DNA of 55,080 nucleotides from Bacteroidales bacterium (GTDB lineage: Bacteria; Bacteroidota; Bacteroidia; Bacteroidales; VadinHA17), in assembly GCA_003141415.1 (NCBI GenBank), contig PLLX01000048.1, positions 1-55,080 on the forward strand. Direction: 5' to 3'. Below, in pieces: positions 1 to 55,080 of the stretch; the stretch's first letter is position 1, and the number at the start of each line of letters is the position of its first letter. The notes below the pieces were generated by a model, which was given only the letters and a program-made list of their open reading frames with translations, did no database searches and had not been told where the DNA came from. The translations under genes and the position numbers were made by a program.

Positions 1-207
1 AGGGGACATAGAGAAAATCACGATGATCTCTTACTTGAAATTAAGTCATTTAAGGGGGTGGAAGATTTCACAAGACTTGACTTAAAAACAGCATTTGGGT
101 TTGCATTATTAGGCAGTAAGTCTCGATACCGAGAAATTCTATCCCATTCAGATAATTATGGAGCGATGGATTTAAGTGGTTGGGGATTGCTTGATGGAAT
201 ATTCTAA
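1..207 (+). CDS. Terminase large subunit, C-terminal end (partial)
   Basis: An open frame enters from the left edge and stops with TAA at 205-207, giving 68 residues with no start in the window. It contains HDDLLLEIKSFKG followed by a predicted helix around AFGFALLGSKSRYREIL. That resembles the end of the nuclease half of phage large terminases, where an acidic motif is followed by a helix starting in an AFG-type sequence. Its place directly before the portal gene, with the portal having its own promoter, is the usual terminase-portal order. Only the tail end is seen, so the call rests largely on position and could be wrong. Confidence 0.6.
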   Translation, partial: RGHRENHDDLLLEIKSFKGVEDFTRLDLKTAFGFALLGSKSRYREILSHSDNYGAMDLSGWGLLDGIF

Positions 208-231
208 AATAACCATTATTTTAAAACGTAG

Positions 232-239
232 TATCTTTG
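232..239 (+). promoter_or_regulatory. Bacteroidetes-type promoter (-7 element) for portal operon
   Basis: TATCTTTG lies between the terminase stop (207) and the portal ATG (261) and matches the phylum -7 consensus TAnnTTTG. A start about 6 nt downstream would leave a leader of roughly 15 nt. No clear TTTG is seen 20 nt upstream. Confidence 0.65.
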
Positions 240-260
240 TGCTAAATCAATATAGCTACA

Positions 261-2639
261 ATGATTCCGAGTTTTAGCAAATATTCTAATTACGAATTTG
301 CGTTTCCGCATAGAGATCGTAACCCAAAAGAGAAAAATGACGTTTATGACCGTAACAATGCCGAGGCAGTATACAGTTTGTTTTTAAGAAATAAGTGCGC
401 ATTTAATCTTTTTACTATAAATGATTTCTTAATGAATCGACTGTATTCTAACGGAGATCAGCCAGTAGATCAGTATAAAAGTTTTCTTTTGCATACCGAA
501 AGCAACGATGGCGACCTGATTTCTGTGAGTAGCTTTGATGATACACACATAGGTAAACTAAGCAAAAGACAGGGATGGGGAAATGTTCTTTTCAAAAATG
601 TTTCACCTGCCCCAATGATACTAAATGCCATACATGGAATGATGGATAAGTATGATTGGGATGTGTATGCGGACACGATAGACTCTAATTCTAATGATTT
701 AAAAGAAAATGCAGCATATACAAAACTCTGTGAGGGTATTAACGCTAACTGGCAGGTAGAGTATAAGAAAAATGCAGGTATCCCCGTTGATGAGGATACG
801 GTTCTCCCAAAGTCCATTGAAGAACTAAAACAGTTTGAGGCCAAGGACGGCTTTAAGTTAAACGTGGCAAGAGCTATGCAAAAACTTACAAGACATTCCT
901 TTAACATCTCAGATTGGGATGGTGACATACGCAAGAAGGTAGTAGATGATTTAGTTGTGCTTGGTTATGCGGCCGTTAGGGATGTTTTCGATAGCAGAGA
1001 TTCTAAATGGAAGATTGAGTACACTGATCCCGCAAATCTTGTTATACAATTTTCAAACGAGCGTGATTATGATGATGCCGAATATGCTGGCTATCTTCAT
1101 AAATGGACAATATCGAATTTAAGAAATAAACTACCAGACGTACCCGAAGAGGAATGGGTTGCACTCGCACACGCAGCATATACACTCTACGATAATCCAA
1201 GGGATAAAACATGGGGATTTTATTCACAACTCGATCCAACGACAACCACTTATAGATATGATGGATTTAAAGTACCCGTTTTTGAAGCACAGTGGATGGA
1301 CACCGATACGCAGAAAAAACTTTATTATAAGTCAGTAAGGGGAAGAAACAGTATTATTGATCTTGATTATGACTCAGAAGTCAAACCACTCGACAAAGAT
1401 AAAATTAATGCTAATGCAAATCAAGAAGTAAAAAAAATATTTAAGAGATATACAAGACAAGTTTTTTGGGTGCTTAATACAGACTATGTATTTGATGGAG
1501 GCCCTGTTAAAATGGCAGAAAGAGAAGGGCTATCTACACCCCATCTTTCTTTTCATGTAGAACAGTTACTCCAACCGTCCTTAATAAAAAGGATGATTCC
1601 CATACTCGATCAGATTTCAATGGAGTTTTTGAGATGGCAGAACTCGCTTGCCATGATGATTGAAAGAGGATATGCCATCAACACATCAATGCTTGCCAAT
1701 GTAACCTATGGAGGCAAGACACTCAAACCAAAAGAAGTCTTGGAGATATGGCAGAAAACAGGAAGATTACTCTATTCTTATGCAAATACCCCCACCCAAC
1801 TTTACTCTGGAGGGGCAGCCACTCCTGTTACTCCAATGGAGGGTGGTTTGGGTGCGAGGGTTGAAGAAACAATGAAAGCTCTTGAGATGCACTTTTGGGA
1901 ACTTGAAAAAGTCACTGGTATTACAATGGCTAATTTGGGCATGACCCCACTTCCTCAAACGGGCAAAGATACACAGAAAGATACTCCCATACAAACCCCT
2001 AATGTTCTTCAGATAATCATCAATGCTGTAATGGAGATAAAAAAGAGCGTTGCGACAAGCCTATTAAAAAGGATACAGATTGGACTCAGAAATGACAAGA
2101 AAATAAGAGAGGCTTACGAAGGTGTTGTGGGGAAAACCGACATAGACGCCCTCGTTATGATGGAGGGTGAGGGAGTGCAATATGGTATTGATCTACGACC
2201 AAGACCTGATCAGGCACAGAGGGCAACCTTCAGACAGTGGATTCAGGTAGCGTTACAGAACACTAGAGAGCAAAGGCCGGGTATAGACCTCAACGATGCT
2301 ATCTATTTTGAATCCAAATTAAATAATGGTGCTGATCTTAATGAACTTGAAAAAGAACTTGAATACGCTATCGAGAAGAACAAACAGGTGTCACAACAAA
2401 ATTCACAGGCAATGATTCAGCAACAGGCACAAGCCAATGCACAAGCAGAACAGTCAAAGGCACAGGGTCAGATGGCAATAGATAAGAATGTTGCAGATGG
2501 CAAAGCACAGGCAGAGGCTCTAAGAGGTAATATAAAAGACTCGCTACTTACAAAAGAATATAACATGCAGTTTTTACAGAGTCTTAGAGAAGCGGCAGAT
2601 GCCGAAAGTGGTATTACTACAAATACTGATGGTAAATAA
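261..2639 (+). CDS. Portal protein
   Basis: A 792-residue protein of portal size that directly follows the terminase end. Portals form the dodecameric ring at the capsid vertex through which DNA is packaged and ejected. Visible support includes a region around residues 235-285 (VVLGYAAVRDVFD, then DPANLVIQFSNERDYDDAEYAG) that resembles the clip/wing portion of crAss-like and podovirus portals. A long helical stretch near residues 430-560 contains LLQPSLIKRMIPILDQIS. The C-terminal tail from about residue 700 is Gln/Ala-rich (QQNSQAMIQQQAQANAQAEQ) and likely coiled-coil, as in many podovirus portals that carry a barrel. The start ATG is placed by the promoter 22 nt upstream. The assignment is by resemblance and gene order. 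Confidence 0.85.
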   Translation: MIPSFSKYSNYEFAFPHRDRNPKEKNDVYDRNNAEAVYSLFLRNKCAFNLFTINDFLMNRLYSNGDQPVDQYKSFLLHTESNDGDLISVSSFDDTHIGKLSKRQGWGNVLFKNVSPAPMILNAIHGMMDKYDWDVYADTIDSNSNDLKENAAYTKLCEGINANWQVEYKKNAGIPVDEDTVLPKSIEELKQFEAKDGFKLNVARAMQKLTRHSFNISDWDGDIRKKVVDDLVVLGYAAVRDVFDSRDSKWKIEYTDPANLVIQFSNERDYDDAEYAGYLHKWTISNLRNKLPDVPEEEWVALAHAAYTLYDNPRDKTWGFYSQLDPTTTTYRYDGFKVPVFEAQWMDTDTQKKLYYKSVRGRNSIIDLDYDSEVKPLDKDKINANANQEVKKIFKRYTRQVFWVLNTDYVFDGGPVKMAEREGLSTPHLSFHVEQLLQPSLIKRMIPILDQISMEFLRWQNSLAMMIERGYAINTSMLANVTYGGKTLKPKEVLEIWQKTGRLLYSYANTPTQLYSGGAATPVTPMEGGLGARVEETMKALEMHFWELEKVTGITMANLGMTPLPQTGKDTQKDTPIQTPNVLQIIINAVMEIKKSVATSLLKRIQIGLRNDKKIREAYEGVVGKTDIDALVMMEGEGVQYGIDLRPRPDQAQRATFRQWIQVALQNTREQRPGIDLNDAIYFESKLNNGADLNELEKELEYAIEKNKQVSQQNSQAMIQQQAQANAQAEQSKAQGQMAIDKNVADGKAQAEALRGNIKDSLLTKEYNMQFLQSLREAADAESGITTNTDGK

Positions 2640-2654
2640 TTAAACAAAAAGAAT

Positions 2655-2963
2655 ATGTCTTGTGTTGATGATTATAAAATAGCCTTGAATATTTTAGCTA
2701 AACTGGGTATCAATCATCCTGATTTTATAAAGGAATATGCCAAGGCAAAGAACATGTTGCATCAATTTGATAGTTTTAATGCAGTGCAACATCATAAGAA
2801 CACTCACGTATCCGTACTACAGTCCCCACAATCGACTCAAGTGGGTCAACCCGATCAAAGTACCGCACAGGAACCGTTGGGGGCTACGGGACTTCAAAGC
2901 GCACCTAATACACCAGCTACATCGCAGGGACAACCCTCGGTAGGGAAATACGATAATATCTAA
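2655..2963 (+). CDS. Small hypothetical virion-module protein
   Basis: 102 residues starting 15 nt after the portal stop and ending at the nucleotide before the next ATG (2964), so it is co-transcribed with the portal. Residues 1-45 look helical (DDYKIALNILAKLGINHPDFIKEYAKAKNMLHQF). The C-terminal half is Pro/Gln/Ser/Thr-rich and probably disordered. I do not recognise the family. Its place between portal and a virion transglycosylase suggests a minor structural or assembly role, which is inference. Confidence 0.6.
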   Translation: MSCVDDYKIALNILAKLGINHPDFIKEYAKAKNMLHQFDSFNAVQHHKNTHVSVLQSPQSTQVGQPDQSTAQEPLGATGLQSAPNTPATSQGQPSVGKYDNI

Positions 2964-3761
2964 ATGCCAAACAAGAATAGAGCATTATATGACCAATTAA
3001 AGAGTGAGGGCTATTATACTAAGTCCTATGACCAGTTTGTGTCCCAGTTTTCTAATCCCGATAAACTTGCGAGGTTACATGACGTAATGCAAAATGACGG
3101 ATTATACACAAAAACAGTTGATGATTTTAAAAACCAGTTTTTTCAACTTCCCGATTCAGACAAAGTGGATTATGGTGTAATCCCCGTAAAGGACACAAGA
3201 GAAAATGATTCAGTAACAAACATGCCAGTATCAGATAATAATAGATTACACGCCAATATTGATACTGATTCGGCAAAAGAAATAGTTAGTAAGGCTAAAA
3301 AACATGGTGTTGATCCATATACTGCTCTTGCTGTCGCATATCAGGAAACAGGATATTCTAATGAATATGGAGATAATCCCTTTTTCGTATTAGTAAAAAA
3401 CCCGGATGAGCTTACTAAATTTCAAAAAGACCCAGTTGATTATAGTATGCAATTAATGAGTGATAAGAATAAGTATGCTAAAAAACTAGGGAAGAAATCG
3501 GATGAGGATATTATTCAGGCGTGGAACGGCTATGGAAAGGTTGGCGGTAATAATGATCTTTCTATTTCTCCCATAAAAAAGATGTATGGTGTTGATGTGT
3601 CTAAAAATCCGATTGATATGAACAAGAATCCCGTTTACGGGAAGCGAGTAATAGATATACGGGATAATATTCTAAAGAAGAACCCCGATATAGTTAAATT
3701 AGTTAATGAGACAACATCTTCACAAGGCGGAGGTCAGGGAACACTTGATCTACCACAATAA
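2964..3761 (+). CDS. Virion-associated lysozyme/transglycosylase-like protein with N-terminal tandem repeats
   Basis: 265 residues. Residues about 8-60 hold two copies of a roughly 38-residue motif of the form LYxxLxxxGxYTKoxxxFxxQF (YYTKSYDQFVSQF and LYTKTVDDFKNQF). Residues about 100-240 resemble the SLT/glucosaminidase lysozyme fold: SAKEIVSKAKKHGVDPYTALAVAYQETG-type sequence puts a candidate catalytic glutamate at E128, followed by a helical lobe containing AWNGYGKVGG. A peptidoglycan-cleaving enzyme carried in the virion would open the cell wall during DNA entry. A similar repeat pair starts the 2164-residue protein encoded at 31742. The lysozyme call is from the QETG motif and helical pattern. 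The exact glycosidase family is uncertain. Confidence 0.65.
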   Translation: MPNKNRALYDQLKSEGYYTKSYDQFVSQFSNPDKLARLHDVMQNDGLYTKTVDDFKNQFFQLPDSDKVDYGVIPVKDTRENDSVTNMPVSDNNRLHANIDTDSAKEIVSKAKKHGVDPYTALAVAYQETGYSNEYGDNPFFVLVKNPDELTKFQKDPVDYSMQLMSDKNKYAKKLGKKSDEDIIQAWNGYGKVGGNNDLSISPIKKMYGVDVSKNPIDMNKNPVYGKRVIDIRDNILKKNPDIVKLVNETTSSQGGGQGTLDLPQ

Positions 3762-3772
3762 AATGAAAGCCT

Positions 3773-4072
3773 ATGATATGCAATGTAGAAATATTAACAT
3801 TTATACTTCTTTTCATTGCATATGTTTTATTTGACTTTTTATATGGGTGGTACATCATCGCAGTTCAAAATCTTAAAATAACACTTGCTACATTTCTGAG
3901 CCTTATGATAGGCACAATATCTTACGGAGGAGTAATAAAAATAGTAGATAATCCCTATTGCGGAGTTCCAATAATACTTGGAGGGGGACTTGGAACATTC
4001 TTAATTCTTTGGTGGCAGAAGAAAAAATCAAGGTTTGCTCACGACATTAATGTCCCGACCAAAAATAGTTGA
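3773..4072 (+). CDS. Small membrane protein, three predicted TM segments
   Basis: 99 residues with three hydrophobic segments: LTFILLFIAYVLFDFLYGW near the N terminus, then ATFLSLMIGTISYGGVI, then GVPIILGGGLGTFLILWW. A basic tail KKKSR follows, suggesting that end stays in the cytoplasm. It lies 11 nt after the transglycosylase gene in the same transcript. It could be holin-like or an assembly or host-takeover membrane factor. No family is recognised. The start is not certain because another ATG (3763) in a different frame sits just upstream. Confidence 0.5.
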   Translation: MICNVEILTFILLFIAYVLFDFLYGWYIIAVQNLKITLATFLSLMIGTISYGGVIKIVDNPYCGVPIILGGGLGTFLILWWQKKKSRFAHDINVPTKNS

Positions 4073-4127
4073 TAAAATATTTGGTAGTTTCATTTATTCG
4101 TCTTACATTTGGGGAAAATTAAAGATT

Positions 4128-4313
4128 ATGTTTTATTGTAGTAAATGTGCAGAAGAAAATGATTATCCAATAACATTTATAAATTCTTATGGTGAGTGTG
4201 AAATTTGTAGAAAAGTTACTTTATGTAATGAATGTCCAAGTTTACGTCTTCCTGAAAAGGGAAAATATGGGTGTGGAATAGATACCATAATAGAAACTCC
4301 CGCTAAAGAATGA
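4128..4313 (+). CDS. Small zinc-ribbon protein
   Basis: 61 residues starting at MFYCSKCAEEN. The reading frame is open further upstream to an ATG at 4035, but that start would overlap the previous gene by 38 nt and add a poorly conserved-looking stretch, so the ATG at 4128 after an A/G-rich leader is preferred. Cys pairs CSKC, CEIC and CNEC are spaced as in treble-clef or zinc-ribbon proteins. Such proteins are common in Bacteroidetes phages and the function is unknown. It is the last gene before a strong terminator. Confidence 0.55.
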   Translation: MFYCSKCAEENDYPITFINSYGECEICRKVTLCNECPSLRLPEKGKYGCGIDTIIETPAKE

Positions 4314-4360
4314 ATTAAATATAAGAAATATGGCATAAAAACAATTGTATAAATTATAGT

Positions 4361-4394
4361 AATAACACTCCCTAAAAGAGTGTTATTTTTTTTT
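4361..4394 (+). terminator. Rho-independent terminator
   Basis: A perfect 10-bp stem AATAACACTC / GAGTGTTATT (4361-4370 with 4378-4387) closes a 7-nt loop and runs into a T-tract. It separates the portal transcript from the scaffold/capsid transcript. Confidence 0.9.
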
Positions 4395-4398
4395 ATAT

Positions 4399-4406
4399 TA
4401 ACTTTG
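4399..4406 (+). promoter_or_regulatory. Bacteroidetes-type promoter for scaffold-capsid operon
   Basis: TAACTTTG (matching TAnnTTTG) lies directly after the terminator and 26 nt before the scaffold ATG at 4432. Confidence 0.6.
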
Positions 4407-4431
4407 TGCCGAAAAACAAAGAAACAGAGAC

Positions 4432-5577
4432 ATGGCAGACCCATTAGAAAGATTTACAAAACCTCCCGTGGAGGCAAGTGATCAAAATACAGTAACGGTA
4501 GGGACGCCTCCTGCTACTGAAACACTAACACCGAGTACAGAAACAAGTACTCCGACAAACCAGACTGCACAGGCACAGCCGCAGACGCCAACACCAAAGT
4601 CAAAGCCTGACGAGTTCATTGAGAATTTTAATAAACGATTTTCTACTCCGTTTAAGAATGATGATGACATTAAGAACATCCTCGGACTTCAGCAAAAGAT
4701 AGTTGAATATGAGGGGAAGGCCAAACTTAGTGAATCGCAGACTAAAGAGATAGAAGATTACAAAAAGCAAATTGAGAATTTTAAGAACAGCACCAACGGT
4801 GCGGAGTTACTTGAAAAACCCCTATTAAGGAAGGCTTACATAGCTGACCAATTGCTCGCTAAGTACCCCGACAAAGACCCGTACACATTACAAGAGATAG
4901 TAATGAGTGACGTAAGTAAGATGTCGGACATTGATGTACTTGTAAAGGCACAGAAGATCAATCACCCCAACATTGCGGAGAATGATCTAAGAGCCGCCAT
5001 TTACAAGAAAAATGGTATCGACCCTGACATAAAACCAGAAGATTGGGATAGTGTCACAAGAGCCGAGCTTGCCATGAGTGCAGATGACGCAAGAGCAACA
5101 CTAAAAACTTTAACTTCTGGTATCGAGTTTCCAAAGGCGGCAACGAAAGAACAGAGGGATGCAGATGAGGTAATAGCCCTGCAAAAGAGAATACAGGCAA
5201 CGGATCCTCTAAAAGCAGAGTTCACCACATTTGATAAGTTTAAATCAGAGAAGGGGAAAATTGATTATGATGTTCCGGCTGATTTCAAAGCCAAACTCCC
5301 GGATATGTTTCAAGCGATGTTTGTAGATGCAGGACTTGATCCAACACCTGAGAATAAGGCAACGGCAATGGAGTTAAGAGATATGACTTTTCTTTACCAG
5401 AATATAGACAAGATAATCGAAGTTAAGGTTAAGGAGGGACAAACCGAAATCCAAAGGAAACTGGACGAGGCGCTCAATAACACCACGCCACCTAACACTA
5501 AAACAGCCACGGACGAAGGATCACCACAAGATAACCGCAGAGGATTGGGAGCGTTTCTTGAAGATATGAAACACTAA
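4432..5577 (+). CDS. Capsid scaffold protein (putative)
   Basis: 381 residues immediately upstream of the major capsid gene, which is the usual scaffold position. The N terminus (residues 1-60) is Pro/Thr/Gln-rich and low in complexity. The middle is charged and helical with coiled-coil character (LGLQQKIVEYEGKAKLSESQ, KEIEDYKKQIENFKN). The C terminus ends in a short basic-amphipathic segment (NRRGLGAFLEDMKH), the sort of helix through which scaffolds contact coat protein. High charge, low aromatic content and no enzyme motif fit. Function is inferred from composition and position. A combined scaffold/decoration role cannot be excluded. Confidence 0.7.
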   Translation: MADPLERFTKPPVEASDQNTVTVGTPPATETLTPSTETSTPTNQTAQAQPQTPTPKSKPDEFIENFNKRFSTPFKNDDDIKNILGLQQKIVEYEGKAKLSESQTKEIEDYKKQIENFKNSTNGAELLEKPLLRKAYIADQLLAKYPDKDPYTLQEIVMSDVSKMSDIDVLVKAQKINHPNIAENDLRAAIYKKNGIDPDIKPEDWDSVTRAELAMSADDARATLKTLTSGIEFPKAATKEQRDADEVIALQKRIQATDPLKAEFTTFDKFKSEKGKIDYDVPADFKAKLPDMFQAMFVDAGLDPTPENKATAMELRDMTFLYQNIDKIIEVKVKEGQTEIQRKLDEALNNTTPPNTKTATDEGSPQDNRRGLGAFLEDMKH

Positions 5578-5607
5578 TAATAACGACTTAAAAACTTTTA
5601 AAATAAA

Positions 5608-7077
5608 ATGTCAACAATTTCTTCACCCGCAGTATTAAGTAACACAATTAATACTGGTTATAGCACCGTATGGGCATCTCTGTATGATACAGACATGCTT
5701 GTACCGCAGATTTGGGGCGAGATCGTAAAACTTTACGGCCCCGGTATTGGACTACTTGAGTTCCTCTATATGGCAGGTTCTATCGTTCCTATTGCAGGGC
5801 CGACAAAGAAACTGTTTGAAGAACTTTCTCTCGTAAGACTTGTTACTACTGAAGGCGCATCTGGCGCAGTAGCCCCAGCAGCAGCATGGACTCTTCATCT
5901 TTCATTAGCAGACTTTAGTGGAACAACTGACAACGCTTATCTTTCAGTGAAGGATATCATTGTAGTTCCCGCTAAATACGTTACCAAAAACAGCGTAAAA
6001 GTTACCAAACCTTCATTGTGGCAGGTAACGGCTATAGATACAACCGATACAACTGGTAAGAGCTATACTCTTTATGGTCTTGACGCTCTTGACCGTATTA
6101 ATGTAACTATACCAACAGGAACTAAACTGATGGTTACTGGTGGAGCTTATGCCAATGGTGTACAGGGTGGAAGCCCCAAATCGTCAGGATGGCAGACAAG
6201 GCTTTTTTATTGCTCAACAAGACGTCAGAACTGGGCTATAATGGGTAGCCAACAGTCTAATCAGAGATACTACGAAACTCTTAGAGGTGGGGGAACTGGT
6301 ATTTTTACCAAGGCAACCATGGAATGCGACTTCTTACTGAGTAAGTATATTAATGATGACATTATGCTTGGTCAGCTTTTAACAGCCGCCACAGCCCTTA
6401 ATCAGACTGATAGGGACGGCAATAGTGTAAAACCTACTAATACTCTTGGTCTTATAGGACACCTTGTAGATGGTGGAATGAAACAGTACTACACCACTTC
6501 GTATCAGTACAGCGATTTTGACGATATCAAACCTCTCTTGCTCTCACAGGGTATCACTGGTAGAAACGTCAACTTCTTCATGGGTAGCGAACTCTACAAA
6601 CAACTTGAGAACTCCGGCTTAGACTTTAAAAAAGAATTTGCTGGCGGAACAACCTACGGAAACATAGGCGAGATTGACGCATCACTGAAGTTCATTCACA
6701 AGAACGGTGTGCAGACAACCTTCAAAGAGTTACCATCATTCAGTGACCCGACAGCTTATGGAGCAACAGCCTTCGATGATTACTTCACAGGCATGGGATT
6801 TATTTGTCCCGATGTTGATGTAACCGTCAGAGGAAGCATGGAAGAACCCGCAGCCTTCAAGATGAAAAACCTTGCACTCGGATACAAAAACTACAACGGC
6901 GAAAATAGAACTCGTATCAATAAAGTTCTTCCGGGTGTAGCAAACATAGGACAAGTTCCTAGTGACATTGCTGTTGACACCTACGACGATGTGCGCGGCG
7001 AGATGTTATCAGAATACGCATTGATAGTGTTGCACCGCAATCAGATGGTGCTCGTACAGTCTGACGCAATTCTATAG
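5608..7077 (+). CDS. Major capsid protein
   Basis: 489 residues, preceded by an A-rich leader ending AAAATAAAATG and followed by a terminator, as expected for the most highly expressed virion gene. It has the size and low-complexity-free alpha/beta composition of an HK97-fold coat protein, and follows the scaffold gene. Segments include a long N-terminal helix region (WASLYDTDMLVPQIWGEIVK), an E-loop-like extended region around residues 70-180 and a C-terminal part rich in beta strands. It resembles coat proteins of crAss-like and related Bacteroidetes phages. No protease gene is seen nearby, so maturation may not require cleavage by a dedicated protease. That last point is inference from absence. 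Confidence 0.85.
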   Translation: MSTISSPAVLSNTINTGYSTVWASLYDTDMLVPQIWGEIVKLYGPGIGLLEFLYMAGSIVPIAGPTKKLFEELSLVRLVTTEGASGAVAPAAAWTLHLSLADFSGTTDNAYLSVKDIIVVPAKYVTKNSVKVTKPSLWQVTAIDTTDTTGKSYTLYGLDALDRINVTIPTGTKLMVTGGAYANGVQGGSPKSSGWQTRLFYCSTRRQNWAIMGSQQSNQRYYETLRGGGTGIFTKATMECDFLLSKYINDDIMLGQLLTAATALNQTDRDGNSVKPTNTLGLIGHLVDGGMKQYYTTSYQYSDFDDIKPLLLSQGITGRNVNFFMGSELYKQLENSGLDFKKEFAGGTTYGNIGEIDASLKFIHKNGVQTTFKELPSFSDPTAYGATAFDDYFTGMGFICPDVDVTVRGSMEEPAAFKMKNLALGYKNYNGENRTRINKVLPGVANIGQVPSDIAVDTYDDVRGEMLSEYALIVLHRNQMVLVQSDAIL

Positions 7078-7097
7078 TCTTTAACTCATAAATTTTC

Positions 7098-7130
7098 AAA
7101 AGAGGGTGGAGAAATCTTCCCTCTTTTTTT
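7098..7130 (+). terminator. Rho-independent terminator after major capsid gene
   Basis: The stem AGAGGG / CCCTCT (7101-7106 with 7119-7124) is extended by flanking A/T pairs and followed by a T-tract. It ends the scaffold-capsid transcript. Confidence 0.8.
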
Positions 7131-7150
7131 GTTTTATCAAATAAAAGCAT

Positions 7151-7158
7151 TATCTTTG
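7151..7158 (+). promoter_or_regulatory. Bacteroidetes-type promoter for HNH/Mom-like pair
   Basis: TATCTTTG lies 20 nt after the capsid terminator and about 94 nt before the ATG at 7252. That leaves a long leader (about 7165-7251) containing a small inverted repeat ACCAAC / GTTGGT. The first 18 nt of this element recur with one mismatch at 49551-49568. Confidence 0.6.
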
Positions 7159-7251
7159 TGTAGGATAGATGGGAATAAGCTCCCCATTGATACGGGTACA
7201 CCAACGCCCTTCCCTTCTTTTAATGTTGGTAAAATTAAATTAGTTGGTTCA

Positions 7252-7992
7252 ATGGCACATAAAATTTGTACAAAATGTAAACAAGACAAAGAATTGTCTG
7301 AGTTTAATAAATGTAGCAGGGTTAAAGATGGACACAAGGCTGAGTGTCGGGATTGTCAGAAAAAAGGGAAGAAGGTCTATGACGATAATCATCCTAATCA
7401 CAATCACGATTATTATACTGAAAATACTGAAAAAATATTAAAGCAAAATAAAGAATGGGCAATAAACCATAGAGAACAATCTAATCAGATTAAAAATAAT
7501 TATGTAATAAGACATCCCAAGGAAAGACTTGAACAAAGTAACCGCTATTACCATAACAATACAGATAGGGTTAAAATATATGTTAATAATAATAGAGAGG
7601 AAATTAATAAAAAGAGAAGGATATACATGCAAACTCATCCACAAGCAAGAATGGCGCACAATCTCAGATCAAGGCTTGGTGCTGTATTGTCCGGGAGAAG
7701 TAAAGGTGGGCGATTATATTCACTTGTAGGATGTGATATGGATTACTTTAAAAACTATATTGAAAAGTTTTGGACGGAAGGAATGTTTTGGAGTAATTAC
7801 GGAAAAGATCATGGTAGGTGGAGTCTGGATCATACCATTCCACTTGAATCATTTGATTTAACAAACGAAGAAGAGCAAAAGGAAGCGTTCCATTATACCA
7901 ACATGAGACCGATGTGGTATCCTGAGAACTCATCAAAAGGCAGTCTTCATAATGGGAAACGACACAACAAGAAGAATAAGTATGAGTATTAA
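7252..7992 (+). CDS. Free-standing HNH homing endonuclease with N-terminal zinc finger
   Basis: 246 residues from the ATG at 7252. A longer TTG-initiated reading at 7129 would begin upstream of the promoter and is rejected. The N terminus carries two Cys pairs, C6/C9 and C32/C35, a zinc finger likely to aid DNA binding. The middle is rich in Lys, Asn and Tyr (helical spacer). The C terminus has the HNH core: D193-H194 followed by N217 and a WYPEN-SKG ending. Such enzymes cut intron- or HEG-less alleles to spread their own gene. The arrangement matches the second HNH at 13452, including shared FxTEGMxW, SFDL and N-SKG motifs, so the two are likely paralogues. The 3' end overlaps the next gene by 11 nt. 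Confidence 0.85.
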   Translation: MAHKICTKCKQDKELSEFNKCSRVKDGHKAECRDCQKKGKKVYDDNHPNHNHDYYTENTEKILKQNKEWAINHREQSNQIKNNYVIRHPKERLEQSNRYYHNNTDRVKIYVNNNREEINKKRRIYMQTHPQARMAHNLRSRLGAVLSGRSKGGRLYSLVGCDMDYFKNYIEKFWTEGMFWSNYGKDHGRWSLDHTIPLESFDLTNEEEQKEAFHYTNMRPMWYPENSSKGSLHNGKRHNKKNKYEY

Positions 7993-8665
7993 AGAACAAT
8001 ATTCCATAAAACCTATTCCTTTTGATGACTGTAAGGAATGGCTGCTCTATAAACATTATGCCCACCGAATGTGTCCTATTTCTTTTTCCTTTGGTCTTTT
8101 TGATATTAATAATATAATAATTGGTTGTTGTGTGTTTGGTGGTTCAGCCAACAGAAATAATGTAAGGATAGGCAATTTTGATGTATTAGAACTTAATAGG
8201 TTAGTCGTTAATGAAGGACTTAAGAAAAACGTGTTATCTTTTTTTGTGTCGCAATGTTTACGACAACTACCAATCCCATTAATTATAATTTCTTATGCAG
8301 ACCCCGGCAAGGGACATTACGGTTATATATATCAAGCCACAAACTGGTTATATTTTGGACAAGGGCAAAGGAAAGATGGTGGATGGGATTCAGGTGTAAC
8401 TTCATTTATTAAAGACAATAAAGAGTATCATGGAAAAACAGTTTCTACTCTTATTGGTTCGGCATCAAAAGAGGAGGCAGAAAAATACGGATTTACTCGG
8501 TTATTTTCTAAACCCAAACATAAATATATCTATTTATTAGGAACAAAACAAGATAAAAAACGTATGATGGCGGATATTCCTTATCATATTATGCCATATC
8601 CCAAAGGTGACAATATAAGATATGACACTAACTTCAAACTAACTACCCAAGGAATGTTATTTTAA
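7982..8665 (+). CDS. Mom-like DNA adenine-modification protein (GNAT-fold)
   Basis: 227 residues from the ATG at 7982. A start at 7952 would lengthen the overlap with the HNH gene. It carries the signature of the phage Mu Mom family: YKHYAHRMCPISFSFGLF at the N terminus, a GCCVFGG strand, LELNRLVVNEG, and SYADPGKGHYGYIYQATNW. In Mu, Mom converts adenine to N6-carbamoylmethyl-adenine and protects phage DNA from host restriction. H25, D107 and Y117 occupy positions plausibly equivalent to Mom residues reported as important. It is translationally linked to the HNH gene, unusual company for a late virion block. Chemistry in this phage (true momylation or another acyl transfer) is inferred from family only. 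Confidence 0.75.
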   Translation: MSIKEQYSIKPIPFDDCKEWLLYKHYAHRMCPISFSFGLFDINNIIIGCCVFGGSANRNNVRIGNFDVLELNRLVVNEGLKKNVLSFFVSQCLRQLPIPLIIISYADPGKGHYGYIYQATNWLYFGQGQRKDGGWDSGVTSFIKDNKEYHGKTVSTLIGSASKEEAEKYGFTRLFSKPKHKYIYLLGTKQDKKRMMADIPYHIMPYPKGDNIRYDTNFKLTTQGMLF

Positions 8666-8672
8666 TTTTACC

Positions 8673-8680
8673 TATCTTTG
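8673..8680 (+). promoter_or_regulatory. Bacteroidetes-type promoter
   Basis: TATCTTTG begins 8 nt after the Mom-like stop codon and lies 28 nt before the ATG at 8708. Confidence 0.65.
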
Positions 8681-8707
8681 CATCCGAAACAAGTAAAACA
8701 GAAACAG

Positions 8708-9859
8708 ATGATCATTATTAACAATCAGCGTCTATTAAATATAGACAGGGCTTACGAAGACGAAAACGACCCTCTTCATGTTTATGCGAAGGAGTATAAG
8801 AATGGGCTCAAAGAACTTCGTAGAAAATACCCCGAAGGAACAATAACTTTTAAACCCACAAAAGAAGAACCCACCATTGATCGCTATGACGGCAAGGGAA
8901 ACGAGTTTAGGGATGTGCCTGAAGACCCCAAACCAATTGCTATTCCACTAAGAGCAAACGTAGTAAACCCATCAAGAGGAACTGAATATTGGGGCGTATG
9001 TCAGGGTGCTCCTTATGAGGTTCGTAATAATGTTTGGGATATCGGAGATAAACTATCAAGTAAATCTAAGTTAGTTACAGGTAGTCTTATCGTAAACCTC
9101 AAGACAGAACCCGACCTTGCTTTCTTTATGTATTTCAAAAGTCCGCTTGTCACTGGAGGTCATTGGAAGATTGATGATCCTAAAGCTGATGTAAGGGCAA
9201 AAGGTGACGAAGAAAGGGCAGCTCTTTCTTTAAGAACGGCTATCTGGCAGACACTCGGAGACGAAGATACGCTTAAACTTGTAGCCTCCGCCTATGGTAT
9301 AGACAATGTAGAAACAAAGGAAGCTGATGAAATAAGATTTGAGCTACGGGACACCCTCGATAGAAACAACAAACTCAAACTGTCAGACCCTACCTATAAG
9401 GGCACGGAAGAGTTCATGGAAGACTTAAAGATTACAGACTATATTCTCCTTTGTGCTTTTATTAAACATTTTCTTAACTTGAAGGCTATCACTTGGAGAC
9501 CGGACGGTAGATATAAGATCGGAGACAAAACTATTGCACAGGTTCCCGCAGACTGGGTAAAACGCAAGTTTGAATGGCTATGCAATTATTTTACATCACC
9601 TAATAACCTTGAAAAACTTCAGTCTTTGATGATTGATGTTGTCAATGAGGAATATCTTGACTCTATAAAAGAGGATAAAATCTTCCGTTGGATCGCTAAG
9701 GTAAAAGACATTCAGGGTTTCTATAATAAAAAAACAGACGAGGTACGTGAGATGGTTTATGTGGACTTCGGCATACACGAGCCAATAGTCGAGGAATCCT
9801 TGACAGTTAACACAGAACCGCCCGCAAAAGTAAAAACAAATAAAACAAAGGGAACTTAA
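8708..9859 (+). CDS. Hypothetical virion-module protein
   Basis: 383 residues from the ATG at 8708. An upstream TTG in frame falls inside the promoter and is not used. No enzyme motif is recognised. The protein mixes a charged N terminus, a central domain with many aromatic residues (GTEYWGVCQGAPYEVRNN; ITWRPDGRYKIG) and a Lys/Thr-rich tail. It has its own promoter and a strong terminator, and stands between the capsid and neck genes. A head-associated or head-completion role is therefore plausible, but this is inference from position. Confidence 0.6.
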   Translation: MIIINNQRLLNIDRAYEDENDPLHVYAKEYKNGLKELRRKYPEGTITFKPTKEEPTIDRYDGKGNEFRDVPEDPKPIAIPLRANVVNPSRGTEYWGVCQGAPYEVRNNVWDIGDKLSSKSKLVTGSLIVNLKTEPDLAFFMYFKSPLVTGGHWKIDDPKADVRAKGDEERAALSLRTAIWQTLGDEDTLKLVASAYGIDNVETKEADEIRFELRDTLDRNNKLKLSDPTYKGTEEFMEDLKITDYILLCAFIKHFLNLKAITWRPDGRYKIGDKTIAQVPADWVKRKFEWLCNYFTSPNNLEKLQSLMIDVVNEEYLDSIKEDKIFRWIAKVKDIQGFYNKKTDEVREMVYVDFGIHEPIVEESLTVNTEPPAKVKTNKTKGT

Positions 9860-9899
9860 AAATTCTGTTTCTGGTTTCCCTTCGGGGAAATTTCTTGTT

Positions 9900-9934
9900 C
9901 TTTGCCCCCTTACGTGTATCGGGGCAAAGTTTTT
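9900..9934 (+). terminator. Rho-independent terminator (preceded by a second hairpin)
   Basis: A perfect 9-bp stem CTTTGCCCC / GGGGCAAAG (9900-9908 with 9921-9929) is followed by TTTTT. Just upstream a tight hairpin TTTCCC-TTCG-GGGAAA (9885-9900) sits right after the stop codon region. Together they isolate the upstream gene from the small basic protein gene. Confidence 0.9.
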
Positions 9935-9942
9935 ATAAAATA

Positions 9943-9974
9943 GTTGGTGGATTCAAATATTTGACTTATCTTTG
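9943..9974 (+). promoter_or_regulatory. Bacteroidetes-type promoter (-33 and -7 elements)
   Basis: A GTTG element (9943-9946) and TATCTTTG (9967-9974) are separated by 20 nt, the same spacing seen at four other promoters in this window. It drives the small basic protein gene. Confidence 0.7.
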
Positions 9975-10009
9975 TTGTCACTATTCGACAGATAAGTATT
10001 AATAATTAA

Positions 10010-10050
10010 AAACGGAGGTCGCCATGAAGTAAAACCAATACTTCAGTTAA
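10010..10050 (+). promoter_or_regulatory. Leader with Shine-Dalgarno and two-codon ORF
   Basis: A rare clear Shine-Dalgarno sequence (GGAGG) stands ahead of ATG AAG TAA at 10024-10032, a Met-Lys-stop mini-ORF. The true gene ATG follows at 10051. AAGTATT (9994-10000) can pair with AATACTT (10038-10044), enclosing the Shine-Dalgarno site. This could tune translation, though it may also be incidental. Confidence 0.35.
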
Positions 10051-10191
10051 ATGGCAAAGAAAAAAGACGGTAAGGGCAAAGGGACAAAGAAATATGGTCG
10101 CAACAAACGCCCTGTAAATTCCGCAATGAGTTCTTACGTCAGAGGGAAAATAACCTTTGAGAGTTATCAAAAACAAAACAAGTCTACCTAG
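10051..10191 (+). CDS. Small, very basic phage protein (46 aa)
   Basis: 46 residues starting MAKKKDGKGKGTKKYGRNKR and ending at TAG (10189-10191), with about one third Lys/Arg. A KxGRNKR core like this recurs in short uncharacterised proteins of many phages. The gene is monocistronic, bounded by a terminator and own promoter upstream and another terminator downstream, which suggests high, separate expression. A nucleic-acid-binding or capsid-packaged role is plausible but unproven. Confidence 0.75.
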   Translation: MAKKKDGKGKGTKKYGRNKRPVNSAMSSYVRGKITFESYQKQNKST

Positions 10192-10219
10192 CCAATACCG
10201 CTTGTGTTAGTTGGCTCGT

Positions 10220-10250
10220 AAAAAGTCCTCGGTTTTGAACCGGGGCTTTT
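10220..10250 (+). terminator. Rho-independent terminator after small basic protein
   Basis: The stem CCTCGGTT / AACCGGGG closes a 3-nt loop and is flanked by AAAAG / CTTTT (10221-10250). A weaker hairpin AGCCAA / TTGGCT (10190-10216) precedes it. The rest of the gap up to 10304 holds only the next promoter. Confidence 0.8.
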
Positions 10251-10278
10251 GCATTTCAAGACATTCCTAAAATCTGAC

Positions 10279-10286
10279 TATCTTTG
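10279..10286 (+). promoter_or_regulatory. Bacteroidetes-type promoter for neck genes
   Basis: TATCTTTG lies 19 nt before the ATG at 10305 and begins a three-gene run of connector proteins. Confidence 0.65.
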
Positions 10287-10304
10287 TGAAAATAATCATA
10301 GAGC

Positions 10305-11051
10305 ATGATTTATACTTCACAAATCTACGATACCTTATTAACGGCAATCCGTAAGGATAAAAGGGGTTTATCCTTTTCGCCTGATGACTTTAACAACATT
10401 ATAGTACAGGTAAATCAACGCATTTTCAGACTCAATTATGCGGGATTTGAAAGTTCCAAGTTGTCAATGGACGAGATGGATAGTTTTAAAAAAGTTAATG
10501 TTCCGATTAATCTTGATACCAATGGCATAGGAATATTACCATCTGATTACTATCACTTAGTCGGCGATCCTTATTATATGCACCCCACATTCGGCAGACG
10601 TAGAGTAGACTTAATCACGTCACTTGAACACGGGCAGAGAGAAATGGACTATCTTACTAAGGCATCTATTACTTATCCTACTACTTTTATGGCTTATGGT
10701 GCAACAAGTGAAGACATGTCGTTATATGTTACCCCAACAACCTGTACCCCCATTTACATAGATTATCTCAGAAAGGTAACTACACCATTTTTGGATTATT
10801 ATGTTGATACAAATCTTAATATTATTTATATGGCAGAAGGCGCAACGGTAGCGATACCACTTGGTAGTACATCGAGGAGTGGCGTGTCAGGAATGGCAAA
10901 TGTCGTTTCACTGACCAAAAACTTTGAGTGGCACGAACATGATATTCCTCAAATAATTAACCTATTACTTGGTACTGTGGGAATAGCGTTGCCGGACGAA
11001 GGACTTGTGCAAATTGCAGAGGCAGACGAACCGAAGATAGAACGTGGCTAA
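10305..11051 (+). CDS. Neck/head-tail connector protein 1 (putative)
   Basis: 248 residues. An N-terminal helical region (residues 1-45, IYDTLLTAIRKDKRGLSF) is followed by beta-rich sequence with the motif LPSDYYH, an IDYLRKVTTP segment and a C-terminal helix. Adaptor proteins of crAss-like and other podoviruses share the pattern of LPxDYxH followed by YxR(K)P. It is the first of three adjacent genes of similar size separated by 2 nt, consistent with ring or adaptor subunits between portal and tail. Specific role (adaptor or ring) is inferred. Confidence 0.6.
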   Translation: MIYTSQIYDTLLTAIRKDKRGLSFSPDDFNNIIVQVNQRIFRLNYAGFESSKLSMDEMDSFKKVNVPINLDTNGIGILPSDYYHLVGDPYYMHPTFGRRRVDLITSLEHGQREMDYLTKASITYPTTFMAYGATSEDMSLYVTPTTCTPIYIDYLRKVTTPFLDYYVDTNLNIIYMAEGATVAIPLGSTSRSGVSGMANVVSLTKNFEWHEHDIPQIINLLLGTVGIALPDEGLVQIAEADEPKIERG

Positions 11052-11053
11052 AT

Positions 11054-11698
11054 ATGATAAAACAGGAAATAAGATCGCTCGTAAGGAATTCACTCCCCAA
11101 AATTGACAAAACAAATAGATTTGCAGATCGTTACATAGATGCTGTTATAGAGAAGGCTCTTGCCTCACTTTATCATGATGTCTTTTTAACTAATCCATTA
11201 AGTCTTCAGAATTATACAAAAGTTTATTATACTATAGGATTTGATTATAATACAACAGGAGTTACTTACTGCACACTTCCTGAGAGTATAATCCCCCTTG
11301 AGCGGAAAGGGTCAGGTGTCATTAGGGTTTCAGCGCCAGCACAAGGTCAACTTATATTCTTTCCTACAGATTTTAGGGAGATGGATTTAATTGCTAATGG
11401 TAGTTTTTTTAATTCAGTCAACACTAAGGTAGGCTACGCAGTTAATCAAACACGTATGGAGTTATATAATTTATCTATGTCCATAAAAGGTCTTAGATTG
11501 GATTTACTCATTCCATTTAGCAAATATGCAGAGGATGAAGAGGTAAAAATTCCAGAGATAACGGATGTAATAGGAACAAACTATCGGCAGGTAGCACAAA
11601 CTTTTATGGATAGGGTAATGGCGATTTTGGGTGTTGTGGCTCCCGTGGACACAAAGGATGACAACGCTAGTGTAATGACTAACGCTAAAGACAATTAA
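11054..11698 (+). CDS. Neck/head-tail connector protein 2 (putative)
   Basis: 214 residues starting 2 nt after the preceding stop. The N-terminal 40 residues are helical (EIRSLVRNSLPKIDKTNRFADRYIDAVIEKALASLY), as in gp6-like head-tail adaptors where a short four-helix bundle plugs onto the portal. The rest is beta-rich with a C-terminal helix containing AQTFMDRVMAILGV. Its place between two other connector-type genes supports the role. No direct family match is claimed. Confidence 0.55.
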   Translation: MIKQEIRSLVRNSLPKIDKTNRFADRYIDAVIEKALASLYHDVFLTNPLSLQNYTKVYYTIGFDYNTTGVTYCTLPESIIPLERKGSGVIRVSAPAQGQLIFFPTDFREMDLIANGSFFNSVNTKVGYAVNQTRMELYNLSMSIKGLRLDLLIPFSKYAEDEEVKIPEITDVIGTNYRQVAQTFMDRVMAILGVVAPVDTKDDNASVMTNAKDN

Positions 11699-11700
11699 TT

Positions 11701-12423
11701 ATGACAGATACAAGTGCTCTCATTCCAATTGAACAGATAGTAACACGATGGCTCTTTAAATATCGTAAGTCGGTTGATGATTATGGTCTTTACGTGGAAC
11801 ATGCCGCCCAATGTTACCAGGATTTCAATCTTTATGATGGTGAAATATTAACCACAGCAAAGGTCACTCTCAATCCAACTTTGAAGTGTATTGAGATGCC
11901 AGACGACCTACTTAAGTTCATTAATTTAGTAACCCCAATCAAAGGTGGGTATTGGAGTTTCACACAAAATGATAACATTGTCAACACAACAACAACGGTA
12001 GGTGGCGTAGAGACAAGGGACGACACACAAGGGGAAGGTGTTAAAATGGACGTGGACAGGGTTGTGAGTTATGGTGCAAAGGGAGGATATAATAAGTTCA
12101 GATGTACTGTTGATATGGCGGCAAGACGAATCTACACGGATAACACCTACACCGCCAATGATTATATGGTTCTTTTGTACGTGTCGTCAGGTATCAATGC
12201 CACAGGAGAGACCAAAGTTCCCTCATTCCTAATACCTGTTTTTGATGCTTATCTGCTTTGGAAAGAAACAATCATTGAGTTAAACCTCGCAAAGTTACAC
12301 GACCAAAGATTTGATCAATACTGGAAAGAAAAGATGAAGGTCAGAAATCTCATCAATGCTATGTCGAAGGATGAGTGGCTTGACATATTTTATTCACAAT
12401 TTACACAGGCTCCACAGCGTTAG
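11701..12423 (+). CDS. Neck/ring protein 3 (putative)
   Basis: 240 residues starting 2 nt after the preceding stop. The N-terminal helix pair (IEQIVTRWLFKYRKSVDDYG, YVEHAAQCYQDFNLYDG) and a middle beta domain with LKCIEMPDDLLKFINLVTPI resemble ring proteins of Bacteroidetes podoviruses. The C-terminal helices include LLWKETIIELNLAKL and MKVRNLINAMSKDEWLDIF. The Glu-Met-Pro-Asp-Asp-Leu motif parallels the LPSDYYH motif of the first connector protein, suggesting a related fold. Function is inferred from position and shape. Confidence 0.6.
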   Translation: MTDTSALIPIEQIVTRWLFKYRKSVDDYGLYVEHAAQCYQDFNLYDGEILTTAKVTLNPTLKCIEMPDDLLKFINLVTPIKGGYWSFTQNDNIVNTTTTVGGVETRDDTQGEGVKMDVDRVVSYGAKGGYNKFRCTVDMAARRIYTDNTYTANDYMVLLYVSSGINATGETKVPSFLIPVFDAYLLWKETIIELNLAKLHDQRFDQYWKEKMKVRNLINAMSKDEWLDIFYSQFTQAPQR

Positions 12424-12442
12424 AAAAATAATTGTAAATTTA

Positions 12443-12474
12443 TTTGCATAATTCATTTATCTGGTTTATCTTTG
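12443..12474 (+). promoter_or_regulatory. Bacteroidetes-type promoter (-33 and -7 elements)
   Basis: TTTGCATAATT (12443-12453) and GTTTATCTTTGG (TATCTTTG at 12467-12474) have 20 nt between TTTG and TATC. The same two blocks recur at 30499-30531, so these two promoters look like copies. Confidence 0.75.
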
Positions 12475-12510
12475 GTTCGTAATTAATTATGAATTTTAAA
12501 AACAAGAGAA

Positions 12511-13026
12511 ATGAAAAAGACATTCTTTATTATTCTGACAATTATTGTGGTTTTTATATCCACAAGTACGTCAAGTTGTGACGACAAAAGCAGCAATACT
12601 GTTTTAGCACAGAAACAGGAAGCAATTATGCAGGAAGCCAACAGACAGGTTGGTATGCCTAATATCGTAAATTTTACACAAAGGAAACAGTTAAAAATGA
12701 TTCAAGAACTTTGTGATCAGGAAAATCTCATTTGCTATGCTTATATTGTACCTGAATTAACAGGGAAACCTGTTTTTCTTGGCAAATGTATAGGATTTGG
12801 AATACCATTTTCTACTCAATACACAAATCCCGAAGCATACGTTCGTGTTTATTCTGGGAATTATGTTACACTACCACAAGCCGATCCTAATGGTTTATTC
12901 ATGCCAGCAAGTGCAGAAGGAACATGGCTTATGTTAATTGACCCAAAAACAAATGAACCACATCCTGTATATATTGAACCAAGGGTTTTAGTATCTCCGT
13001 TTCCATTACCAACCGCAGTAAATTAA
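12511..13026 (+). CDS. Secreted lipoprotein-like phage protein
   Basis: 171 residues. The N terminus (MKKTFFIILTIIVVFIST, then TSSC) is a Sec signal peptide with a lipobox-like site at C23, followed by acidic Asp-Asp as in surface-exported Bacteroidetes lipoproteins. The mature part contains VGMPNIVNF, KMIQELCDQENLICYAYIV and GFGIPFSTQYTNPE. That pattern is shared with an uncharacterised secreted protein family found in phages and prophages of several phyla. The own promoter and host-envelope targeting suggest an infection-stage membrane function, for instance exclusion of other phages, rather than a virion part. That role is speculation. Confidence 0.65.
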   Translation: MKKTFFIILTIIVVFISTSTSSCDDKSSNTVLAQKQEAIMQEANRQVGMPNIVNFTQRKQLKMIQELCDQENLICYAYIVPELTGKPVFLGKCIGFGIPFSTQYTNPEAYVRVYSGNYVTLPQADPNGLFMPASAEGTWLMLIDPKTNEPHPVYIEPRVLVSPFPLPTAVN

Positions 13027-13031
13027 ACAAC

Positions 13032-13364
13032 ATGAAGACAAGTAAAATAGTTTTATTATCAGTTGCCGGATTTGTTTTTCTTTTACTCCTTGGTTTAGGG
13101 TTGGGATATTATGGAGTATTTGCCACAAAAACAGTAGGCAAGGCACAGCAGAACGCCAACAGGGAGGTCTTTGAACAGACACAGAGTTATGTTGAAGGGA
13201 AAAGGCAAGAACTACAAAAGGATTATCACGAATGGTTGAATACGAAACCAGAAGATAAGGTGGCAATTGAAGGAATTATAAGATCAAGTTTCGCAAGTTT
13301 TGATGAAGATAAATATTTAACTGGCGATTTATATAACTTCCTTCATAAAATAAAAAATAAATAA
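13032..13364 (+). CDS. Small single-TM membrane protein
   Basis: 110 residues with an N-terminal membrane segment (IVLLSVAGFVFLLLLGLGLGYYGVF). A soluble helical part follows with the motif QQNANREVFEQTQSYVEGKRQ, which I have seen in short phage membrane proteins of unknown role. It lies 5 nt after the lipoprotein gene and shares its promoter. The pair may act together at the envelope. Confidence 0.6.
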   Translation: MKTSKIVLLSVAGFVFLLLLGLGLGYYGVFATKTVGKAQQNANREVFEQTQSYVEGKRQELQKDYHEWLNTKPEDKVAIEGIIRSSFASFDEDKYLTGDLYNFLHKIKNK

Positions 13365-13390
13365 TTACTAAACCTTATGTATCAATGAGA

Positions 13391-13420
13391 GGGGACGGTC
13401 AAAAACGACTGTCCCTTTTT
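13391..13420 (+). terminator. Rho-independent terminator
   Basis: The stem GGGACGGTC / GACTGTCCC (one G-T pair) has loop AAAAAC and is followed by TTTTT. It closes the lipoprotein/membrane-protein unit. Confidence 0.85.
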
Positions 13421-13425
13421 CTTGC

Positions 13426-13433
13426 TATCTTTG
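13426..13433 (+). promoter_or_regulatory. Bacteroidetes-type promoter for second HNH gene and tail operon
   Basis: TATCTTTG lies directly after the terminator and 18 nt before the ATG at 13452. Confidence 0.65.
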
Positions 13434-13451
13434 CAGAAGAATAAGATAATC

Positions 13452-14123
13452 ATGTGTGATATTCCAACAAAAGTTTGTTCTAAGTGTAAAATAGAGAAGC
13501 CTATTGATTGTTTTCATAAGAAAACAGCCAACAGGGACGGGCATAAGGCGGAATGTAAGGAGTGTATTGCAAAAGACGCCACTGTTTTTTATAAAAAAAA
13601 CAAAGAAAGGGTTAATAAGGTTAAGAAAATATATTATAACGCTCATAAGGAACAGTATTTTAAATATGGGAAAAAAGAAGGAAAGGTTGAGTATCAAAGG
13701 GATTATCGTAAAAGACATAAAGAATCATTAAAGGAATATAGTAGGGAGTATCGTAATAAAAATCGGATTCCCTTGAATGCAAAAAGACTTGCCAAGAAAA
13801 AAACAAATATTAATTTTATGCTGGCATGTACGCTCCGAAATGAGATATACAATGCTGTTAAAAAAAGCAAAAAGATATATAAGATGAAGGAGGTTCTTGG
13901 TTGTTCTCTTGATTTCTTAAAACAACACATTGAATCTCAGTTCACAGAGGGTATGACATGGGAAAACCACGGAAGGTTTGGCTGGCATATTGATCATGTT
14001 CTTCCATGTAAGTCGTTTGACTTATCTGACTCAGAACAGCAGAAAAGGTGTTTCAATTGGAGTAATTTACAACCGCTTTGGTGGTATGACAATATATCTA
14101 AAGGTGCAAAGATAGTCGCATGA
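13452..14123 (+). CDS. Free-standing HNH homing endonuclease with N-terminal zinc finger (second copy)
   Basis: 223 residues from the ATG at 13452. An upstream in-frame start at 13422 precedes the promoter and is rejected. Zinc-finger cysteines are C9/C12 and C35/C38. A long Lys/Tyr-rich helical spacer (residues 45-130) contains repeated Y(R/K)K-type units. The HNH core has D181-H182 and N205, with the ending WWYDNISKGAK. Domain order and motifs match the HNH at 7252. The stop overlaps the ATG of the 1626-residue tail gene (ATGA), so the endonuclease sits between a promoter and an essential tail gene. That may make its loss costly to the phage. Confidence 0.85.
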   Translation: MCDIPTKVCSKCKIEKPIDCFHKKTANRDGHKAECKECIAKDATVFYKKNKERVNKVKKIYYNAHKEQYFKYGKKEGKVEYQRDYRKRHKESLKEYSREYRNKNRIPLNAKRLAKKKTNINFMLACTLRNEIYNAVKKSKKIYKMKEVLGCSLDFLKQHIESQFTEGMTWENHGRFGWHIDHVLPCKSFDLSDSEQQKRCFNWSNLQPLWWYDNISKGAKIVA

Positions 14124-17100
14124 GCAACGTAACGCAGGAAATTTTATTCAATGGGAGTGGCTTAAATACCGATGATAATCAGAACTTTATCGCCAACGGG
14201 GATTCCCCTTGGAGGTTGAATGTGATGGTTTCAGGAAACGAGGCGGCTGGTATTTTGACGAATATTTTAGGTAATAGTTTGTCTGTGGATATAACTGACC
14301 ACAAACTTAGTCTATCACACACCTATACAACTATTGGAAGTTATTATAATCGGCTAACCCGTAAGGTTTATTATTTTGTATGGTCAACTCCTTATGATAG
14401 TGGGGGTGGGGTGTATATTTATGATAATAGACTTTTTGAGTTTGATGAAGACAAGAAGACCCTTGAATTAATTTTTTTAGATTCTCATAATTATTTTGGT
14501 TTGTCCTTAAGTACACCTTTTAAGGATTCTTCGATGCTCGGTGATTGGCTATATTTCAACCCAAGAGTATCAGAACCAAAGATGATTGATGTGGTTCGTG
14601 CCTTCAATTACACAAACTACGTTACATATTCTACGTCATCAATATATGTCTTCGGAGACAAGGTTACATTCTATGGTGGGTTATTTGTAGCTTTAGCGGG
14701 CGTATCAACAGGACAGACACCGATAACTCATCCTGAAAAATGGAACAGGATAGGAGATTCTTATCGAGATAAGTCAGACTTAGTTTTTGACAGTGAGTTT
14801 GACTACGCTTTCAATGTACTTAAGATGCCACCTGTTATAAGACCAAAGGTGTCTTACGGTAATGATACACACATTCAGGTAAATAATGTAAGAGGAAAAT
14901 TATTCAGATTTTCTTATAGGTATAAATACTTCGACAATACATATTCTAAATATTCTGCATTTTCAGACATCACACTACCTGAGGAAAGTGAAATTTATAA
15001 TGGAGAGGTACTCAATAGCACCGTTACTAATAATTACATTAAGATTTCTATCAACGCTCATTCCCCCGCATTGGTTAAGGAGATAGAGATCGTTGCGCAA
15101 GAAACTACTGGTGACTGGAAAAGGGTTAAGATAATAAATAGACAAGAACAGGCAGAACTCACTACCTTTGACATGTCTTTTAACTTCTATAATAATGAAA
15201 GTTATTTAACAGTAACAAACATAGAAGTAGCCACGGTAAGTGATTATGTTCCACAGAGAGCAAACTCTATGGAGATAATAAATAAAAACATTCTGACCTA
15301 TGGTGGGTGCTTAGAAGGGTTTGATAACATACCGAAAGATGAGATAAGGGTTGGACTGACACCCGTGTTGCAAAGTATATACTCACCCCCTATAATAGGT
15401 GCTACGAGAAGGAATAATATACCTTGGGATATTACTGATGTTGTTGTTCTTTATGATGGCAATCCAATAGAATACGGGAAAGGAATTGATATAGGCTCTT
15501 GGTGGCCCGGAACGGTTGTGGCAGGAGATGTTTATGTTGTCACTATTGATGGAAAGACAAACATCTATACAGTAACCGCAAATGATGTAGCACATACGAA
15601 CGTTGCTATGGCTAGTCTGATAGCCTTTTTAAGTGATAATTATAGTACCTATGGCATAAGGATTCAATCCGACCCTAATTTAATAGACATATTGTCTCTC
15701 TATGGTAATCCGATAGTGGCAGACATCACACAGTCATTGTTTTGTGTAAATGGTGGTGCGAGTAATCTACTCACAAAGAAAAGTGGATTTAAGACAGGAG
15801 CTAACCACCCGTTCTGTATCTTCTATTATGACGATAACCTACGCAGGTGGGATGCACAAGTCTCGAAAGAAAATGTACATATCTTCGGTTTAGAGATGCA
15901 CGGGACAACTGTATATGTTCCCATGCTTAATGAGGTAAGCCCTCCTCCTGATGACACCTCATATAAATGGACTATTGATTGGGAAGTTTATCATCAACCC
16001 CCAGTAGGCGCAAGATATTGGAGATGGGGTTATGCCGGGAATAGCCTATGTTCAAAAATGGTTCAGTACATAGTATCTGATGTTACCGATGGTGATCCCG
16101 CCACGGATGGAGCCAACCTATGTAAGGTAAATATTACTCCGCTGCAAACGCTTAAGAGTACAATAACGGCAGATTGGAATCAGTACCCTAATTCAATCAT
16201 TGATACCTATACATGGAAGACGGGAGATAGGATACGTTTTATAACCAAAAAGGTTGTCTCTGCGGGGTCAGCAGTACTTGGGGATATTATTGATGGTGTT
16301 TATGAATATGAAATATTAAAGCAATCTGGTGATGATTCTGAATTTATATTTATTCAGGGATTAATTGCATCAAATGGTATAACGGCAGCCGATATAGGAG
16401 AAAATTCATTAGCAGAGATATATTCCCCTCTTGCGACTATTAGTGAGACACAGACGGTATATTATGAGTTTGGCGATATGATGCCTATTCGTGAAGATTC
16501 GGCAGGAGTAATGGTACATTATGGGCAGAACGGCATTCATAACCAAGATACAGTACTTTCTCATACTGCAATGGGTAGTTTTGATAGTGGAGATGTCTAT
16601 CATATAATGAGGACACCATCAAAGCCTATTGATACTGACAACCCACTCGTGGGGTTCTTTCATGAGTCACAATGGTATTCAGATTTTTATGAAAGTACCG
16701 ATTTTAATAAAGGGAAAATAGGCTTTGAAACTAATTTTGGGCAGAGATTTCTAAATATAGTCAGATACTCACGACCCTACTTTCAGAACACAGAGATTAA
16801 TGGGCTATCTACTTTTGAGGAAGACGATGCTAATAACTGGCCGGGTTATAAAGAATATAACGACATCTTTGGGGATATTGTGGCTATTTATGAGTTTGGG
16901 GACACGCTAAAGGTTTATCAGGAAAGAAAACCATCATCGACACTTGTCGGGAGGCAGGAATGGCTCGGTGCAAATGGAGAACCAACAGTAGCCGTTAGTG
17001 ACGTTGTGCTCGGAGCAATAAGATATGATAAATCTAATTATTCGACTATATTTCCCGAATCATTATCAAGAAATAATAACTTCATATATGGGTTTGATAT

Positions 17101-19000
17101 TTATAATGGTGCAGCATGGAGGGACGGGAATAATGGTATATTTCCTATAAGTGGTCGTTATACTACGGAAGATAATAATAACGATTACAAGATGCAGACC
17201 TATTTCAAACTAAAGGCAAAGGCACTTATGGAATCTGGCATAAGTCATGTTAGCGTGCTTACTGTTTGGGATGAAGAATATAAGTTACTTTATGTTATTT
17301 TTAAAGATTCAGTTATCCAAGATAATAATGAAACGATAGTTTTTCACGAACCGAGTAATAGGTGGATCACTTTCACGGAATTTGACCAAACATCCATCAA
17401 TGGTTTCAACACACCCCTTGAATTTTTTAAAGAGTGTTATATAATAGTTAAGGGATTTGAAAATGGGATAGGGTTTTCTTTCGATTATGATACAAGATTT
17501 GCTCATTTTAATCTCGGAGGAGGACTTGGTACTACGGCACTTACGCTCGTTAACCCGGAAATGTTACCTATTGAGATAACAATGCCTACTCCACAAATAA
17601 GTTCTTCCCCTTTATTATCTACGATGCCTCTTAACATAGTATTAACACTTCCATTACCAGATATTGGAGTTTCGTGGGTTCATAATAGTAATCCAGTCAT
17701 GATATTTGCTGCCGAAGACCACACATCGGATATAGCACAGATCACTTATATGGATATTATAGGAAATGTTCGTGTATTCATTGGCGAAATTCCCAATTGG
17801 ATTACCGTGTGGAACTATTCTGGGAGATATGCTTTCAGTGCGGGTGATGATATTTTTGAGGGAGAGGATATAAGTATTTTCCCCAATAGTGTCAATACAT
17901 CTTTTCAACGCACGGTATCGGTTATTTTTGCCGATTTATTGGGTAATATAAGCACAGTTTCAGTAACGCAGGAAGCATCGGTTATTGAACCCTTAGTCGT
18001 TATTTCTAAGAATCCACTCGACACCACAGACTTTTTGATATATCCTAATATAACTTCAGGGTCATGTTATGTCGGGGATAATACTGTTTCGATTACATTT
18101 TCAGTACATAAATCATCTCTTGGAACGGGGATGCCGCTGATTGTTTATTATGTTATAACAAGAGATGGTGTTTATGATGAACAAGGTGAGTTATCTGCGA
18201 GGGACGGGATACAAACAGCTAAAATTATTTCTTTAAGCAGTAATGCTATTGCCAGTGAGGTAATAATAGTTTACTTAAGTGGTATTCCGGTAGGTTCTCC
18301 AACGGGGATTATGGATGTTAATATAAGTGCGGGTATATTGCCATTGGTTATTACACTACCAACCCCTATTGTTAGCGTATCATGGATTACGGTTAGTAAT
18401 GACACCATGAATTGGACGGCATTACAGTATGGTTCGTCCCAAAAAAGAATTTCTATTGTTTCTGTAGTCGGAACATGGGCAACATTACAGTCATTTCCAT
18501 CATGGATTACTATTGTCGAAAATAGTGAGGGAAGTATTATCGAAATAGGTGATACAATATCTGATGGAGAAACAATAGCATTATATCCAAAGAATATAAA
18601 TACCCTCCCAACGATAATATCAGGTTTTGTTAGCATTATTGATAATATTGGAAATATAAGTACAATACAGGTTACACAACAGGCGTCCTTAGTTAATCCA
18701 GATGTAAGGGTATGGATGAATCCATCGGATACATCAGGAATCACATTATCTGGTGCATTTGGGACGGCTGCAATCGGGAGTAAGAATATAAATATTACCT
18801 TTACGCCTAATGATCCGTATGTAGGTAATGGAGGGGTATTAAATTTGGAATATCAAATATGGAAGAATACCATACAGGTAGGTGGTGGAAATTTAATGAA
18901 TCTTTCAAACAAGAAAGTTAACACAAAACTATTAACAATGTCATCTATAGCAAACGCAGGGGATATAATCACAGTATATTTAAACGAATCAAATTTATAA
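14120..19000 (+). CDS. Tail stabilisation/ring protein with two C-terminal BACON-like repeats
   Basis: 1626 residues. The N terminus (residues 14-28) has GLNTDDNQNFIANGD, matching the (G)xNxDxxxxxxxNGDxxxxxNV signature of tail stabilisation proteins of crAss-like and related Bacteroidetes podoviruses. Residues about 40-1150 are beta-rich, as expected for a tail-hub ring or propeller. The C-terminal 450 residues hold two related repeats of about 215 residues (from about 1173 and about 1407). Each has a PxWIT motif (1224, 1460), then V/I-SVTQEAS or IQVTQQAS. That is the pattern of BACON carbohydrate-binding domains. The fusion may place sugar-binding modules at the tail, helping adhesion to host glycans or mucin. 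The BACON call is by motif only. Confidence 0.75.
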   Translation: MSNVTQEILFNGSGLNTDDNQNFIANGDSPWRLNVMVSGNEAAGILTNILGNSLSVDITDHKLSLSHTYTTIGSYYNRLTRKVYYFVWSTPYDSGGGVYIYDNRLFEFDEDKKTLELIFLDSHNYFGLSLSTPFKDSSMLGDWLYFNPRVSEPKMIDVVRAFNYTNYVTYSTSSIYVFGDKVTFYGGLFVALAGVSTGQTPITHPEKWNRIGDSYRDKSDLVFDSEFDYAFNVLKMPPVIRPKVSYGNDTHIQVNNVRGKLFRFSYRYKYFDNTYSKYSAFSDITLPEESEIYNGEVLNSTVTNNYIKISINAHSPALVKEIEIVAQETTGDWKRVKIINRQEQAELTTFDMSFNFYNNESYLTVTNIEVATVSDYVPQRANSMEIINKNILTYGGCLEGFDNIPKDEIRVGLTPVLQSIYSPPIIGATRRNNIPWDITDVVVLYDGNPIEYGKGIDIGSWWPGTVVAGDVYVVTIDGKTNIYTVTANDVAHTNVAMASLIAFLSDNYSTYGIRIQSDPNLIDILSLYGNPIVADITQSLFCVNGGASNLLTKKSGFKTGANHPFCIFYYDDNLRRWDAQVSKENVHIFGLEMHGTTVYVPMLNEVSPPPDDTSYKWTIDWEVYHQPPVGARYWRWGYAGNSLCSKMVQYIVSDVTDGDPATDGANLCKVNITPLQTLKSTITADWNQYPNSIIDTYTWKTGDRIRFITKKVVSAGSAVLGDIIDGVYEYEILKQSGDDSEFIFIQGLIASNGITAADIGENSLAEIYSPLATISETQTVYYEFGDMMPIREDSAGVMVHYGQNGIHNQDTVLSHTAMGSFDSGDVYHIMRTPSKPIDTDNPLVGFFHESQWYSDFYESTDFNKGKIGFETNFGQRFLNIVRYSRPYFQNTEINGLSTFEEDDANNWPGYKEYNDIFGDIVAIYEFGDTLKVYQERKPSSTLVGRQEWLGANGEPTVAVSDVVLGAIRYDKSNYSTIFPESLSRNNNFIYGFDIYNGAAWRDGNNGIFPISGRYTTEDNNNDYKMQTYFKLKAKALMESGISHVSVLTVWDEEYKLLYVIFKDSVIQDNNETIVFHEPSNRWITFTEFDQTSINGFNTPLEFFKECYIIVKGFENGIGFSFDYDTRFAHFNLGGGLGTTALTLVNPEMLPIEITMPTPQISSSPLLSTMPLNIVLTLPLPDIGVSWVHNSNPVMIFAAEDHTSDIAQITYMDIIGNVRVFIGEIPNWITVWNYSGRYAFSAGDDIFEGEDISIFPNSVNTSFQRTVSVIFADLLGNISTVSVTQEASVIEPLVVISKNPLDTTDFLIYPNITSGSCYVGDNTVSITFSVHKSSLGTGMPLIVYYVITRDGVYDEQGELSARDGIQTAKIISLSSNAIASEVIIVYLSGIPVGSPTGIMDVNISAGILPLVITLPTPIVSVSWITVSNDTMNWTALQYGSSQKRISIVSVVGTWATLQSFPSWITIVENSEGSIIEIGDTISDGETIALYPKNINTLPTIISGFVSIIDNIGNISTIQVTQQASLVNPDVRVWMNPSDTSGITLSGAFGTAAIGSKNINITFTPNDPYVGNGGVLNLEYQIWKNTIQVGGGNLMNLSNKKVNTKLLTMSSIANAGDIITVYLNESNL

Positions 19001-19004
19001 TAAA

Positions 19005-19421
19005 ATGGCAAGTTCAATTCCAAGAGAGAGAAGAAAAGATTATGCGGTAGCAATGGCAGCTAAAAATTTGAAGATAGCTTTCTTCACAGAGATGGCAGCT
19101 TATGATCCATTAACGGCAACGACATATACAGCGCTTGCCGCTATTTGTACAGAGGTTTCCAGTTCGGGTACTGGCTATACTACGGGTGGTTACGCACTCA
19201 CTGGTAAGACATCAGCATACTTATCCACTAATGGGGCGATAATGACGGCATATCTATTAAGTGTTTCTAATGCCACATTTTCAGTGCAATATGGGGTTAT
19301 TTATGATTCAGCAACAGATAAGATTGAGGGCGTGCAAGATTGGTACACAACTTATGTTGTAACGAATGGAACGATAACTATTACTTTCGACAATTCAAAT
19401 GGGGTATTTAATATTCAATAG
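19005..19421 (+). CDS. Small tail-module structural protein
   Basis: 138 residues beginning MASSIPRERRKDYAVAMAAK after an AATAAAATG leader, 4 nt past the tail stabilisation gene. The N terminus is helical and basic. The rest is beta-rich and Thr/Ser/Gly-rich (EVSSSGTGYTTGGYALTGKT), as in tail-fibre-associated or structural jelly-roll-like phage proteins. Function is inferred only from composition and position. Confidence 0.6.
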   Translation: MASSIPRERRKDYAVAMAAKNLKIAFFTEMAAYDPLTATTYTALAAICTEVSSSGTGYTTGGYALTGKTSAYLSTNGAIMTAYLLSVSNATFSVQYGVIYDSATDKIEGVQDWYTTYVVTNGTITITFDNSNGVFNIQ

Positions 19422-19426
19422 GTTTA

Positions 19427-21292
19427 ATGAATAAGACCAATCAATTCAAGACGTGTTCGTTTTTTATGGCGAAGAATGATGTTCTTCACATGCTTATCTT
19501 GGATGAGAATGGCACTCCCGTTACTGTTGAATTGATTGGTGATGAGACTACTCCATCCGCTCCCGGTCAGGTTACTGCTATTGATGCGACAAATATAACC
19601 GATTCTGGATTCACGGCAAACTGGTTACTTACAGAGAACGCAGATGGGTATTATTTTAATCTTGCCACAGACCCCGACATGACACCCCATATAAGCGGAT
19701 ATGAAAATCTTGATGTGGAAAATGTAAATCATGTTGATATAACAGGACTCACTCCGGGGGTTGTTTATTACTATCAGGTGAGTGCTTATAACAATATAGG
19801 AGAGGGTCTTGAATCTAATATTATTTCTACACTTATTCTTTCGGCTGTATTACTTGAAGACTTAGATGGAAACGAGTATCACACTATTGTCATTGGTAAT
19901 CAGGAATGGATCGTTGAAAATCTTAAGGTAACGCAATATGCCGATACATCAATAATCCCGAATGTTACTATAGATGCTGATTGGGCAGCATTAACAGCCA
20001 TAGATAATAAAGATACTTATGGTGGGATATATAACTGGTATGCTGCAACTGATGCAAGAAATATTGCACCCGTAGGTTGGCACGTACCAACATTTGCAGA
20101 GGCAGTAGTATTACAATATGCTATTGGAGCTATTGATGATCAGGAATATGAAGGGCCGGGTTATGATACAACCATAGGTCAAGTTCTTAGAGAAATAGGC
20201 ACTACGTATTGGATAACTGACGATGGTACGGATACGAAAGGATTTCATGCCAGAGGATCGGGAAGAAGAAATTATGATAGTGGAAATTTTGAGGCAATTA
20301 AGGCTTTATTTGTATTTTGGCTTTCAGATGCTGGCCCATTAGGTGCATTACAATCTGTTAGAATTAGTGATGATAATACATATTATATAGAAGAACTCAC
20401 CGCTGGAGTTGGTCAAGAAGCACAAGGTTATTCAATTCGTCTTATAAAAGATGATTCTACTGATCCGGGAACAGTAACAGGTAATGATGGCAAAGTTTAC
20501 ACAACTGTTAAAATTGGTGATCAAGTATGGATGGCAGAGAACAGTGCAGAAACAAAATATCAAAACGGAGACTTAGTTACAGTAGTGACAGACGATACAA
20601 CATGGGCAGCAGAGACAAGCGAAGCAATGTGCTATTACGATAATATCGCCTTATCCGATGGGGATGCCTATTGTTGGTATAATAATGATTTAGCAACTTA
20701 TAAGGCTATTTATGGGGCGCTGTATAATGACTATGCTGTTTTAAGTGCAAAAGAACTTGTTTATTTTACAAGAAGTGCAGTACATGAGTTAGGATGGAGG
20801 GTAGCTACAAAAACAGATTGGGATGATCTTATCGCCGTTCTTGACGGATTGACAGTGGCGGGAGGACGGCTAAAAGAAATAGGGACAACACATTGGACTC
20901 CCCCTAATACAGGTGCAATAGATTCAGTGGAATTTAAAGCCGTTGGCGGTGGATATAGACAAGAAACGGGTACATTTGGTGGCATAAGAGATAGTGCTTT
21001 CTTTTGGACGTCTACATCAGAAGGTTTGCTATCGGGAGTTAATTTTTATCTCAATTATGATACCCAGGATATAAACCATGTAAATACTGTTAAGGGGGCG
21101 GGGTATTCAGTTCGCTGCGTAAGAGATATATATACTTCTACTGTTTATGTAATTTACACAGATGGTATAAGTACTTGGCGTAAGGGAGTAAGAAGTCATG
21201 CTTTTGTTCTTGATAAGACAATAACTCCGTTAGGTTTTAGTGGGGTTGAGGATACAGATTGGGTTAATATAAAATCAGTTAAATTGGACTAA
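19427..21292 (+). CDS. Tail fibre protein with Fn3 and two FISUMP domains
   Basis: 621 residues. Residues about 45-138 form a fibronectin type III domain (PSAPGQVTAIDATNITDSGF; GLTPGVVYYYQVSAYNNIGEG). Residues about 145-345 and 352-570 are two FISUMP-type domains (IGNQEWIVENLKVTQYAD with GWHVPT; IGDQVWMAENSAETKYQNGD with GWRVATKTDWDDL). Each ends in a GYS-RLIKD or GYSVRCVRD motif. The C-terminal 50 residues (YVIYTDGISTWRKGVRSHAF) are related to the next gene. FISUMP domains are common in secreted Bacteroidetes/Fibrobacter proteins and have a lectin-like layout, so a host-recognition role in the tail is plausible. No signal peptide is seen, in contrast to the FISUMP lipoprotein at 47918. Confidence 0.75.
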   Translation: MNKTNQFKTCSFFMAKNDVLHMLILDENGTPVTVELIGDETTPSAPGQVTAIDATNITDSGFTANWLLTENADGYYFNLATDPDMTPHISGYENLDVENVNHVDITGLTPGVVYYYQVSAYNNIGEGLESNIISTLILSAVLLEDLDGNEYHTIVIGNQEWIVENLKVTQYADTSIIPNVTIDADWAALTAIDNKDTYGGIYNWYAATDARNIAPVGWHVPTFAEAVVLQYAIGAIDDQEYEGPGYDTTIGQVLREIGTTYWITDDGTDTKGFHARGSGRRNYDSGNFEAIKALFVFWLSDAGPLGALQSVRISDDNTYYIEELTAGVGQEAQGYSIRLIKDDSTDPGTVTGNDGKVYTTVKIGDQVWMAENSAETKYQNGDLVTVVTDDTTWAAETSEAMCYYDNIALSDGDAYCWYNNDLATYKAIYGALYNDYAVLSAKELVYFTRSAVHELGWRVATKTDWDDLIAVLDGLTVAGGRLKEIGTTHWTPPNTGAIDSVEFKAVGGGYRQETGTFGGIRDSAFFWTSTSEGLLSGVNFYLNYDTQDINHVNTVKGAGYSVRCVRDIYTSTVYVIYTDGISTWRKGVRSHAFVLDKTITPLGFSGVEDTDWVNIKSVKLD

Positions 21293-21294
21293 TA

Positions 21295-21600
21295 ATGGCA
21301 GTTCAATATATTTATTATACCTCAGGGACAATGGTTGAATACACGGATGGTGTGGATGTGTTTAGGGATGGTTCTTTAGGGGGTTCATACATAGTGGAGG
21401 TTCTTGATGGTGCTTCTTGGGATGATTTGGAAAGTATTGATGCCGAGGGTGCAATAGGTATAGATACATTCCGTGATGGTGTTCGTGGGGGAGCATACGT
21501 TATAGATAAAACACTTACTCCAATAGGATTTGCAGGAATAGAATCATTAGATGATGGGATTACAGGTGATTGGATAAATTTACGAATATCAGATATATAA
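21295..21600 (+). CDS. Small tail protein related to C terminus of the upstream FISUMP fibre
   Basis: 101 residues starting 2 nt after the fibre gene. It contains two copies of a motif seen once at the end of the upstream protein: VDVFRDGSLGGSYIVEVLDG and IDTFRDGVRGGAYVIDKTLTP, against ISTWRKGVRSHAFVLDKTIT upstream. Endings such as DWINLRISDI and DWVNIKSVKLD also match. It may be a duplicated capping or docking module for fibre assembly. Its stop TAA overlaps the ATG of the next gene (TAATG), implying coupled translation. Confidence 0.65.
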   Translation: MAVQYIYYTSGTMVEYTDGVDVFRDGSLGGSYIVEVLDGASWDDLESIDAEGAIGIDTFRDGVRGGAYVIDKTLTPIGFAGIESLDDGITGDWINLRISDI

Positions 21601-24600
21601 TGAAAAAGATTTTAACAATTTTAATTGCACTTGCCATAGCCTTGGTGAGTTGTGCACAACAGACTTTTAATGTAAATGTGGTAATTCAAAAGGCCACACC
21701 TACATTATCTTTTAATGGAAGTGGAGGGATCATTGACTTTCTTAATGGAAGTGCCCACATAACGCTTACACAGAGTTTGAATACGTTAACTCTTGCGGGT
21801 GGAAACTTATCACTTGGAACAAATAACCTCCTTACAACGGGTTTTATTGGAGTTACGGGGGCAAGAATAACAAAAGGATGGTTTATTGATGGAGAGTTCT
21901 CTAACATGCCTACTGTTGCGGGAAACTCATTAACATCATATTTCGCTACTTCGGCACAGCTATCGGCAATAACGGCAACATCATTGGGGCTTGGAAATGT
22001 TAATAATGTTAGTGTTGCGACTATTCTTACAAGTCCTGCACTCACAGGAACCCCAACAGCACCCACGGCAACAGTTGGTACTAACACCACACAGGTAGCT
22101 ACAACTGCCTTCGTGTTGGCTAATGGAGGTGGCGGAGGAGGTGCTGGCACATGGGGAAGTATAACAGGAACCCTTTCTTTACAGTCAGACCTTGAAACCG
22201 CACTGAATTTAAAACTTAATACCAATGGGAGTGCTGCAAGTCTGACAAGTTTTCCTACGCTAAACCAAAATACGACAGGAAGTGCCGCTACGTTAACTAC
22301 ACCAAGGGCAATTTATGGAAATAATTTCAATGGTTCGGTTGCCTTAACACAAATAATCGCATCTACTTATGGCGGAACGGGTAACGGATTTACTAAATTT
22401 ACAGGGGCAACACAAACAGAGAAAACCTACACATTACCTGATGTAAGTACTACTATCTTGACTTCTAATTCTCCAGTGACGGTAGCACAAGGGGGAACTG
22501 GACGAGTAACGTCAACAATTGCATACGGATTATTGGCTGCGGGGACAACGGCAACGGGGGTACAACAGACACTCGCCACCGGATCAGGTGGACAGATACT
22601 TCGTAGTGGTGGTAGTGGAGCGTTACCTTCATATTCAACAGCAACCTATCCGGCAGTGGCAGGAACAGCACGTAAAATGGTGGTTTCTGATGGTACTAAT
22701 CTTGTCATGTCTACCGAGACTTATGATACACCGGGGGCAGTAGGAAATATGCTTATGTCTGATGGTACAAATCAGGTTAGCACCACGCCCGTTGACATCG
22801 CAACTGTTATGTCTCAATATTATATTGATGCTACAAGTTCTATACAGGGACAGTTAAATGCACTTTCCACACGAATTACGGCACTCGAAGGTAATACTCC
22901 TTCATATCCAAATTATTATGTTGCAAATGCCGGATCAGATGCAGCAGATGGGTTAACCCCTGCAACTGCATGGCAGACAATTTCAAAAATAAATGGATTA
23001 ACTATATTATCGGGAACAGGGATTAATTTTAACAAAGGGGATACGTGGCATGAGATATTGACAGTTCCTTCTTCTGGTATTTCAGGCAACCCCATTGTAT
23101 TTGGTTCTTACGGTACAGGGAATAAGCCTATCATTGATGGATCAGATATTGTTTCTACATGGACGGCTGATAATAGTGATGTAGAAACAGGAGGGACATT
23201 TGTTTCAGGATTAGAGACTGAGACAAGTGCTTTTACAACTGAATGGACAACAAAGACAGTAGCAAATAGTAATACTATGACTGTTTCTTCAACTGTAAAA
23301 AATCATGGTACTAATTCTGCACTAATTACTTTCAATGGTACTGGACAGGAAGCGTATGCTTATAAGGATCTTTCTAACCAAACAGAAATGAATTTTAGGT
23401 TTTATTTCTATTTGGCTTCAGATTTTGCAATGCACGCAAATGGTAGTTCTATTGATCTTGGTTTGATGTATGATACTGGTAATGGTTGGTTATTTGGTGT
23501 GGTTTTGGAAGCAGATGCGGGGAGTACAACATCCTTTCATTTGAAAGGAGATAGGATAAAACCAACAGATGCCATTGTTTACACTGGAGCTAATGGTTCG
23601 ATTTCAAGAGGCGCTTGGCATTATGTTGAAATAGAGTTCGATAGAGGAACTACAAATGGAGGATGGCAGATGTGGTTGGATGGTAATTCTGTCGGAAGTG
23701 ATTTTACATTAAATACAATTATATATAATCCAAACAGGGTTTATATAGGAGATGCTGGTGAATTGGGTTATCCTGCAAGTACAGCAAAAATATATTTTGA
23801 TGATATAAAGGTAAGTACTTCTGTTATCGGGGCATTCCCGGCGGGAGTGGCTAATGTTTATGATGCTACAATAGCAGCAACAACAGTTCAGGTTTTCAGA
23901 GACGGGTTAAGAGCAACCAAGGGATCATCAAAAGCGGCACTTAATGATCATGAGTGGTTTTGCAGTGGTACAACATTATCATATAGAGATGATTCAGGAA
24001 CACCACAAGGGGCAGGATATGTTATTGCAGCCTCGGTAAGAAATAGTTGTATTGAAGTTTCAAAAGGATTTGCACAAACAGATTATATTACTATTGATGG
24101 TCTGGATATAAGAAATTCAAATTTGAATGGAATATTTTTCCCTGCAACTTCAACTGGTGCGATTATAAAAAACTGTGATGTGAAGTATAATTATAATGAT
24201 GGTATTCGTTCATCGGCAGGCGAAGTAGCATCTAATGTATTAGTAACAACTTGTAATTTAAGTTGGAATGGAGGTGGTGGTGTTGATATAGTTACTCCAA
24301 GTCATAACTGGACGATTAGTTATAATAATGTTTTTAGAAACTGTCAATACAATGATAGTTATCAAAATCACAATTGGAATGCAGGAATACACACATGGTG
24401 CGAGGATGCTACAGTTAAATCAATCCAGATAATTCACAATACCATTTATTCTAATGGGAAATTACCTAATAATACTTATGTAAGTATATCATCTGGCAGG
24501 GGAATACATTTTGATACTGTTGAAGAAACAAATTATACGGATGGATCATTTGTCGGATATAATTTTATTTATGATAATAATCAAGTGGGAATACTTCTTG

Positions 24601-25169
24601 AACACGCTAGTTATCATACTGTTGCTTACAATCTTGTTTATAATAATATTGGAGCATACGGTATAGCAGTTTCAGATTATTCTACTCTTTCAGAAGCAAG
24701 CTATAATAAAGTTTATAACAATGTATGTTATGGTAATCTTACAGGTATTGTCGCACAGGGCACAAGTAGTTTAACTGCAAACAGATGTAGGGGGAACATT
24801 GTAAAGAATAATATTTCTTTCGGTAATTCAAATAATCAATTAGGATGTTATTATGGTGGTGAGAATGATGGTACGATGGGTAGTGGCAACGTGTACCAGA
24901 ATAACGCATTGGGCGTAGAAGGCACTGGTTTTATTCAGTGGGGTAGCGGTGTGAATAAAAACACTTATGCTGCTTGGGCTTCGGCCTATGGTAGTTCTAC
25001 AAATTCAATTCAAACCGATCCTTTACTTGTAAATTCCACAAGTTTAAATTTTCAGTTACAAACAGGATCACCCTGTATAAATGCAGGAGTAAATGTGGGA
25101 TTAACAACCGATTTCTTAGGAAATCCTATAATTGGACTTCCCGATATTGGAGCATACGAAAAACAATAA
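21600..25169 (+). CDS. Beta-helix tail spike/fibre with lipoprotein-like signal peptide and LamG-like insert
   Basis: 1189 residues from the ATG at 21600 (TAATG overlap). An earlier in-frame start at 21570 would hide the signal peptide. MKKILTILIALAIALVSC is a Sec signal with a lipobox (LVSC, C18). Residues about 40-430 have tail-fibre features: VAQGGTGR, AYGLLAAGTT and GNNFNGSVALTQI. From about 437 a pectate-lyase-type header (YYVANAGSDAADGLTPATAW) opens a right-handed beta-helix. The helix appears interrupted by a LamG-like module (about 527-745, ending KIYFDDIKVS) and then continues with repeated turns (YITIDGLDIRNSNLNGIFF). It probably binds or cleaves surface polysaccharide. A signal peptide on a fibre is odd and is treated as a finding. 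Confidence 0.75.
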   Translation: MKKILTILIALAIALVSCAQQTFNVNVVIQKATPTLSFNGSGGIIDFLNGSAHITLTQSLNTLTLAGGNLSLGTNNLLTTGFIGVTGARITKGWFIDGEFSNMPTVAGNSLTSYFATSAQLSAITATSLGLGNVNNVSVATILTSPALTGTPTAPTATVGTNTTQVATTAFVLANGGGGGGAGTWGSITGTLSLQSDLETALNLKLNTNGSAASLTSFPTLNQNTTGSAATLTTPRAIYGNNFNGSVALTQIIASTYGGTGNGFTKFTGATQTEKTYTLPDVSTTILTSNSPVTVAQGGTGRVTSTIAYGLLAAGTTATGVQQTLATGSGGQILRSGGSGALPSYSTATYPAVAGTARKMVVSDGTNLVMSTETYDTPGAVGNMLMSDGTNQVSTTPVDIATVMSQYYIDATSSIQGQLNALSTRITALEGNTPSYPNYYVANAGSDAADGLTPATAWQTISKINGLTILSGTGINFNKGDTWHEILTVPSSGISGNPIVFGSYGTGNKPIIDGSDIVSTWTADNSDVETGGTFVSGLETETSAFTTEWTTKTVANSNTMTVSSTVKNHGTNSALITFNGTGQEAYAYKDLSNQTEMNFRFYFYLASDFAMHANGSSIDLGLMYDTGNGWLFGVVLEADAGSTTSFHLKGDRIKPTDAIVYTGANGSISRGAWHYVEIEFDRGTTNGGWQMWLDGNSVGSDFTLNTIIYNPNRVYIGDAGELGYPASTAKIYFDDIKVSTSVIGAFPAGVANVYDATIAATTVQVFRDGLRATKGSSKAALNDHEWFCSGTTLSYRDDSGTPQGAGYVIAASVRNSCIEVSKGFAQTDYITIDGLDIRNSNLNGIFFPATSTGAIIKNCDVKYNYNDGIRSSAGEVASNVLVTTCNLSWNGGGGVDIVTPSHNWTISYNNVFRNCQYNDSYQNHNWNAGIHTWCEDATVKSIQIIHNTIYSNGKLPNNTYVSISSGRGIHFDTVEETNYTDGSFVGYNFIYDNNQVGILLEHASYHTVAYNLVYNNIGAYGIAVSDYSTLSEASYNKVYNNVCYGNLTGIVAQGTSSLTANRCRGNIVKNNISFGNSNNQLGCYYGGENDGTMGSGNVYQNNALGVEGTGFIQWGSGVNKNTYAAWASAYGSSTNSIQTDPLLVNSTSLNFQLQTGSPCINAGVNVGLTTDFLGNPIIGLPDIGAYEKQ

Positions 25170-25181
25170 AATAATATAACA

Positions 25182-27479
25182 GTGAAAAAACTATTTTTTC
25201 TTTTAACATTTTTAATAGTCACCCTGTCACTTAAGTCAACGACTTATTACATTGATCCGGCGGGCAATAACAGTCATACAGGATTGATTAGTTCTCCGTG
25301 GCTAACTTTAGCCTATGCCTGTGCACATACAACATCTGGCGATATTATTCATGTCAATGCCGGGACATTTACCGAGACAGTTCAATGTACTAAGGCTGTC
25401 GGTGTAAGTATCGAGGGTGTTGGAGTGACTTCTCATATAATAAGTCAGGTTGTCTTTACACGTTCTGGCGACTTAACAGGAGCTGCCATCATGTGTTCCA
25501 GCGCATCAGAAGGTACAAATGACAATAGTCATATAAGCGGGATTTGGTTAGATGGTAATTACTATGCAGGCAGCACGGGATCGTCTTCAGCAACAGGGAA
25601 TGACGGTATTTTTGTACAAAGAAGAAGTAATGTCAAAATATTTAATTGTACAATATCGGGATTCTATCTTAATGGGATTGCACTTCACGGATCAACTATT
25701 TATGCACAACCATCAATCTATGCTACAGGAAATGAAATACATGATTGCATAATAACAGATAATGGTAATGAAGATTCTACATGGGGAGGTGGGGGCAATA
25801 TTGAGATTGGAGGGCAGGGTGACGGAACGCTTATACATGATAATACAATAAGTTGCATAGGCAGGCAAAATCATGGGTTAATCAATGGGAATAATCTTTC
25901 GGGAGCCTACCATAATGAGGGAGTAAAATTTTATAATAATCTCTGTTATAAGAATGAGCAAGAATCTGTATGGAGTTTCCATATTGAGATGTGGAATACT
26001 GATGGTGGCATGGAAGCATATGGTAATACCTTTAACGGAGGAGATACAGGGATAGATATTGCTGGAGATTGGAGTACTAAAGGCAGTTACGCTTATTCAT
26101 GGTATGTCCACGATAATCTATTTACCGGTAATTATTTAACGAGTCATGAGAAAAAGATTGGTATTGATATCGAAAACGGAACACAACAAGATATTTGGAT
26201 TTATCGTAATCATTTTTATCAGAAACATGCTCCCTTTAACATAACTAATGGTGATGATGCAAGTGTAGTTATACAAAGGGTTTGGATTGCTTATAATATT
26301 ATGGAGAGTTGTGGATATGGTGTACCGGGTGGCTATCAGGTAATTAACAATATTCACCTACCAGGTGACATGACTCTTACAGATTTTTATTTCTGTAATA
26401 ATGTAATTATAGGCGAAGCTGATGCTTACTATATTGGGTTTGATATTGACAATGCTGGTACAATAACCAATATGTATTTTAGAAATAACATAATTGTTAA
26501 TTTTTTACATTCTTTCGGATGGTTGTATGTGGCTAATGCAGGAAGTATGAATGGATTGTATGTTAATAATAATATTCAATATAATAATTCAAATAGTAAT
26601 GATCCCTTATTAACAGGCAATTCTGTTAGTAATTATTCATATACGAATGCCACTAAGACAGCACCACCATTTGTTTCATCGACTGATTTTCATCTTACGG
26701 CTGCAAGAAATGGAGTTGCCGTATCATTTCCTATTACATGGGCTGATTATGATGGCAATACATTAGCGAGTCCTCCCGAAATGGGTGTTTATGAATATGG
26801 GACAATAAGTGCACCCACCGTTACAACAACCGCAGCATCAAATATAGCACAAACAACTACAACCAGCGGGGGAAACGTAACAGCCGATGGCGGTGCAACG
26901 GTTACGGCAAGAGGGGTTTGTTGGGGAACGTCGGCTAATCCTATTACTTCTGGTAGTCATACTTCAGATGGAACTGGTACGGGAACATTCGCCAGTTCAA
27001 TTATAGGTTTAACGGCTTATACTATATATCATGTGCGTGCTTATGCAACAAATAGTCAGGGTATTTCTTATGGGTCTGATGTGCAGTTTACAACATCTGC
27101 CGCAATAACCATACCCGTAGTTACCACGACAGCAATAACAAGTATAACAATTACTACGGCAACAAGTGGAGGAACGATTTCATCGGATGGAGGATCAACG
27201 GTTACGGCAAAGGGTGTTTGCTGGGGGATATCGACTAACCCCACCACATCTGGCAATCATACTTCAGATATTAGTGGTACCAGTACTTTTACAAGTGCCA
27301 TAACGGGATTAACGGCAGGAACGGTTTATCATGTAAGAGCATATGCCTCTAACGGTGTAGGGACAGCCTATGGATCAGACGTACGGTTTACAAGTGCGGT
27401 AGTGACGTCTATATCTCCCGTAACACATAATGGAGTTCCTGTGATATCGGGGGGTAAGATATTAATTATAACAAGATGA
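25182..27479 (+). CDS. Secreted-type beta-helix protein with two tandem Fn3-like repeats
   Basis: 765 residues starting at GTG. The N terminus MKKLFFLLTFLIVTLSLKS is a Sec signal peptide. The sequence TTYYIDPAGNNSHTGLISSP then opens a pectate-lyase-type right-handed beta-helix running to about residue 500. Two tandem repeats of about 95 residues (543-640, 643-737) follow. They share ARGVCWGTSANP / AKGVCWGISTNP and the strand pattern YHVRAYATNS / YHVRAYASNG typical of Bacteroidetes surface proteins. The C terminus is short and lacks a T9SS sorting domain, which is instead encoded by the overlapping next gene (ATGA overlap). A polysaccharide-binding or depolymerase role is likely by fold. Catalytic residues cannot be assigned. 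Confidence 0.7.
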   Translation: MKKLFFLLTFLIVTLSLKSTTYYIDPAGNNSHTGLISSPWLTLAYACAHTTSGDIIHVNAGTFTETVQCTKAVGVSIEGVGVTSHIISQVVFTRSGDLTGAAIMCSSASEGTNDNSHISGIWLDGNYYAGSTGSSSATGNDGIFVQRRSNVKIFNCTISGFYLNGIALHGSTIYAQPSIYATGNEIHDCIITDNGNEDSTWGGGGNIEIGGQGDGTLIHDNTISCIGRQNHGLINGNNLSGAYHNEGVKFYNNLCYKNEQESVWSFHIEMWNTDGGMEAYGNTFNGGDTGIDIAGDWSTKGSYAYSWYVHDNLFTGNYLTSHEKKIGIDIENGTQQDIWIYRNHFYQKHAPFNITNGDDASVVIQRVWIAYNIMESCGYGVPGGYQVINNIHLPGDMTLTDFYFCNNVIIGEADAYYIGFDIDNAGTITNMYFRNNIIVNFLHSFGWLYVANAGSMNGLYVNNNIQYNNSNSNDPLLTGNSVSNYSYTNATKTAPPFVSSTDFHLTAARNGVAVSFPITWADYDGNTLASPPEMGVYEYGTISAPTVTTTAASNIAQTTTTSGGNVTADGGATVTARGVCWGTSANPITSGSHTSDGTGTGTFASSIIGLTAYTIYHVRAYATNSQGISYGSDVQFTTSAAITIPVVTTTAITSITITTATSGGTISSDGGSTVTAKGVCWGISTNPTTSGNHTSDISGTSTFTSAITGLTAGTVYHVRAYASNGVGTAYGSDVRFTSAVVTSISPVTHNGVPVISGGKILIITR

Positions 27480-27733
27480 AGATAATTTTATTTATATTAT
27501 TTTCATTAGGAGTTTTTGCTCCACAGAGTGGTAGAGCGTGGATCATGTACCCTAATCCCGCTAAAGATCATGTAACAATAGAGATGACAGATGGGGTAAT
27601 GCCTAAGTATGTGAAATTCTATGATATAAATGGGAAAGTGGTTTTAAGGGTGGCAACAGAGGGAAGATTAATTATTAGAATAAATTTTCATCTCATGTCG
27701 GGTAGGTATATTGTAAATCTGGAGGATAACTAA
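27476..27733 (+). CDS. Free-standing T9SS type-A sorting domain with signal peptide
   Basis: 85 residues. Residues 1-21 are a Sec signal peptide (MKIILFILFSLGVFAPQS...). The rest matches the Por/type IX C-terminal sorting domain: YPNPAKDHVTIEM, then VKFYDINGKVV, and the ending GRYIVNLEDN. In hosts this domain terminates large cargo proteins and directs them across the outer membrane through the type IX system. Here nothing precedes it except the signal peptide. Its ATG overlaps the stop of the 765-residue beta-helix gene, and its own stop overlaps the next ATG (TAATG). It may be a split-off sorting domain, a small surface peptide or a fibre tip. The sorting-domain call is firm by motif; the role is not known. 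Confidence 0.75.
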   Translation: MKIILFILFSLGVFAPQSGRAWIMYPNPAKDHVTIEMTDGVMPKYVKFYDINGKVVLRVATEGRLIIRINFHLMSGRYIVNLEDN

Positions 27734-28326
27734 TGTCACGTCAAATTGATCTCATAGCTTCAAGCAATGGTGAACACTACGTTTTATTTGGATTTAATGC
27801 CAATGAGTTAAGTTCCTTTAGTATAATGTTTTGGATCACACATTATGGTGTAAGAGCTTTGGATTGGGTACAGGCATTAAGCCTCGGATTTTGTTCTTTT
27901 CTAGGTGGCGATATATGGGTTCATAATTCCACGGAAGTGCCAAGGAATAATTTATTCGGACAACAGAGAAATTCAGAGGTCGGAATAGTCGCTAATCAAA
28001 ATGCAAATGAGATAAAGATTCTTGATGCTATCGGGATACATAGTGATGGGGCTTGGTCGGTGGATTCTATTACCATCCCAAAAACGCTTAATCAGCCCAA
28101 TGGTATGTATAGCATGATCCCTAAAGAACGATTTAAGAAAAGAGAAGGCGTTTGGCAAGCAGAATTTTTGAGAAATATGAAAACAACTTCAGGAGCGGCA
28201 TTGGCAATAGAAGCCATTAAGGGAGAAGTCCTTCGTGGATATAGTGCATTTTTGGTGTTAAAGAATACGGATAATACTGAGGTTAAGCTTTTTAAGGTTA
28301 ATCTTGGAATGACCAAATCGAGGTAA
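27733..28326 (+). CDS. Conserved Bacteroidetes-phage virion protein
   Basis: 197 residues, translationally coupled to the preceding gene (TAATG). It contains CSFLGGDIWVHNSTEVPRNN, IGIHSDGAW and KREGVWQAEFLRNMKTTSG. I recognise this pattern from uncharacterised structural proteins in many Bacteroidetes phages. Aromatic and beta-rich sequence with a C-terminal strand KLFKVNLGMTKSR fits a tail or neck component. Exact role is not known. Confidence 0.65.
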   Translation: MSRQIDLIASSNGEHYVLFGFNANELSSFSIMFWITHYGVRALDWVQALSLGFCSFLGGDIWVHNSTEVPRNNLFGQQRNSEVGIVANQNANEIKILDAIGIHSDGAWSVDSITIPKTLNQPNGMYSMIPKERFKKREGVWQAEFLRNMKTTSGAALAIEAIKGEVLRGYSAFLVLKNTDNTEVKLFKVNLGMTKSR

Positions 28327-28339
28327 TGTGCAAAATGAG

Positions 28340-28347
28340 TAACTTTG
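28340..28347 (+). promoter_or_regulatory. Bacteroidetes-type promoter for internal virion proteins
   Basis: TAACTTTG (TAnnTTTG) lies 14 nt after the preceding stop and 16 nt before the ATG at 28363. Confidence 0.6.
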
Positions 28348-28362
28348 TGACAATTTAATAAT

Positions 28363-29118
28363 ATGGCAGGAATAGGTGATATAGCAGGCAGTACAGTAGG
28401 CGGTGCGGGGGCTGGTGCTGCATTGGGCCCCATAGGGGCAGCAATAGGTGGTGGTCTTGGACTAATTAAGGGGATTTTTGGTGCGGTACAAACTGCCCAA
28501 GGTACAAGACAATTAAATTCCCTACTTAATAATAGACCACAATACCAGATATCGCAAGGCTATCAGGACGCATTTAAAACATATCAGAGCATGGCAAATT
28601 CTCAATTGCCGGGATATGACATAATGAAAGGTCAGATAGATCAAAGTGGTGCAAGGACACAAGCCAATCTTGAAAGAGGGGCAATGAGTTCCAATCAACT
28701 CATGAGTGGTGCATTAAGTTCTCAGGATAAAGAGTTAGATGCTATCAAGAATCTTGGGTTAATGTCGGCACAATATCGTCAACAGCAACAGCAGAATCTC
28801 GCAGGGGCGCAGCAAATGATGGGTGGTCAGCAAGATAAGGCGTTTGATTATAATGTTAATCAACCTTGGGAGATAAGGGCAAATATGGCAGCAGGGAAGG
28901 CTGGTGTGGGTCAACAGAATCTCTTTAGTGGGTTACAGGATATAGGATCATCTCTGCAAAATTTTGCGGGAACAAATGCCTACATGAAGGTATTCCAAGG
29001 TATGCAAGGACAAGGTGGTGGACAATCATCGCAGGGAACTAATGCTTTTGGTATTCCTAATAATACTCCCATTGCTTCCGATCCGTTCTCTAATCATAAT
29101 CCTTCAATAAGTATGTAA
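28363..29118 (+). CDS. DNA-ejection/internal virion protein (putative)
   Basis: 251 residues. The N terminus is glycine/alanine-rich and hydrophobic (GSTVGGAGAGAALGPIGAAI, then GLGLIKGIFGAV). This resembles membrane-inserting N termini of podovirus pilot/ejection proteins. The remainder is helical with Gln-rich coiled segments (QYRQQQQQNLAGAQQMMGGQ) and a low-complexity C terminus. The stop overlaps the next ATG (TAATG). The glycine-rich hydrophobic start and position before two more internal-type proteins support an ejected core protein. This is inference from architecture. Confidence 0.6.
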   Translation: MAGIGDIAGSTVGGAGAGAALGPIGAAIGGGLGLIKGIFGAVQTAQGTRQLNSLLNNRPQYQISQGYQDAFKTYQSMANSQLPGYDIMKGQIDQSGARTQANLERGAMSSNQLMSGALSSQDKELDAIKNLGLMSAQYRQQQQQNLAGAQQMMGGQQDKAFDYNVNQPWEIRANMAAGKAGVGQQNLFSGLQDIGSSLQNFAGTNAYMKVFQGMQGQGGGQSSQGTNAFGIPNNTPIASDPFSNHNPSISM

Positions 29119-30476
29119 TGGAATTTAACAACTCATTTACGGGTAAAAATATAATAGCACCTCTCCCGTCAAGCGAGGGTTTACAGAGGTCACAGGAGAA
29201 TATGGATAACATGATTCTTGGGGCTGAGAAATTAAAAACAGAAATTTATCAAAGAAACGCTGAACAGTTTCAGAAAGCATCTAATGTCCCTCCTGAATTT
29301 GTACTTGCCGATTCAGCACAGAAAACACAGATGGGCTTGATCAATGCATTTAATCAGAAATGGGGTAAGGCATTCCAACAGTCAGGTGGTAATCTTTCGG
29401 ATGAGCAGAAGATGCAGATGACAACAGACAAAAATGTTCTACTCATGCAACAGCAGCAGATGCAATCAAGCATGGTTAGGGCAATGAAAGATAGAGAAGA
29501 TGTTCAGAAAGATGTACAGGGGAATTTAGACCATGAGGATTTTAACAATAGGTGGAATGATTACCTAAAAACAGGAAATTATGATCAGTCTCCATTACTT
29601 CCTGCATCAATAAGTCCAAATGATTATTTCAATAAAGATGCTAATAAGTTTAAGGGCAATCCTGCTGATGTGACAACGGTTGAAAATATTGGTGGTGTTC
29701 CTCAAAAGGTAACAAGAACTGCAAGTGGCACTGAAGCACAGGGCAGAACATGGGTACAGGACAGGCTTCATAATGATGACAGATTTGCAAGGGGTGTTAT
29801 TCAAGATTTTCAGAACCTAAAAAACACAAATCCTTCGTTATATAAGCAGTATCTTGACACGGATATCAATGGAACCGTATCACCAGATGGGGCAAGGGCA
29901 TCTCAATCGGTAAATAGCAATCCTATTTTAAAATATGCTCAAGATAATTATTGGCAAAATGCATTAAAACTGGGTGAAAGTAAACCAGTAACGCTTAAAA
30001 TGGGTAGTGCAACAAAGTTTGATTATAGTAAAGTAAATGCTACTAATAACCAAAACGGATTATATACACCACAGGACGGTTTCGCTGCCAAAGACGCAAC
30101 TGGGAAGGTATTTAACTTACCCTCTTATCAGGACTTAGGTCAGAAAAAGGTAGTCACCGTAGATCAGAATATTAAACAGATATACACCAAAGATAAAAAC
30201 GGGAACGAAACACTTGTTCCTTTTAATCAATCAGCAAAATTTGATATTACCGGGTATAGTAAAGACAAAGATCAGATTCTTATAACTCTTGATAGCGGTA
30301 CAACTGGCGATGGTGATTATAGTAAGGGAGATCAGCTTGTAGTACCAGCAGCAGATTTTGATGATGTGTTGAAAAATAAATATGGAATCTTTAGGGGACA
30401 ACAAACTACAACAGCCACTACAAACTCTATTTTAGAGAGAGCCAAGCAACTTAATTCAAAGCCATCTAAAAAATAA
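29118..30476 (+). CDS. Putative internal virion protein
   Basis: 452 residues, coupled to the preceding gene. The N-terminal 130 residues are helical and Gln-rich (KMQMTTDKNVLLMQQQQMQS), and the C-terminal half looks beta-rich (KKVVTVDQNIKQIYTKDKNG; YSKGDQLVVPAADFDDVL). No enzyme motif is recognised. Co-transcription with an ejection-type protein suggests a core or internal virion part. Confidence 0.5.
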   Translation: MEFNNSFTGKNIIAPLPSSEGLQRSQENMDNMILGAEKLKTEIYQRNAEQFQKASNVPPEFVLADSAQKTQMGLINAFNQKWGKAFQQSGGNLSDEQKMQMTTDKNVLLMQQQQMQSSMVRAMKDREDVQKDVQGNLDHEDFNNRWNDYLKTGNYDQSPLLPASISPNDYFNKDANKFKGNPADVTTVENIGGVPQKVTRTASGTEAQGRTWVQDRLHNDDRFARGVIQDFQNLKNTNPSLYKQYLDTDINGTVSPDGARASQSVNSNPILKYAQDNYWQNALKLGESKPVTLKMGSATKFDYSKVNATNNQNGLYTPQDGFAAKDATGKVFNLPSYQDLGQKKVVTVDQNIKQIYTKDKNGNETLVPFNQSAKFDITGYSKDKDQILITLDSGTTGDGDYSKGDQLVVPAADFDDVLKNKYGIFRGQQTTTATTNSILERAKQLNSKPSKK

Positions 30477-30498
30477 TTTTAAAATATTTTAAGATAAA

Positions 30499-30530
30499 TT
30501 TGCATAATTGGATTATGTGGTTTATCTTTG
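30499..30530 (+). promoter_or_regulatory. Bacteroidetes-type promoter (copy of 12443 promoter)
   Basis: TTTGCATAATT (30499-30509) is followed, 20 nt after TTTG, by TATCTTTG (30523-30530). The TTTGCATAATT and GTTTATCTTTGG blocks are identical to those at 12443-12475. Confidence 0.75.
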
Positions 30531-30582
30531 GTGAATGGAATATTACGAAGATTTTGAAAAAATTATTGAGTGGACAAAACTT

Positions 30583-30747
30583 ATGAATAAGATTAAAACT
30601 CAAATTTTGGATTTAGCATCTCCTAAAAATTGGATAGAAGATTATCCACACGAGAATGGAAATTATGTTAATAAGTGTATCCAATGTGGAGAGTTCTTTC
30701 TTGGGCATAAAAGAAGGGTGATTTGTAGAGAATGTCAAACATCGTAA
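30583..30747 (+). CDS. Small zinc-ribbon protein
   Basis: 54 residues from the ATG at 30583. An in-frame ATG at 30535 sits only 4 nt past TATCTTTG, at or before the expected transcription start, so the later start is preferred; usage of the earlier one cannot be excluded. The C-terminal half has NKCIQCGEFFLGHKRRVICRECQ with Cys pairs spaced as in a zinc ribbon, a pattern common in short Bacteroidetes-phage proteins. Function is unknown, possibly nucleic-acid binding. Confidence 0.5.
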   Translation: MNKIKTQILDLASPKNWIEDYPHENGNYVNKCIQCGEFFLGHKRRVICRECQTS

Positions 30748-30776
30748 ATAGCACCTAATCAATAATAAAGACCATT

Positions 30777-31238
30777 ATGGACAAATCGGTATTAACTTTA
30801 TTAAGAGAAAACGGGCATTACATTGTTGAAAATGACGTTTTTTCTGACAGGGAGGGGCGAAATTGGATATTGCATGGTATGTTGGGAAATAATAATTTCA
30901 CGCTTTCTTGTTTAGATGATACCTTATGGACGGAAGTTACCTTAAAGGAATTAAGAGAAAAATACACATTCAAATGCGATGCACTTGTTATTTTAAATTC
31001 TCCCGAAATTCAAGGGAATCTTTCACGGGCTAATCCTATAAGGAATCTTCCAATATATATTGAACATCTAAAAGAACCATCTATTGTGGCACAAATATTG
31101 GATGATTTAAAGGCTGAAATGCAGAAAGATTCTCCGTGGATAGAAGAAGAGGCAATAGATGATTTTTTAAAAACATACGGAGATGGTTTTGTGAAATTTG
31201 CGGCACTTTATAATGGACATGACCCCGCAAAGAATTAG
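30777..31238 (+). CDS. Hypothetical protein
   Basis: 153 residues, 29 nt after the zinc-ribbon gene and probably in the same transcript. The N-terminal half is alpha/beta (KSVLTLLRENGHYIVENDVF; LDDTLWTEVTLKELREKY) and the C-terminal third is acidic and helical (VAQILDDLKAEMQKDSPWIE). No family is recognised. It is the last gene before the structured RNA. Confidence 0.5.
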   Translation: MDKSVLTLLRENGHYIVENDVFSDREGRNWILHGMLGNNNFTLSCLDDTLWTEVTLKELREKYTFKCDALVILNSPEIQGNLSRANPIRNLPIYIEHLKEPSIVAQILDDLKAEMQKDSPWIEEEAIDDFLKTYGDGFVKFAALYNGHDPAKN

Positions 31239-31268
31239 TGATATTAAAACGCTTTAAATAAAAAGACT

Positions 31269-31276
31269 TATCTTTG
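31269..31276 (+). promoter_or_regulatory. Bacteroidetes-type promoter for structured ncRNA
   Basis: TATCTTTG lies 30 nt after the preceding stop. No sensible coding frame follows until 31742, so the transcript it drives begins with the folded non-coding region. Confidence 0.6.
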
Positions 31277-31700
31277 CACCGGAAAATTAATCCTATGCGA
31301 GATAATTTGACACATAATCAAATAAAGATACTGGACTCCGTAGAGAGTTGTGTTGCGTTCTATTCGCATAGGATTCTATCAACCAACTTGACACGGAGTT
31401 CTTATGACTTATTCTCTCCGATTGCTAATTTCATTTAGCAAAATCAAAGCAACGTAGTGGTTTATGGGATACCCAATGCGAAAAGAAGCTGTGTGACAGC
31501 CTTGAATGAAAGACAATAGCATTGGGATGGAGTATAAAAGCGGTAGTCGTTGACAACAGGAGGGGAAACAAGTCCGCACTGGATTAATAAGAAACAACAG
31601 TTAAGGGGTACTCTCTTAAACCACAGTCTTCGGAAGCACCAAGAGAAGGGCATCTCTACATTCAAGGGATTTCATTCTTCTTTTGTGCTATTTAAAGGTT
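31277..31700 (+). ncRNA. Large structured non-coding RNA with H-type pseudoknot
   Basis: No plausible gene lies between 31238 and 31742 on either strand, yet the + strand is dense in long complementary pairs. P1 is a perfect 12-bp helix, AATCCTATGCGA (31289-31300) with 31364-31375. P2 is GGACTCCGT plus AGTTG (31333-31350) with CAACT plus ACGGAGTTC (31384-31401). P1's 3' strand lies in P2's loop, so the two form a pseudoknot without sharing bases. Further on are a 7-bp hairpin TTGCTAA/TTAGCAA (31422-31441), CCCAATGC/GCATTGGG (31472-31526) enclosing GCTGT/ACAGC, and a hairpin from TTAAGGGG. A 13-bp stem with one bulged C (31635-31648 with 31677-31689) encloses AGAGA/TCTCT. It has its own promoter and no T-tract terminator. 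It matches no RNA family I can name. Confidence 0.7.
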
Positions 31701-31713
31701 TGCCAAAAGTGAC

Positions 31714-31721
31714 TATCTTTG
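31714..31721 (+). promoter_or_regulatory. Bacteroidetes-type promoter for the giant internal protein
   Basis: TATCTTTG lies 20 nt before the ATG at 31742 and just after the last helix of the structured RNA. Confidence 0.65.
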
Positions 31722-31741
31722 TAATCTATTAATAATCCTTC

Positions 31742-34700
31742 ATGGAAGATAAAACACAACAACTATTTAATCTTTTAAATGAGTCTAAGGATTTCAAGGG
31801 TGCATTCAAAACCCCTGAAGAGTTAACCGCTACACTTTCTGATGAAACTAAGGTTGGTGCGTTATATTCATTGCTTAACGAGAGTGCTGATTTCAAAGGA
31901 GCATTTAATTCAATAGATGAGTTTAAAACATCATTTGATATAAAAAAAAAAGTTTCTTCACAAGATGCGCTCACTTCTGCTTCGGGCAAAGAGGAACTTC
32001 CTTTATTAGATCAGTTAGGGCAAAAGCCACAGGATTCCTTAACTCAACCATCACAGTCAACATCGGCTGAACCTGTTCAAAAAACAGAAGCGTTCACGTT
32101 CCCTGAACAAGCACCAATAATTGAACAACCAAGGGATGCCACTAATGTTAATATAGTACAAAGGACATCTTTGCCTACACCTCCCGAAACAGTAATGCGC
32201 CAAGGTAGAGGTCTTAAACCAGAAAATTTAGGGGAATATATTAAAGCCTTTGGTGGAACTCTTAACAGAGCCTTTGAAGAAGTACCCAAACTTGCCGATT
32301 GGATTCAGTCGACTGCTAATGATGCTGTTCTACAAACTGTATATGGATTACCCGTGGCACAACAAGCACAGAAATTAAGAGCAGCAGGATTTGATTATTC
32401 TACTGCATTATCAACCGATCCAATGCAGCGTCCATTTGGCATGATAGCTGATCTTCTTGAGGGTTGGACAGACAAAACCGTTGGGAAACTTGTATTACCA
32501 CAAGGTAAGGAAAAGGGTGGTGTTATTGGTGACATAGCAACGGGTACGGCAAATGTATTACCCGATATTGCCTACGCATCAGTCCTTGCAACAGCAATGC
32601 CAGAGGTATTGGCGTTAAAAGCCATAGAGATGGCAACAGGAATAAACCTTGCGAGCAACTTTGGATTTGAACAGGGAATCAAAACTGCCGTAAGTAAATC
32701 TCAACAATTTGAAAATGGCGGTAATCTACAAAAGGTTCTTGCACCCGCAGTTGGGATGATAGAGGGTTATGCCCAAGGGTATTTCTTTGCGAATATGAGT
32801 ACGAAAGGCAATGAGATAGGAAAGTCCATTGCCGATCAGGTTATGCCCAAAGTGACTACTGAAAGTCAGGCAATAAACAAAGCCATAATCCAAACAGGGG
32901 GGGCTACTGTAAGTACAGCAGGCATGTTTGGTGGATGGGGAGTACTTGATGAGTATAGAAGAACTGGGCAAGTTTCAGAGGATACTTTCTTATCCAACGC
33001 AGGACAGGGAATGGTGTTTGGTACAAAAGACCCATTAAGAATGTTGCTTTCTAAAGGTGTGATGGCTTTTGTGGGCGCACCAAGACAGATGATTAATGAT
33101 ATAGCCAAGAGCGATATCCCCGCAGAAGAACACGCTAAAAACGCACATGAAAAGTTTGATGCCGTAGCCAATGGAACATCAGCCAATCCCGAATCAGACC
33201 TTGCATCAGGTAAATTATCAATAAACACAGCCATTTTAAAGGCTACTACAGAGCAGGTTTTAAATAATAAGGATGGGTTAATTTTAGCAGTAAAATCATC
33301 TACTTTTGAAACAAAAATTAAGGATGCTATTATTGATAAAATTAATGCTATTGATGCCGACAATGACACTAAAATACAGGCTACAAAAGATATTACTGAT
33401 AAAATCTCTAAGATTGATGATGCATTAAGTAATATAAGTGGTAATAATTCATGGGATGATGTCAGGAAAGAGGTTGAGTCAGCCCCGCTAAAGGAAAGAA
33501 AAGAAGAACTCAAACAGGACGCTAAAAAAGTCTACGGTATTGAGCCTAAAGAACAGCCAAAAGGGGAAGATGGAAAGGTTAAGGAAAAACCGAAGGCAGT
33601 ACAGACAGAATCGTCACAGAAATTTTTAGATGACCTTGATAATTATAAGTTGGGTGACAAAACCTTCAAAAGTAAAGAAGACCTTACTAATTGGTTAGAT
33701 AAAAACTACAATGAGAACGACAGGTTTAGTTCTGTCAACGAAGAAGGTTATCTTGAACCTAATACCATGAAAGTCTTTAACGAGTGGTATAAGGGTAATA
33801 AAGATAGGCTCGCTAAAGAAGAAATGGATCGCATAGATAAAGAAAACCAAATTAATACACAGGAGGGAACACAAAATGCCAGTGAAAATAGAACATCAGA
33901 TAGCCAACTCCCTGACCAAGGCACATCCGAATTGGAGCAAGGAAAAGGTAATGTCGACAATGTGGGCAACAATGAACAAAAAGGGACTACTCAAGAAGAA
34001 GTAAAACCAGTTGAAAATTCTATGTCTGATTCTAAGGATATCCCAAAAGGGGTCGAAGAACAGGTAAAGGAATACAAGAAACCCGGAGAGCTTCAAAAAG
34101 GATGGGAAGAAGCATTGCCCAATGTTCCTAAAAAAGAAATTGGCACATTAGACGATGGACGTAAAGTATCTATCGTTAATGGTACTGAAATGCGCAACAA
34201 GGTTTATACTAATTTCACGGAAGGGGGTAATTCTCATGCTTATCCGTGGATGAATAAGGGCGATCTTTTTATCGAAGACGTGGAAAGTGGTGAGGATAAG
34301 GTAGCTGATCTTATTCATGAGGCAGAAGAAGACAGGGCTATGGATAAGCTTGGCATCTCTTACGATAAGGCACATGAAGAATATGGATTGCCTGCTGAAC
34401 GAGAATATCGGGATACAGGAAAAATCCCTGATTATCTTAAGCCAATAGCAGAATTATTATTAAAAGAACCTGCCGAACCCCTACAACAGCAGGAAAATGT
34501 CCCACGGGAGGGTACTATACCCCCAAAAGGCGAAGGAACTCTTCTAAAAGGTACAGAAGTACCACCGGAACAAATACCCCCTACCGAGCCGCCTATACGG
34601 GGGACAGTGGGTAATCAGGATAACCAACGGGAAAAGGGATTACTTAATAGGATTAAAAAAGCTAAGAATTTCAAGGAATTTGGTAAGGAAATAGAGGAAA

Positions 34701-37700
34701 AAGGATTAACATACGAGCAAATACCAAATAATGCCACGGCAGCACAGGTAGATGCCATGATTGCATCAAGAGGATTAAGACAATCCGAGGCAGATATCCG
34801 TAATGAGTCACTTAATATCCCGGACAGGATACGCTCAATGGGTGCTGTGCAAATACTTGACAAGTACAGGGAATTGGCACGGGACTCCAAAGATGATGTC
34901 GAAAAACAAGACTACATAAAACGAGCAGTTGATTTAGCTGATTGGGTTGATAAAGCGGGACGTAATTGGGGACAAGCTATACAGGCACTTGCCTCCGAAA
35001 GAGTAAATAATATTCTTACTCCTGATATGCAACTGCTAAAGGCTAAAAAGATGGTAGACAGTATGCGTCAAAAATTGCTTGATAAAAATGCTGATGACAT
35101 TGCCACCAAGGGTCAGCAGATGAAAGACATTAATAATAATGTTGTAGATCAGGTAATAAATTCTAAAGAATATCAGGACTTAAAGGATAGGGTTGCGGAA
35201 CTTGAAAAGAAAGTTGCGGAACAAAAGGCAAACCAGCCCAAATACAAAGCACGAATAAAACAAATACAGGCAGATCGTGCAAAAGAATGGGATGCATTCT
35301 TTAAAAGTTCACAGACTTCTGTATCGGCTATCGGATTAAGTTCAGAACAAATAGAACACCTTGGTAATATCTTGTCGCTATACGCACAGGAAGGGATTAC
35401 AAGAGCAGAAGAAATACTCGATAGGTTTAAAAGGGAATATCTTGAGAAATCAGGGCAAGAACTTGATGATGATAAGGCAAAAGCATGGATAGCAGCGGCA
35501 CAAAAAAGAAATGAAGAAGGTGGAGTAACAGCAGATGAACTTGATAATTATGTTGAAGCAAGGGAGAAAGGAAAACAAATTGACCAAATCGTCAAAGACC
35601 ACTATACTAAACCTGATAAATCAGGAAGAAGTTTAAAAGAAAAACTTATTGAGGATGGAGGGTTAAAAGATGCAGATGCACAGAAGATAGCAGATAAAGC
35701 AGCGAAGAAATTCAAAGACCTTGCTACTCCTGAGAAGAAGAAAATATTAAAAGGGAAAAACAGCCTTGTAAATAAGATAATAGAACTCACTAATGCGGGA
35801 GCATGGGAAGATTCTGATCTAACAGATGCTTATGCAAGGGCTTTTGGTTGGCCAAAACTGACAGATGAAAATATTAAAGAGATAACCAGATTGGCCGAAT
35901 TGGCAGACAAAGCACCCAAAGGAGAACAGAAAAATAAAGCGATACAAGCATTGCTCGCCTATCAATCGGCACACATCAAGGGAATTGATTTAGGTGATAT
36001 AGGTAATGCCCTTTGGTATGCCTCCGCTCTTTCTGGTCCACATACGCATACGAAGAAAATGTCATCTGAATTACAAACAGTAGGACTCGAGACAATAGTA
36101 ACTTCTTTGTATCATGCAAATCATCCCGGAGATATTCCCCATTTATTTTCAGCACTTCTGCGTGGATGGGGTGCTGGATATCAAAAAGCACTTGATGTAT
36201 TAAAAACGGGGTATAACCCAATGAATAAGGAAGAAACCCCCGCTCTTCTTGAAATGGTTGATTCCCCGATAGCTAAAGTTGCCAGATATGTACAACGTAT
36301 GTTCGTAGCAGTACAGCAGTTTAATGCAGGGCCATCAAGAGAGATACGTGCTACTGAACTAGCTGTAGCAAAAGCGAGGGCAGAGAGACCCAGCGCAACA
36401 GAACCAGATAAAACTGATTGGGGGCGTGCATGGGATATATTGGCAAAGACACCCGAACAAAGGGTACAGTTTGAGCAACAGGCACAAAGTGAAGGATTAA
36501 AAGGGAGAGATTATAAACGTAGGGTGTGGGAGTTAATGGAACAGAATCGCCCCGATGATATAATGGAAAAAGCAGAAGCGTATTCTTTAAGAACTACATA
36601 TATGGGACCACCCGAAGGACTCCTCGGTATGTTTGCTCACAAGATAGGACAAATGACTACTGCGGCTAGTGGAACTATACCAATACCATTTACCAAAAAA
36701 GAATATACACTCTATCCATTAAAGAGGATAGTTCCTTTCACCCGAGTATTGGCGAATCTTGGAAATCAGATGCTCGATTATTTTCCGCCTACGGGGCTTG
36801 CTCGTGCTGGCATTGGAAGCATGGGGGTATCTGGAATGAATAAATATCAATTTTCTAAGGGATATTACCGCAAATATACTCCTGAAGAAAGAGGAAAAGA
36901 AGCCATGAAAGGGTTAATCGGGATGGCAACTATTGCCGGTATATGGGGGTTAACACAATTAAAAGATAAAGATGACAAACCATTCGTAGAAATAACTGCC
37001 AATGGCTATGGGAAGGGTGATCCACGCAATGATGAATTAAAAAGACTTGGGTGGCAACCATTTTCATTAAGAGTCGGTGATCGTTGGTTTAGCTGGCAAC
37101 ATTCTCCTCTTGCATTAGCTATCGGCCCGTTGGGTTATTTTGATGATCTTTCAAAATATCACAAAGACGAGTCAGTAGATGATAAGTTTGCAATGAAGGT
37201 GGTAAAATGTTATGGAAATTCTATGACTACTATTTTTTCTGCTCCTTACATAGAGGGCCTTAATAACTTTTTTGCAGCTATCGGATCAGGTGATCCTAAT
37301 AAAACGGGAACATATATTTCCAGGTTAGCCTCGTCAATGGGTAAAAGTGTTGTCTATCCTAAATTAATAGAACAGACAGTACAGACTATTGATAATCTAT
37401 CGAAAACAACAGAAAAGACGTCATCGGCTTGGGATGCACAGATAATTAGAAACATGCCAGTGGCAAGAAATAAACTTAATGCGCTTTATAATTCTTGGGG
37501 AGATGAAGTGAAGACGCCCCCTGTCTTTGGTATAACGAAGGTCGAACATGATCCTTTCTATGAATATCTTGTTAAAAATAATCTTAATTTAGCCGCACCC
37601 CGTCAGAAAGAGCCACATTACGATGATACTAAGGGTATTCTACGTCCGATGACTGATGATGAGTATGCCGATTTTATCCACAAAAGCGGGCAGGTTATCA

Positions 37701-38236
37701 AACAAAGGGTACAAAGTGAGGTTATTGACAAAAAGTTACCACAGGATGAAGCCGAAAAAGTTAAAAATAATATTTCAGGAGATGAAAGAAATAAATATAT
37801 AACAGAATTATTCGGCTGGGGACAGTTAAGGCAAACTCATCCCGACGATTGGAAGGTAATGAAGGATAATGGGGCATTACAGATACCCCCCACGTCTGAA
37901 CATCTCAAGGTAGGAAAAGAAAAAGTAACCATTGCCACAGAAGACAAGATTCCGTCAAAAGAACTTGAAACATTTAGAAATGCTGCGATGGAAGAATATC
38001 GCAAGAAAGTCATGCCGTATCTTCAGGATGCCGATAGAGTAAAAGCCGATAAAAACAAGCCTGCTAAATATGAAACGGGTGAACAAAAGGGTAAAATCAT
38101 GACAGATGAATATAATAATCCCATAATTAAATTTAACAATAAAATAAAAGGATTATGGGCAGATGCTCTTGCAAAAGCCAAAGATCAAACCGAAACAATA
38201 TTAAAGCAAGAGAAAAATACAACAACTCAAAAGTAA
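31742..38236 (+). CDS. Giant internal/ejected virion protein (2164 aa) with LPD38-like region
   Basis: Residues 7-65 hold two repeats, LFNLLNESKDFKGAFKTPEE and LYSLLNESADFKGAFNSIDE, of the kind that also starts the transglycosylase at 2964. Residues about 600-1000 are Gln/Glu/Pro/Lys-rich and probably disordered. Around 1413-1750 a region (NALWYASALSGPHTHTKK; YPLKRIVPFTRVLANLGNQM) resembles the large polyvalent-protein domain LPD38 and the inner-core proteins of podoviruses. A hydrophobic segment GLIGMATIAGIWGLTQL (about 1723) could insert in the membrane. Such proteins are stored in the capsid and injected ahead of DNA. No RNA polymerase DxDxD motif is seen, unlike the giant crAss virion polymerases. 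It has its own promoter. Confidence 0.65.
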   Translation: MEDKTQQLFNLLNESKDFKGAFKTPEELTATLSDETKVGALYSLLNESADFKGAFNSIDEFKTSFDIKKKVSSQDALTSASGKEELPLLDQLGQKPQDSLTQPSQSTSAEPVQKTEAFTFPEQAPIIEQPRDATNVNIVQRTSLPTPPETVMRQGRGLKPENLGEYIKAFGGTLNRAFEEVPKLADWIQSTANDAVLQTVYGLPVAQQAQKLRAAGFDYSTALSTDPMQRPFGMIADLLEGWTDKTVGKLVLPQGKEKGGVIGDIATGTANVLPDIAYASVLATAMPEVLALKAIEMATGINLASNFGFEQGIKTAVSKSQQFENGGNLQKVLAPAVGMIEGYAQGYFFANMSTKGNEIGKSIADQVMPKVTTESQAINKAIIQTGGATVSTAGMFGGWGVLDEYRRTGQVSEDTFLSNAGQGMVFGTKDPLRMLLSKGVMAFVGAPRQMINDIAKSDIPAEEHAKNAHEKFDAVANGTSANPESDLASGKLSINTAILKATTEQVLNNKDGLILAVKSSTFETKIKDAIIDKINAIDADNDTKIQATKDITDKISKIDDALSNISGNNSWDDVRKEVESAPLKERKEELKQDAKKVYGIEPKEQPKGEDGKVKEKPKAVQTESSQKFLDDLDNYKLGDKTFKSKEDLTNWLDKNYNENDRFSSVNEEGYLEPNTMKVFNEWYKGNKDRLAKEEMDRIDKENQINTQEGTQNASENRTSDSQLPDQGTSELEQGKGNVDNVGNNEQKGTTQEEVKPVENSMSDSKDIPKGVEEQVKEYKKPGELQKGWEEALPNVPKKEIGTLDDGRKVSIVNGTEMRNKVYTNFTEGGNSHAYPWMNKGDLFIEDVESGEDKVADLIHEAEEDRAMDKLGISYDKAHEEYGLPAEREYRDTGKIPDYLKPIAELLLKEPAEPLQQQENVPREGTIPPKGEGTLLKGTEVPPEQIPPTEPPIRGTVGNQDNQREKGLLNRIKKAKNFKEFGKEIEEKGLTYEQIPNNATAAQVDAMIASRGLRQSEADIRNESLNIPDRIRSMGAVQILDKYRELARDSKDDVEKQDYIKRAVDLADWVDKAGRNWGQAIQALASERVNNILTPDMQLLKAKKMVDSMRQKLLDKNADDIATKGQQMKDINNNVVDQVINSKEYQDLKDRVAELEKKVAEQKANQPKYKARIKQIQADRAKEWDAFFKSSQTSVSAIGLSSEQIEHLGNILSLYAQEGITRAEEILDRFKREYLEKSGQELDDDKAKAWIAAAQKRNEEGGVTADELDNYVEAREKGKQIDQIVKDHYTKPDKSGRSLKEKLIEDGGLKDADAQKIADKAAKKFKDLATPEKKKILKGKNSLVNKIIELTNAGAWEDSDLTDAYARAFGWPKLTDENIKEITRLAELADKAPKGEQKNKAIQALLAYQSAHIKGIDLGDIGNALWYASALSGPHTHTKKMSSELQTVGLETIVTSLYHANHPGDIPHLFSALLRGWGAGYQKALDVLKTGYNPMNKEETPALLEMVDSPIAKVARYVQRMFVAVQQFNAGPSREIRATELAVAKARAERPSATEPDKTDWGRAWDILAKTPEQRVQFEQQAQSEGLKGRDYKRRVWELMEQNRPDDIMEKAEAYSLRTTYMGPPEGLLGMFAHKIGQMTTAASGTIPIPFTKKEYTLYPLKRIVPFTRVLANLGNQMLDYFPPTGLARAGIGSMGVSGMNKYQFSKGYYRKYTPEERGKEAMKGLIGMATIAGIWGLTQLKDKDDKPFVEITANGYGKGDPRNDELKRLGWQPFSLRVGDRWFSWQHSPLALAIGPLGYFDDLSKYHKDESVDDKFAMKVVKCYGNSMTTIFSAPYIEGLNNFFAAIGSGDPNKTGTYISRLASSMGKSVVYPKLIEQTVQTIDNLSKTTEKTSSAWDAQIIRNMPVARNKLNALYNSWGDEVKTPPVFGITKVEHDPFYEYLVKNNLNLAAPRQKEPHYDDTKGILRPMTDDEYADFIHKSGQVIKQRVQSEVIDKKLPQDEAEKVKNNISGDERNKYITELFGWGQLRQTHPDDWKVMKDNGALQIPPTSEHLKVGKEKVTIATEDKIPSKELETFRNAAMEEYRKKVMPYLQDADRVKADKNKPAKYETGEQKGKIMTDEYNNPIIKFNNKIKGLWADALAKAKDQTETILKQEKNTTTQK

Positions 38237-38237
38237 C

Positions 38238-38245
38238 TATCTTTG
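38238..38245 (+). promoter_or_regulatory. Bacteroidetes-type promoter
   Basis: TATCTTTG starts 2 nt after the stop of the giant gene and lies 21 nt before the ATG at 38267, which has an AAAATAAAATG leader typical of strongly expressed genes here. Confidence 0.65.
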
Positions 38246-38266
38246 CACTAATAAATACAAAATAAA

Positions 38267-38683
38267 ATGGCAGTACTATTAACAAACACAGGAAGTCCGC
38301 TTCCATTATGGTTTCGGGATATCCTTTCATATTCAAGCATAGGAACAGTAGCCATAGACCCGGTAGCTACTTATCAGGCAAGTGCCAAAGCAACATCTAA
38401 CCTATCTTTGATGAATGAGTATGTGGCTCATGGCTTTGGCGTAAAGAACGCCACAGACACCGCAGCTTATATCTTTGCTATTACCCTTGCACAGTACGAA
38501 AGTTACGTCACGCAAAACAGAGGCATATTACCTGCAAACTATGTTCTAACTGGTATTACCCCAAGACAGATTCATCTTGCAGCAGGGGAGTGGTGTTTGA
38601 CTCCAATCGTAAAGGTTTTCGCAGGTAACGCTGGTGGTGGATTTGCAAGCACAGTTACGGTTGTAAATGTCGGGCTTATATGA
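38267..38683 (+). CDS. Structural protein (putative)
   Basis: 138 residues. MAVLLTNTGSPLPLWFRDIL opens a protein with alternating helical and beta segments (ATYQASAKATSNLSLMNEYV; IFAITLAQYESYVTQNRGIL) and a glycine-rich C terminus. Its own promoter, A-rich leader and place at the head of a fibre block suggest a well-expressed virion part. No family is recognised. The stop overlaps the ATG of the endonuclease gene (ATGA). Confidence 0.55.
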   Translation: MAVLLTNTGSPLPLWFRDILSYSSIGTVAIDPVATYQASAKATSNLSLMNEYVAHGFGVKNATDTAAYIFAITLAQYESYVTQNRGILPANYVLTGITPRQIHLAAGEWCLTPIVKVFAGNAGGGFASTVTVVNVGLI

Positions 38684-39285
38684 ATCGAGTAGGTGTATAT
38701 CAAATTAGTTCCATTTGTAAGTCTAATAGGATGTATATTGGAAGTTCGGTGAATATACAGAAACGGTGGTTAATGCACCTATCACAGTTAAGGATTAATA
38801 AACACCACTCTGTTAAACTCCAACGTCATTATAATAAATACGGAGAAGAAGATTTATTTTTCTCTATATTATACCAAACAAGAAAGGAAGACGTTCTTTT
38901 AATGGAGCAAGTATTACTGGATATACACAAACCTTATTTCAATAATAGTTATGTGGCGGGCAGTCCACGAGGATGTAAAAGAAGTAAGAAAACAATAGAG
39001 AAGCACAGAAAACAAATTATTGGTAAGCCATCTTGGAACAAGGGTATTCCCATGAGTGAAGAGACCAAAAGAAAAGATAGTGAATCTCATATTGGTAAAA
39101 TTCCGTGGATGAAAGGGAAACATCATAAGGCGGAATCAAATCAAAAGAATAGGGATGGCCACCTTGGTAAAAAACATTCTGATTCTACTATTAATAAATT
39201 AAAGGAGCGCATTCCTTGGAATAAGGGACTTAAAAAGAAGAAAGGTGCAATAGGCGTGATTAGTAAAAACAATTTAATACTTTAA
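38680..39285 (+). CDS. GIY-YIG homing endonuclease with NUMOD3 repeats
   Basis: 201 residues. The GIY-YIG core is G5-V6-Y7 and Y19-I20-G21, with R29 as the likely catalytic arginine and E (about 76) further on. Residues about 100-190 contain several NUMOD3-type DNA-binding repeats (SKKTIEKHRKQIIGKPSWNK; MSEETKRKDSESHIGK). It overlaps the upstream gene by 4 nt and lies between two structural genes, so it spreads as a free-standing homing gene. No intron boundary was found around it. Confidence 0.85.
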   Translation: MNRVGVYQISSICKSNRMYIGSSVNIQKRWLMHLSQLRINKHHSVKLQRHYNKYGEEDLFFSILYQTRKEDVLLMEQVLLDIHKPYFNNSYVAGSPRGCKRSKKTIEKHRKQIIGKPSWNKGIPMSEETKRKDSESHIGKIPWMKGKHHKAESNQKNRDGHLGKKHSDSTINKLKERIPWNKGLKKKKGAIGVISKNNLIL

Positions 39286-39289
39286 GAAT

Positions 39290-41062
39290 ATGCCCGGAGC
39301 AGGAGCAGCAGCTTGGAGTCTTGGGAGGAATAACTTATCAGGCGGTGTAGCATGGACTCCCTCATCTTTAGTTGTTGAAAATGCAGGATCAAATGAGGTT
39401 CTTATAACATGGCCGTCTAAAAAGACAATTCTTATAAGTGATTTTACTATTGTGGGAATCACAGCGACAGTTTTAGGTGTGTCGTGGGATCCGGGGGTAG
39501 GAAATGTTTGTACTTTGATATTAAGTGTTCCGGTTGTTTATGGAGATGTTTTTAGTGTTGTTTATAAAGGAAAGAGTTATCCAGTTACCAACAATGTTGT
39601 CGCATGGACACCCCTAAGTGTACCAACTAAGATTATTGGTTGGTACAAAGAGTCAGAAGAAAGTGGAGGACAGCAACCAAATAAGATGGATGGCGGTGCT
39701 ACTCATCTGACGGTTGTTAGTGGTTCCGGATTAAATAAAGTCTATACACTTCCTGCCGGGTGGGTTGCTTATGATACTGATAATGCTTGGTGGAAAACTG
39801 ATGCGAGTTTAAGTACAACTGACGGTAATAGACTAATTGCTTATGATTTTGCCCGGACAATTGTAAAATATGATAATACTTCACCTTATGTTTTAAGAGA
39901 GATAATAATTCTTTCACGGGCACTTTCAACTGACGAAATGAATCATTTGAGAGATTATGCTCAACTTTCTATTTGGTGGAGTGGTGTTGTTTCTGGTTAT
40001 GGGAACCTGAAGGGCAATAAACCAATAGCACAACAATACGTATGGACACCAGAAACAATTACTGTCCCGACAATTTCAACCAAAACAATAGAACAAGCAT
40101 CACCTTCTAATATAGTTATTACTTTTGACAATACACTAAATACTTCTTATATTCCGGCAACTACGGATTATGCAGTTTTAGTAAATTTAGTTGCACGAGG
40201 AGTTATTACTGTGGCGGTTGCAGGAGCAGTAAATACATTAACTCTTGCCAGTGCGTGTACTCTAGGAGATGTAATAACGGTTACATATACGAAATCAGTT
40301 ACTAATTATTTAAGAGATAATACAACGGGAGGTGCAGTTGCAACATTTTCCGGACAATCAATTACAAATAATATCATTTACCCTTTAATCCTTGAGCATC
40401 AAACAGGCGGCGTCAATGATACTTCGGCATGGTATGATTTTAGAGATTTAACAACAATCACAAAAGATGGCAGTAATCACGTAACAAGAATAAATAATAA
40501 ATTACTTGTTTCTGAAAGTGATTTATCAATATATAAAGGGAATAGTAGGGTATGGAGTGCTGATGGTGTGACATTTAACGGGCTTGTAGATGGTAGTTTA
40601 ATTACAGATGATCATCTCCGTAGTGCTGCTTTTGAACTCAATCAGCCGGTTTTTTATTATTTTGTTGTTAAACCATTAAGGTGGACACTTTATGACACTT
40701 TTTTCGATGGATATGCAAATAATCAGGGACAAATACAGGAAAATGCTGTTACTCCCAATATAAGGGCGCGCGCGGGAAGTGCTTCGACTACAACCGGAAT
40801 CACTCTAAATGCGTGGAATATTATCAGGGTATTATTTAACGGAGCAAATAGTAAACTTATAGTTAATGAAGGAGTACCCGTGACAGGAGATTTTGGTGCT
40901 GCAAATCCGGGAGGTATAATAGTTGGGGCATCAATGTATTTGGGTAATGCTATTTGTCCTAGTAATATTTTAGTTGCGGAAATGATTGTAAGGAAAGTTG
41001 CTGATTCAGTAAGTGATGAGGGAATGATTTATAACTATCTCAAGACAAAATACTCAGTATGA
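39290..41062 (+). CDS. Tail adhesin with SwmB-like and LamG-like regions
   Basis: 590 residues beginning MPGAGAAAWSLGRNNLSGGV. A beta-sandwich segment at about 25-110 ends VFSVVYKGKSYPVTNN. Residues about 250-365 contain VITVTYTKSVTNYLRDNTTG followed by VATFSGQSITNN, the pattern of SwmB-type adhesin repeats. Residues about 430-590 resemble a LamG/concanavalin-like lectin fold (PVFYYFVVKPLRWTLYDTFF; GGIIVGASMYLGNA). No signal peptide is seen. Likely a receptor- or glycan-binding tail component. Its stop overlaps the ATG of the next gene. Confidence 0.6.
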   Translation: MPGAGAAAWSLGRNNLSGGVAWTPSSLVVENAGSNEVLITWPSKKTILISDFTIVGITATVLGVSWDPGVGNVCTLILSVPVVYGDVFSVVYKGKSYPVTNNVVAWTPLSVPTKIIGWYKESEESGGQQPNKMDGGATHLTVVSGSGLNKVYTLPAGWVAYDTDNAWWKTDASLSTTDGNRLIAYDFARTIVKYDNTSPYVLREIIILSRALSTDEMNHLRDYAQLSIWWSGVVSGYGNLKGNKPIAQQYVWTPETITVPTISTKTIEQASPSNIVITFDNTLNTSYIPATTDYAVLVNLVARGVITVAVAGAVNTLTLASACTLGDVITVTYTKSVTNYLRDNTTGGAVATFSGQSITNNIIYPLILEHQTGGVNDTSAWYDFRDLTTITKDGSNHVTRINNKLLVSESDLSIYKGNSRVWSADGVTFNGLVDGSLITDDHLRSAAFELNQPVFYYFVVKPLRWTLYDTFFDGYANNQGQIQENAVTPNIRARAGSASTTTGITLNAWNIIRVLFNGANSKLIVNEGVPVTGDFGAANPGGIIVGASMYLGNAICPSNILVAEMIVRKVADSVSDEGMIYNYLKTKYSV

Positions 41063-43302
41063 AGAAATTAGTAATATTTTCGTTATTTATATTATTGTCC
41101 GTTTGCGGATATGGTCAAACCACCATAACGGCAGGGATGACTCAATTACAGTTTTTTACTGCAATAAATGCGAACTTTAGTTCAATAAATATCACATCTG
41201 GCAGTCAGGCAACCCTGACAACTATTAGTGCTTCTACTTCCTATACTGTTATTAATGGCAATTTTGATGCTCTTAATGCCGTTGTTCCTACTGCGATAAC
41301 TATTTTTTATCTCTATCCCGGAATGTCCGGGACTGCTTATATTAATGCACTTAATACAAATTTTATAAATTTAGTAGCTTCATTTAATTCAGTCCTTACT
41401 CAAAGTAATACAATTTATGTAAGTAATTCAGGTAATGACGGAACAGGCAATGGGACAATAATAACTCCTTATGCAACTTTAGTAAAAGCAACGACAGTAT
41501 TAACTGATAACACTAAAATACTTATTGCAAAAGGATCAACATTTATTAATGATAAACTTGACCTATCCGGTAAGACAAATATATTTGTAGATTCTTACGG
41601 CAATGGTATTGCACCAATTTTGACAGCATTAAAATCAGTTACAGGATGGACTGATGAAGGAGATAATATTTGGAGCAAACAAGATAATAATTTTCCATCT
41701 GAAATAACGAATGTTTTTATTGGGGGTACAAAAGCAATATTGGCTAGAAAAACAATAAGCACGGCAACAGCGGGGAATCAAACGACATTAACCGATTCGG
41801 GTCTTGAAGATGCCGATGGGTTTTGGAATAATGCAGAACTTTATATTGATTATAATACTTTTCTATTTGGCATGTCAAGGGTGAGCGCTTATGCAAGTAA
41901 AACATTTACCATACCGGGGATGGATTTAGACCCGGAGCATATATATAATCCATCGGGTTTATTGTTTCCAGTTGTGGCAGGATATACATATTACGTACAA
42001 AATCACAGGGGATGCTTAACAACTCAAAATCAATATGCTTATAATAATTCAACCAAAACACTTTATGTTTATTCTACAACTCAGCCATCTGGAGTTACGG
42101 TAACTTATGGAGATGATTGCATTTATGGTAATATATGTAAAAATATAACAATTCAAAATTTAGATTTTGAAAGCACAGATCAATGTGATATTCAAATTAA
42201 AAACAGTTCGTATATCAATATTCTTAATATTACTTCTAATTATGCTGGTTATTATCCTATATTATTGAAAACATGTCAGGTCTGCAAAGTAGATGGGTGT
42301 ACGATGACTGATCAAAATTCTGATGGGATTATGGTAATGTATTGTAATCAGGTTATTTTACAAAACAATATTATTAATAAATGTGGCTATACAACAGGAA
42401 GTGAAAGATATTTATATGGCATATTTCCCGGACAAAACGGGAATGGTATTGGGAGTAAAGGAACAACTTATTTAAGTATTTTATATAATGAAATTTATAA
42501 TACAAATTATTCTGGCATTTGCTTGATGTATGCAACTAATCCATTGATTCAATATAATTATGTGCATGATGTTAATTTAATACATTTTGACGGTGGTGCC
42601 ATTTATATGTCATATTCTACAAATGGACATATTTTAAATAATATTTGCACAAACGGTACTGTTTATAACTGGAATGCAGGAATATACATTGATTTAAGTA
42701 GTTTAGATAATGAAATTGATCATAATTTTGTGACGGGATATACACAAAATGTGATGATTGGTTATGAAGATCAACAGGTTAATTTTCACGATAATGTTTT
42801 ATTTTCTACGAATAGTACAAACAATATTTGGTTCACTTTATATGGCAGTAGTGCAAATAATACAATTAATAATAATCTTTTTGTGGCACAAGCTCCCGCA
42901 ACGTGTAGTATTGGAATTTATACTGCTTTAACAAATACTGAGACAATTACGAACAATAAATATTACTATCCTTTCGGGAAAGCCGGAACAGGTGGAAATA
43001 ATACAATGTTCAAACTAACTACTTCATGGCTGACACTTGCTCAATGGATTGCTGATGAAAACACACGTGTATGGGGAAGAACGGCATTGAATGAATTGGA
43101 GATAACTCCTTCGATGTATGCTGGAAGTGCAAAACCAGAAACAGATTTCCTCATTTATCTAATTAACCCCGCAAAAACCGTGAGGATAGTTCAGGCAGCA
43201 GAATTGCCTTATAGTGACTATGTTGATATGGATGGGGTTGCGCAGACATATCCTTTTACAATGCAACCATATACAAGTAAAGTTTTAGTAAGACCAAATT
43301 AA
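41059..43302 (+). CDS. Secreted-type right-handed beta-helix protein
   Basis: 747 residues. The N terminus MKKLVIFSLFILLSVCGYGQ is a Sec signal peptide. Residues about 119-150 carry the pectate-lyase-like header TIYVSNSGNDGTGNGTIITP, also seen in the proteins at 21600 and 25182. About 350-620 are beta-helix coils rich in Asn ladders (ITIQNLDFESTDQCDIQIKN; ILYNEIYNTNYSGICLMYAT). The architecture resembles polysaccharide lyases and depolymerase spikes. Coupled to the adhesin gene by a 4-nt overlap. Active-site residues cannot be named. As with the other two, the signal peptide is unusual for a virion protein. Confidence 0.7.
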   Translation: MKKLVIFSLFILLSVCGYGQTTITAGMTQLQFFTAINANFSSINITSGSQATLTTISASTSYTVINGNFDALNAVVPTAITIFYLYPGMSGTAYINALNTNFINLVASFNSVLTQSNTIYVSNSGNDGTGNGTIITPYATLVKATTVLTDNTKILIAKGSTFINDKLDLSGKTNIFVDSYGNGIAPILTALKSVTGWTDEGDNIWSKQDNNFPSEITNVFIGGTKAILARKTISTATAGNQTTLTDSGLEDADGFWNNAELYIDYNTFLFGMSRVSAYASKTFTIPGMDLDPEHIYNPSGLLFPVVAGYTYYVQNHRGCLTTQNQYAYNNSTKTLYVYSTTQPSGVTVTYGDDCIYGNICKNITIQNLDFESTDQCDIQIKNSSYINILNITSNYAGYYPILLKTCQVCKVDGCTMTDQNSDGIMVMYCNQVILQNNIINKCGYTTGSERYLYGIFPGQNGNGIGSKGTTYLSILYNEIYNTNYSGICLMYATNPLIQYNYVHDVNLIHFDGGAIYMSYSTNGHILNNICTNGTVYNWNAGIYIDLSSLDNEIDHNFVTGYTQNVMIGYEDQQVNFHDNVLFSTNSTNNIWFTLYGSSANNTINNNLFVAQAPATCSIGIYTALTNTETITNNKYYYPFGKAGTGGNNTMFKLTTSWLTLAQWIADENTRVWGRTALNELEITPSMYAGSAKPETDFLIYLINPAKTVRIVQAAELPYSDYVDMDGVAQTYPFTMQPYTSKVLVRPN

Positions 43303-43368
43303 ACGAGATGAAAAAGAAAACAAACAAACCGGTTGAATAAAATAATCTGAAATGGCAGAGGATAAAAT

Positions 43369-43704
43369 ATGGGAAAGGTTCTAATATGGATTAAAGGTTT
43401 GGCTGAAGGATGGAAGATATTCTTTGGATTGGTTGGTATGGTAACGATCATTGCAACGGCAGCTATCAAGATCAATCATTGGACGGAAAAAGGAGAAAGT
43501 CAGTCTAATACTATTGAATATCTCAAAAAGGAAGATCAAAGTAAAAAGAAAGCAGAGCGCATCAGGGATTCGATTGATATAGCCAAATGGAACGGAGTAA
43601 ATTACAGATTGGACAATATTTCTGATAGTTTGAGTCTTGCTCCTGATAGAAGTGGATTGATTTCCGCACAACAATTTAATTTATTTAAGAATTTAAATTT
43701 ATAG
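43369..43704 (+). CDS. One-TM protein with coiled-coil-like tail (lysis region)
   Basis: 111 residues. A hydrophobic segment (IFFGLVGMVTIIATAAIKI) near residues 18-36 is followed by a charged helical region (SNTIEYLKKEDQSKKKAERI) likely to lie in the periplasm. Holin or spanin-like functions fit this layout and the position upstream of the endolysin. Two very short open frames of 10 codons lie just upstream and are not called genes. Confidence 0.5.
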   Translation: MGKVLIWIKGLAEGWKIFFGLVGMVTIIATAAIKINHWTEKGESQSNTIEYLKKEDQSKKKAERIRDSIDIAKWNGVNYRLDNISDSLSLAPDRSGLISAQQFNLFKNLNL

Positions 43705-43783
43705 TCGCATCGGAGTCAGGCGAAACGAAATGAAAGGAATAAAAGAAATAGGTTCGTTTTTTTCAAGTGTTCACGGGATATAA

Positions 43784-44266
43784 ATGAAACAGGTAATACA
43801 GAATATATTAAAATGGTTTGAGCAGCTCAGTACTTTTGTGAAAGTAATAGGAGTTATTGTTCCGCTTTTGGCGGGTGCAGTTAAATTAGTTAATGCGCAT
43901 GATAATAAAGTCCGGGCAGAGTATGAAAAACAAAAAACAGAACAACAGGATCAGACTGAGTTAAAGGCTAACGTGAAAACCATTATGGTTCAAAATGACT
44001 CCTTGTTTAAAGTAGTACATAGGTTAGAGTGGGGTCAACAGGATATTCGCAGTGATATGACTAGGGTAACTACGGTTGTAAAGAAATTAAGTGATGATTT
44101 TGTAAACCACCTTTCTAAAGACCCTACCATTACTAAGCAGGATATTATAGATGTAATGGGCGGTCTTCAGTTCGAAATAAGTCAACCGGCGGGTAATGTG
44201 AATAAATCTATGGATAAGTCCGCAGAACCGGGTTTTAAGATTAAAATAATTCCAATTAAAAAATGA
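43784..44266 (+). CDS. One-TM, coiled-coil protein (lysis region)
   Basis: 160 residues. An N-terminal membrane segment (FVKVIGVIVPLLAGAVKLVN) is followed by a long charged helix (QTELKANVKTIMVQNDSLFK; SDMTRVTTVVKKLSDDFVNH), much like the preceding gene product, so the two may be distant paralogues. It could be an inner-membrane spanin-type or holin-associated protein. The stop overlaps the next ATG. Confidence 0.5.
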   Translation: MKQVIQNILKWFEQLSTFVKVIGVIVPLLAGAVKLVNAHDNKVRAEYEKQKTEQQDQTELKANVKTIMVQNDSLFKVVHRLEWGQQDIRSDMTRVTTVVKKLSDDFVNHLSKDPTITKQDIIDVMGGLQFEISQPAGNVNKSMDKSAEPGFKIKIIPIKK

Positions 44267-44391
44267 ATGACACAGGGTTTGGAATGTATGCGGCATTAGT
44301 AATCGGGGGATTGAGTCTCTTGGTATTAGTTTTTGTGTCCATTAAGGCATTAATATACTCAATAAAATTCTTATTTAAACAAGGGAAATAA
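44263..44391 (+). CDS. 42-aa membrane peptide
   Basis: MNDTGFGMYAALVIGGLSLL begins a 42-residue peptide with one TM segment and a basic C terminus (FLFKQGK). It starts inside the previous gene's stop (ATGA) and its own stop overlaps the next ATG (TAATG), so it is translated in the lysis operon. It is small enough to be a holin or a lysis regulator. No family is recognised. Confidence 0.55.
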   Translation: MNDTGFGMYAALVIGGLSLLVLVFVSIKALIYSIKFLFKQGK

Positions 44392-45080
44392 TGACAGACG
44401 AAACAAAAGATAGGTATGATATTAATAATATTCCGATAAGCGAAAAAACTTACAAGGGATTAAGCACAGAAAACATTAATATGCTTGGTGCTATTGGAAG
44501 AATGTTATCCCTACAAGACGAATTTATAGGGGATATACTTGGGGAGATTAAAGAGGCAATTGTTAAAATAACACAAAGACTTGATATTATCGAAACAAGA
44601 CTTACTAGGGCAGAAGGAGATGCTAAAGAAGCACTGGGAAAAATTATTGAAGAGGACAGCAGGATTTTAGAACATGATAATAGACTCAACAAGAAAAAAC
44701 AGGAAATAGAAGAGCTTAGGGGTGAATTTGAAAAGTATAAAGAACATTTAGAATATGTTTCCAAGATTAAACCAACGCTTGAAACACTACAAAATGCATT
44801 TAGGTTTTGGAGATGGAAGAACTGGTGGAAAATTGTTAGTATTATTGTAGGAATTATTCTTGTTTTTTCCTTAATGGTTATTGGCATCTATTCTTTTATG
44901 CGTCAATCTGGATGGCTTAGTCAAAGCAAAACATCAGGTATAGAAAAGGTTTGGACAGATATTAAAACCGGAAATATTTCAAATGATGTCAGAACAATTC
45001 ATTTTAATAACTTAACGCCGACACAGAAAGACTCTCTTATTAATGAAAATGAAAAAGAAATTTTAAGCACAATTAAATAG
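44391..45080 (+). CDS. Coiled-coil protein with C-proximal TM segment
   Basis: 229 residues. Residues about 20-130 form a long heptad-like helix (ITQRLDIIETRLTRAEGDAK; LRGEFEKYKEHLEYVSKIK). A Trp-rich juxtamembrane stretch (FRFWRWKNWWKIVS) then leads into one TM helix (IIVGIILVFSLMVIGIYSFM) and a short tail. The order is the reverse of the two upstream one-TM proteins. It may act with them as a membrane complex in lysis. The function is inferred from position only. Confidence 0.5.
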   Translation: MTDETKDRYDINNIPISEKTYKGLSTENINMLGAIGRMLSLQDEFIGDILGEIKEAIVKITQRLDIIETRLTRAEGDAKEALGKIIEEDSRILEHDNRLNKKKQEIEELRGEFEKYKEHLEYVSKIKPTLETLQNAFRFWRWKNWWKIVSIIVGIILVFSLMVIGIYSFMRQSGWLSQSKTSGIEKVWTDIKTGNISNDVRTIHFNNLTPTQKDSLINENEKEILSTIK

Positions 45081-45089
45081 ATACAAGGA

Positions 45090-45284
45090 ATGGGATATAA
45101 AAACCCTTATCCTGAATGTGAAAACTGTAAAACCCTTGGGGATTGCCCCCATCCTGATGTGGCACAAGATTTGCTGGGGTCGCCAATGCCTCCGGATTTA
45201 TGTCCAAGACCATTAACTATAATGGCAAATACTTTAAAGAAACGGAAACTTAAATTTTCTCAATATTTAAAAGGTGATGACTGA
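45090..45284 (+). CDS. Small cysteine-containing protein
   Basis: 64 residues with CENCKTLGDCPHP and a later Cys in DLCPRP, suggesting a metal-binding knuckle. The tail is basic (KKRKLKFSQYLKG). It starts 9 nt after the preceding stop and overlaps the endolysin start by 8 nt. No family is recognised. Confidence 0.5.
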   Translation: MGYKNPYPECENCKTLGDCPHPDVAQDLLGSPMPPDLCPRPLTIMANTLKKRKLKFSQYLKGDD

Positions 45285-45705
45285 TTTATTATTGGAATTT
45301 CTCTCACATTATGGCCTTAAAGAAATAGATGGCCCCGAAAGCAATCCCGACATTATTGCTATGTTTAAAGAAATAGGTTACGATGTTCAGGATGACTCTA
45401 CGACAGCTTGGTGTTCCGCAGCAATGAATTACTATGCAAAGAAAACAGGATATGAATATACGGGGAAACTTGATGCAAGGAGTTGGCTTAAAACGTCAAT
45501 AATAATATTAAAACCAACAATGGGTGACATTGTCGTGTTTTGGAGGGATAAACCAAGTGGATGGGAAGGTCATGTCGGACTATTTATAGCATGGGATGAA
45601 ACAAATATCTATACACTTGGGGGTAATGAAAGCAATATGATAAAAATAAGTCCATATCCGAGGGCACAATTATTAGGATTCAGACAATTAAAAAAAATAA
45701 TATAA
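45277..45705 (+). CDS. Endolysin, CHAP/NlpC-P60-like (TIGR02594-type)
   Basis: 142 residues from the ATG at 45277. A GTG just upstream (45274) is also in frame. Catalytic residues fit C46 in TTAWCSAAMNYYAKK and H99 in GWEGHVGLFI, with N117 in LGGNES completing the triad-like set. ARSWL and GDIVVFWR are family motifs. It would cleave peptidoglycan peptide or amide bonds. No signal peptide, so it needs a holin; several candidate membrane proteins flank it. The stop overlaps the next ATG (TAATG). Confidence 0.85.
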   Translation: MTDLLLEFLSHYGLKEIDGPESNPDIIAMFKEIGYDVQDDSTTAWCSAAMNYYAKKTGYEYTGKLDARSWLKTSIIILKPTMGDIVVFWRDKPSGWEGHVGLFIAWDETNIYTLGGNESNMIKISPYPRAQLLGFRQLKKII

Positions 45706-45857
45706 TGGCAATAGAAATTAAGAAATCACACGTTGGTATGTTTGCCGCATATAAAAAACGTACAGGAAAAACCACACAGGAAGCCTTGCATTCCAAAGAC
45801 CCTCATATTCGTAAGATGGCAAATTTTGCCAAGAATGCAAAAAAATGGCATCATTAA
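45705..45857 (+). CDS. Small conserved phage protein (50 aa)
   Basis: MAIEIKKSHVGMFAAYKKRT begins a 50-residue basic protein ending in FAKNAKKWHH. The pattern (IKxSHxG at the start, DPxxRKxAxFAxNAxxW(H/K)H at the end) recurs in short proteins of unrelated phages. The role is unknown. It is coupled to the endolysin by TAATG and was found by reading the gap directly. Confidence 0.75.
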   Translation: MAIEIKKSHVGMFAAYKKRTGKTTQEALHSKDPHIRKMANFAKNAKKWHH

Positions 45858-45870
45858 AAAATAATAAGAT

Positions 45871-46614
45871 ATGAGAAAATTAATGTTTGGGAAAAAATCC
45901 CCACGTCTCGATTATAGAACATTGATGTTCACAAACTACCTGACACCAGAGATAGCACCTCCTCCTCCGGCATTCGATAATCTTATCACTGTTTATAATA
46001 AGACAAAGATATCTGATCCTACAAAACTTTATCCGATGCTAGGAAACGATCGTCTCGGAGATTGTACCATTGCGGGCATGGCACATGCCAGAACAGTCTA
46101 TGCAGGATTAATTGGACAAAAATCTATACCGACTGAATGTACTGTTACAAAACTCTATAAAAAACTTACAGGAGGGCCAGACACGGGGTTAGTGGAACTC
46201 GATGTTTTAAACTATTGGAGACAAAATTCCTTTAGCGGGGAAAAGATACTTGCCTATGCAAAAATATCTGACATTACAAATCATGTTCATGTAAAACAAG
46301 CCATACAATTGTTTGGGGGTCTTTACTTGGGATTTAATGTTCAAGAGAACTGTCTAAGTGACTTTGGCAACCATATACCTTGGACTCCCGGTAAGTTATT
46401 AAACGAGGGACATGCTATCTTTGCGACATCATACGATCCCGATTTTATTACTGTATTAACATGGGGTAATACCCAGAAGGGTGATTGGAAATGGTGGGAT
46501 GAATGTGTTGATGAAGCATACGTGATTCTTCCGATGGAAGCAAAAAATCCATCATTCTGTCCCGGCTTTGATTTTCAGCAATTAGAGGAAGACCTTACCA
46601 TCGTTTCAAAATAA
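45871..46614 (+). CDS. Papain-like (C39-type) cysteine peptidase (putative)
   Basis: 247 residues. Motifs fit a papain-like fold: C65 in GNDRLGDCTIAGMAHA, H181 in NEGHAIFATSYD, and W198-G-N200 in LTWGNTQKGDW as the third catalytic position. There is no signal peptide. The protein is found 13 nt after a small phage protein in the lysis region, so it could be a second lysin or act on host or virion proteins. Fold and residues are by motif. Substrate is not known. Confidence 0.6.
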   Translation: MRKLMFGKKSPRLDYRTLMFTNYLTPEIAPPPPAFDNLITVYNKTKISDPTKLYPMLGNDRLGDCTIAGMAHARTVYAGLIGQKSIPTECTVTKLYKKLTGGPDTGLVELDVLNYWRQNSFSGEKILAYAKISDITNHVHVKQAIQLFGGLYLGFNVQENCLSDFGNHIPWTPGKLLNEGHAIFATSYDPDFITVLTWGNTQKGDWKWWDECVDEAYVILPMEAKNPSFCPGFDFQQLEEDLTIVSK

Positions 46615-46615
46615 A

Positions 46616-46647
46616 TTTGGATTTCTCAAATATAAAGTTTATCTTTG
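46616..46647 (+). promoter_or_regulatory. Bacteroidetes-type promoter (-33 and -7 elements)
   Basis: TTTG (46616-46619) and TATCTTTG (46640-46647) are separated by 20 nt, right after the peptidase stop. It drives the small membrane-protein genes. Confidence 0.75.
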
Positions 46648-46682
46648 ATGCTTAATAGTATAAACTTAATAATTTAAGAAAA

Positions 46683-46883
46683 ATGGATTTATTAACGATT
46701 GTAATTATTTTGATTGCTGTTGGAATACTTTTGTTTATTATAAATCGTATTCCATTCATTGATGCTGGAGTAAAAACTATTCTCTATTGGGTAGTTATAG
46801 GCGTTGTTGTAATTTGGTTACTTGCCCCGTTAGGGGTATTCCATTACATAGGTAATGTGCATATTGGTAGATTTCGAAACTAA
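46683..46883 (+). CDS. Two-TM small membrane protein (Thivi_2564-like)
   Basis: 66 residues with two membrane helices (LLTIVIILIAVGILLFII; TILYWVVIGVVVIWLLAPLG) joined by NRIPFIDAGVK. It resembles the Thivi_2564 family of small phage/bacterial membrane proteins, which are often near endolysins. A holin or antiholin role is plausible. Confidence 0.6.
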   Translation: MDLLTIVIILIAVGILLFIINRIPFIDAGVKTILYWVVIGVVVIWLLAPLGVFHYIGNVHIGRFRN

Positions 46884-46892
46884 TAATTTAAA

Positions 46893-47156
46893 ATGAAAGC
46901 TAATTTTTTGAATTTAAATTGGTATGATTTTGGTAAGGGTGCTGTTGTTGCTGTTCTTACAGCCGTATTAGCCACGCTGACAACACTCTTACAAACAGGT
47001 AAATTATTTGATAAAGCCAGCTTACCCGTGATTGGAACCGCCGCTCTTACTGCTTTTATAGCATATCTTGGAAAGAATTTATTTACTAATTCGCAAGGTC
47101 AGTTATTGACTACTGAAAAAAATGCAACACCAGAAATTGTAAAACCTTTAAAATAA
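46893..47156 (+). CDS. Holin-like protein
   Basis: 87 residues starting 9 nt after the preceding gene. LNLNWYDFGKGAVVAVLTAV opens two membrane segments (about 13-32 and 44-62), followed by GKNLFTNSQGQL and a soluble tail. This form (LNxxDxGKGxxVAVLTAVL..., then KNxFTNS) is common in putative holins of Bacteroidetes phages. It lies near the endolysin. Confidence 0.6.
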   Translation: MKANFLNLNWYDFGKGAVVAVLTAVLATLTTLLQTGKLFDKASLPVIGTAALTAFIAYLGKNLFTNSQGQLLTTEKNATPEIVKPLK

Positions 47157-47181
47157 AACAAATTAAAAACAAGAAAAAGAA

Positions 47182-47646
47182 ATGAAAAAACTAATCGTAA
47201 TTTTTACTCTTGCAATGTTCACCATTGCTGGGATGTCACAAAGTGTATTTAAACCCGTCCCTAAAGACTTATTTAAAACAATCAACCTGACGGTGGCAAA
47301 AGCAAATCTTATTAATACCACTTTCTTATGGCGGTTTAACGCATCGGTTGTTGGTGATGAACTGGTCTATAATAAGACAACAAAACAGTTCGATTCAGCT
47401 CCTTTAAGTGGCGTAGGCCCTGGATTCGGGATACGTCATTATTATCAAGCACCTGATGGCACACCCGCAAGCGATTGGGGTATAAGTTTTGTTGCATTAC
47501 TCGGTACTGATATTAATAACATCACACCAGCTTCAATTAAACCAGCAATTACCATTAATGCCTTCAATTTTGTTAATGTAGGTGTCGATTATGGATTTGG
47601 AAATAAAGCATTTGGAATAATTTTAGGCGCACAGGCGAATTTTTAA
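47182..47646 (+). CDS. Secreted outer-membrane-like protein
   Basis: 154 residues with a signal peptide (MKKLIVIFTLAMFTIAGMSQ). The rest is beta-rich with alternating hydrophobic strands and an aromatic C-terminal residue (KAFGIILGAQANF), as in outer-membrane beta-barrels. It is last in the lysis transcript before a terminator. It could serve as an outer-membrane lysis or exclusion factor; this is inference. Confidence 0.6.
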   Translation: MKKLIVIFTLAMFTIAGMSQSVFKPVPKDLFKTINLTVAKANLINTTFLWRFNASVVGDELVYNKTTKQFDSAPLSGVGPGFGIRHYYQAPDGTPASDWGISFVALLGTDINNITPASIKPAITINAFNFVNVGVDYGFGNKAFGIILGAQANF

Positions 47647-47665
47647 CACACTTTCTTTCTTAATT

Positions 47666-47698
47666 AAGCGGGCAATTAACTTTGACCCGCTTTTTTTT
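47666..47698 (+). terminator. Rho-independent terminator closing the lysis region
   Basis: The stem AAGCGGG / CCCGCTT (47666-47672 with 47686-47692) is followed by a T-tract. Confidence 0.85.
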
Positions 47699-47720
47699 AT
47701 GAAAAATAGTTGAGTCTTTA

Positions 47721-47752
47721 TTTGTTTAATTCAAAACTTAAGTTTACATTTA
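47721..47752 (+). promoter_or_regulatory. Putative promoter for the accessory/integrase unit
   Basis: TTTG (47721-47724) and TACATTTA (47745-47752, one base off TAnnTTTG) are 20 nt apart, the spacing seen at other promoters here. The -7 element lies inside an inverted repeat, suggesting repression. Confidence 0.5.
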
Positions 47753-47766
47753 CACAGTAAACTTAA
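47738..47766. promoter_or_regulatory. Candidate operator: 10-bp perfect inverted repeat
   Basis: TTAAGTTTAC (47738-47747) and GTAAACTTAA (47757-47766) are perfect inverted copies separated by 9 nt. They overlap the putative -7 element and expected transcription start of the accessory unit. No adjacent T-tract supports a terminator, so a dimeric repressor site is the simpler reading. Confidence 0.5.
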
Positions 47767-47776
47767 AAATAATACT

Positions 47777-47902
47777 ATGAAAACATTAAAATTTTACTTG
47801 CCATTCATTTTATGGAGCACTGGAACAGTAATCCTAACGATTATCTGTTTCATTTTACTGCCCATATACTTATTGGTCGAGAAATTATTTTATAGGAAAT
47901 AA
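47777..47902 (+). CDS. 41-aa membrane peptide
   Basis: MKTLKFYLPFILWSTGTVIL starts a 41-residue peptide with one long hydrophobic segment and a basic end (LFYRK). It has its own promoter-operator and is the first gene of the accessory unit. It was read directly from the gap. Function unknown. Confidence 0.5.
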   Translation: MKTLKFYLPFILWSTGTVILTIICFILLPIYLLVEKLFYRK

Positions 47903-47917
47903 TTAAACTCCCAGACT

Positions 47918-48628
47918 ATGAAAACATTAATCTTTCTTTTACTTTTCTGTTTTGCCTGTACAAAGATAGAATACATTACGGAACAGGCAGCGGCTACTGA
48001 TTCAACTAATATAGGAGGGAAAAAACCCGTTGATACAATCATGAAAAAGCCATACACCCTTCATGATATTGATGGTAATGTTTACGACTCTGTTATGCTT
48101 GGCACACAGACATGGATGGCAGAAAATCTAAAAACAACTAAATATAATAATGGATTATCTATACCAAATGTTACTGATAATAATACATGGAAATCATTAT
48201 CCACAGATGCCTTTTGTTGGTATGACAATGATATTTCTTATAAAAATATAATGGGGTGCTTATATAATTATTATGCTGTTACCGATAAACTTTGCCCGGT
48301 CGGTTGGCGTGTACCAAGAGATGGCGATTGGAAGATATTAGAGATGTTAATGGGGATGAGCCTTACTGAAGCAGATAGTTTAAACTGGCGGGGTGATGGG
48401 GATGCTTTTATACTTGAATCATCTAATTTCAAGGCGTTATTCGCAGGCTTTAGAAGTGGGTGGTATGGTGATTTCGGAGACTACGGACAAGGAGCATATT
48501 TCTGGACTGGTTCAGAATATGATAAAACTACAGCATATTGTAGATCTCTTGAATACCCCATAAATAAAATAAATAGAGGGCCAAATGCTAAATCAAGCGG
48601 GTTCTCAATAAGATGTATAAAAAATTAA
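47918..48628 (+). CDS. FISUMP-domain lipoprotein
   Basis: 236 residues. MKTLIFLLLFCFAC is a lipoprotein signal (C14). A short linker leads into one FISUMP domain (IDGNVYDSVMLGTQTWMAEN; LCPVGWRVPRDGDWKILEML; ending GFSIRCIKN). The same family appears twice in the tail fibre at 19427. Here the signal sequence would put it on the cell surface, so it may alter the surface of an infected or lysogenic host. This is inference; such domains also occur in ordinary Bacteroidetes surface proteins. Confidence 0.75.
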   Translation: MKTLIFLLLFCFACTKIEYITEQAAATDSTNIGGKKPVDTIMKKPYTLHDIDGNVYDSVMLGTQTWMAENLKTTKYNNGLSIPNVTDNNTWKSLSTDAFCWYDNDISYKNIMGCLYNYYAVTDKLCPVGWRVPRDGDWKILEMLMGMSLTEADSLNWRGDGDAFILESSNFKALFAGFRSGWYGDFGDYGQGAYFWTGSEYDKTTAYCRSLEYPINKINRGPNAKSSGFSIRCIKN

Positions 48629-48632
48629 AGAC

Positions 48633-49544
48633 ATGAAAACATTTGATGAAATTATTCCCTCATTCCTTTCCAATATAAAAATAAAGGTAAAAGAAAGGAC
48701 ATATAAATCTTATCTTGGAAAAATTAATATCTTTAGTCGGTGGTTAGCTTTGTACGGATTTAGCGACACCCCCTTGGCTAAAATTGATGAACAGATAATT
48801 GAGCAGTTCTCCATCTATCTTGCTGATGAGAAGAAATTAGATCGCCCAACATGTCATAAATATTGCAACAATATAAGACAGGTGTTCCAATACGCAATGA
48901 CAAGAGGTGAGATAATAAAACTTCCATTTGATCTCTTTGTGTTGCCACAAAAAAAGGCAGACATGGGCGCACAAGTCATTGAGAAAGAACACATGCGTAC
49001 CCTGTTAACAGAAATTAAAAAGAAAGATAAGCAACTCTATGTGGCCTGTCTGATGGAATATTATTGTTTTACCAGGCCGGGGAGAGAACTACGACTCCTG
49101 AAAGTAAAAGACATTGATACTATCAATTGGACAATAAAAGTAGATGCCGACCACGCTAAGAACGGACACAAAAGAATAGTTACTGTCCCAAATGAGCTTA
49201 TAACTGTTCTTAAAGAATATGGCATAGAAAAGGCAGATAAAGACTTATTTATCTTTGGGAAGCATAAAAATACAGACACCGTTCCTTGCAGCATTAACGT
49301 GCTCCGTTATCGGTTTAATAAGTATAGGGATAAATTTGGAATGCCTAAAGAGTATAAGTTCTACAGTTTTAAAGCGACAGGAGCTACTTCTTTACATAAT
49401 ACCAACATGGTCTCCTTACGGTCTATTATGACACAATTGGGGCATCTTAATTTATCATCTACTCAGTATTATATACAAAAACACGCAGGAATTATTGACA
49501 CAGTAATAAGAGATAATTTCCCCAACCCTATGCGTATAAACTAA
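48633..49544 (+). CDS. Tyrosine recombinase/integrase, variant active site
   Basis: 303 residues with an N-terminal SAM-like core-binding region (residues 1-110) and a C-terminal catalytic domain. Box I arginine fits R151 in FTRPGRELRLLKVKDID, the beta-strand lysine K176 in HAKNGHKR, box III histidine H271 in LGHLNLSSTQ, and the nucleophile Y280. The usual HxxR of box II is replaced by YSFK (Y244-K247), followed by ATGAT rather than HTxA. It starts 4 nt after the FISUMP lipoprotein gene. It could integrate the phage, resolve multimers or act as an invertase. The variant box II means catalytic competence cannot be assumed. Confidence 0.8.
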   Translation: MKTFDEIIPSFLSNIKIKVKERTYKSYLGKINIFSRWLALYGFSDTPLAKIDEQIIEQFSIYLADEKKLDRPTCHKYCNNIRQVFQYAMTRGEIIKLPFDLFVLPQKKADMGAQVIEKEHMRTLLTEIKKKDKQLYVACLMEYYCFTRPGRELRLLKVKDIDTINWTIKVDADHAKNGHKRIVTVPNELITVLKEYGIEKADKDLFIFGKHKNTDTVPCSINVLRYRFNKYRDKFGMPKEYKFYSFKATGATSLHNTNMVSLRSIMTQLGHLNLSSTQYYIQKHAGIIDTVIRDNFPNPMRIN

Positions 49545-49579
49545 AAATACTATCTTTGTGGAGGATAGTCAGATTTTAG
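49541..49579. terminator. Hairpin at convergent gene ends
   Basis: CTAAAA and TTTTAG (49541-49546, 49574-49579) flank an inner perfect stem ACTATC / GATAGT (49549-49554, 49564-49569). The hairpin spans the stop codons of the integrase (+) and the first - strand gene, as expected for a bidirectional terminator. TATCTTTG at 49551 is part of it, so that copy is not called a promoter. Confidence 0.5.
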
Positions 49580-50114
49580 GAATTGCCTTTTGCCAGAGTT
49601 TGGCTACCTGACCTTCCATAGAATTAATGGCAGTTTTATAACCCTGAACTCCTTTTTGATTATCTTTAAAATCTTCTAGTTTCAAACTTAAATCAAGTAG
49701 TTTGATGTATAATCGGTAATCGAGTTTGCCATCAGTGCTAAAATAGGCTTTATAGAGCCTCCGTAGAGTCTCTGAGACACTATCTACCCTCTTTTGGGAC
49801 ATCAGTATGGTTAGCGTCTTGTCTTCAACAAAATGCCTTATATTAGATATCGCCTCATCTTCGCCTTTGTAGAAATAAAGTTCGTCTATCGTGTATGCCC
49901 GACCAAGCCTTTTATAATAACGCTTAACGTTAGCATCATAAACACAGTAGTACGTATATAAAAAATAAATAAGATTATCTTTGATAAGTGTTGTGGTACG
50001 ACCCCTTAGTTCAAACAGCTGAAGGACTGACCAACATGGTATCGGGGTGTAGTCGGGTTTGAAATCATCTAATGCATCTGCCCAAATCATATCGTCTTGC
50101 TCGGTGTGAATCAT
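49569..50114 (-). CDS. Hypothetical protein, last gene of early operon
   Basis: 181 residues, helical throughout (LIYFLYTYYCVYDANVKRYY; TLRRLYKAYFSTDGKLDYRL; YIKLLDLSLKLEDFKDNQKG). Its 5' end overlaps the stop of the nuclease gene at 50111 by 4 nt. The all-helical form and size would fit a small DNA-binding or terminase-small-subunit-like protein, but no motif supports that, so it remains hypothetical. Confidence 0.55.
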   Translation of the reverse strand: MIHTEQDDMIWADALDDFKPDYTPIPCWSVLQLFELRGRTTTLIKDNLIYFLYTYYCVYDANVKRYYKRLGRAYTIDELYFYKGEDEAISNIRHFVEDKTLTILMSQKRVDSVSETLRRLYKAYFSTDGKLDYRLYIKLLDLSLKLEDFKDNQKGVQGYKTAINSMEGQVAKLWQKAIPKI

Positions 50115-51148
50115 TTATTCTTTTTGATAAGTTCAATAAACGTAAGTTCCTCTATATTCCCAGCCAATCCTTTAACTAAATCCACAATTCCACTTACTAA
50201 AGTAAAAGAGTTTTGACGCTTGCTATCTTCTATCTTTGCGAGGGCTACCAAATGAGGTAATTTCTGTGCATTACGACTGTCTGTCTGATCTTTTAGATTG
50301 TATGATGGTGTAGTTCTCCATTCTTTCGGACTGAAATTCATAAACTTATCAACAGGAAATTCAGGGAAATGAATGTTCCACATCTCCTTATAAGCACAAA
50401 GTTGTATTTCGGCACTTTCGTAGAAAGATTTTCTTCCACTTTTAATGTCAATTATAGCACGAATCCTTCTGACTTGTTTAGATTCCTTTGGCTGACCTTT
50501 ATTTACACCAGAAAGATATTTTTCACCAAAGAATCCCTTTTCTATTAAGTCCATCTCACAAACGATATCAATAGCCCCCGCATAGCCATCAATAGGATGC
50601 CATAGACAGATCTCTATAGCTAATGGTTTGCAGTTGGTGTCTATCATAAATTGAGCAAAAGCAAGAACATCCTTCTTTAATTCATCTGCCCACTTGATTC
50701 TGTCTGTTGGAATATTATTAGCGGTCAAATAAACCTGTAGTAATCCTTGTAGTTTATCGAGATCATAAGTACCATTAATTAACAGCGATCCGCACTGAAT
50801 GTGAAGAAACGTACCATAATGTGCCCTTTCCTCGGCTTCATCCTTGCCATTATCACCACCCTTGTCAATAAGCCATTGAATAAGATGGGGGCTAGTTGGC
50901 ATAGTATTACGAATCATGGTAGTAACTGACGTATAGAACTCCGGTTCTTCTCCATTGAATCGGTAATAGTATCTATGCCCGGCAGAGTCTAAACGATATA
51001 ATGGTTCTGGCTGACACTTCAGTTTGGTCGCATCAAAGAATATTGCAGATAATTTCTCGGAAGTTATTCCTGTTGCAATTTCCTTAATGTCAAGTTTAAG
51101 TAACTGGGTTAGTTTCTTATTTGGTCTCTTTGCTTTTACTGCTTTCAT
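50111..51148 (-). CDS. PD-(D/E)XK nuclease (RecB/Cas4-like exonuclease)
   Basis: 345 residues. The catalytic pattern of RecB-type nucleases is visible: H116 in RAHYGTFLHIQCG, D194 in YAGAIDIVCEM, D234-I-K236 in AIIDIKSGRKSF, and Q249-L-C-A-Y253. Such enzymes degrade or resect DNA during phage replication and recombination. It overlaps the genes on both sides by 4 nt, so it is part of a tight early operon. Confidence 0.8.
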   Translation of the reverse strand: MKAVKAKRPNKKLTQLLKLDIKEIATGITSEKLSAIFFDATKLKCQPEPLYRLDSAGHRYYYRFNGEEPEFYTSVTTMIRNTMPTSPHLIQWLIDKGGDNGKDEAEERAHYGTFLHIQCGSLLINGTYDLDKLQGLLQVYLTANNIPTDRIKWADELKKDVLAFAQFMIDTNCKPLAIEICLWHPIDGYAGAIDIVCEMDLIEKGFFGEKYLSGVNKGQPKESKQVRRIRAIIDIKSGRKSFYESAEIQLCAYKEMWNIHFPEFPVDKFMNFSPKEWRTTPSYNLKDQTDSRNAQKLPHLVALAKIEDSKRQNSFTLVSGIVDLVKGLAGNIEELTFIELIKKNK

Positions 51149-51408
51149 ACTCTAAACTCCTCGAAATATAAATAATTGAAATGTGAATAAACACCTATTT
51201 TATGGGTCTCGCTGCGATATTTGTCTTGTAGAAAAGTTAGTAAATCACGGAAGAACTCAAAATCGCCATAAGCTATTATCATATTAACAACATGAATAAA
51301 ATGCCCTTGTAAATATTCCTCATAAATTGACAATAGCATTTCCCTGTCTTTAATAACAAGTTTTGGCTTGTCAAATAGCATATCCGATAATCGTTTACTT
51401 TTACGCAT
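51145..51408 (-). CDS. Hypothetical small protein
   Basis: 87 residues, mainly helical (DREMLLSIYEEYLQGHFIHV; YGDFEFFRDLLTFLQDKYRS). It overlaps the nuclease start and the zinc-ribbon gene by 4 and 8 nt, which supports translation. No family is recognised. Confidence 0.55.
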   Translation of the reverse strand: MRKSKRLSDMLFDKPKLVIKDREMLLSIYEEYLQGHFIHVVNMIIAYGDFEFFRDLLTFLQDKYRSETHKIGVYSHFNYLYFEEFRV

Positions 51409-51652
51409 AGCTTACAGAACCATCTTCGTTTTTATGATACAGATAAGAAGTATCTTCTTCAATATCATTATATTCTAAAACAGTATCACATTTAGGACAT
51501 ACTAAATCATCCCATTCTTCCCATCCCCATGTATCTGTATCTGTATATCCCGTTCCACGATAAGCGCCAAAATGTTTCGTTTTAGCCTCTCCAATACTAC
51601 CTTCCCAATCACACTTAGAACAATAACATTCGTTTTTCATAATTTTACGCAT
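51401..51652 (-). CDS. Zinc-ribbon protein
   Basis: 83 residues with CYCSKCDWEG and CPKCDTVLEY as two zinc-binding knuckles and an acidic Trp-rich middle (TDTDTWGWEEWDDLV). An alternative ATG four codons in is possible. It overlaps the 52-residue gene upstream by 8 nt. Probably nucleic-acid or protein binding; role unknown. Confidence 0.6.
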   Translation of the reverse strand: MRKIMKNECYCSKCDWEGSIGEAKTKHFGAYRGTGYTDTDTWGWEEWDDLVCPKCDTVLEYNDIEEDTSYLYHKNEDGSVSYA

Positions 51653-51803
51653 TTAAATAATCTTTTAATATTTTAATTCGCCTTTCAATTTTCCATAAAT
51701 AAAAATCAATTGCAACAAAGTCTGGGTCAGGTTGCCTAATTAAGCGTTTAATGATTTTAATATACTTATCAAATTGTTTCCAAATTTTGTCTTCCTTTTT
51801 CAT
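51645..51803 (-). CDS. 52-aa hypothetical protein
   Basis: MKKEDKIWKQFDKYIKIIKR begins a 52-residue helical basic peptide that ends LKDYLNA. It fills the gap between the VRR-NUC and zinc-ribbon genes in the same direction, and its stop overlaps the next start by 8 nt, as other genes here do. It was read directly from the sequence. Confidence 0.5.
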   Translation of the reverse strand: MKKEDKIWKQFDKYIKIIKRLIRQPDPDFVAIDFYLWKIERRIKILKDYLNA

Positions 51804-51837
51804 TCAACATTCAATTCAGATAATTTCTATGACTTCC

Positions 51838-52215
51838 TCATTTCAAGTATTCGTCTATTGTTTCTTTACAATTGTCAAATCCAATTCCAAACTGGCATGA
51901 ATAACCAATTGTTCTGAGTTTATCCATACACTCTAATTGTTCGGCTATATGGGGTGTGGCGGGATCGCCATTAACCTTAAATAGTCTTGTGCCTTCAGTT
52001 TTAATCTCAACGAATATACCCAAATACTTTTTATATGGGCCAGCAATAAATAAATCCGGCCATCCCCGACCACTTTGGATTGCTTTCATCATACCTGCTT
52101 GCGCACGTGAAAGATTCAGTCCTGCTAAGTCAAAGTGAAAGATAACATTCGGGTATTGCATTCGCATATAAATTGCAATGTCCTTACAAATCTGATATTC
52201 TCTATTTTTTCTCAT
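51838..52215 (-). CDS. VRR-NUC domain nuclease
   Basis: 125 residues. The family motifs are clear: early helix with E6 (NREYQICKDI), GRGWPDLFIAG (D54), IFVEIKTEG (E70, K72) and HIAEQLECMDKL (Q93). VRR-NUC proteins are compact PD-(D/E)XK nucleases found in phages and in FAN1-type repair enzymes, often cutting structured DNA such as Holliday junctions or flaps. The 5' end overlaps the DnaA-like gene by 4 nt. Confidence 0.85.
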   Translation of the reverse strand: MRKNREYQICKDIAIYMRMQYPNVIFHFDLAGLNLSRAQAGMMKAIQSGRGWPDLFIAGPYKKYLGIFVEIKTEGTRLFKVNGDPATPHIAEQLECMDKLRTIGYSCQFGIGFDNCKETIDEYLK

Positions 52216-52547
52216 AATCCAATATTTGTTAATAGTGTCTTATAATTTCTCTTTATTTTATCTGACCCGTAAAACTCGTTTGATAATTCCTCTTTGAGTT
52301 TATTATAATGAATTGATAAGATTGGTCGTGATTTATAACCAAGAACGGATTGTATTTCGGTGAAATCAAGGTCTGTATTATCATAGAGAATAAGAATAAG
52401 GTAGCGTTTCCATTTCCATACGCTATTGCTGTTGCTTCTCCCTTTTTGAGTAGTTGTTAATTCACTAATATCGACCCCATAATAATCACATGCCCTTTTA
52501 AGAAGACAATCAACTCTTTCCTTCCTTATTCCGTTAACATTCACCAC
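52212..52547 (-). CDS. DnaA domain IV-like DNA-binding protein
   Basis: 111 residues with a helix-turn-helix region resembling the C-terminal (domain IV) of DnaA: VDCLLKRACDYYGVDISEL, then KRYLILILYDNTDLDFTEIQ and SVLGYKSRPILSIHYNKLKE. In DnaA this part binds the DnaA box. No ATPase domain is present, so it may recruit a replisome part to a phage origin or act as a repressor. The resemblance is by pattern only. It overlaps the neighbours on both sides. Confidence 0.6.
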   Translation of the reverse strand: MVNVNGIRKERVDCLLKRACDYYGVDISELTTTQKGRSNSNSVWKWKRYLILILYDNTDLDFTEIQSVLGYKSRPILSIHYNKLKEELSNEFYGSDKIKRNYKTLLTNIGL

Positions 52548-52753
52548 TATTTACAGTCATTAACGGTTAATAAACAATAAAGAGCTTTACACGCTTGCGG
52601 GGTTAAGACAGAACAATCAATCTCAATGCCTTTATTGAACACCTGAAATATCACTCCATTCGTTTTTACTCGCTTTATTTGGTAGTCGAGTCCTTCAATG
52701 GTTACTTTTACTTCACCAAAATTAGGTTTTGCGTCAAGGAGAAAGTTTTTCAT
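52547..52753 (-). CDS. Hypothetical small protein
   Basis: 68 residues, beta-rich at the N terminus (NFGEVKVTIEGLDYQIKRVK; GVIFQVFNKGIEID) and helical at the C terminus (TPQACKALYCLLTVNDCK). It shares one nucleotide with the DnaA-like gene and lies 4 nt from the next gene upstream. Not recognised. Confidence 0.5.
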   Translation of the reverse strand: MKNFLLDAKPNFGEVKVTIEGLDYQIKRVKTNGVIFQVFNKGIEIDCSVLTPQACKALYCLLTVNDCK

Positions 52754-52757
52754 AGGT

Positions 52758-53036
52758 TTATTTTTTCAAGTCCACTTCCTTATTAGTTTCCTTAAGATAG
52801 ACCCTTCCCCCTTCTGAATTATACTTATCAGGAAGCGGTTCAAAATCCTTTTGTTCAAAAAAATCAACATCGGCAGATTTAAAGGCATAGCCATACCCCT
52901 CATTATCAACGAACCACACAGTCCCCCTTGTGTCCATGTCTTTCAGGATGCCATTTACTGTCTTTCTATAACCCTTTTCTCCTGCCCTTATTGAGCCAAA
53001 TTTACCTATGTTAAGTCTTAAATCTGATACGTTCAT
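52758..53036 (-). CDS. Hypothetical small protein
   Basis: 92 residues with an N-terminal basic patch (IGKFGSIRAGEKGYRKTVNG) and a beta-strand region (TRGTVWFVDNEGYGYAFKSA). No domain is recognised. It lies in line with the other early genes. Confidence 0.5.
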   Translation of the reverse strand: MNVSDLRLNIGKFGSIRAGEKGYRKTVNGILKDMDTRGTVWFVDNEGYGYAFKSADVDFFEQKDFEPLPDKYNSEGGRVYLKETNKEVDLKK

Positions 53037-53046
53037 GTTATTAATT

Positions 53047-53358
53047 TTAAAGAAATTTCCATACTTTTTTTAGTGGCAACCATTCTATCCCTTTATCTTG
53101 TTTTTTGGAAGTCCTTACAAAAATTCCGAAGTTTGTAGCCCAGAAAACAGTTACTTCCAGTAAAAACTCCGAGACAACTTGTTGTGACATCCCCGCAATA
53201 GTCTTATAATTCAAAATACGTTTATGAAATTCATGTAGAATTGCCTTGTTCTCTTTCGTGGCGTCAACTCCAATTTCGTAAAGTATGTCTTTCATCATTA
53301 ATGAGAAATATACACGATACAAAATAGAATCAGCGATATCCTCACGAATTGCATTCAT
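53047..53358 (-). CDS. Hypothetical helical protein
   Basis: 103 residues, predominantly helical (ADSILYRVYFSLMMKDILYE; AILHEFHKRILNYKTIAGMS). Its start overlaps the OB-like gene by 17 nt. Not recognised. Confidence 0.5.
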   Translation of the reverse strand: MNAIREDIADSILYRVYFSLMMKDILYEIGVDATKENKAILHEFHKRILNYKTIAGMSQQVVSEFLLEVTVFWATNFGIFVRTSKKQDKGIEWLPLKKVWKFL

Positions 53359-53788
53359 CTATGGCATCATATAGATAGCCTGTCAATTCTTTGTGTTTGG
53401 GTTGAATCTGATCCCATGTAATTTTGTCCGCAATAAAACAATCAACCATGAACTCCATCGCTTTAATAGTAGCGCTTGCCTTTGCTTCACTTAACGATGA
53501 TACTGTGAGTGATAATTTATTTGGTTGTGGTGGCGTTTGTGCTGGAGGCAGGGGTTGTGATTGCGGTTTTATTGTGGCAACATCCAATTTTACACCATAG
53601 AGTGTGGATGTATTCCCCGCCTTGCTTGTGTAAGGAATCTCTGTTACAATAACATTATCCCCTACACGTAATCCTTTATCAGATTGCTTTTCGTCCATGT
53701 TACCACTTCGGTTATCGTCAAAAGCAACCGTGAATCCAGATGGTTTATTCTGGAAAGTTTTCTGTTCGATCTTTGCGAGTTTTGTCAT
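53342..53788 (-). CDS. OB-like, possible ssDNA-binding protein
   Basis: 148 residues. Residues 15-75 form a beta-rich region that may be an OB-fold (SGFTVAFDDNRSGNMD; RVGDNVIVTEIPYTSK; TSTLYGVKLDVATI). A Pro/Gln-rich linker (PQSQPLPPAQTPPQPNKLSL) and a helical acidic tail follow. The layout (small beta domain, flexible linker, acidic end) is that of phage single-stranded DNA-binding proteins. Association with nucleases supports this, but no binding motif proves it. Confidence 0.4.
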   Translation of the reverse strand: MTKLAKIEQKTFQNKPSGFTVAFDDNRSGNMDEKQSDKGLRVGDNVIVTEIPYTSKAGNTSTLYGVKLDVATIKPQSQPLPPAQTPPQPNKLSLTVSSLSEAKASATIKAMEFMVDCFIADKITWDQIQPKHKELTGYLYDAIDECNS

Positions 53789-53807
53789 GTCTCTTGTTTT
53801 TAATTAA

Positions 53808-54176
53808 TTAATCAATTACTTTTTTAAACACCTTTTCGTAGGGATTATATTGTTTCTGTATCCCTATCTCATAGGTTCCTGGAGGAAGAAGAATACTTTT
53901 GTGATCTGCAATGGGAAGTTCTTTTACCTCTGTCATACATTTTGGAGTAAGAATATTTTCCTTCACGTGTTGCATTCTTGCGCCATCGTTTCCGACAACA
54001 GCAAAGGTTTTTCCTTCAATCTCAAAGAGTTCTACATTCCCGGTAAGTACATGAACGTGTCCCGATACTTCTCCATAAGCAAGGGGTTTATTTTTTACTT
54101 TAACCGCATTTTGTGGTAGCGATTCAACCATTTTGATTTGTACATCGCCATGATGTGCTTTAATTAAATGTTTCAT
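53808..54176 (-). CDS. Conserved cupin-like phage/plasmid protein
   Basis: 122 residues with a pattern LAYGEVSGHVHVLTG, then VELFEIEGKTFAVVG, and ILLPPGTYEIGIQKQYNPYE. This is a small beta-rich, His-containing protein family that recurs in phages and often beside DUF6745-like genes. The function is unknown. The GHxH spacing could bind a metal. Confidence 0.6.
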   Translation of the reverse strand: MKHLIKAHHGDVQIKMVESLPQNAVKVKNKPLAYGEVSGHVHVLTGNVELFEIEGKTFAVVGNDGARMQHVKENILTPKCMTEVKELPIADHKSILLPPGTYEIGIQKQYNPYEKVFKKVID

Positions 54177-54194
54177 TTTGTTTTGTTTTTATTA

Positions 54195-55080
54195 TTAAGT
54201 TCTAAAATCAAATGAATATTCTTCTGTCTTAAAAAGGCTTAATGATGCGGCAGCTTCTTTTGCATTTATATGATGAGGTTCACAAGCAATAAGATAATCT
54301 GATCCTGTTGATGGACAAATAAATTTAACCCACGCAAAGGGGTTGTTGCCTATTTCGGGAAAAGATTCTTTTGTCTTATAAAGTTTTACTATCTCAATAT
54401 CCTCATTTGCATGTTGGATAACTTGTTTGTCTACTTCTGATGCACCAAGTAATTCCATAATCTTCCTTTCCCCAAGCACTGTATAAATTCCCCCCCGTAT
54501 TTCTTCATTTTTTTCAGATAGAAATTTTTCTTTTGTTATTTCGTCTTTCTTTTCCCAAATCCATGATGGTAAAATACGTCCATGAATAGCGTAAATAGAA
54601 TACCCGTCCTTAAAAGTTACCGCAGCTTTATTCATATTATGTAAACGGTTATTAATATCCTGATAAATTTCAACCGGGCCTGAAGAAACGAATATAATTT
54701 TTTTAAAGGCCACAAAATCATAAATTCCTGATTTTAAAAAATCTTGAATGTTTACAAAATCACTCCAATCAAATTTGAAGTAATTGAGTTGTTTAAAGTA
54801 ATCATAAAAGGCTACCCATCCAAAATCAGAAAGATTACAATAGCAAGAAAAAGATTCATAGGAAAATTTGTTAGCCCAAATGTTAGCCCGAATGTTAGCC
54901 CGAAGGTTAGCCTCAATGTTAGCCCGAAGGTTATCCACAATGTTAGCCTCAATGTTAGCCCAAATGTTATCCCAAATGTTAGCCTCAATGTTAGCCCGAA
55001 GGTTAGCCACAATGTTAGCCCCAATGTTATCCCAAATGTTAGCCCCAATGTTAGCCACAATGTTAGCCCCAATGTTAGCC
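54195..55080 (-). CDS. DUF6745-like protein with 4-residue N-terminal repeats (5' end outside window)
   Basis: At least 295 residues. The frame stays open to the right edge, so the true start lies beyond 55080; the GTG at 55058 is only one in-frame candidate. The N terminus is a run of four-residue units, mostly xANI or xANL (e.g. ANIEANIWDNIWANIEANIV), encoded by a 12-bp tandem repeat. The rest has the DUF6745 pattern: GPVEIYQDINNRLHN, AVTFKDGYSIYAIHGRILP, and ICPSTGSDYLIACEPHHINA. Proteins of this kind with similar tetrad repeats are known in other bacteria and their function is not established. It is next to the cupin-like gene. Confidence 0.65.
   Translation of the reverse strand, partial: ANIGANIVANIGANIWDNIGANIVANLRANIEANIWDNIWANIEANIVDNLRANIEANLRANIRANIWANKFSYESFSCYCNLSDFGWVAFYDYFKQLNYFKFDWSDFVNIQDFLKSGIYDFVAFKKIIFVSSGPVEIYQDINNRLHNMNKAAVTFKDGYSIYAIHGRILPSWIWEKKDEITKEKFLSEKNEEIRGGIYTVLGERKIMELLGASEVDKQVIQHANEDIEIVKLYKTKESFPEIGNNPFAWVKFICPSTGSDYLIACEPHHINAKEAAASLSLFKTEEYSFDFRT
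54868..55080. repeat. 12-bp tandem repeat, continuing past the window
   Basis: About 17 copies of a 12-nt unit close to AATGTTAGCCCC are present, varying mainly in the middle of the unit (AATGTTATCCCA, AAGGTTAGCCTC) and running off the right edge. On the - strand it encodes the tetrad repeat of the DUF6745-like protein. Because the unit is a multiple of 3, another frame on the same strand is also open over the whole array. Confidence 0.9.

What the first reader, a model, noticed from the sequence alone, without database searches (positions are those of the whole stretch)
31277..31700. A ~420-nt highly structured RNA with its own promoter in the virion gene block
A 500-nt stretch has no gene but holds perfect or near-perfect helices of 12, 14, 8, 7 and 13 bp. 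P1 (31289-31300 with 31364-31375) and P2 (31333-31350 with 31384-31401) interlock as an H-type pseudoknot without sharing a base. A TATCTTTG promoter starts it and another, for the giant protein, follows it. Large phage RNAs such as GOLLD and ROOL show that such molecules exist; I cannot match this one to them. It could be a packaging, regulatory or scaffold RNA, or a leader for the giant gene.
Basis: partly seen in the sequence, partly recalled or inferred. Interest (0 to 1): 0.85.

Follow-up and report, generated by a model that had tools for sequence, protein, structure and literature searches.

The report
Relocatable pseudoknotted phage noncoding RNA
A virus of Bacteroidota bacteria carries, between two of its virion genes, a roughly 400-letter RNA unit with its own promoter box and a conserved knotted fold; relatives of it sit at other places in two other phages, so it looks like an undescribed family of phage noncoding RNA whose job is unknown.

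Summary
In detail: 31277-31700 folds better than shuffles (z -4.08), matches no Rfam family at threshold and lies between two TATCTTTG boxes. Three homologues were found in two related phages. In all four copies the 5' ~130 nt form the interlocked P1/P2 pseudoknot: P1 has double-sided changes at 12 of 13 pairs (0 of 500 shuffles as good), P2 at 5 of 13. A second domain (P3/P4) is less secure. The copies sit in three settings; in the phage with copy L the giant-protein gene has no RNA before it, so this is not that gene's conserved leader. An ATG inside P1 opens 47-93 codons in each copy, but codon phase is not kept and mismatches are even over codon positions: no conserved protein. Two further ~400-nt units (C, D) share the 5' architecture and form a second subfamily; a shorter knot of this build leads a gene in the window's own phage. 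Best reading: a stand-alone, relocatable phage noncoding RNA, its 5' end locked in a pseudoknot, probably acting in trans. The fold is supported by comparison; expression, trans action and function are inferred. Not ROOL or GOLLD by Rfam.

The parts
31269..31276 (+). promoter -7 box TATCTTTG of the RNA unit
   Evidence: read; all four members have TA[TC]CTTTG here; box enriched 25 against 3.1 in the window; consensus from PMC7366714 (passages). No TTTG seen at the canonical -33 distance by eye
31277..31700 (+). RNA unit (~400 nt; ends not mapped)
   Evidence: z -4.08; homologues L, A, B
31289..31301 (+). P1 5' strand, contains ATG 31295-31297
   Evidence: covariation
31363..31375 (+). P1 3' strand, in the apical loop of P2
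   Evidence: covariation
31333..31355 (+). P2 5' strands (9+6+4 bp)
   Evidence: covariation of the outer two helices; the inner 4 bp are kept in L but not in that register in A and B
31380..31401 (+). P2 3' strands
31412..31419 (+). P3 5' strand
   Evidence: strands matched by hand in L (1 double change) and A (2 double changes); B not recovered (5 of 7)
31559..31566 (+). P3 3' strand
31457..31464 (+). P4 5' strand (long-range GTGGTTTA)
   Evidence: hand-matched to L: 4 double changes in 8 pairs with one bulged A left out; not recovered automatically (5 of 8, p 0.74)
31617..31624 (+). P4 3' strand (TAAACCAC)
31472..31526 (+). stem-loop CCCAATGC..GCATTGGG with inner hairpin GCTGT..ACAGC
   Evidence: in L, hand-matched, 2 of 5 and 3 of 5 pairs double-changed; automatic test 6 of 8, p 0.40
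31500..31508 (+). possible kissing strand CCTTGAATG, pairs 31659-31667
   Evidence: 9 bp in W, 7 bp in L; 1 double change; automatic test 5 of 9, p 0.85
31530..31548 (+). GAGTATAAAAGCGGTAGTC, conserved in W and L only
31597..31608 (+). ACAGTTAAGGGG, conserved in W and L only
31635..31689 (+). 3' stem-loop of W
   Evidence: predicted with high probability; no comparative support
31714..31721 (+). promoter -7 box of the giant gene, marks the end of the unit

Best explanation
It is a stand-alone phage noncoding RNA gene. A host-type (TAnnTTTG) promoter starts a transcript of about 400 nt. P2 folds as a hairpin, and its apical loop then captures the transcript's 5' end (P1, 12-15 bp), so the 5' end is locked in an H-type pseudoknot. 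A second domain with P3 follows, and the unit ends before the next gene's own promoter. Because whole units occur beside unrelated genes, with up to three diverged units in one genome, the RNA most likely works in trans (binding a protein or another RNA), and it may be long-lived because its 5' end is hidden. Shown by comparison: P1/P2 knot, promoter box, lack of a conserved frame, change of place. Inferred: transcription, stability, trans action. Target unknown.
For: P1: 12 of 13 pairs with changes on both sides, 96.2% of 52 cells paired, 0 of 500 shuffles as good, slid controls 30-42%. P2: 98% of 51 cells paired, 5 of 13 pairs double-changed, 3 and 10 of 500 shuffles as high on those two measures, slid controls 31-53%. 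P1 is the best-scoring helix in each of the four units on its own. Homologues: L E 8.5e-10 in 19 records, A E 7.3e-10 and B E 1.1e-5 in 16 records. Three genomic settings and no RNA before the giant gene of G294. Non-coding by codon phase. Same 5' architecture in C and D, where 3 of 8 P2 pairs and 4 of 10 pairs of a 3' helix are double-changed.
Against: Only four members from three phages, and the P1 strands were matched by hand; with MAFFT positions A to B gives 11 of 15 pairs, p 0.05. L alone folds no better than shuffles (z -0.59). The 3' helices fail the automatic test. A conserved rival pairing, 31347-31356 with 31449-31458, is kept 10 of 10 in L, though with no double change. An open ATG frame in all four copies is unexplained. 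No terminator is recognised in W and there are no expression data. A shorter knot of this build leads a real gene.
Confidence: 0.62

Rival explanations
1. Cis-acting leader: the knot is an attenuator or translation switch for whatever gene lies downstream, and the long units are long leaders.
For: A knot of the same build stands directly before a DUF1376-like gene in the window's own phage (Pfam E 2.1e-5, 25.2 bits, below the curated cut-off of 30.1). No terminator in W, so read-through is possible.
Against: The downstream genes differ between members and have their own promoter box in W, A and B (weak in L). In G294 the giant gene has no such leader.
Confidence: 0.2
2. Messenger for a short peptide: the ATG inside P1 starts a 47-93-codon frame, and P1 controls its translation.
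For: The ATG lies 18-20 nt after the box in all four members, with 47, 48, 72 and 93 open codons; shuffles reach this with p 0.06 (L), 0.007 (A) and 0.001 (B) (W was not computed correctly there).
Against: Only 30-88% of aligned columns share codon phase over the six pairs, and in-phase mismatches are 72/182, 66/182 and 74/186 at codon positions 1, 2, 3 (pooled by me). A and B share CTGATTATATCGAG in different frames. Pfam none and PHROGs one at E 0.14 among four peptides; tblastn of the B peptide in phages only E 6.
Confidence: 0.1
3. An oligomer-forming scaffold RNA of the ROOL/GOLLD sort (cage or capsid-associated), by function if not by descent.
For: Large, pseudoknotted, phage-borne, with a possible loop-loop pairing; ROOL and GOLLD form RNA-only cages (PMC12286853, passages).
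Against: No Rfam match; about 400 nt against 659 nt for the ROOL example and over 800 nt for many GOLLD members; no tRNA near it in the window.
Confidence: 0.06
4. Chance fold or repeat artefact without function.
For: L has an ordinary folding energy; few members.
Against: Covariation of P1 and P2 and the same architecture at unrelated loci.
Confidence: 0.02

Closest known systems
ROOL RNA
   Same: large structured phage RNA of unknown function with pseudoknots
   Different: no Rfam match; shorter; no tRNA island in the window
GOLLD RNA
   Same: large structured phage RNA of unknown function
   Different: no Rfam match for W; copy A gives 10.1 bits against a cut-off of 150
H-type pseudoknot leaders of phage mRNAs (T4 gene 32 leader, recalled)
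   Same: H-type pseudoknot at the 5' end of a phage transcript
   Different: P1 is 12-15 bp and covers an ATG, and the unit is not tied to one gene

Membership tests
ROOL RNA | match to the Rfam covariance model | tested here: not met
   no hit in the window at gathering threshold, none at E<=10 in 31200-31800
ROOL RNA | often encoded near tRNA islands | tested here: not met
   no tRNA in the window; none found in G314; G294 has a tRNA cluster about 39 kb from copy L along the record
GOLLD RNA | match to the Rfam covariance model | tested here: not met
   for W; A 10.1 bits against 150
ROOL/GOLLD-like oligomers | homo-oligomeric RNA complex | not testable with these tools
   needs native gel or cryo-EM
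H-type pseudoknot | loop of one hairpin pairs outside it, both helices supported by covariation | tested here: met
leader of the giant gene | conserved linkage to that gene | tested here: not met
Bacteroidota sigma-ABfr promoter | TAnnTTTG at -7 | tested here: met
   all four members; consensus
Bacteroidota sigma-ABfr promoter | TTTG near -33 | tested here: inconclusive
   not seen for W by eye; the -33 motif was not identified in Flavobacterium johnsoniae either
small protein-coding gene | conserved reading frame with third-position bias | tested here: not met

The most novel reading that the evidence does not exclude
A new class of phage noncoding RNA: ~350-420-nt, promoter-driven units capped by a 5'-end pseudoknot with a 12-15-bp P1, one to three diverged paralogues per genome in a family of Bacteroidota phages, moving between loci as self-contained modules, with at least two subfamilies that share the capped 5' domain but differ in the 3' domain. 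The knot may be a general 5' stability cap for these phages' RNAs, since a shorter form also leads a DUF1376-like gene.
Probability: 0.45. Interest if true: 0.85.

Novelty: new variant of a known kind. Interest (0 to 1): 0.7.

Why it matters
Few large structured phage RNAs are known and their jobs are open. This adds a family with a clear, testable anatomy (a 5' end locked by a covarying pseudoknot), several paralogues per genome and a change of place, in phages of Bacteroidota. If the knot acts as a 5' cap, it would be a bacterial virus's way to make decay-resistant RNA.

Tried and rejected
Nucleotide search of the units in 50,697 phage records: W one 35-nt match at E 0.5, L, A and B none. 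Giant-protein relatives by pattern: only the same virus in IMG/VR, none in genome contigs. Motif scans of IMG/VR and genome contigs gave the two phages known by then plus other matches: the three extras were read and judged chance by eye; the 32 extras lack the motifs TATAAAAGC and CAGTTAAGG nearby. These motifs are shared by W and L only, so the scans could not have found A or B. Model R1 in 46 records: 12 with a match at E<=1, of which only the three phages are below 0.05; in 393 relatives and 395 phylum genomes (stricter filters in both): only the window's own genome. The MAFFT-anchored helix test for the 3' half of W and L is mostly not significant; the hand matching is weaker evidence and is labelled so. 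The MFE pairing 31286-31293/31581-31588 is set aside because L keeps 5 of 8 pairs and P1 competes with it. Group I/II intron, tmRNA and RNase P were considered from memory and dropped for lack of an Rfam hit. Descriptor hits include chance: in five records 14 score >=42 against 2.2 expected and 6 score >=49 against 0.15 expected; these six are five units, D having two boxes, and L itself scores only 42. The descriptor was written after W, L, A and B were known, so C, D and F and E (looser) are its new finds; most other hits were not examined.

Full report
The observation. The stretch 31239-31741 lies between a 153-aa frame (30777-31238) and the 2164-aa giant gene (31742-38236). 31277-31700 folds to -119 kcal/mol, z -4.08, 0 of 100 shuffles as good. 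Rfam gives nothing at its thresholds and two chance-like hits at E 1.6-1.7. TATCTTTG stands before it (31269-31276) and before the giant gene (31714-31721). The box occurs 25 times in the window against 3.1 in shuffles and fits the Bacteroidota -7 consensus TAnnTTTG (PMC7366714, passages). A 371-nt part of the unit is 100% identical in IMG/VR contig 3300037087_000181, which carries the same giant gene.

The phage. The portal protein has 21-24% identity to those of Flavobacterium, Tenacibaculum, Maribacter and one unnamed phage in the 40 rows listed of 72 records. In two of the three annotated records that I read, the gene before the giant gene ends 27 or 32 nt before it; in Panino a 189-nt minus-strand frame lies before the gene that I take for the giant one. 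Terminase searches led to closer phages: G294 (86 kb, 71% identity), G313 (77 kb, 53%) and G314 (82.6 kb, 46%). These records may be fragments.

Homologues. W matched G294 at 7849-8003 minus (70%, E 8.5e-10) in a search of 19 records; 11 of the 19 had some match at E<=1, the next best record at 0.003 over 20 nt. A W+L profile then found two copies in G314 among 16 records: A at 60572-60797 plus (E 7.3e-10) and B at 12458-12338 minus (E 1.1e-5). All four units start with TA[TC]CTTTG. W and L are 56% identical over the unit, A and B 62%.

The knot. P1 is the best-scoring helix of each unit by itself: W 13 bp, L 10, A 15, B 13 bp. On strands matched by hand, 12 of 13 pairs have changes on both sides, 96.2% of 52 cells are paired, and 0 of 500 shuffles reach either; slid controls pair 30-42%. 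P2, on a MAFFT alignment and without its inner 4 bp, which A and B do not keep in that register, has 98% of 51 cells paired (3 of 500 shuffles as high) and 5 of 13 pairs double-changed (10 of 500); the count of further pair types is not above shuffles (371 of 500); slid controls 31-53%. With MAFFT positions alone P1 is recovered from W to L (12 of 13, p 0.0034) but poorly from A to B (11 of 15, p 0.05), and P2 from A to B (8 of 8, p 0.006) better than from W to L (8 of 9, p 0.08). One rival pairing, 31347-31356 with 31449-31458, is kept 10 of 10 in L without any double change.

The second half is less certain. P3 (31412-31419/31559-31566) has hand-matched counterparts in L and A with 1 and 2 double changes, but B keeps 5 of 7 only. 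In A and B a 7-bp helix is replaced on both sides at all seven pairs (GCGACCT/AGGTCGC to CAACTTC/GAAGTTG, p 0.02 for pairing alone), and GGGTTAT/ATAACCC also stays paired. In W and L the stem-loop 31472-31526, the long-range helix 31457-31464/31617-31624 and the loop-loop pair 31500-31508/31659-31667 have counterparts when matched by hand, not in the automatic test (p 0.40, 0.74, 0.85). L as a whole folds no better than shuffles (z -0.59); the 5' domains alone give z -2.15 (W), -1.31 (L), -2.67 (A), -4.83 (B).

Not a conserved protein. Each member has an ATG inside P1, 18-20 nt after the box, with 47, 48, 72 and 93 open codons. Shuffles reach this with p 0.06 (L), 0.007 (A) and 0.001 (B) (W not computed correctly there). 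That is unexplained. Yet over the six pairs of members only 30-88% of aligned columns share codon phase, and pooled in-phase mismatches are 72 of 182, 66 of 182 and 74 of 186 at codon positions 1, 2 and 3 (pooled by me). A and B share CTGATTATATCGAG in different frames. Of the four peptides none matches Pfam, one matches a PHROG at E 0.14, and the B peptide, the only one tried by tblastn in phages, gives E 6 at best.

Not the giant gene's leader. In G294 the giant gene (3218 aa) starts 5 nt after its neighbour. A and L share a neighbourhood, between homologues of window gene 49569-50114 and of G294 5335-6381, with small genes between; B lies between the portal block and the homologue of window gene 4432-5577; W lies before the giant gene. 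W, A and B are followed by a TATCTTTG box, L by a weaker TATATTTA. No terminator is recognised in W (the others were not scanned), so read-through remains possible.

More units of the same build. A descriptor (TAnnTTTG, P1, interlocked P2) found C in G314 (box end 28272 minus; P1 15 bp perfect), D in G294 (34600 minus) and F in the distant phage G295 (37040 plus); looser settings found E in the window's own phage, where the knot leads a gene with a sub-threshold DUF1376 match. C and D are homologous to each other over about 400 nt, with 3 of 8 P2 pairs and 4 of 10 pairs of a 3' helix double-changed, but the W-L-A-B profile does not list them at E<=10. In five records 6 hits score >=49 against 0.15 expected, and 14 score >=42 against 2.2, so weak hits include chance. 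R1 found no convincing member beyond the three phages in 46 records and none but the window's own in 393 relatives and 395 phylum genomes. G313 has none by R1.

What it does. P1 begins 12 nt after the promoter box in W, so the 5' end is hidden once the P2 loop is made. With change of place and paralogy this favours a stable RNA acting in trans. This is inference: I had no expression data. The cis-leader rival is kept at 0.2 because a shorter knot of this build leads a real gene.

Known relatives. ROOL and GOLLD are phage RNAs of unknown function, often near tRNA islands, that form RNA-only cages (PMC12286853, passages). W matches neither model; A gives 10.1 bits to GOLLD against a cut-off of 150. 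Six searches of the open-access library listed no paper whose title or opening lines describe such an RNA in Bacteroidota phages; I read passages of two papers only, and most subscription papers are not held. I call it a new variant of a known kind (large structured phage RNA), with a new class as the bold reading.

Noticed in passing
L175:1760-1840 (-) and L116:11006-11072 (-): Rfam twister-P3 ribozyme (59.2 bits) in phage G313 and twister-sister ribozyme (44.7 bits) in phage G294.
   Followed up: no
L003:394-535 (window phage's own contig): Leader with a long P1 and an interlocked P2 directly before a gene with a sub-threshold DUF1376 match.
   Followed up: partly
L179:8280-7834 (-) and L116:14608-14152 (-): Second subfamily of ~400-nt pseudoknotted units (C, D), homologous to each other, sharing GACGGGTG..CACCCAGAG in the 3' part.
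   Followed up: partly
window 31295 and equivalents L115:7977, L181:598, L178:12479: An ATG inside P1 with a long open frame in all four copies although no protein is conserved; unexplained.
   Followed up: partly
L117:7039-9536: Cluster of 21 tRNA genes in phage G294 (ARAGORN), a similar cluster in G313, none found in G314, one tRNA-Met in the part of the window phage's contig that was scanned.
   Followed up: no
window 9860-10304: 445-nt gap with a TATCTTTG box and a small basic frame (10051-10191) that has a homologue in G313, also behind a hairpin leader.
   Followed up: no
window 7952-8665, 38680-39285, 48633-49544: Mom-like DNA modification protein, GIY-YIG homing endonuclease and tyrosine integrase genes.
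   Followed up: no
window 54833-55080: Tandem array of a 12-nt unit inside a minus-strand frame at the window's edge.
   Followed up: no
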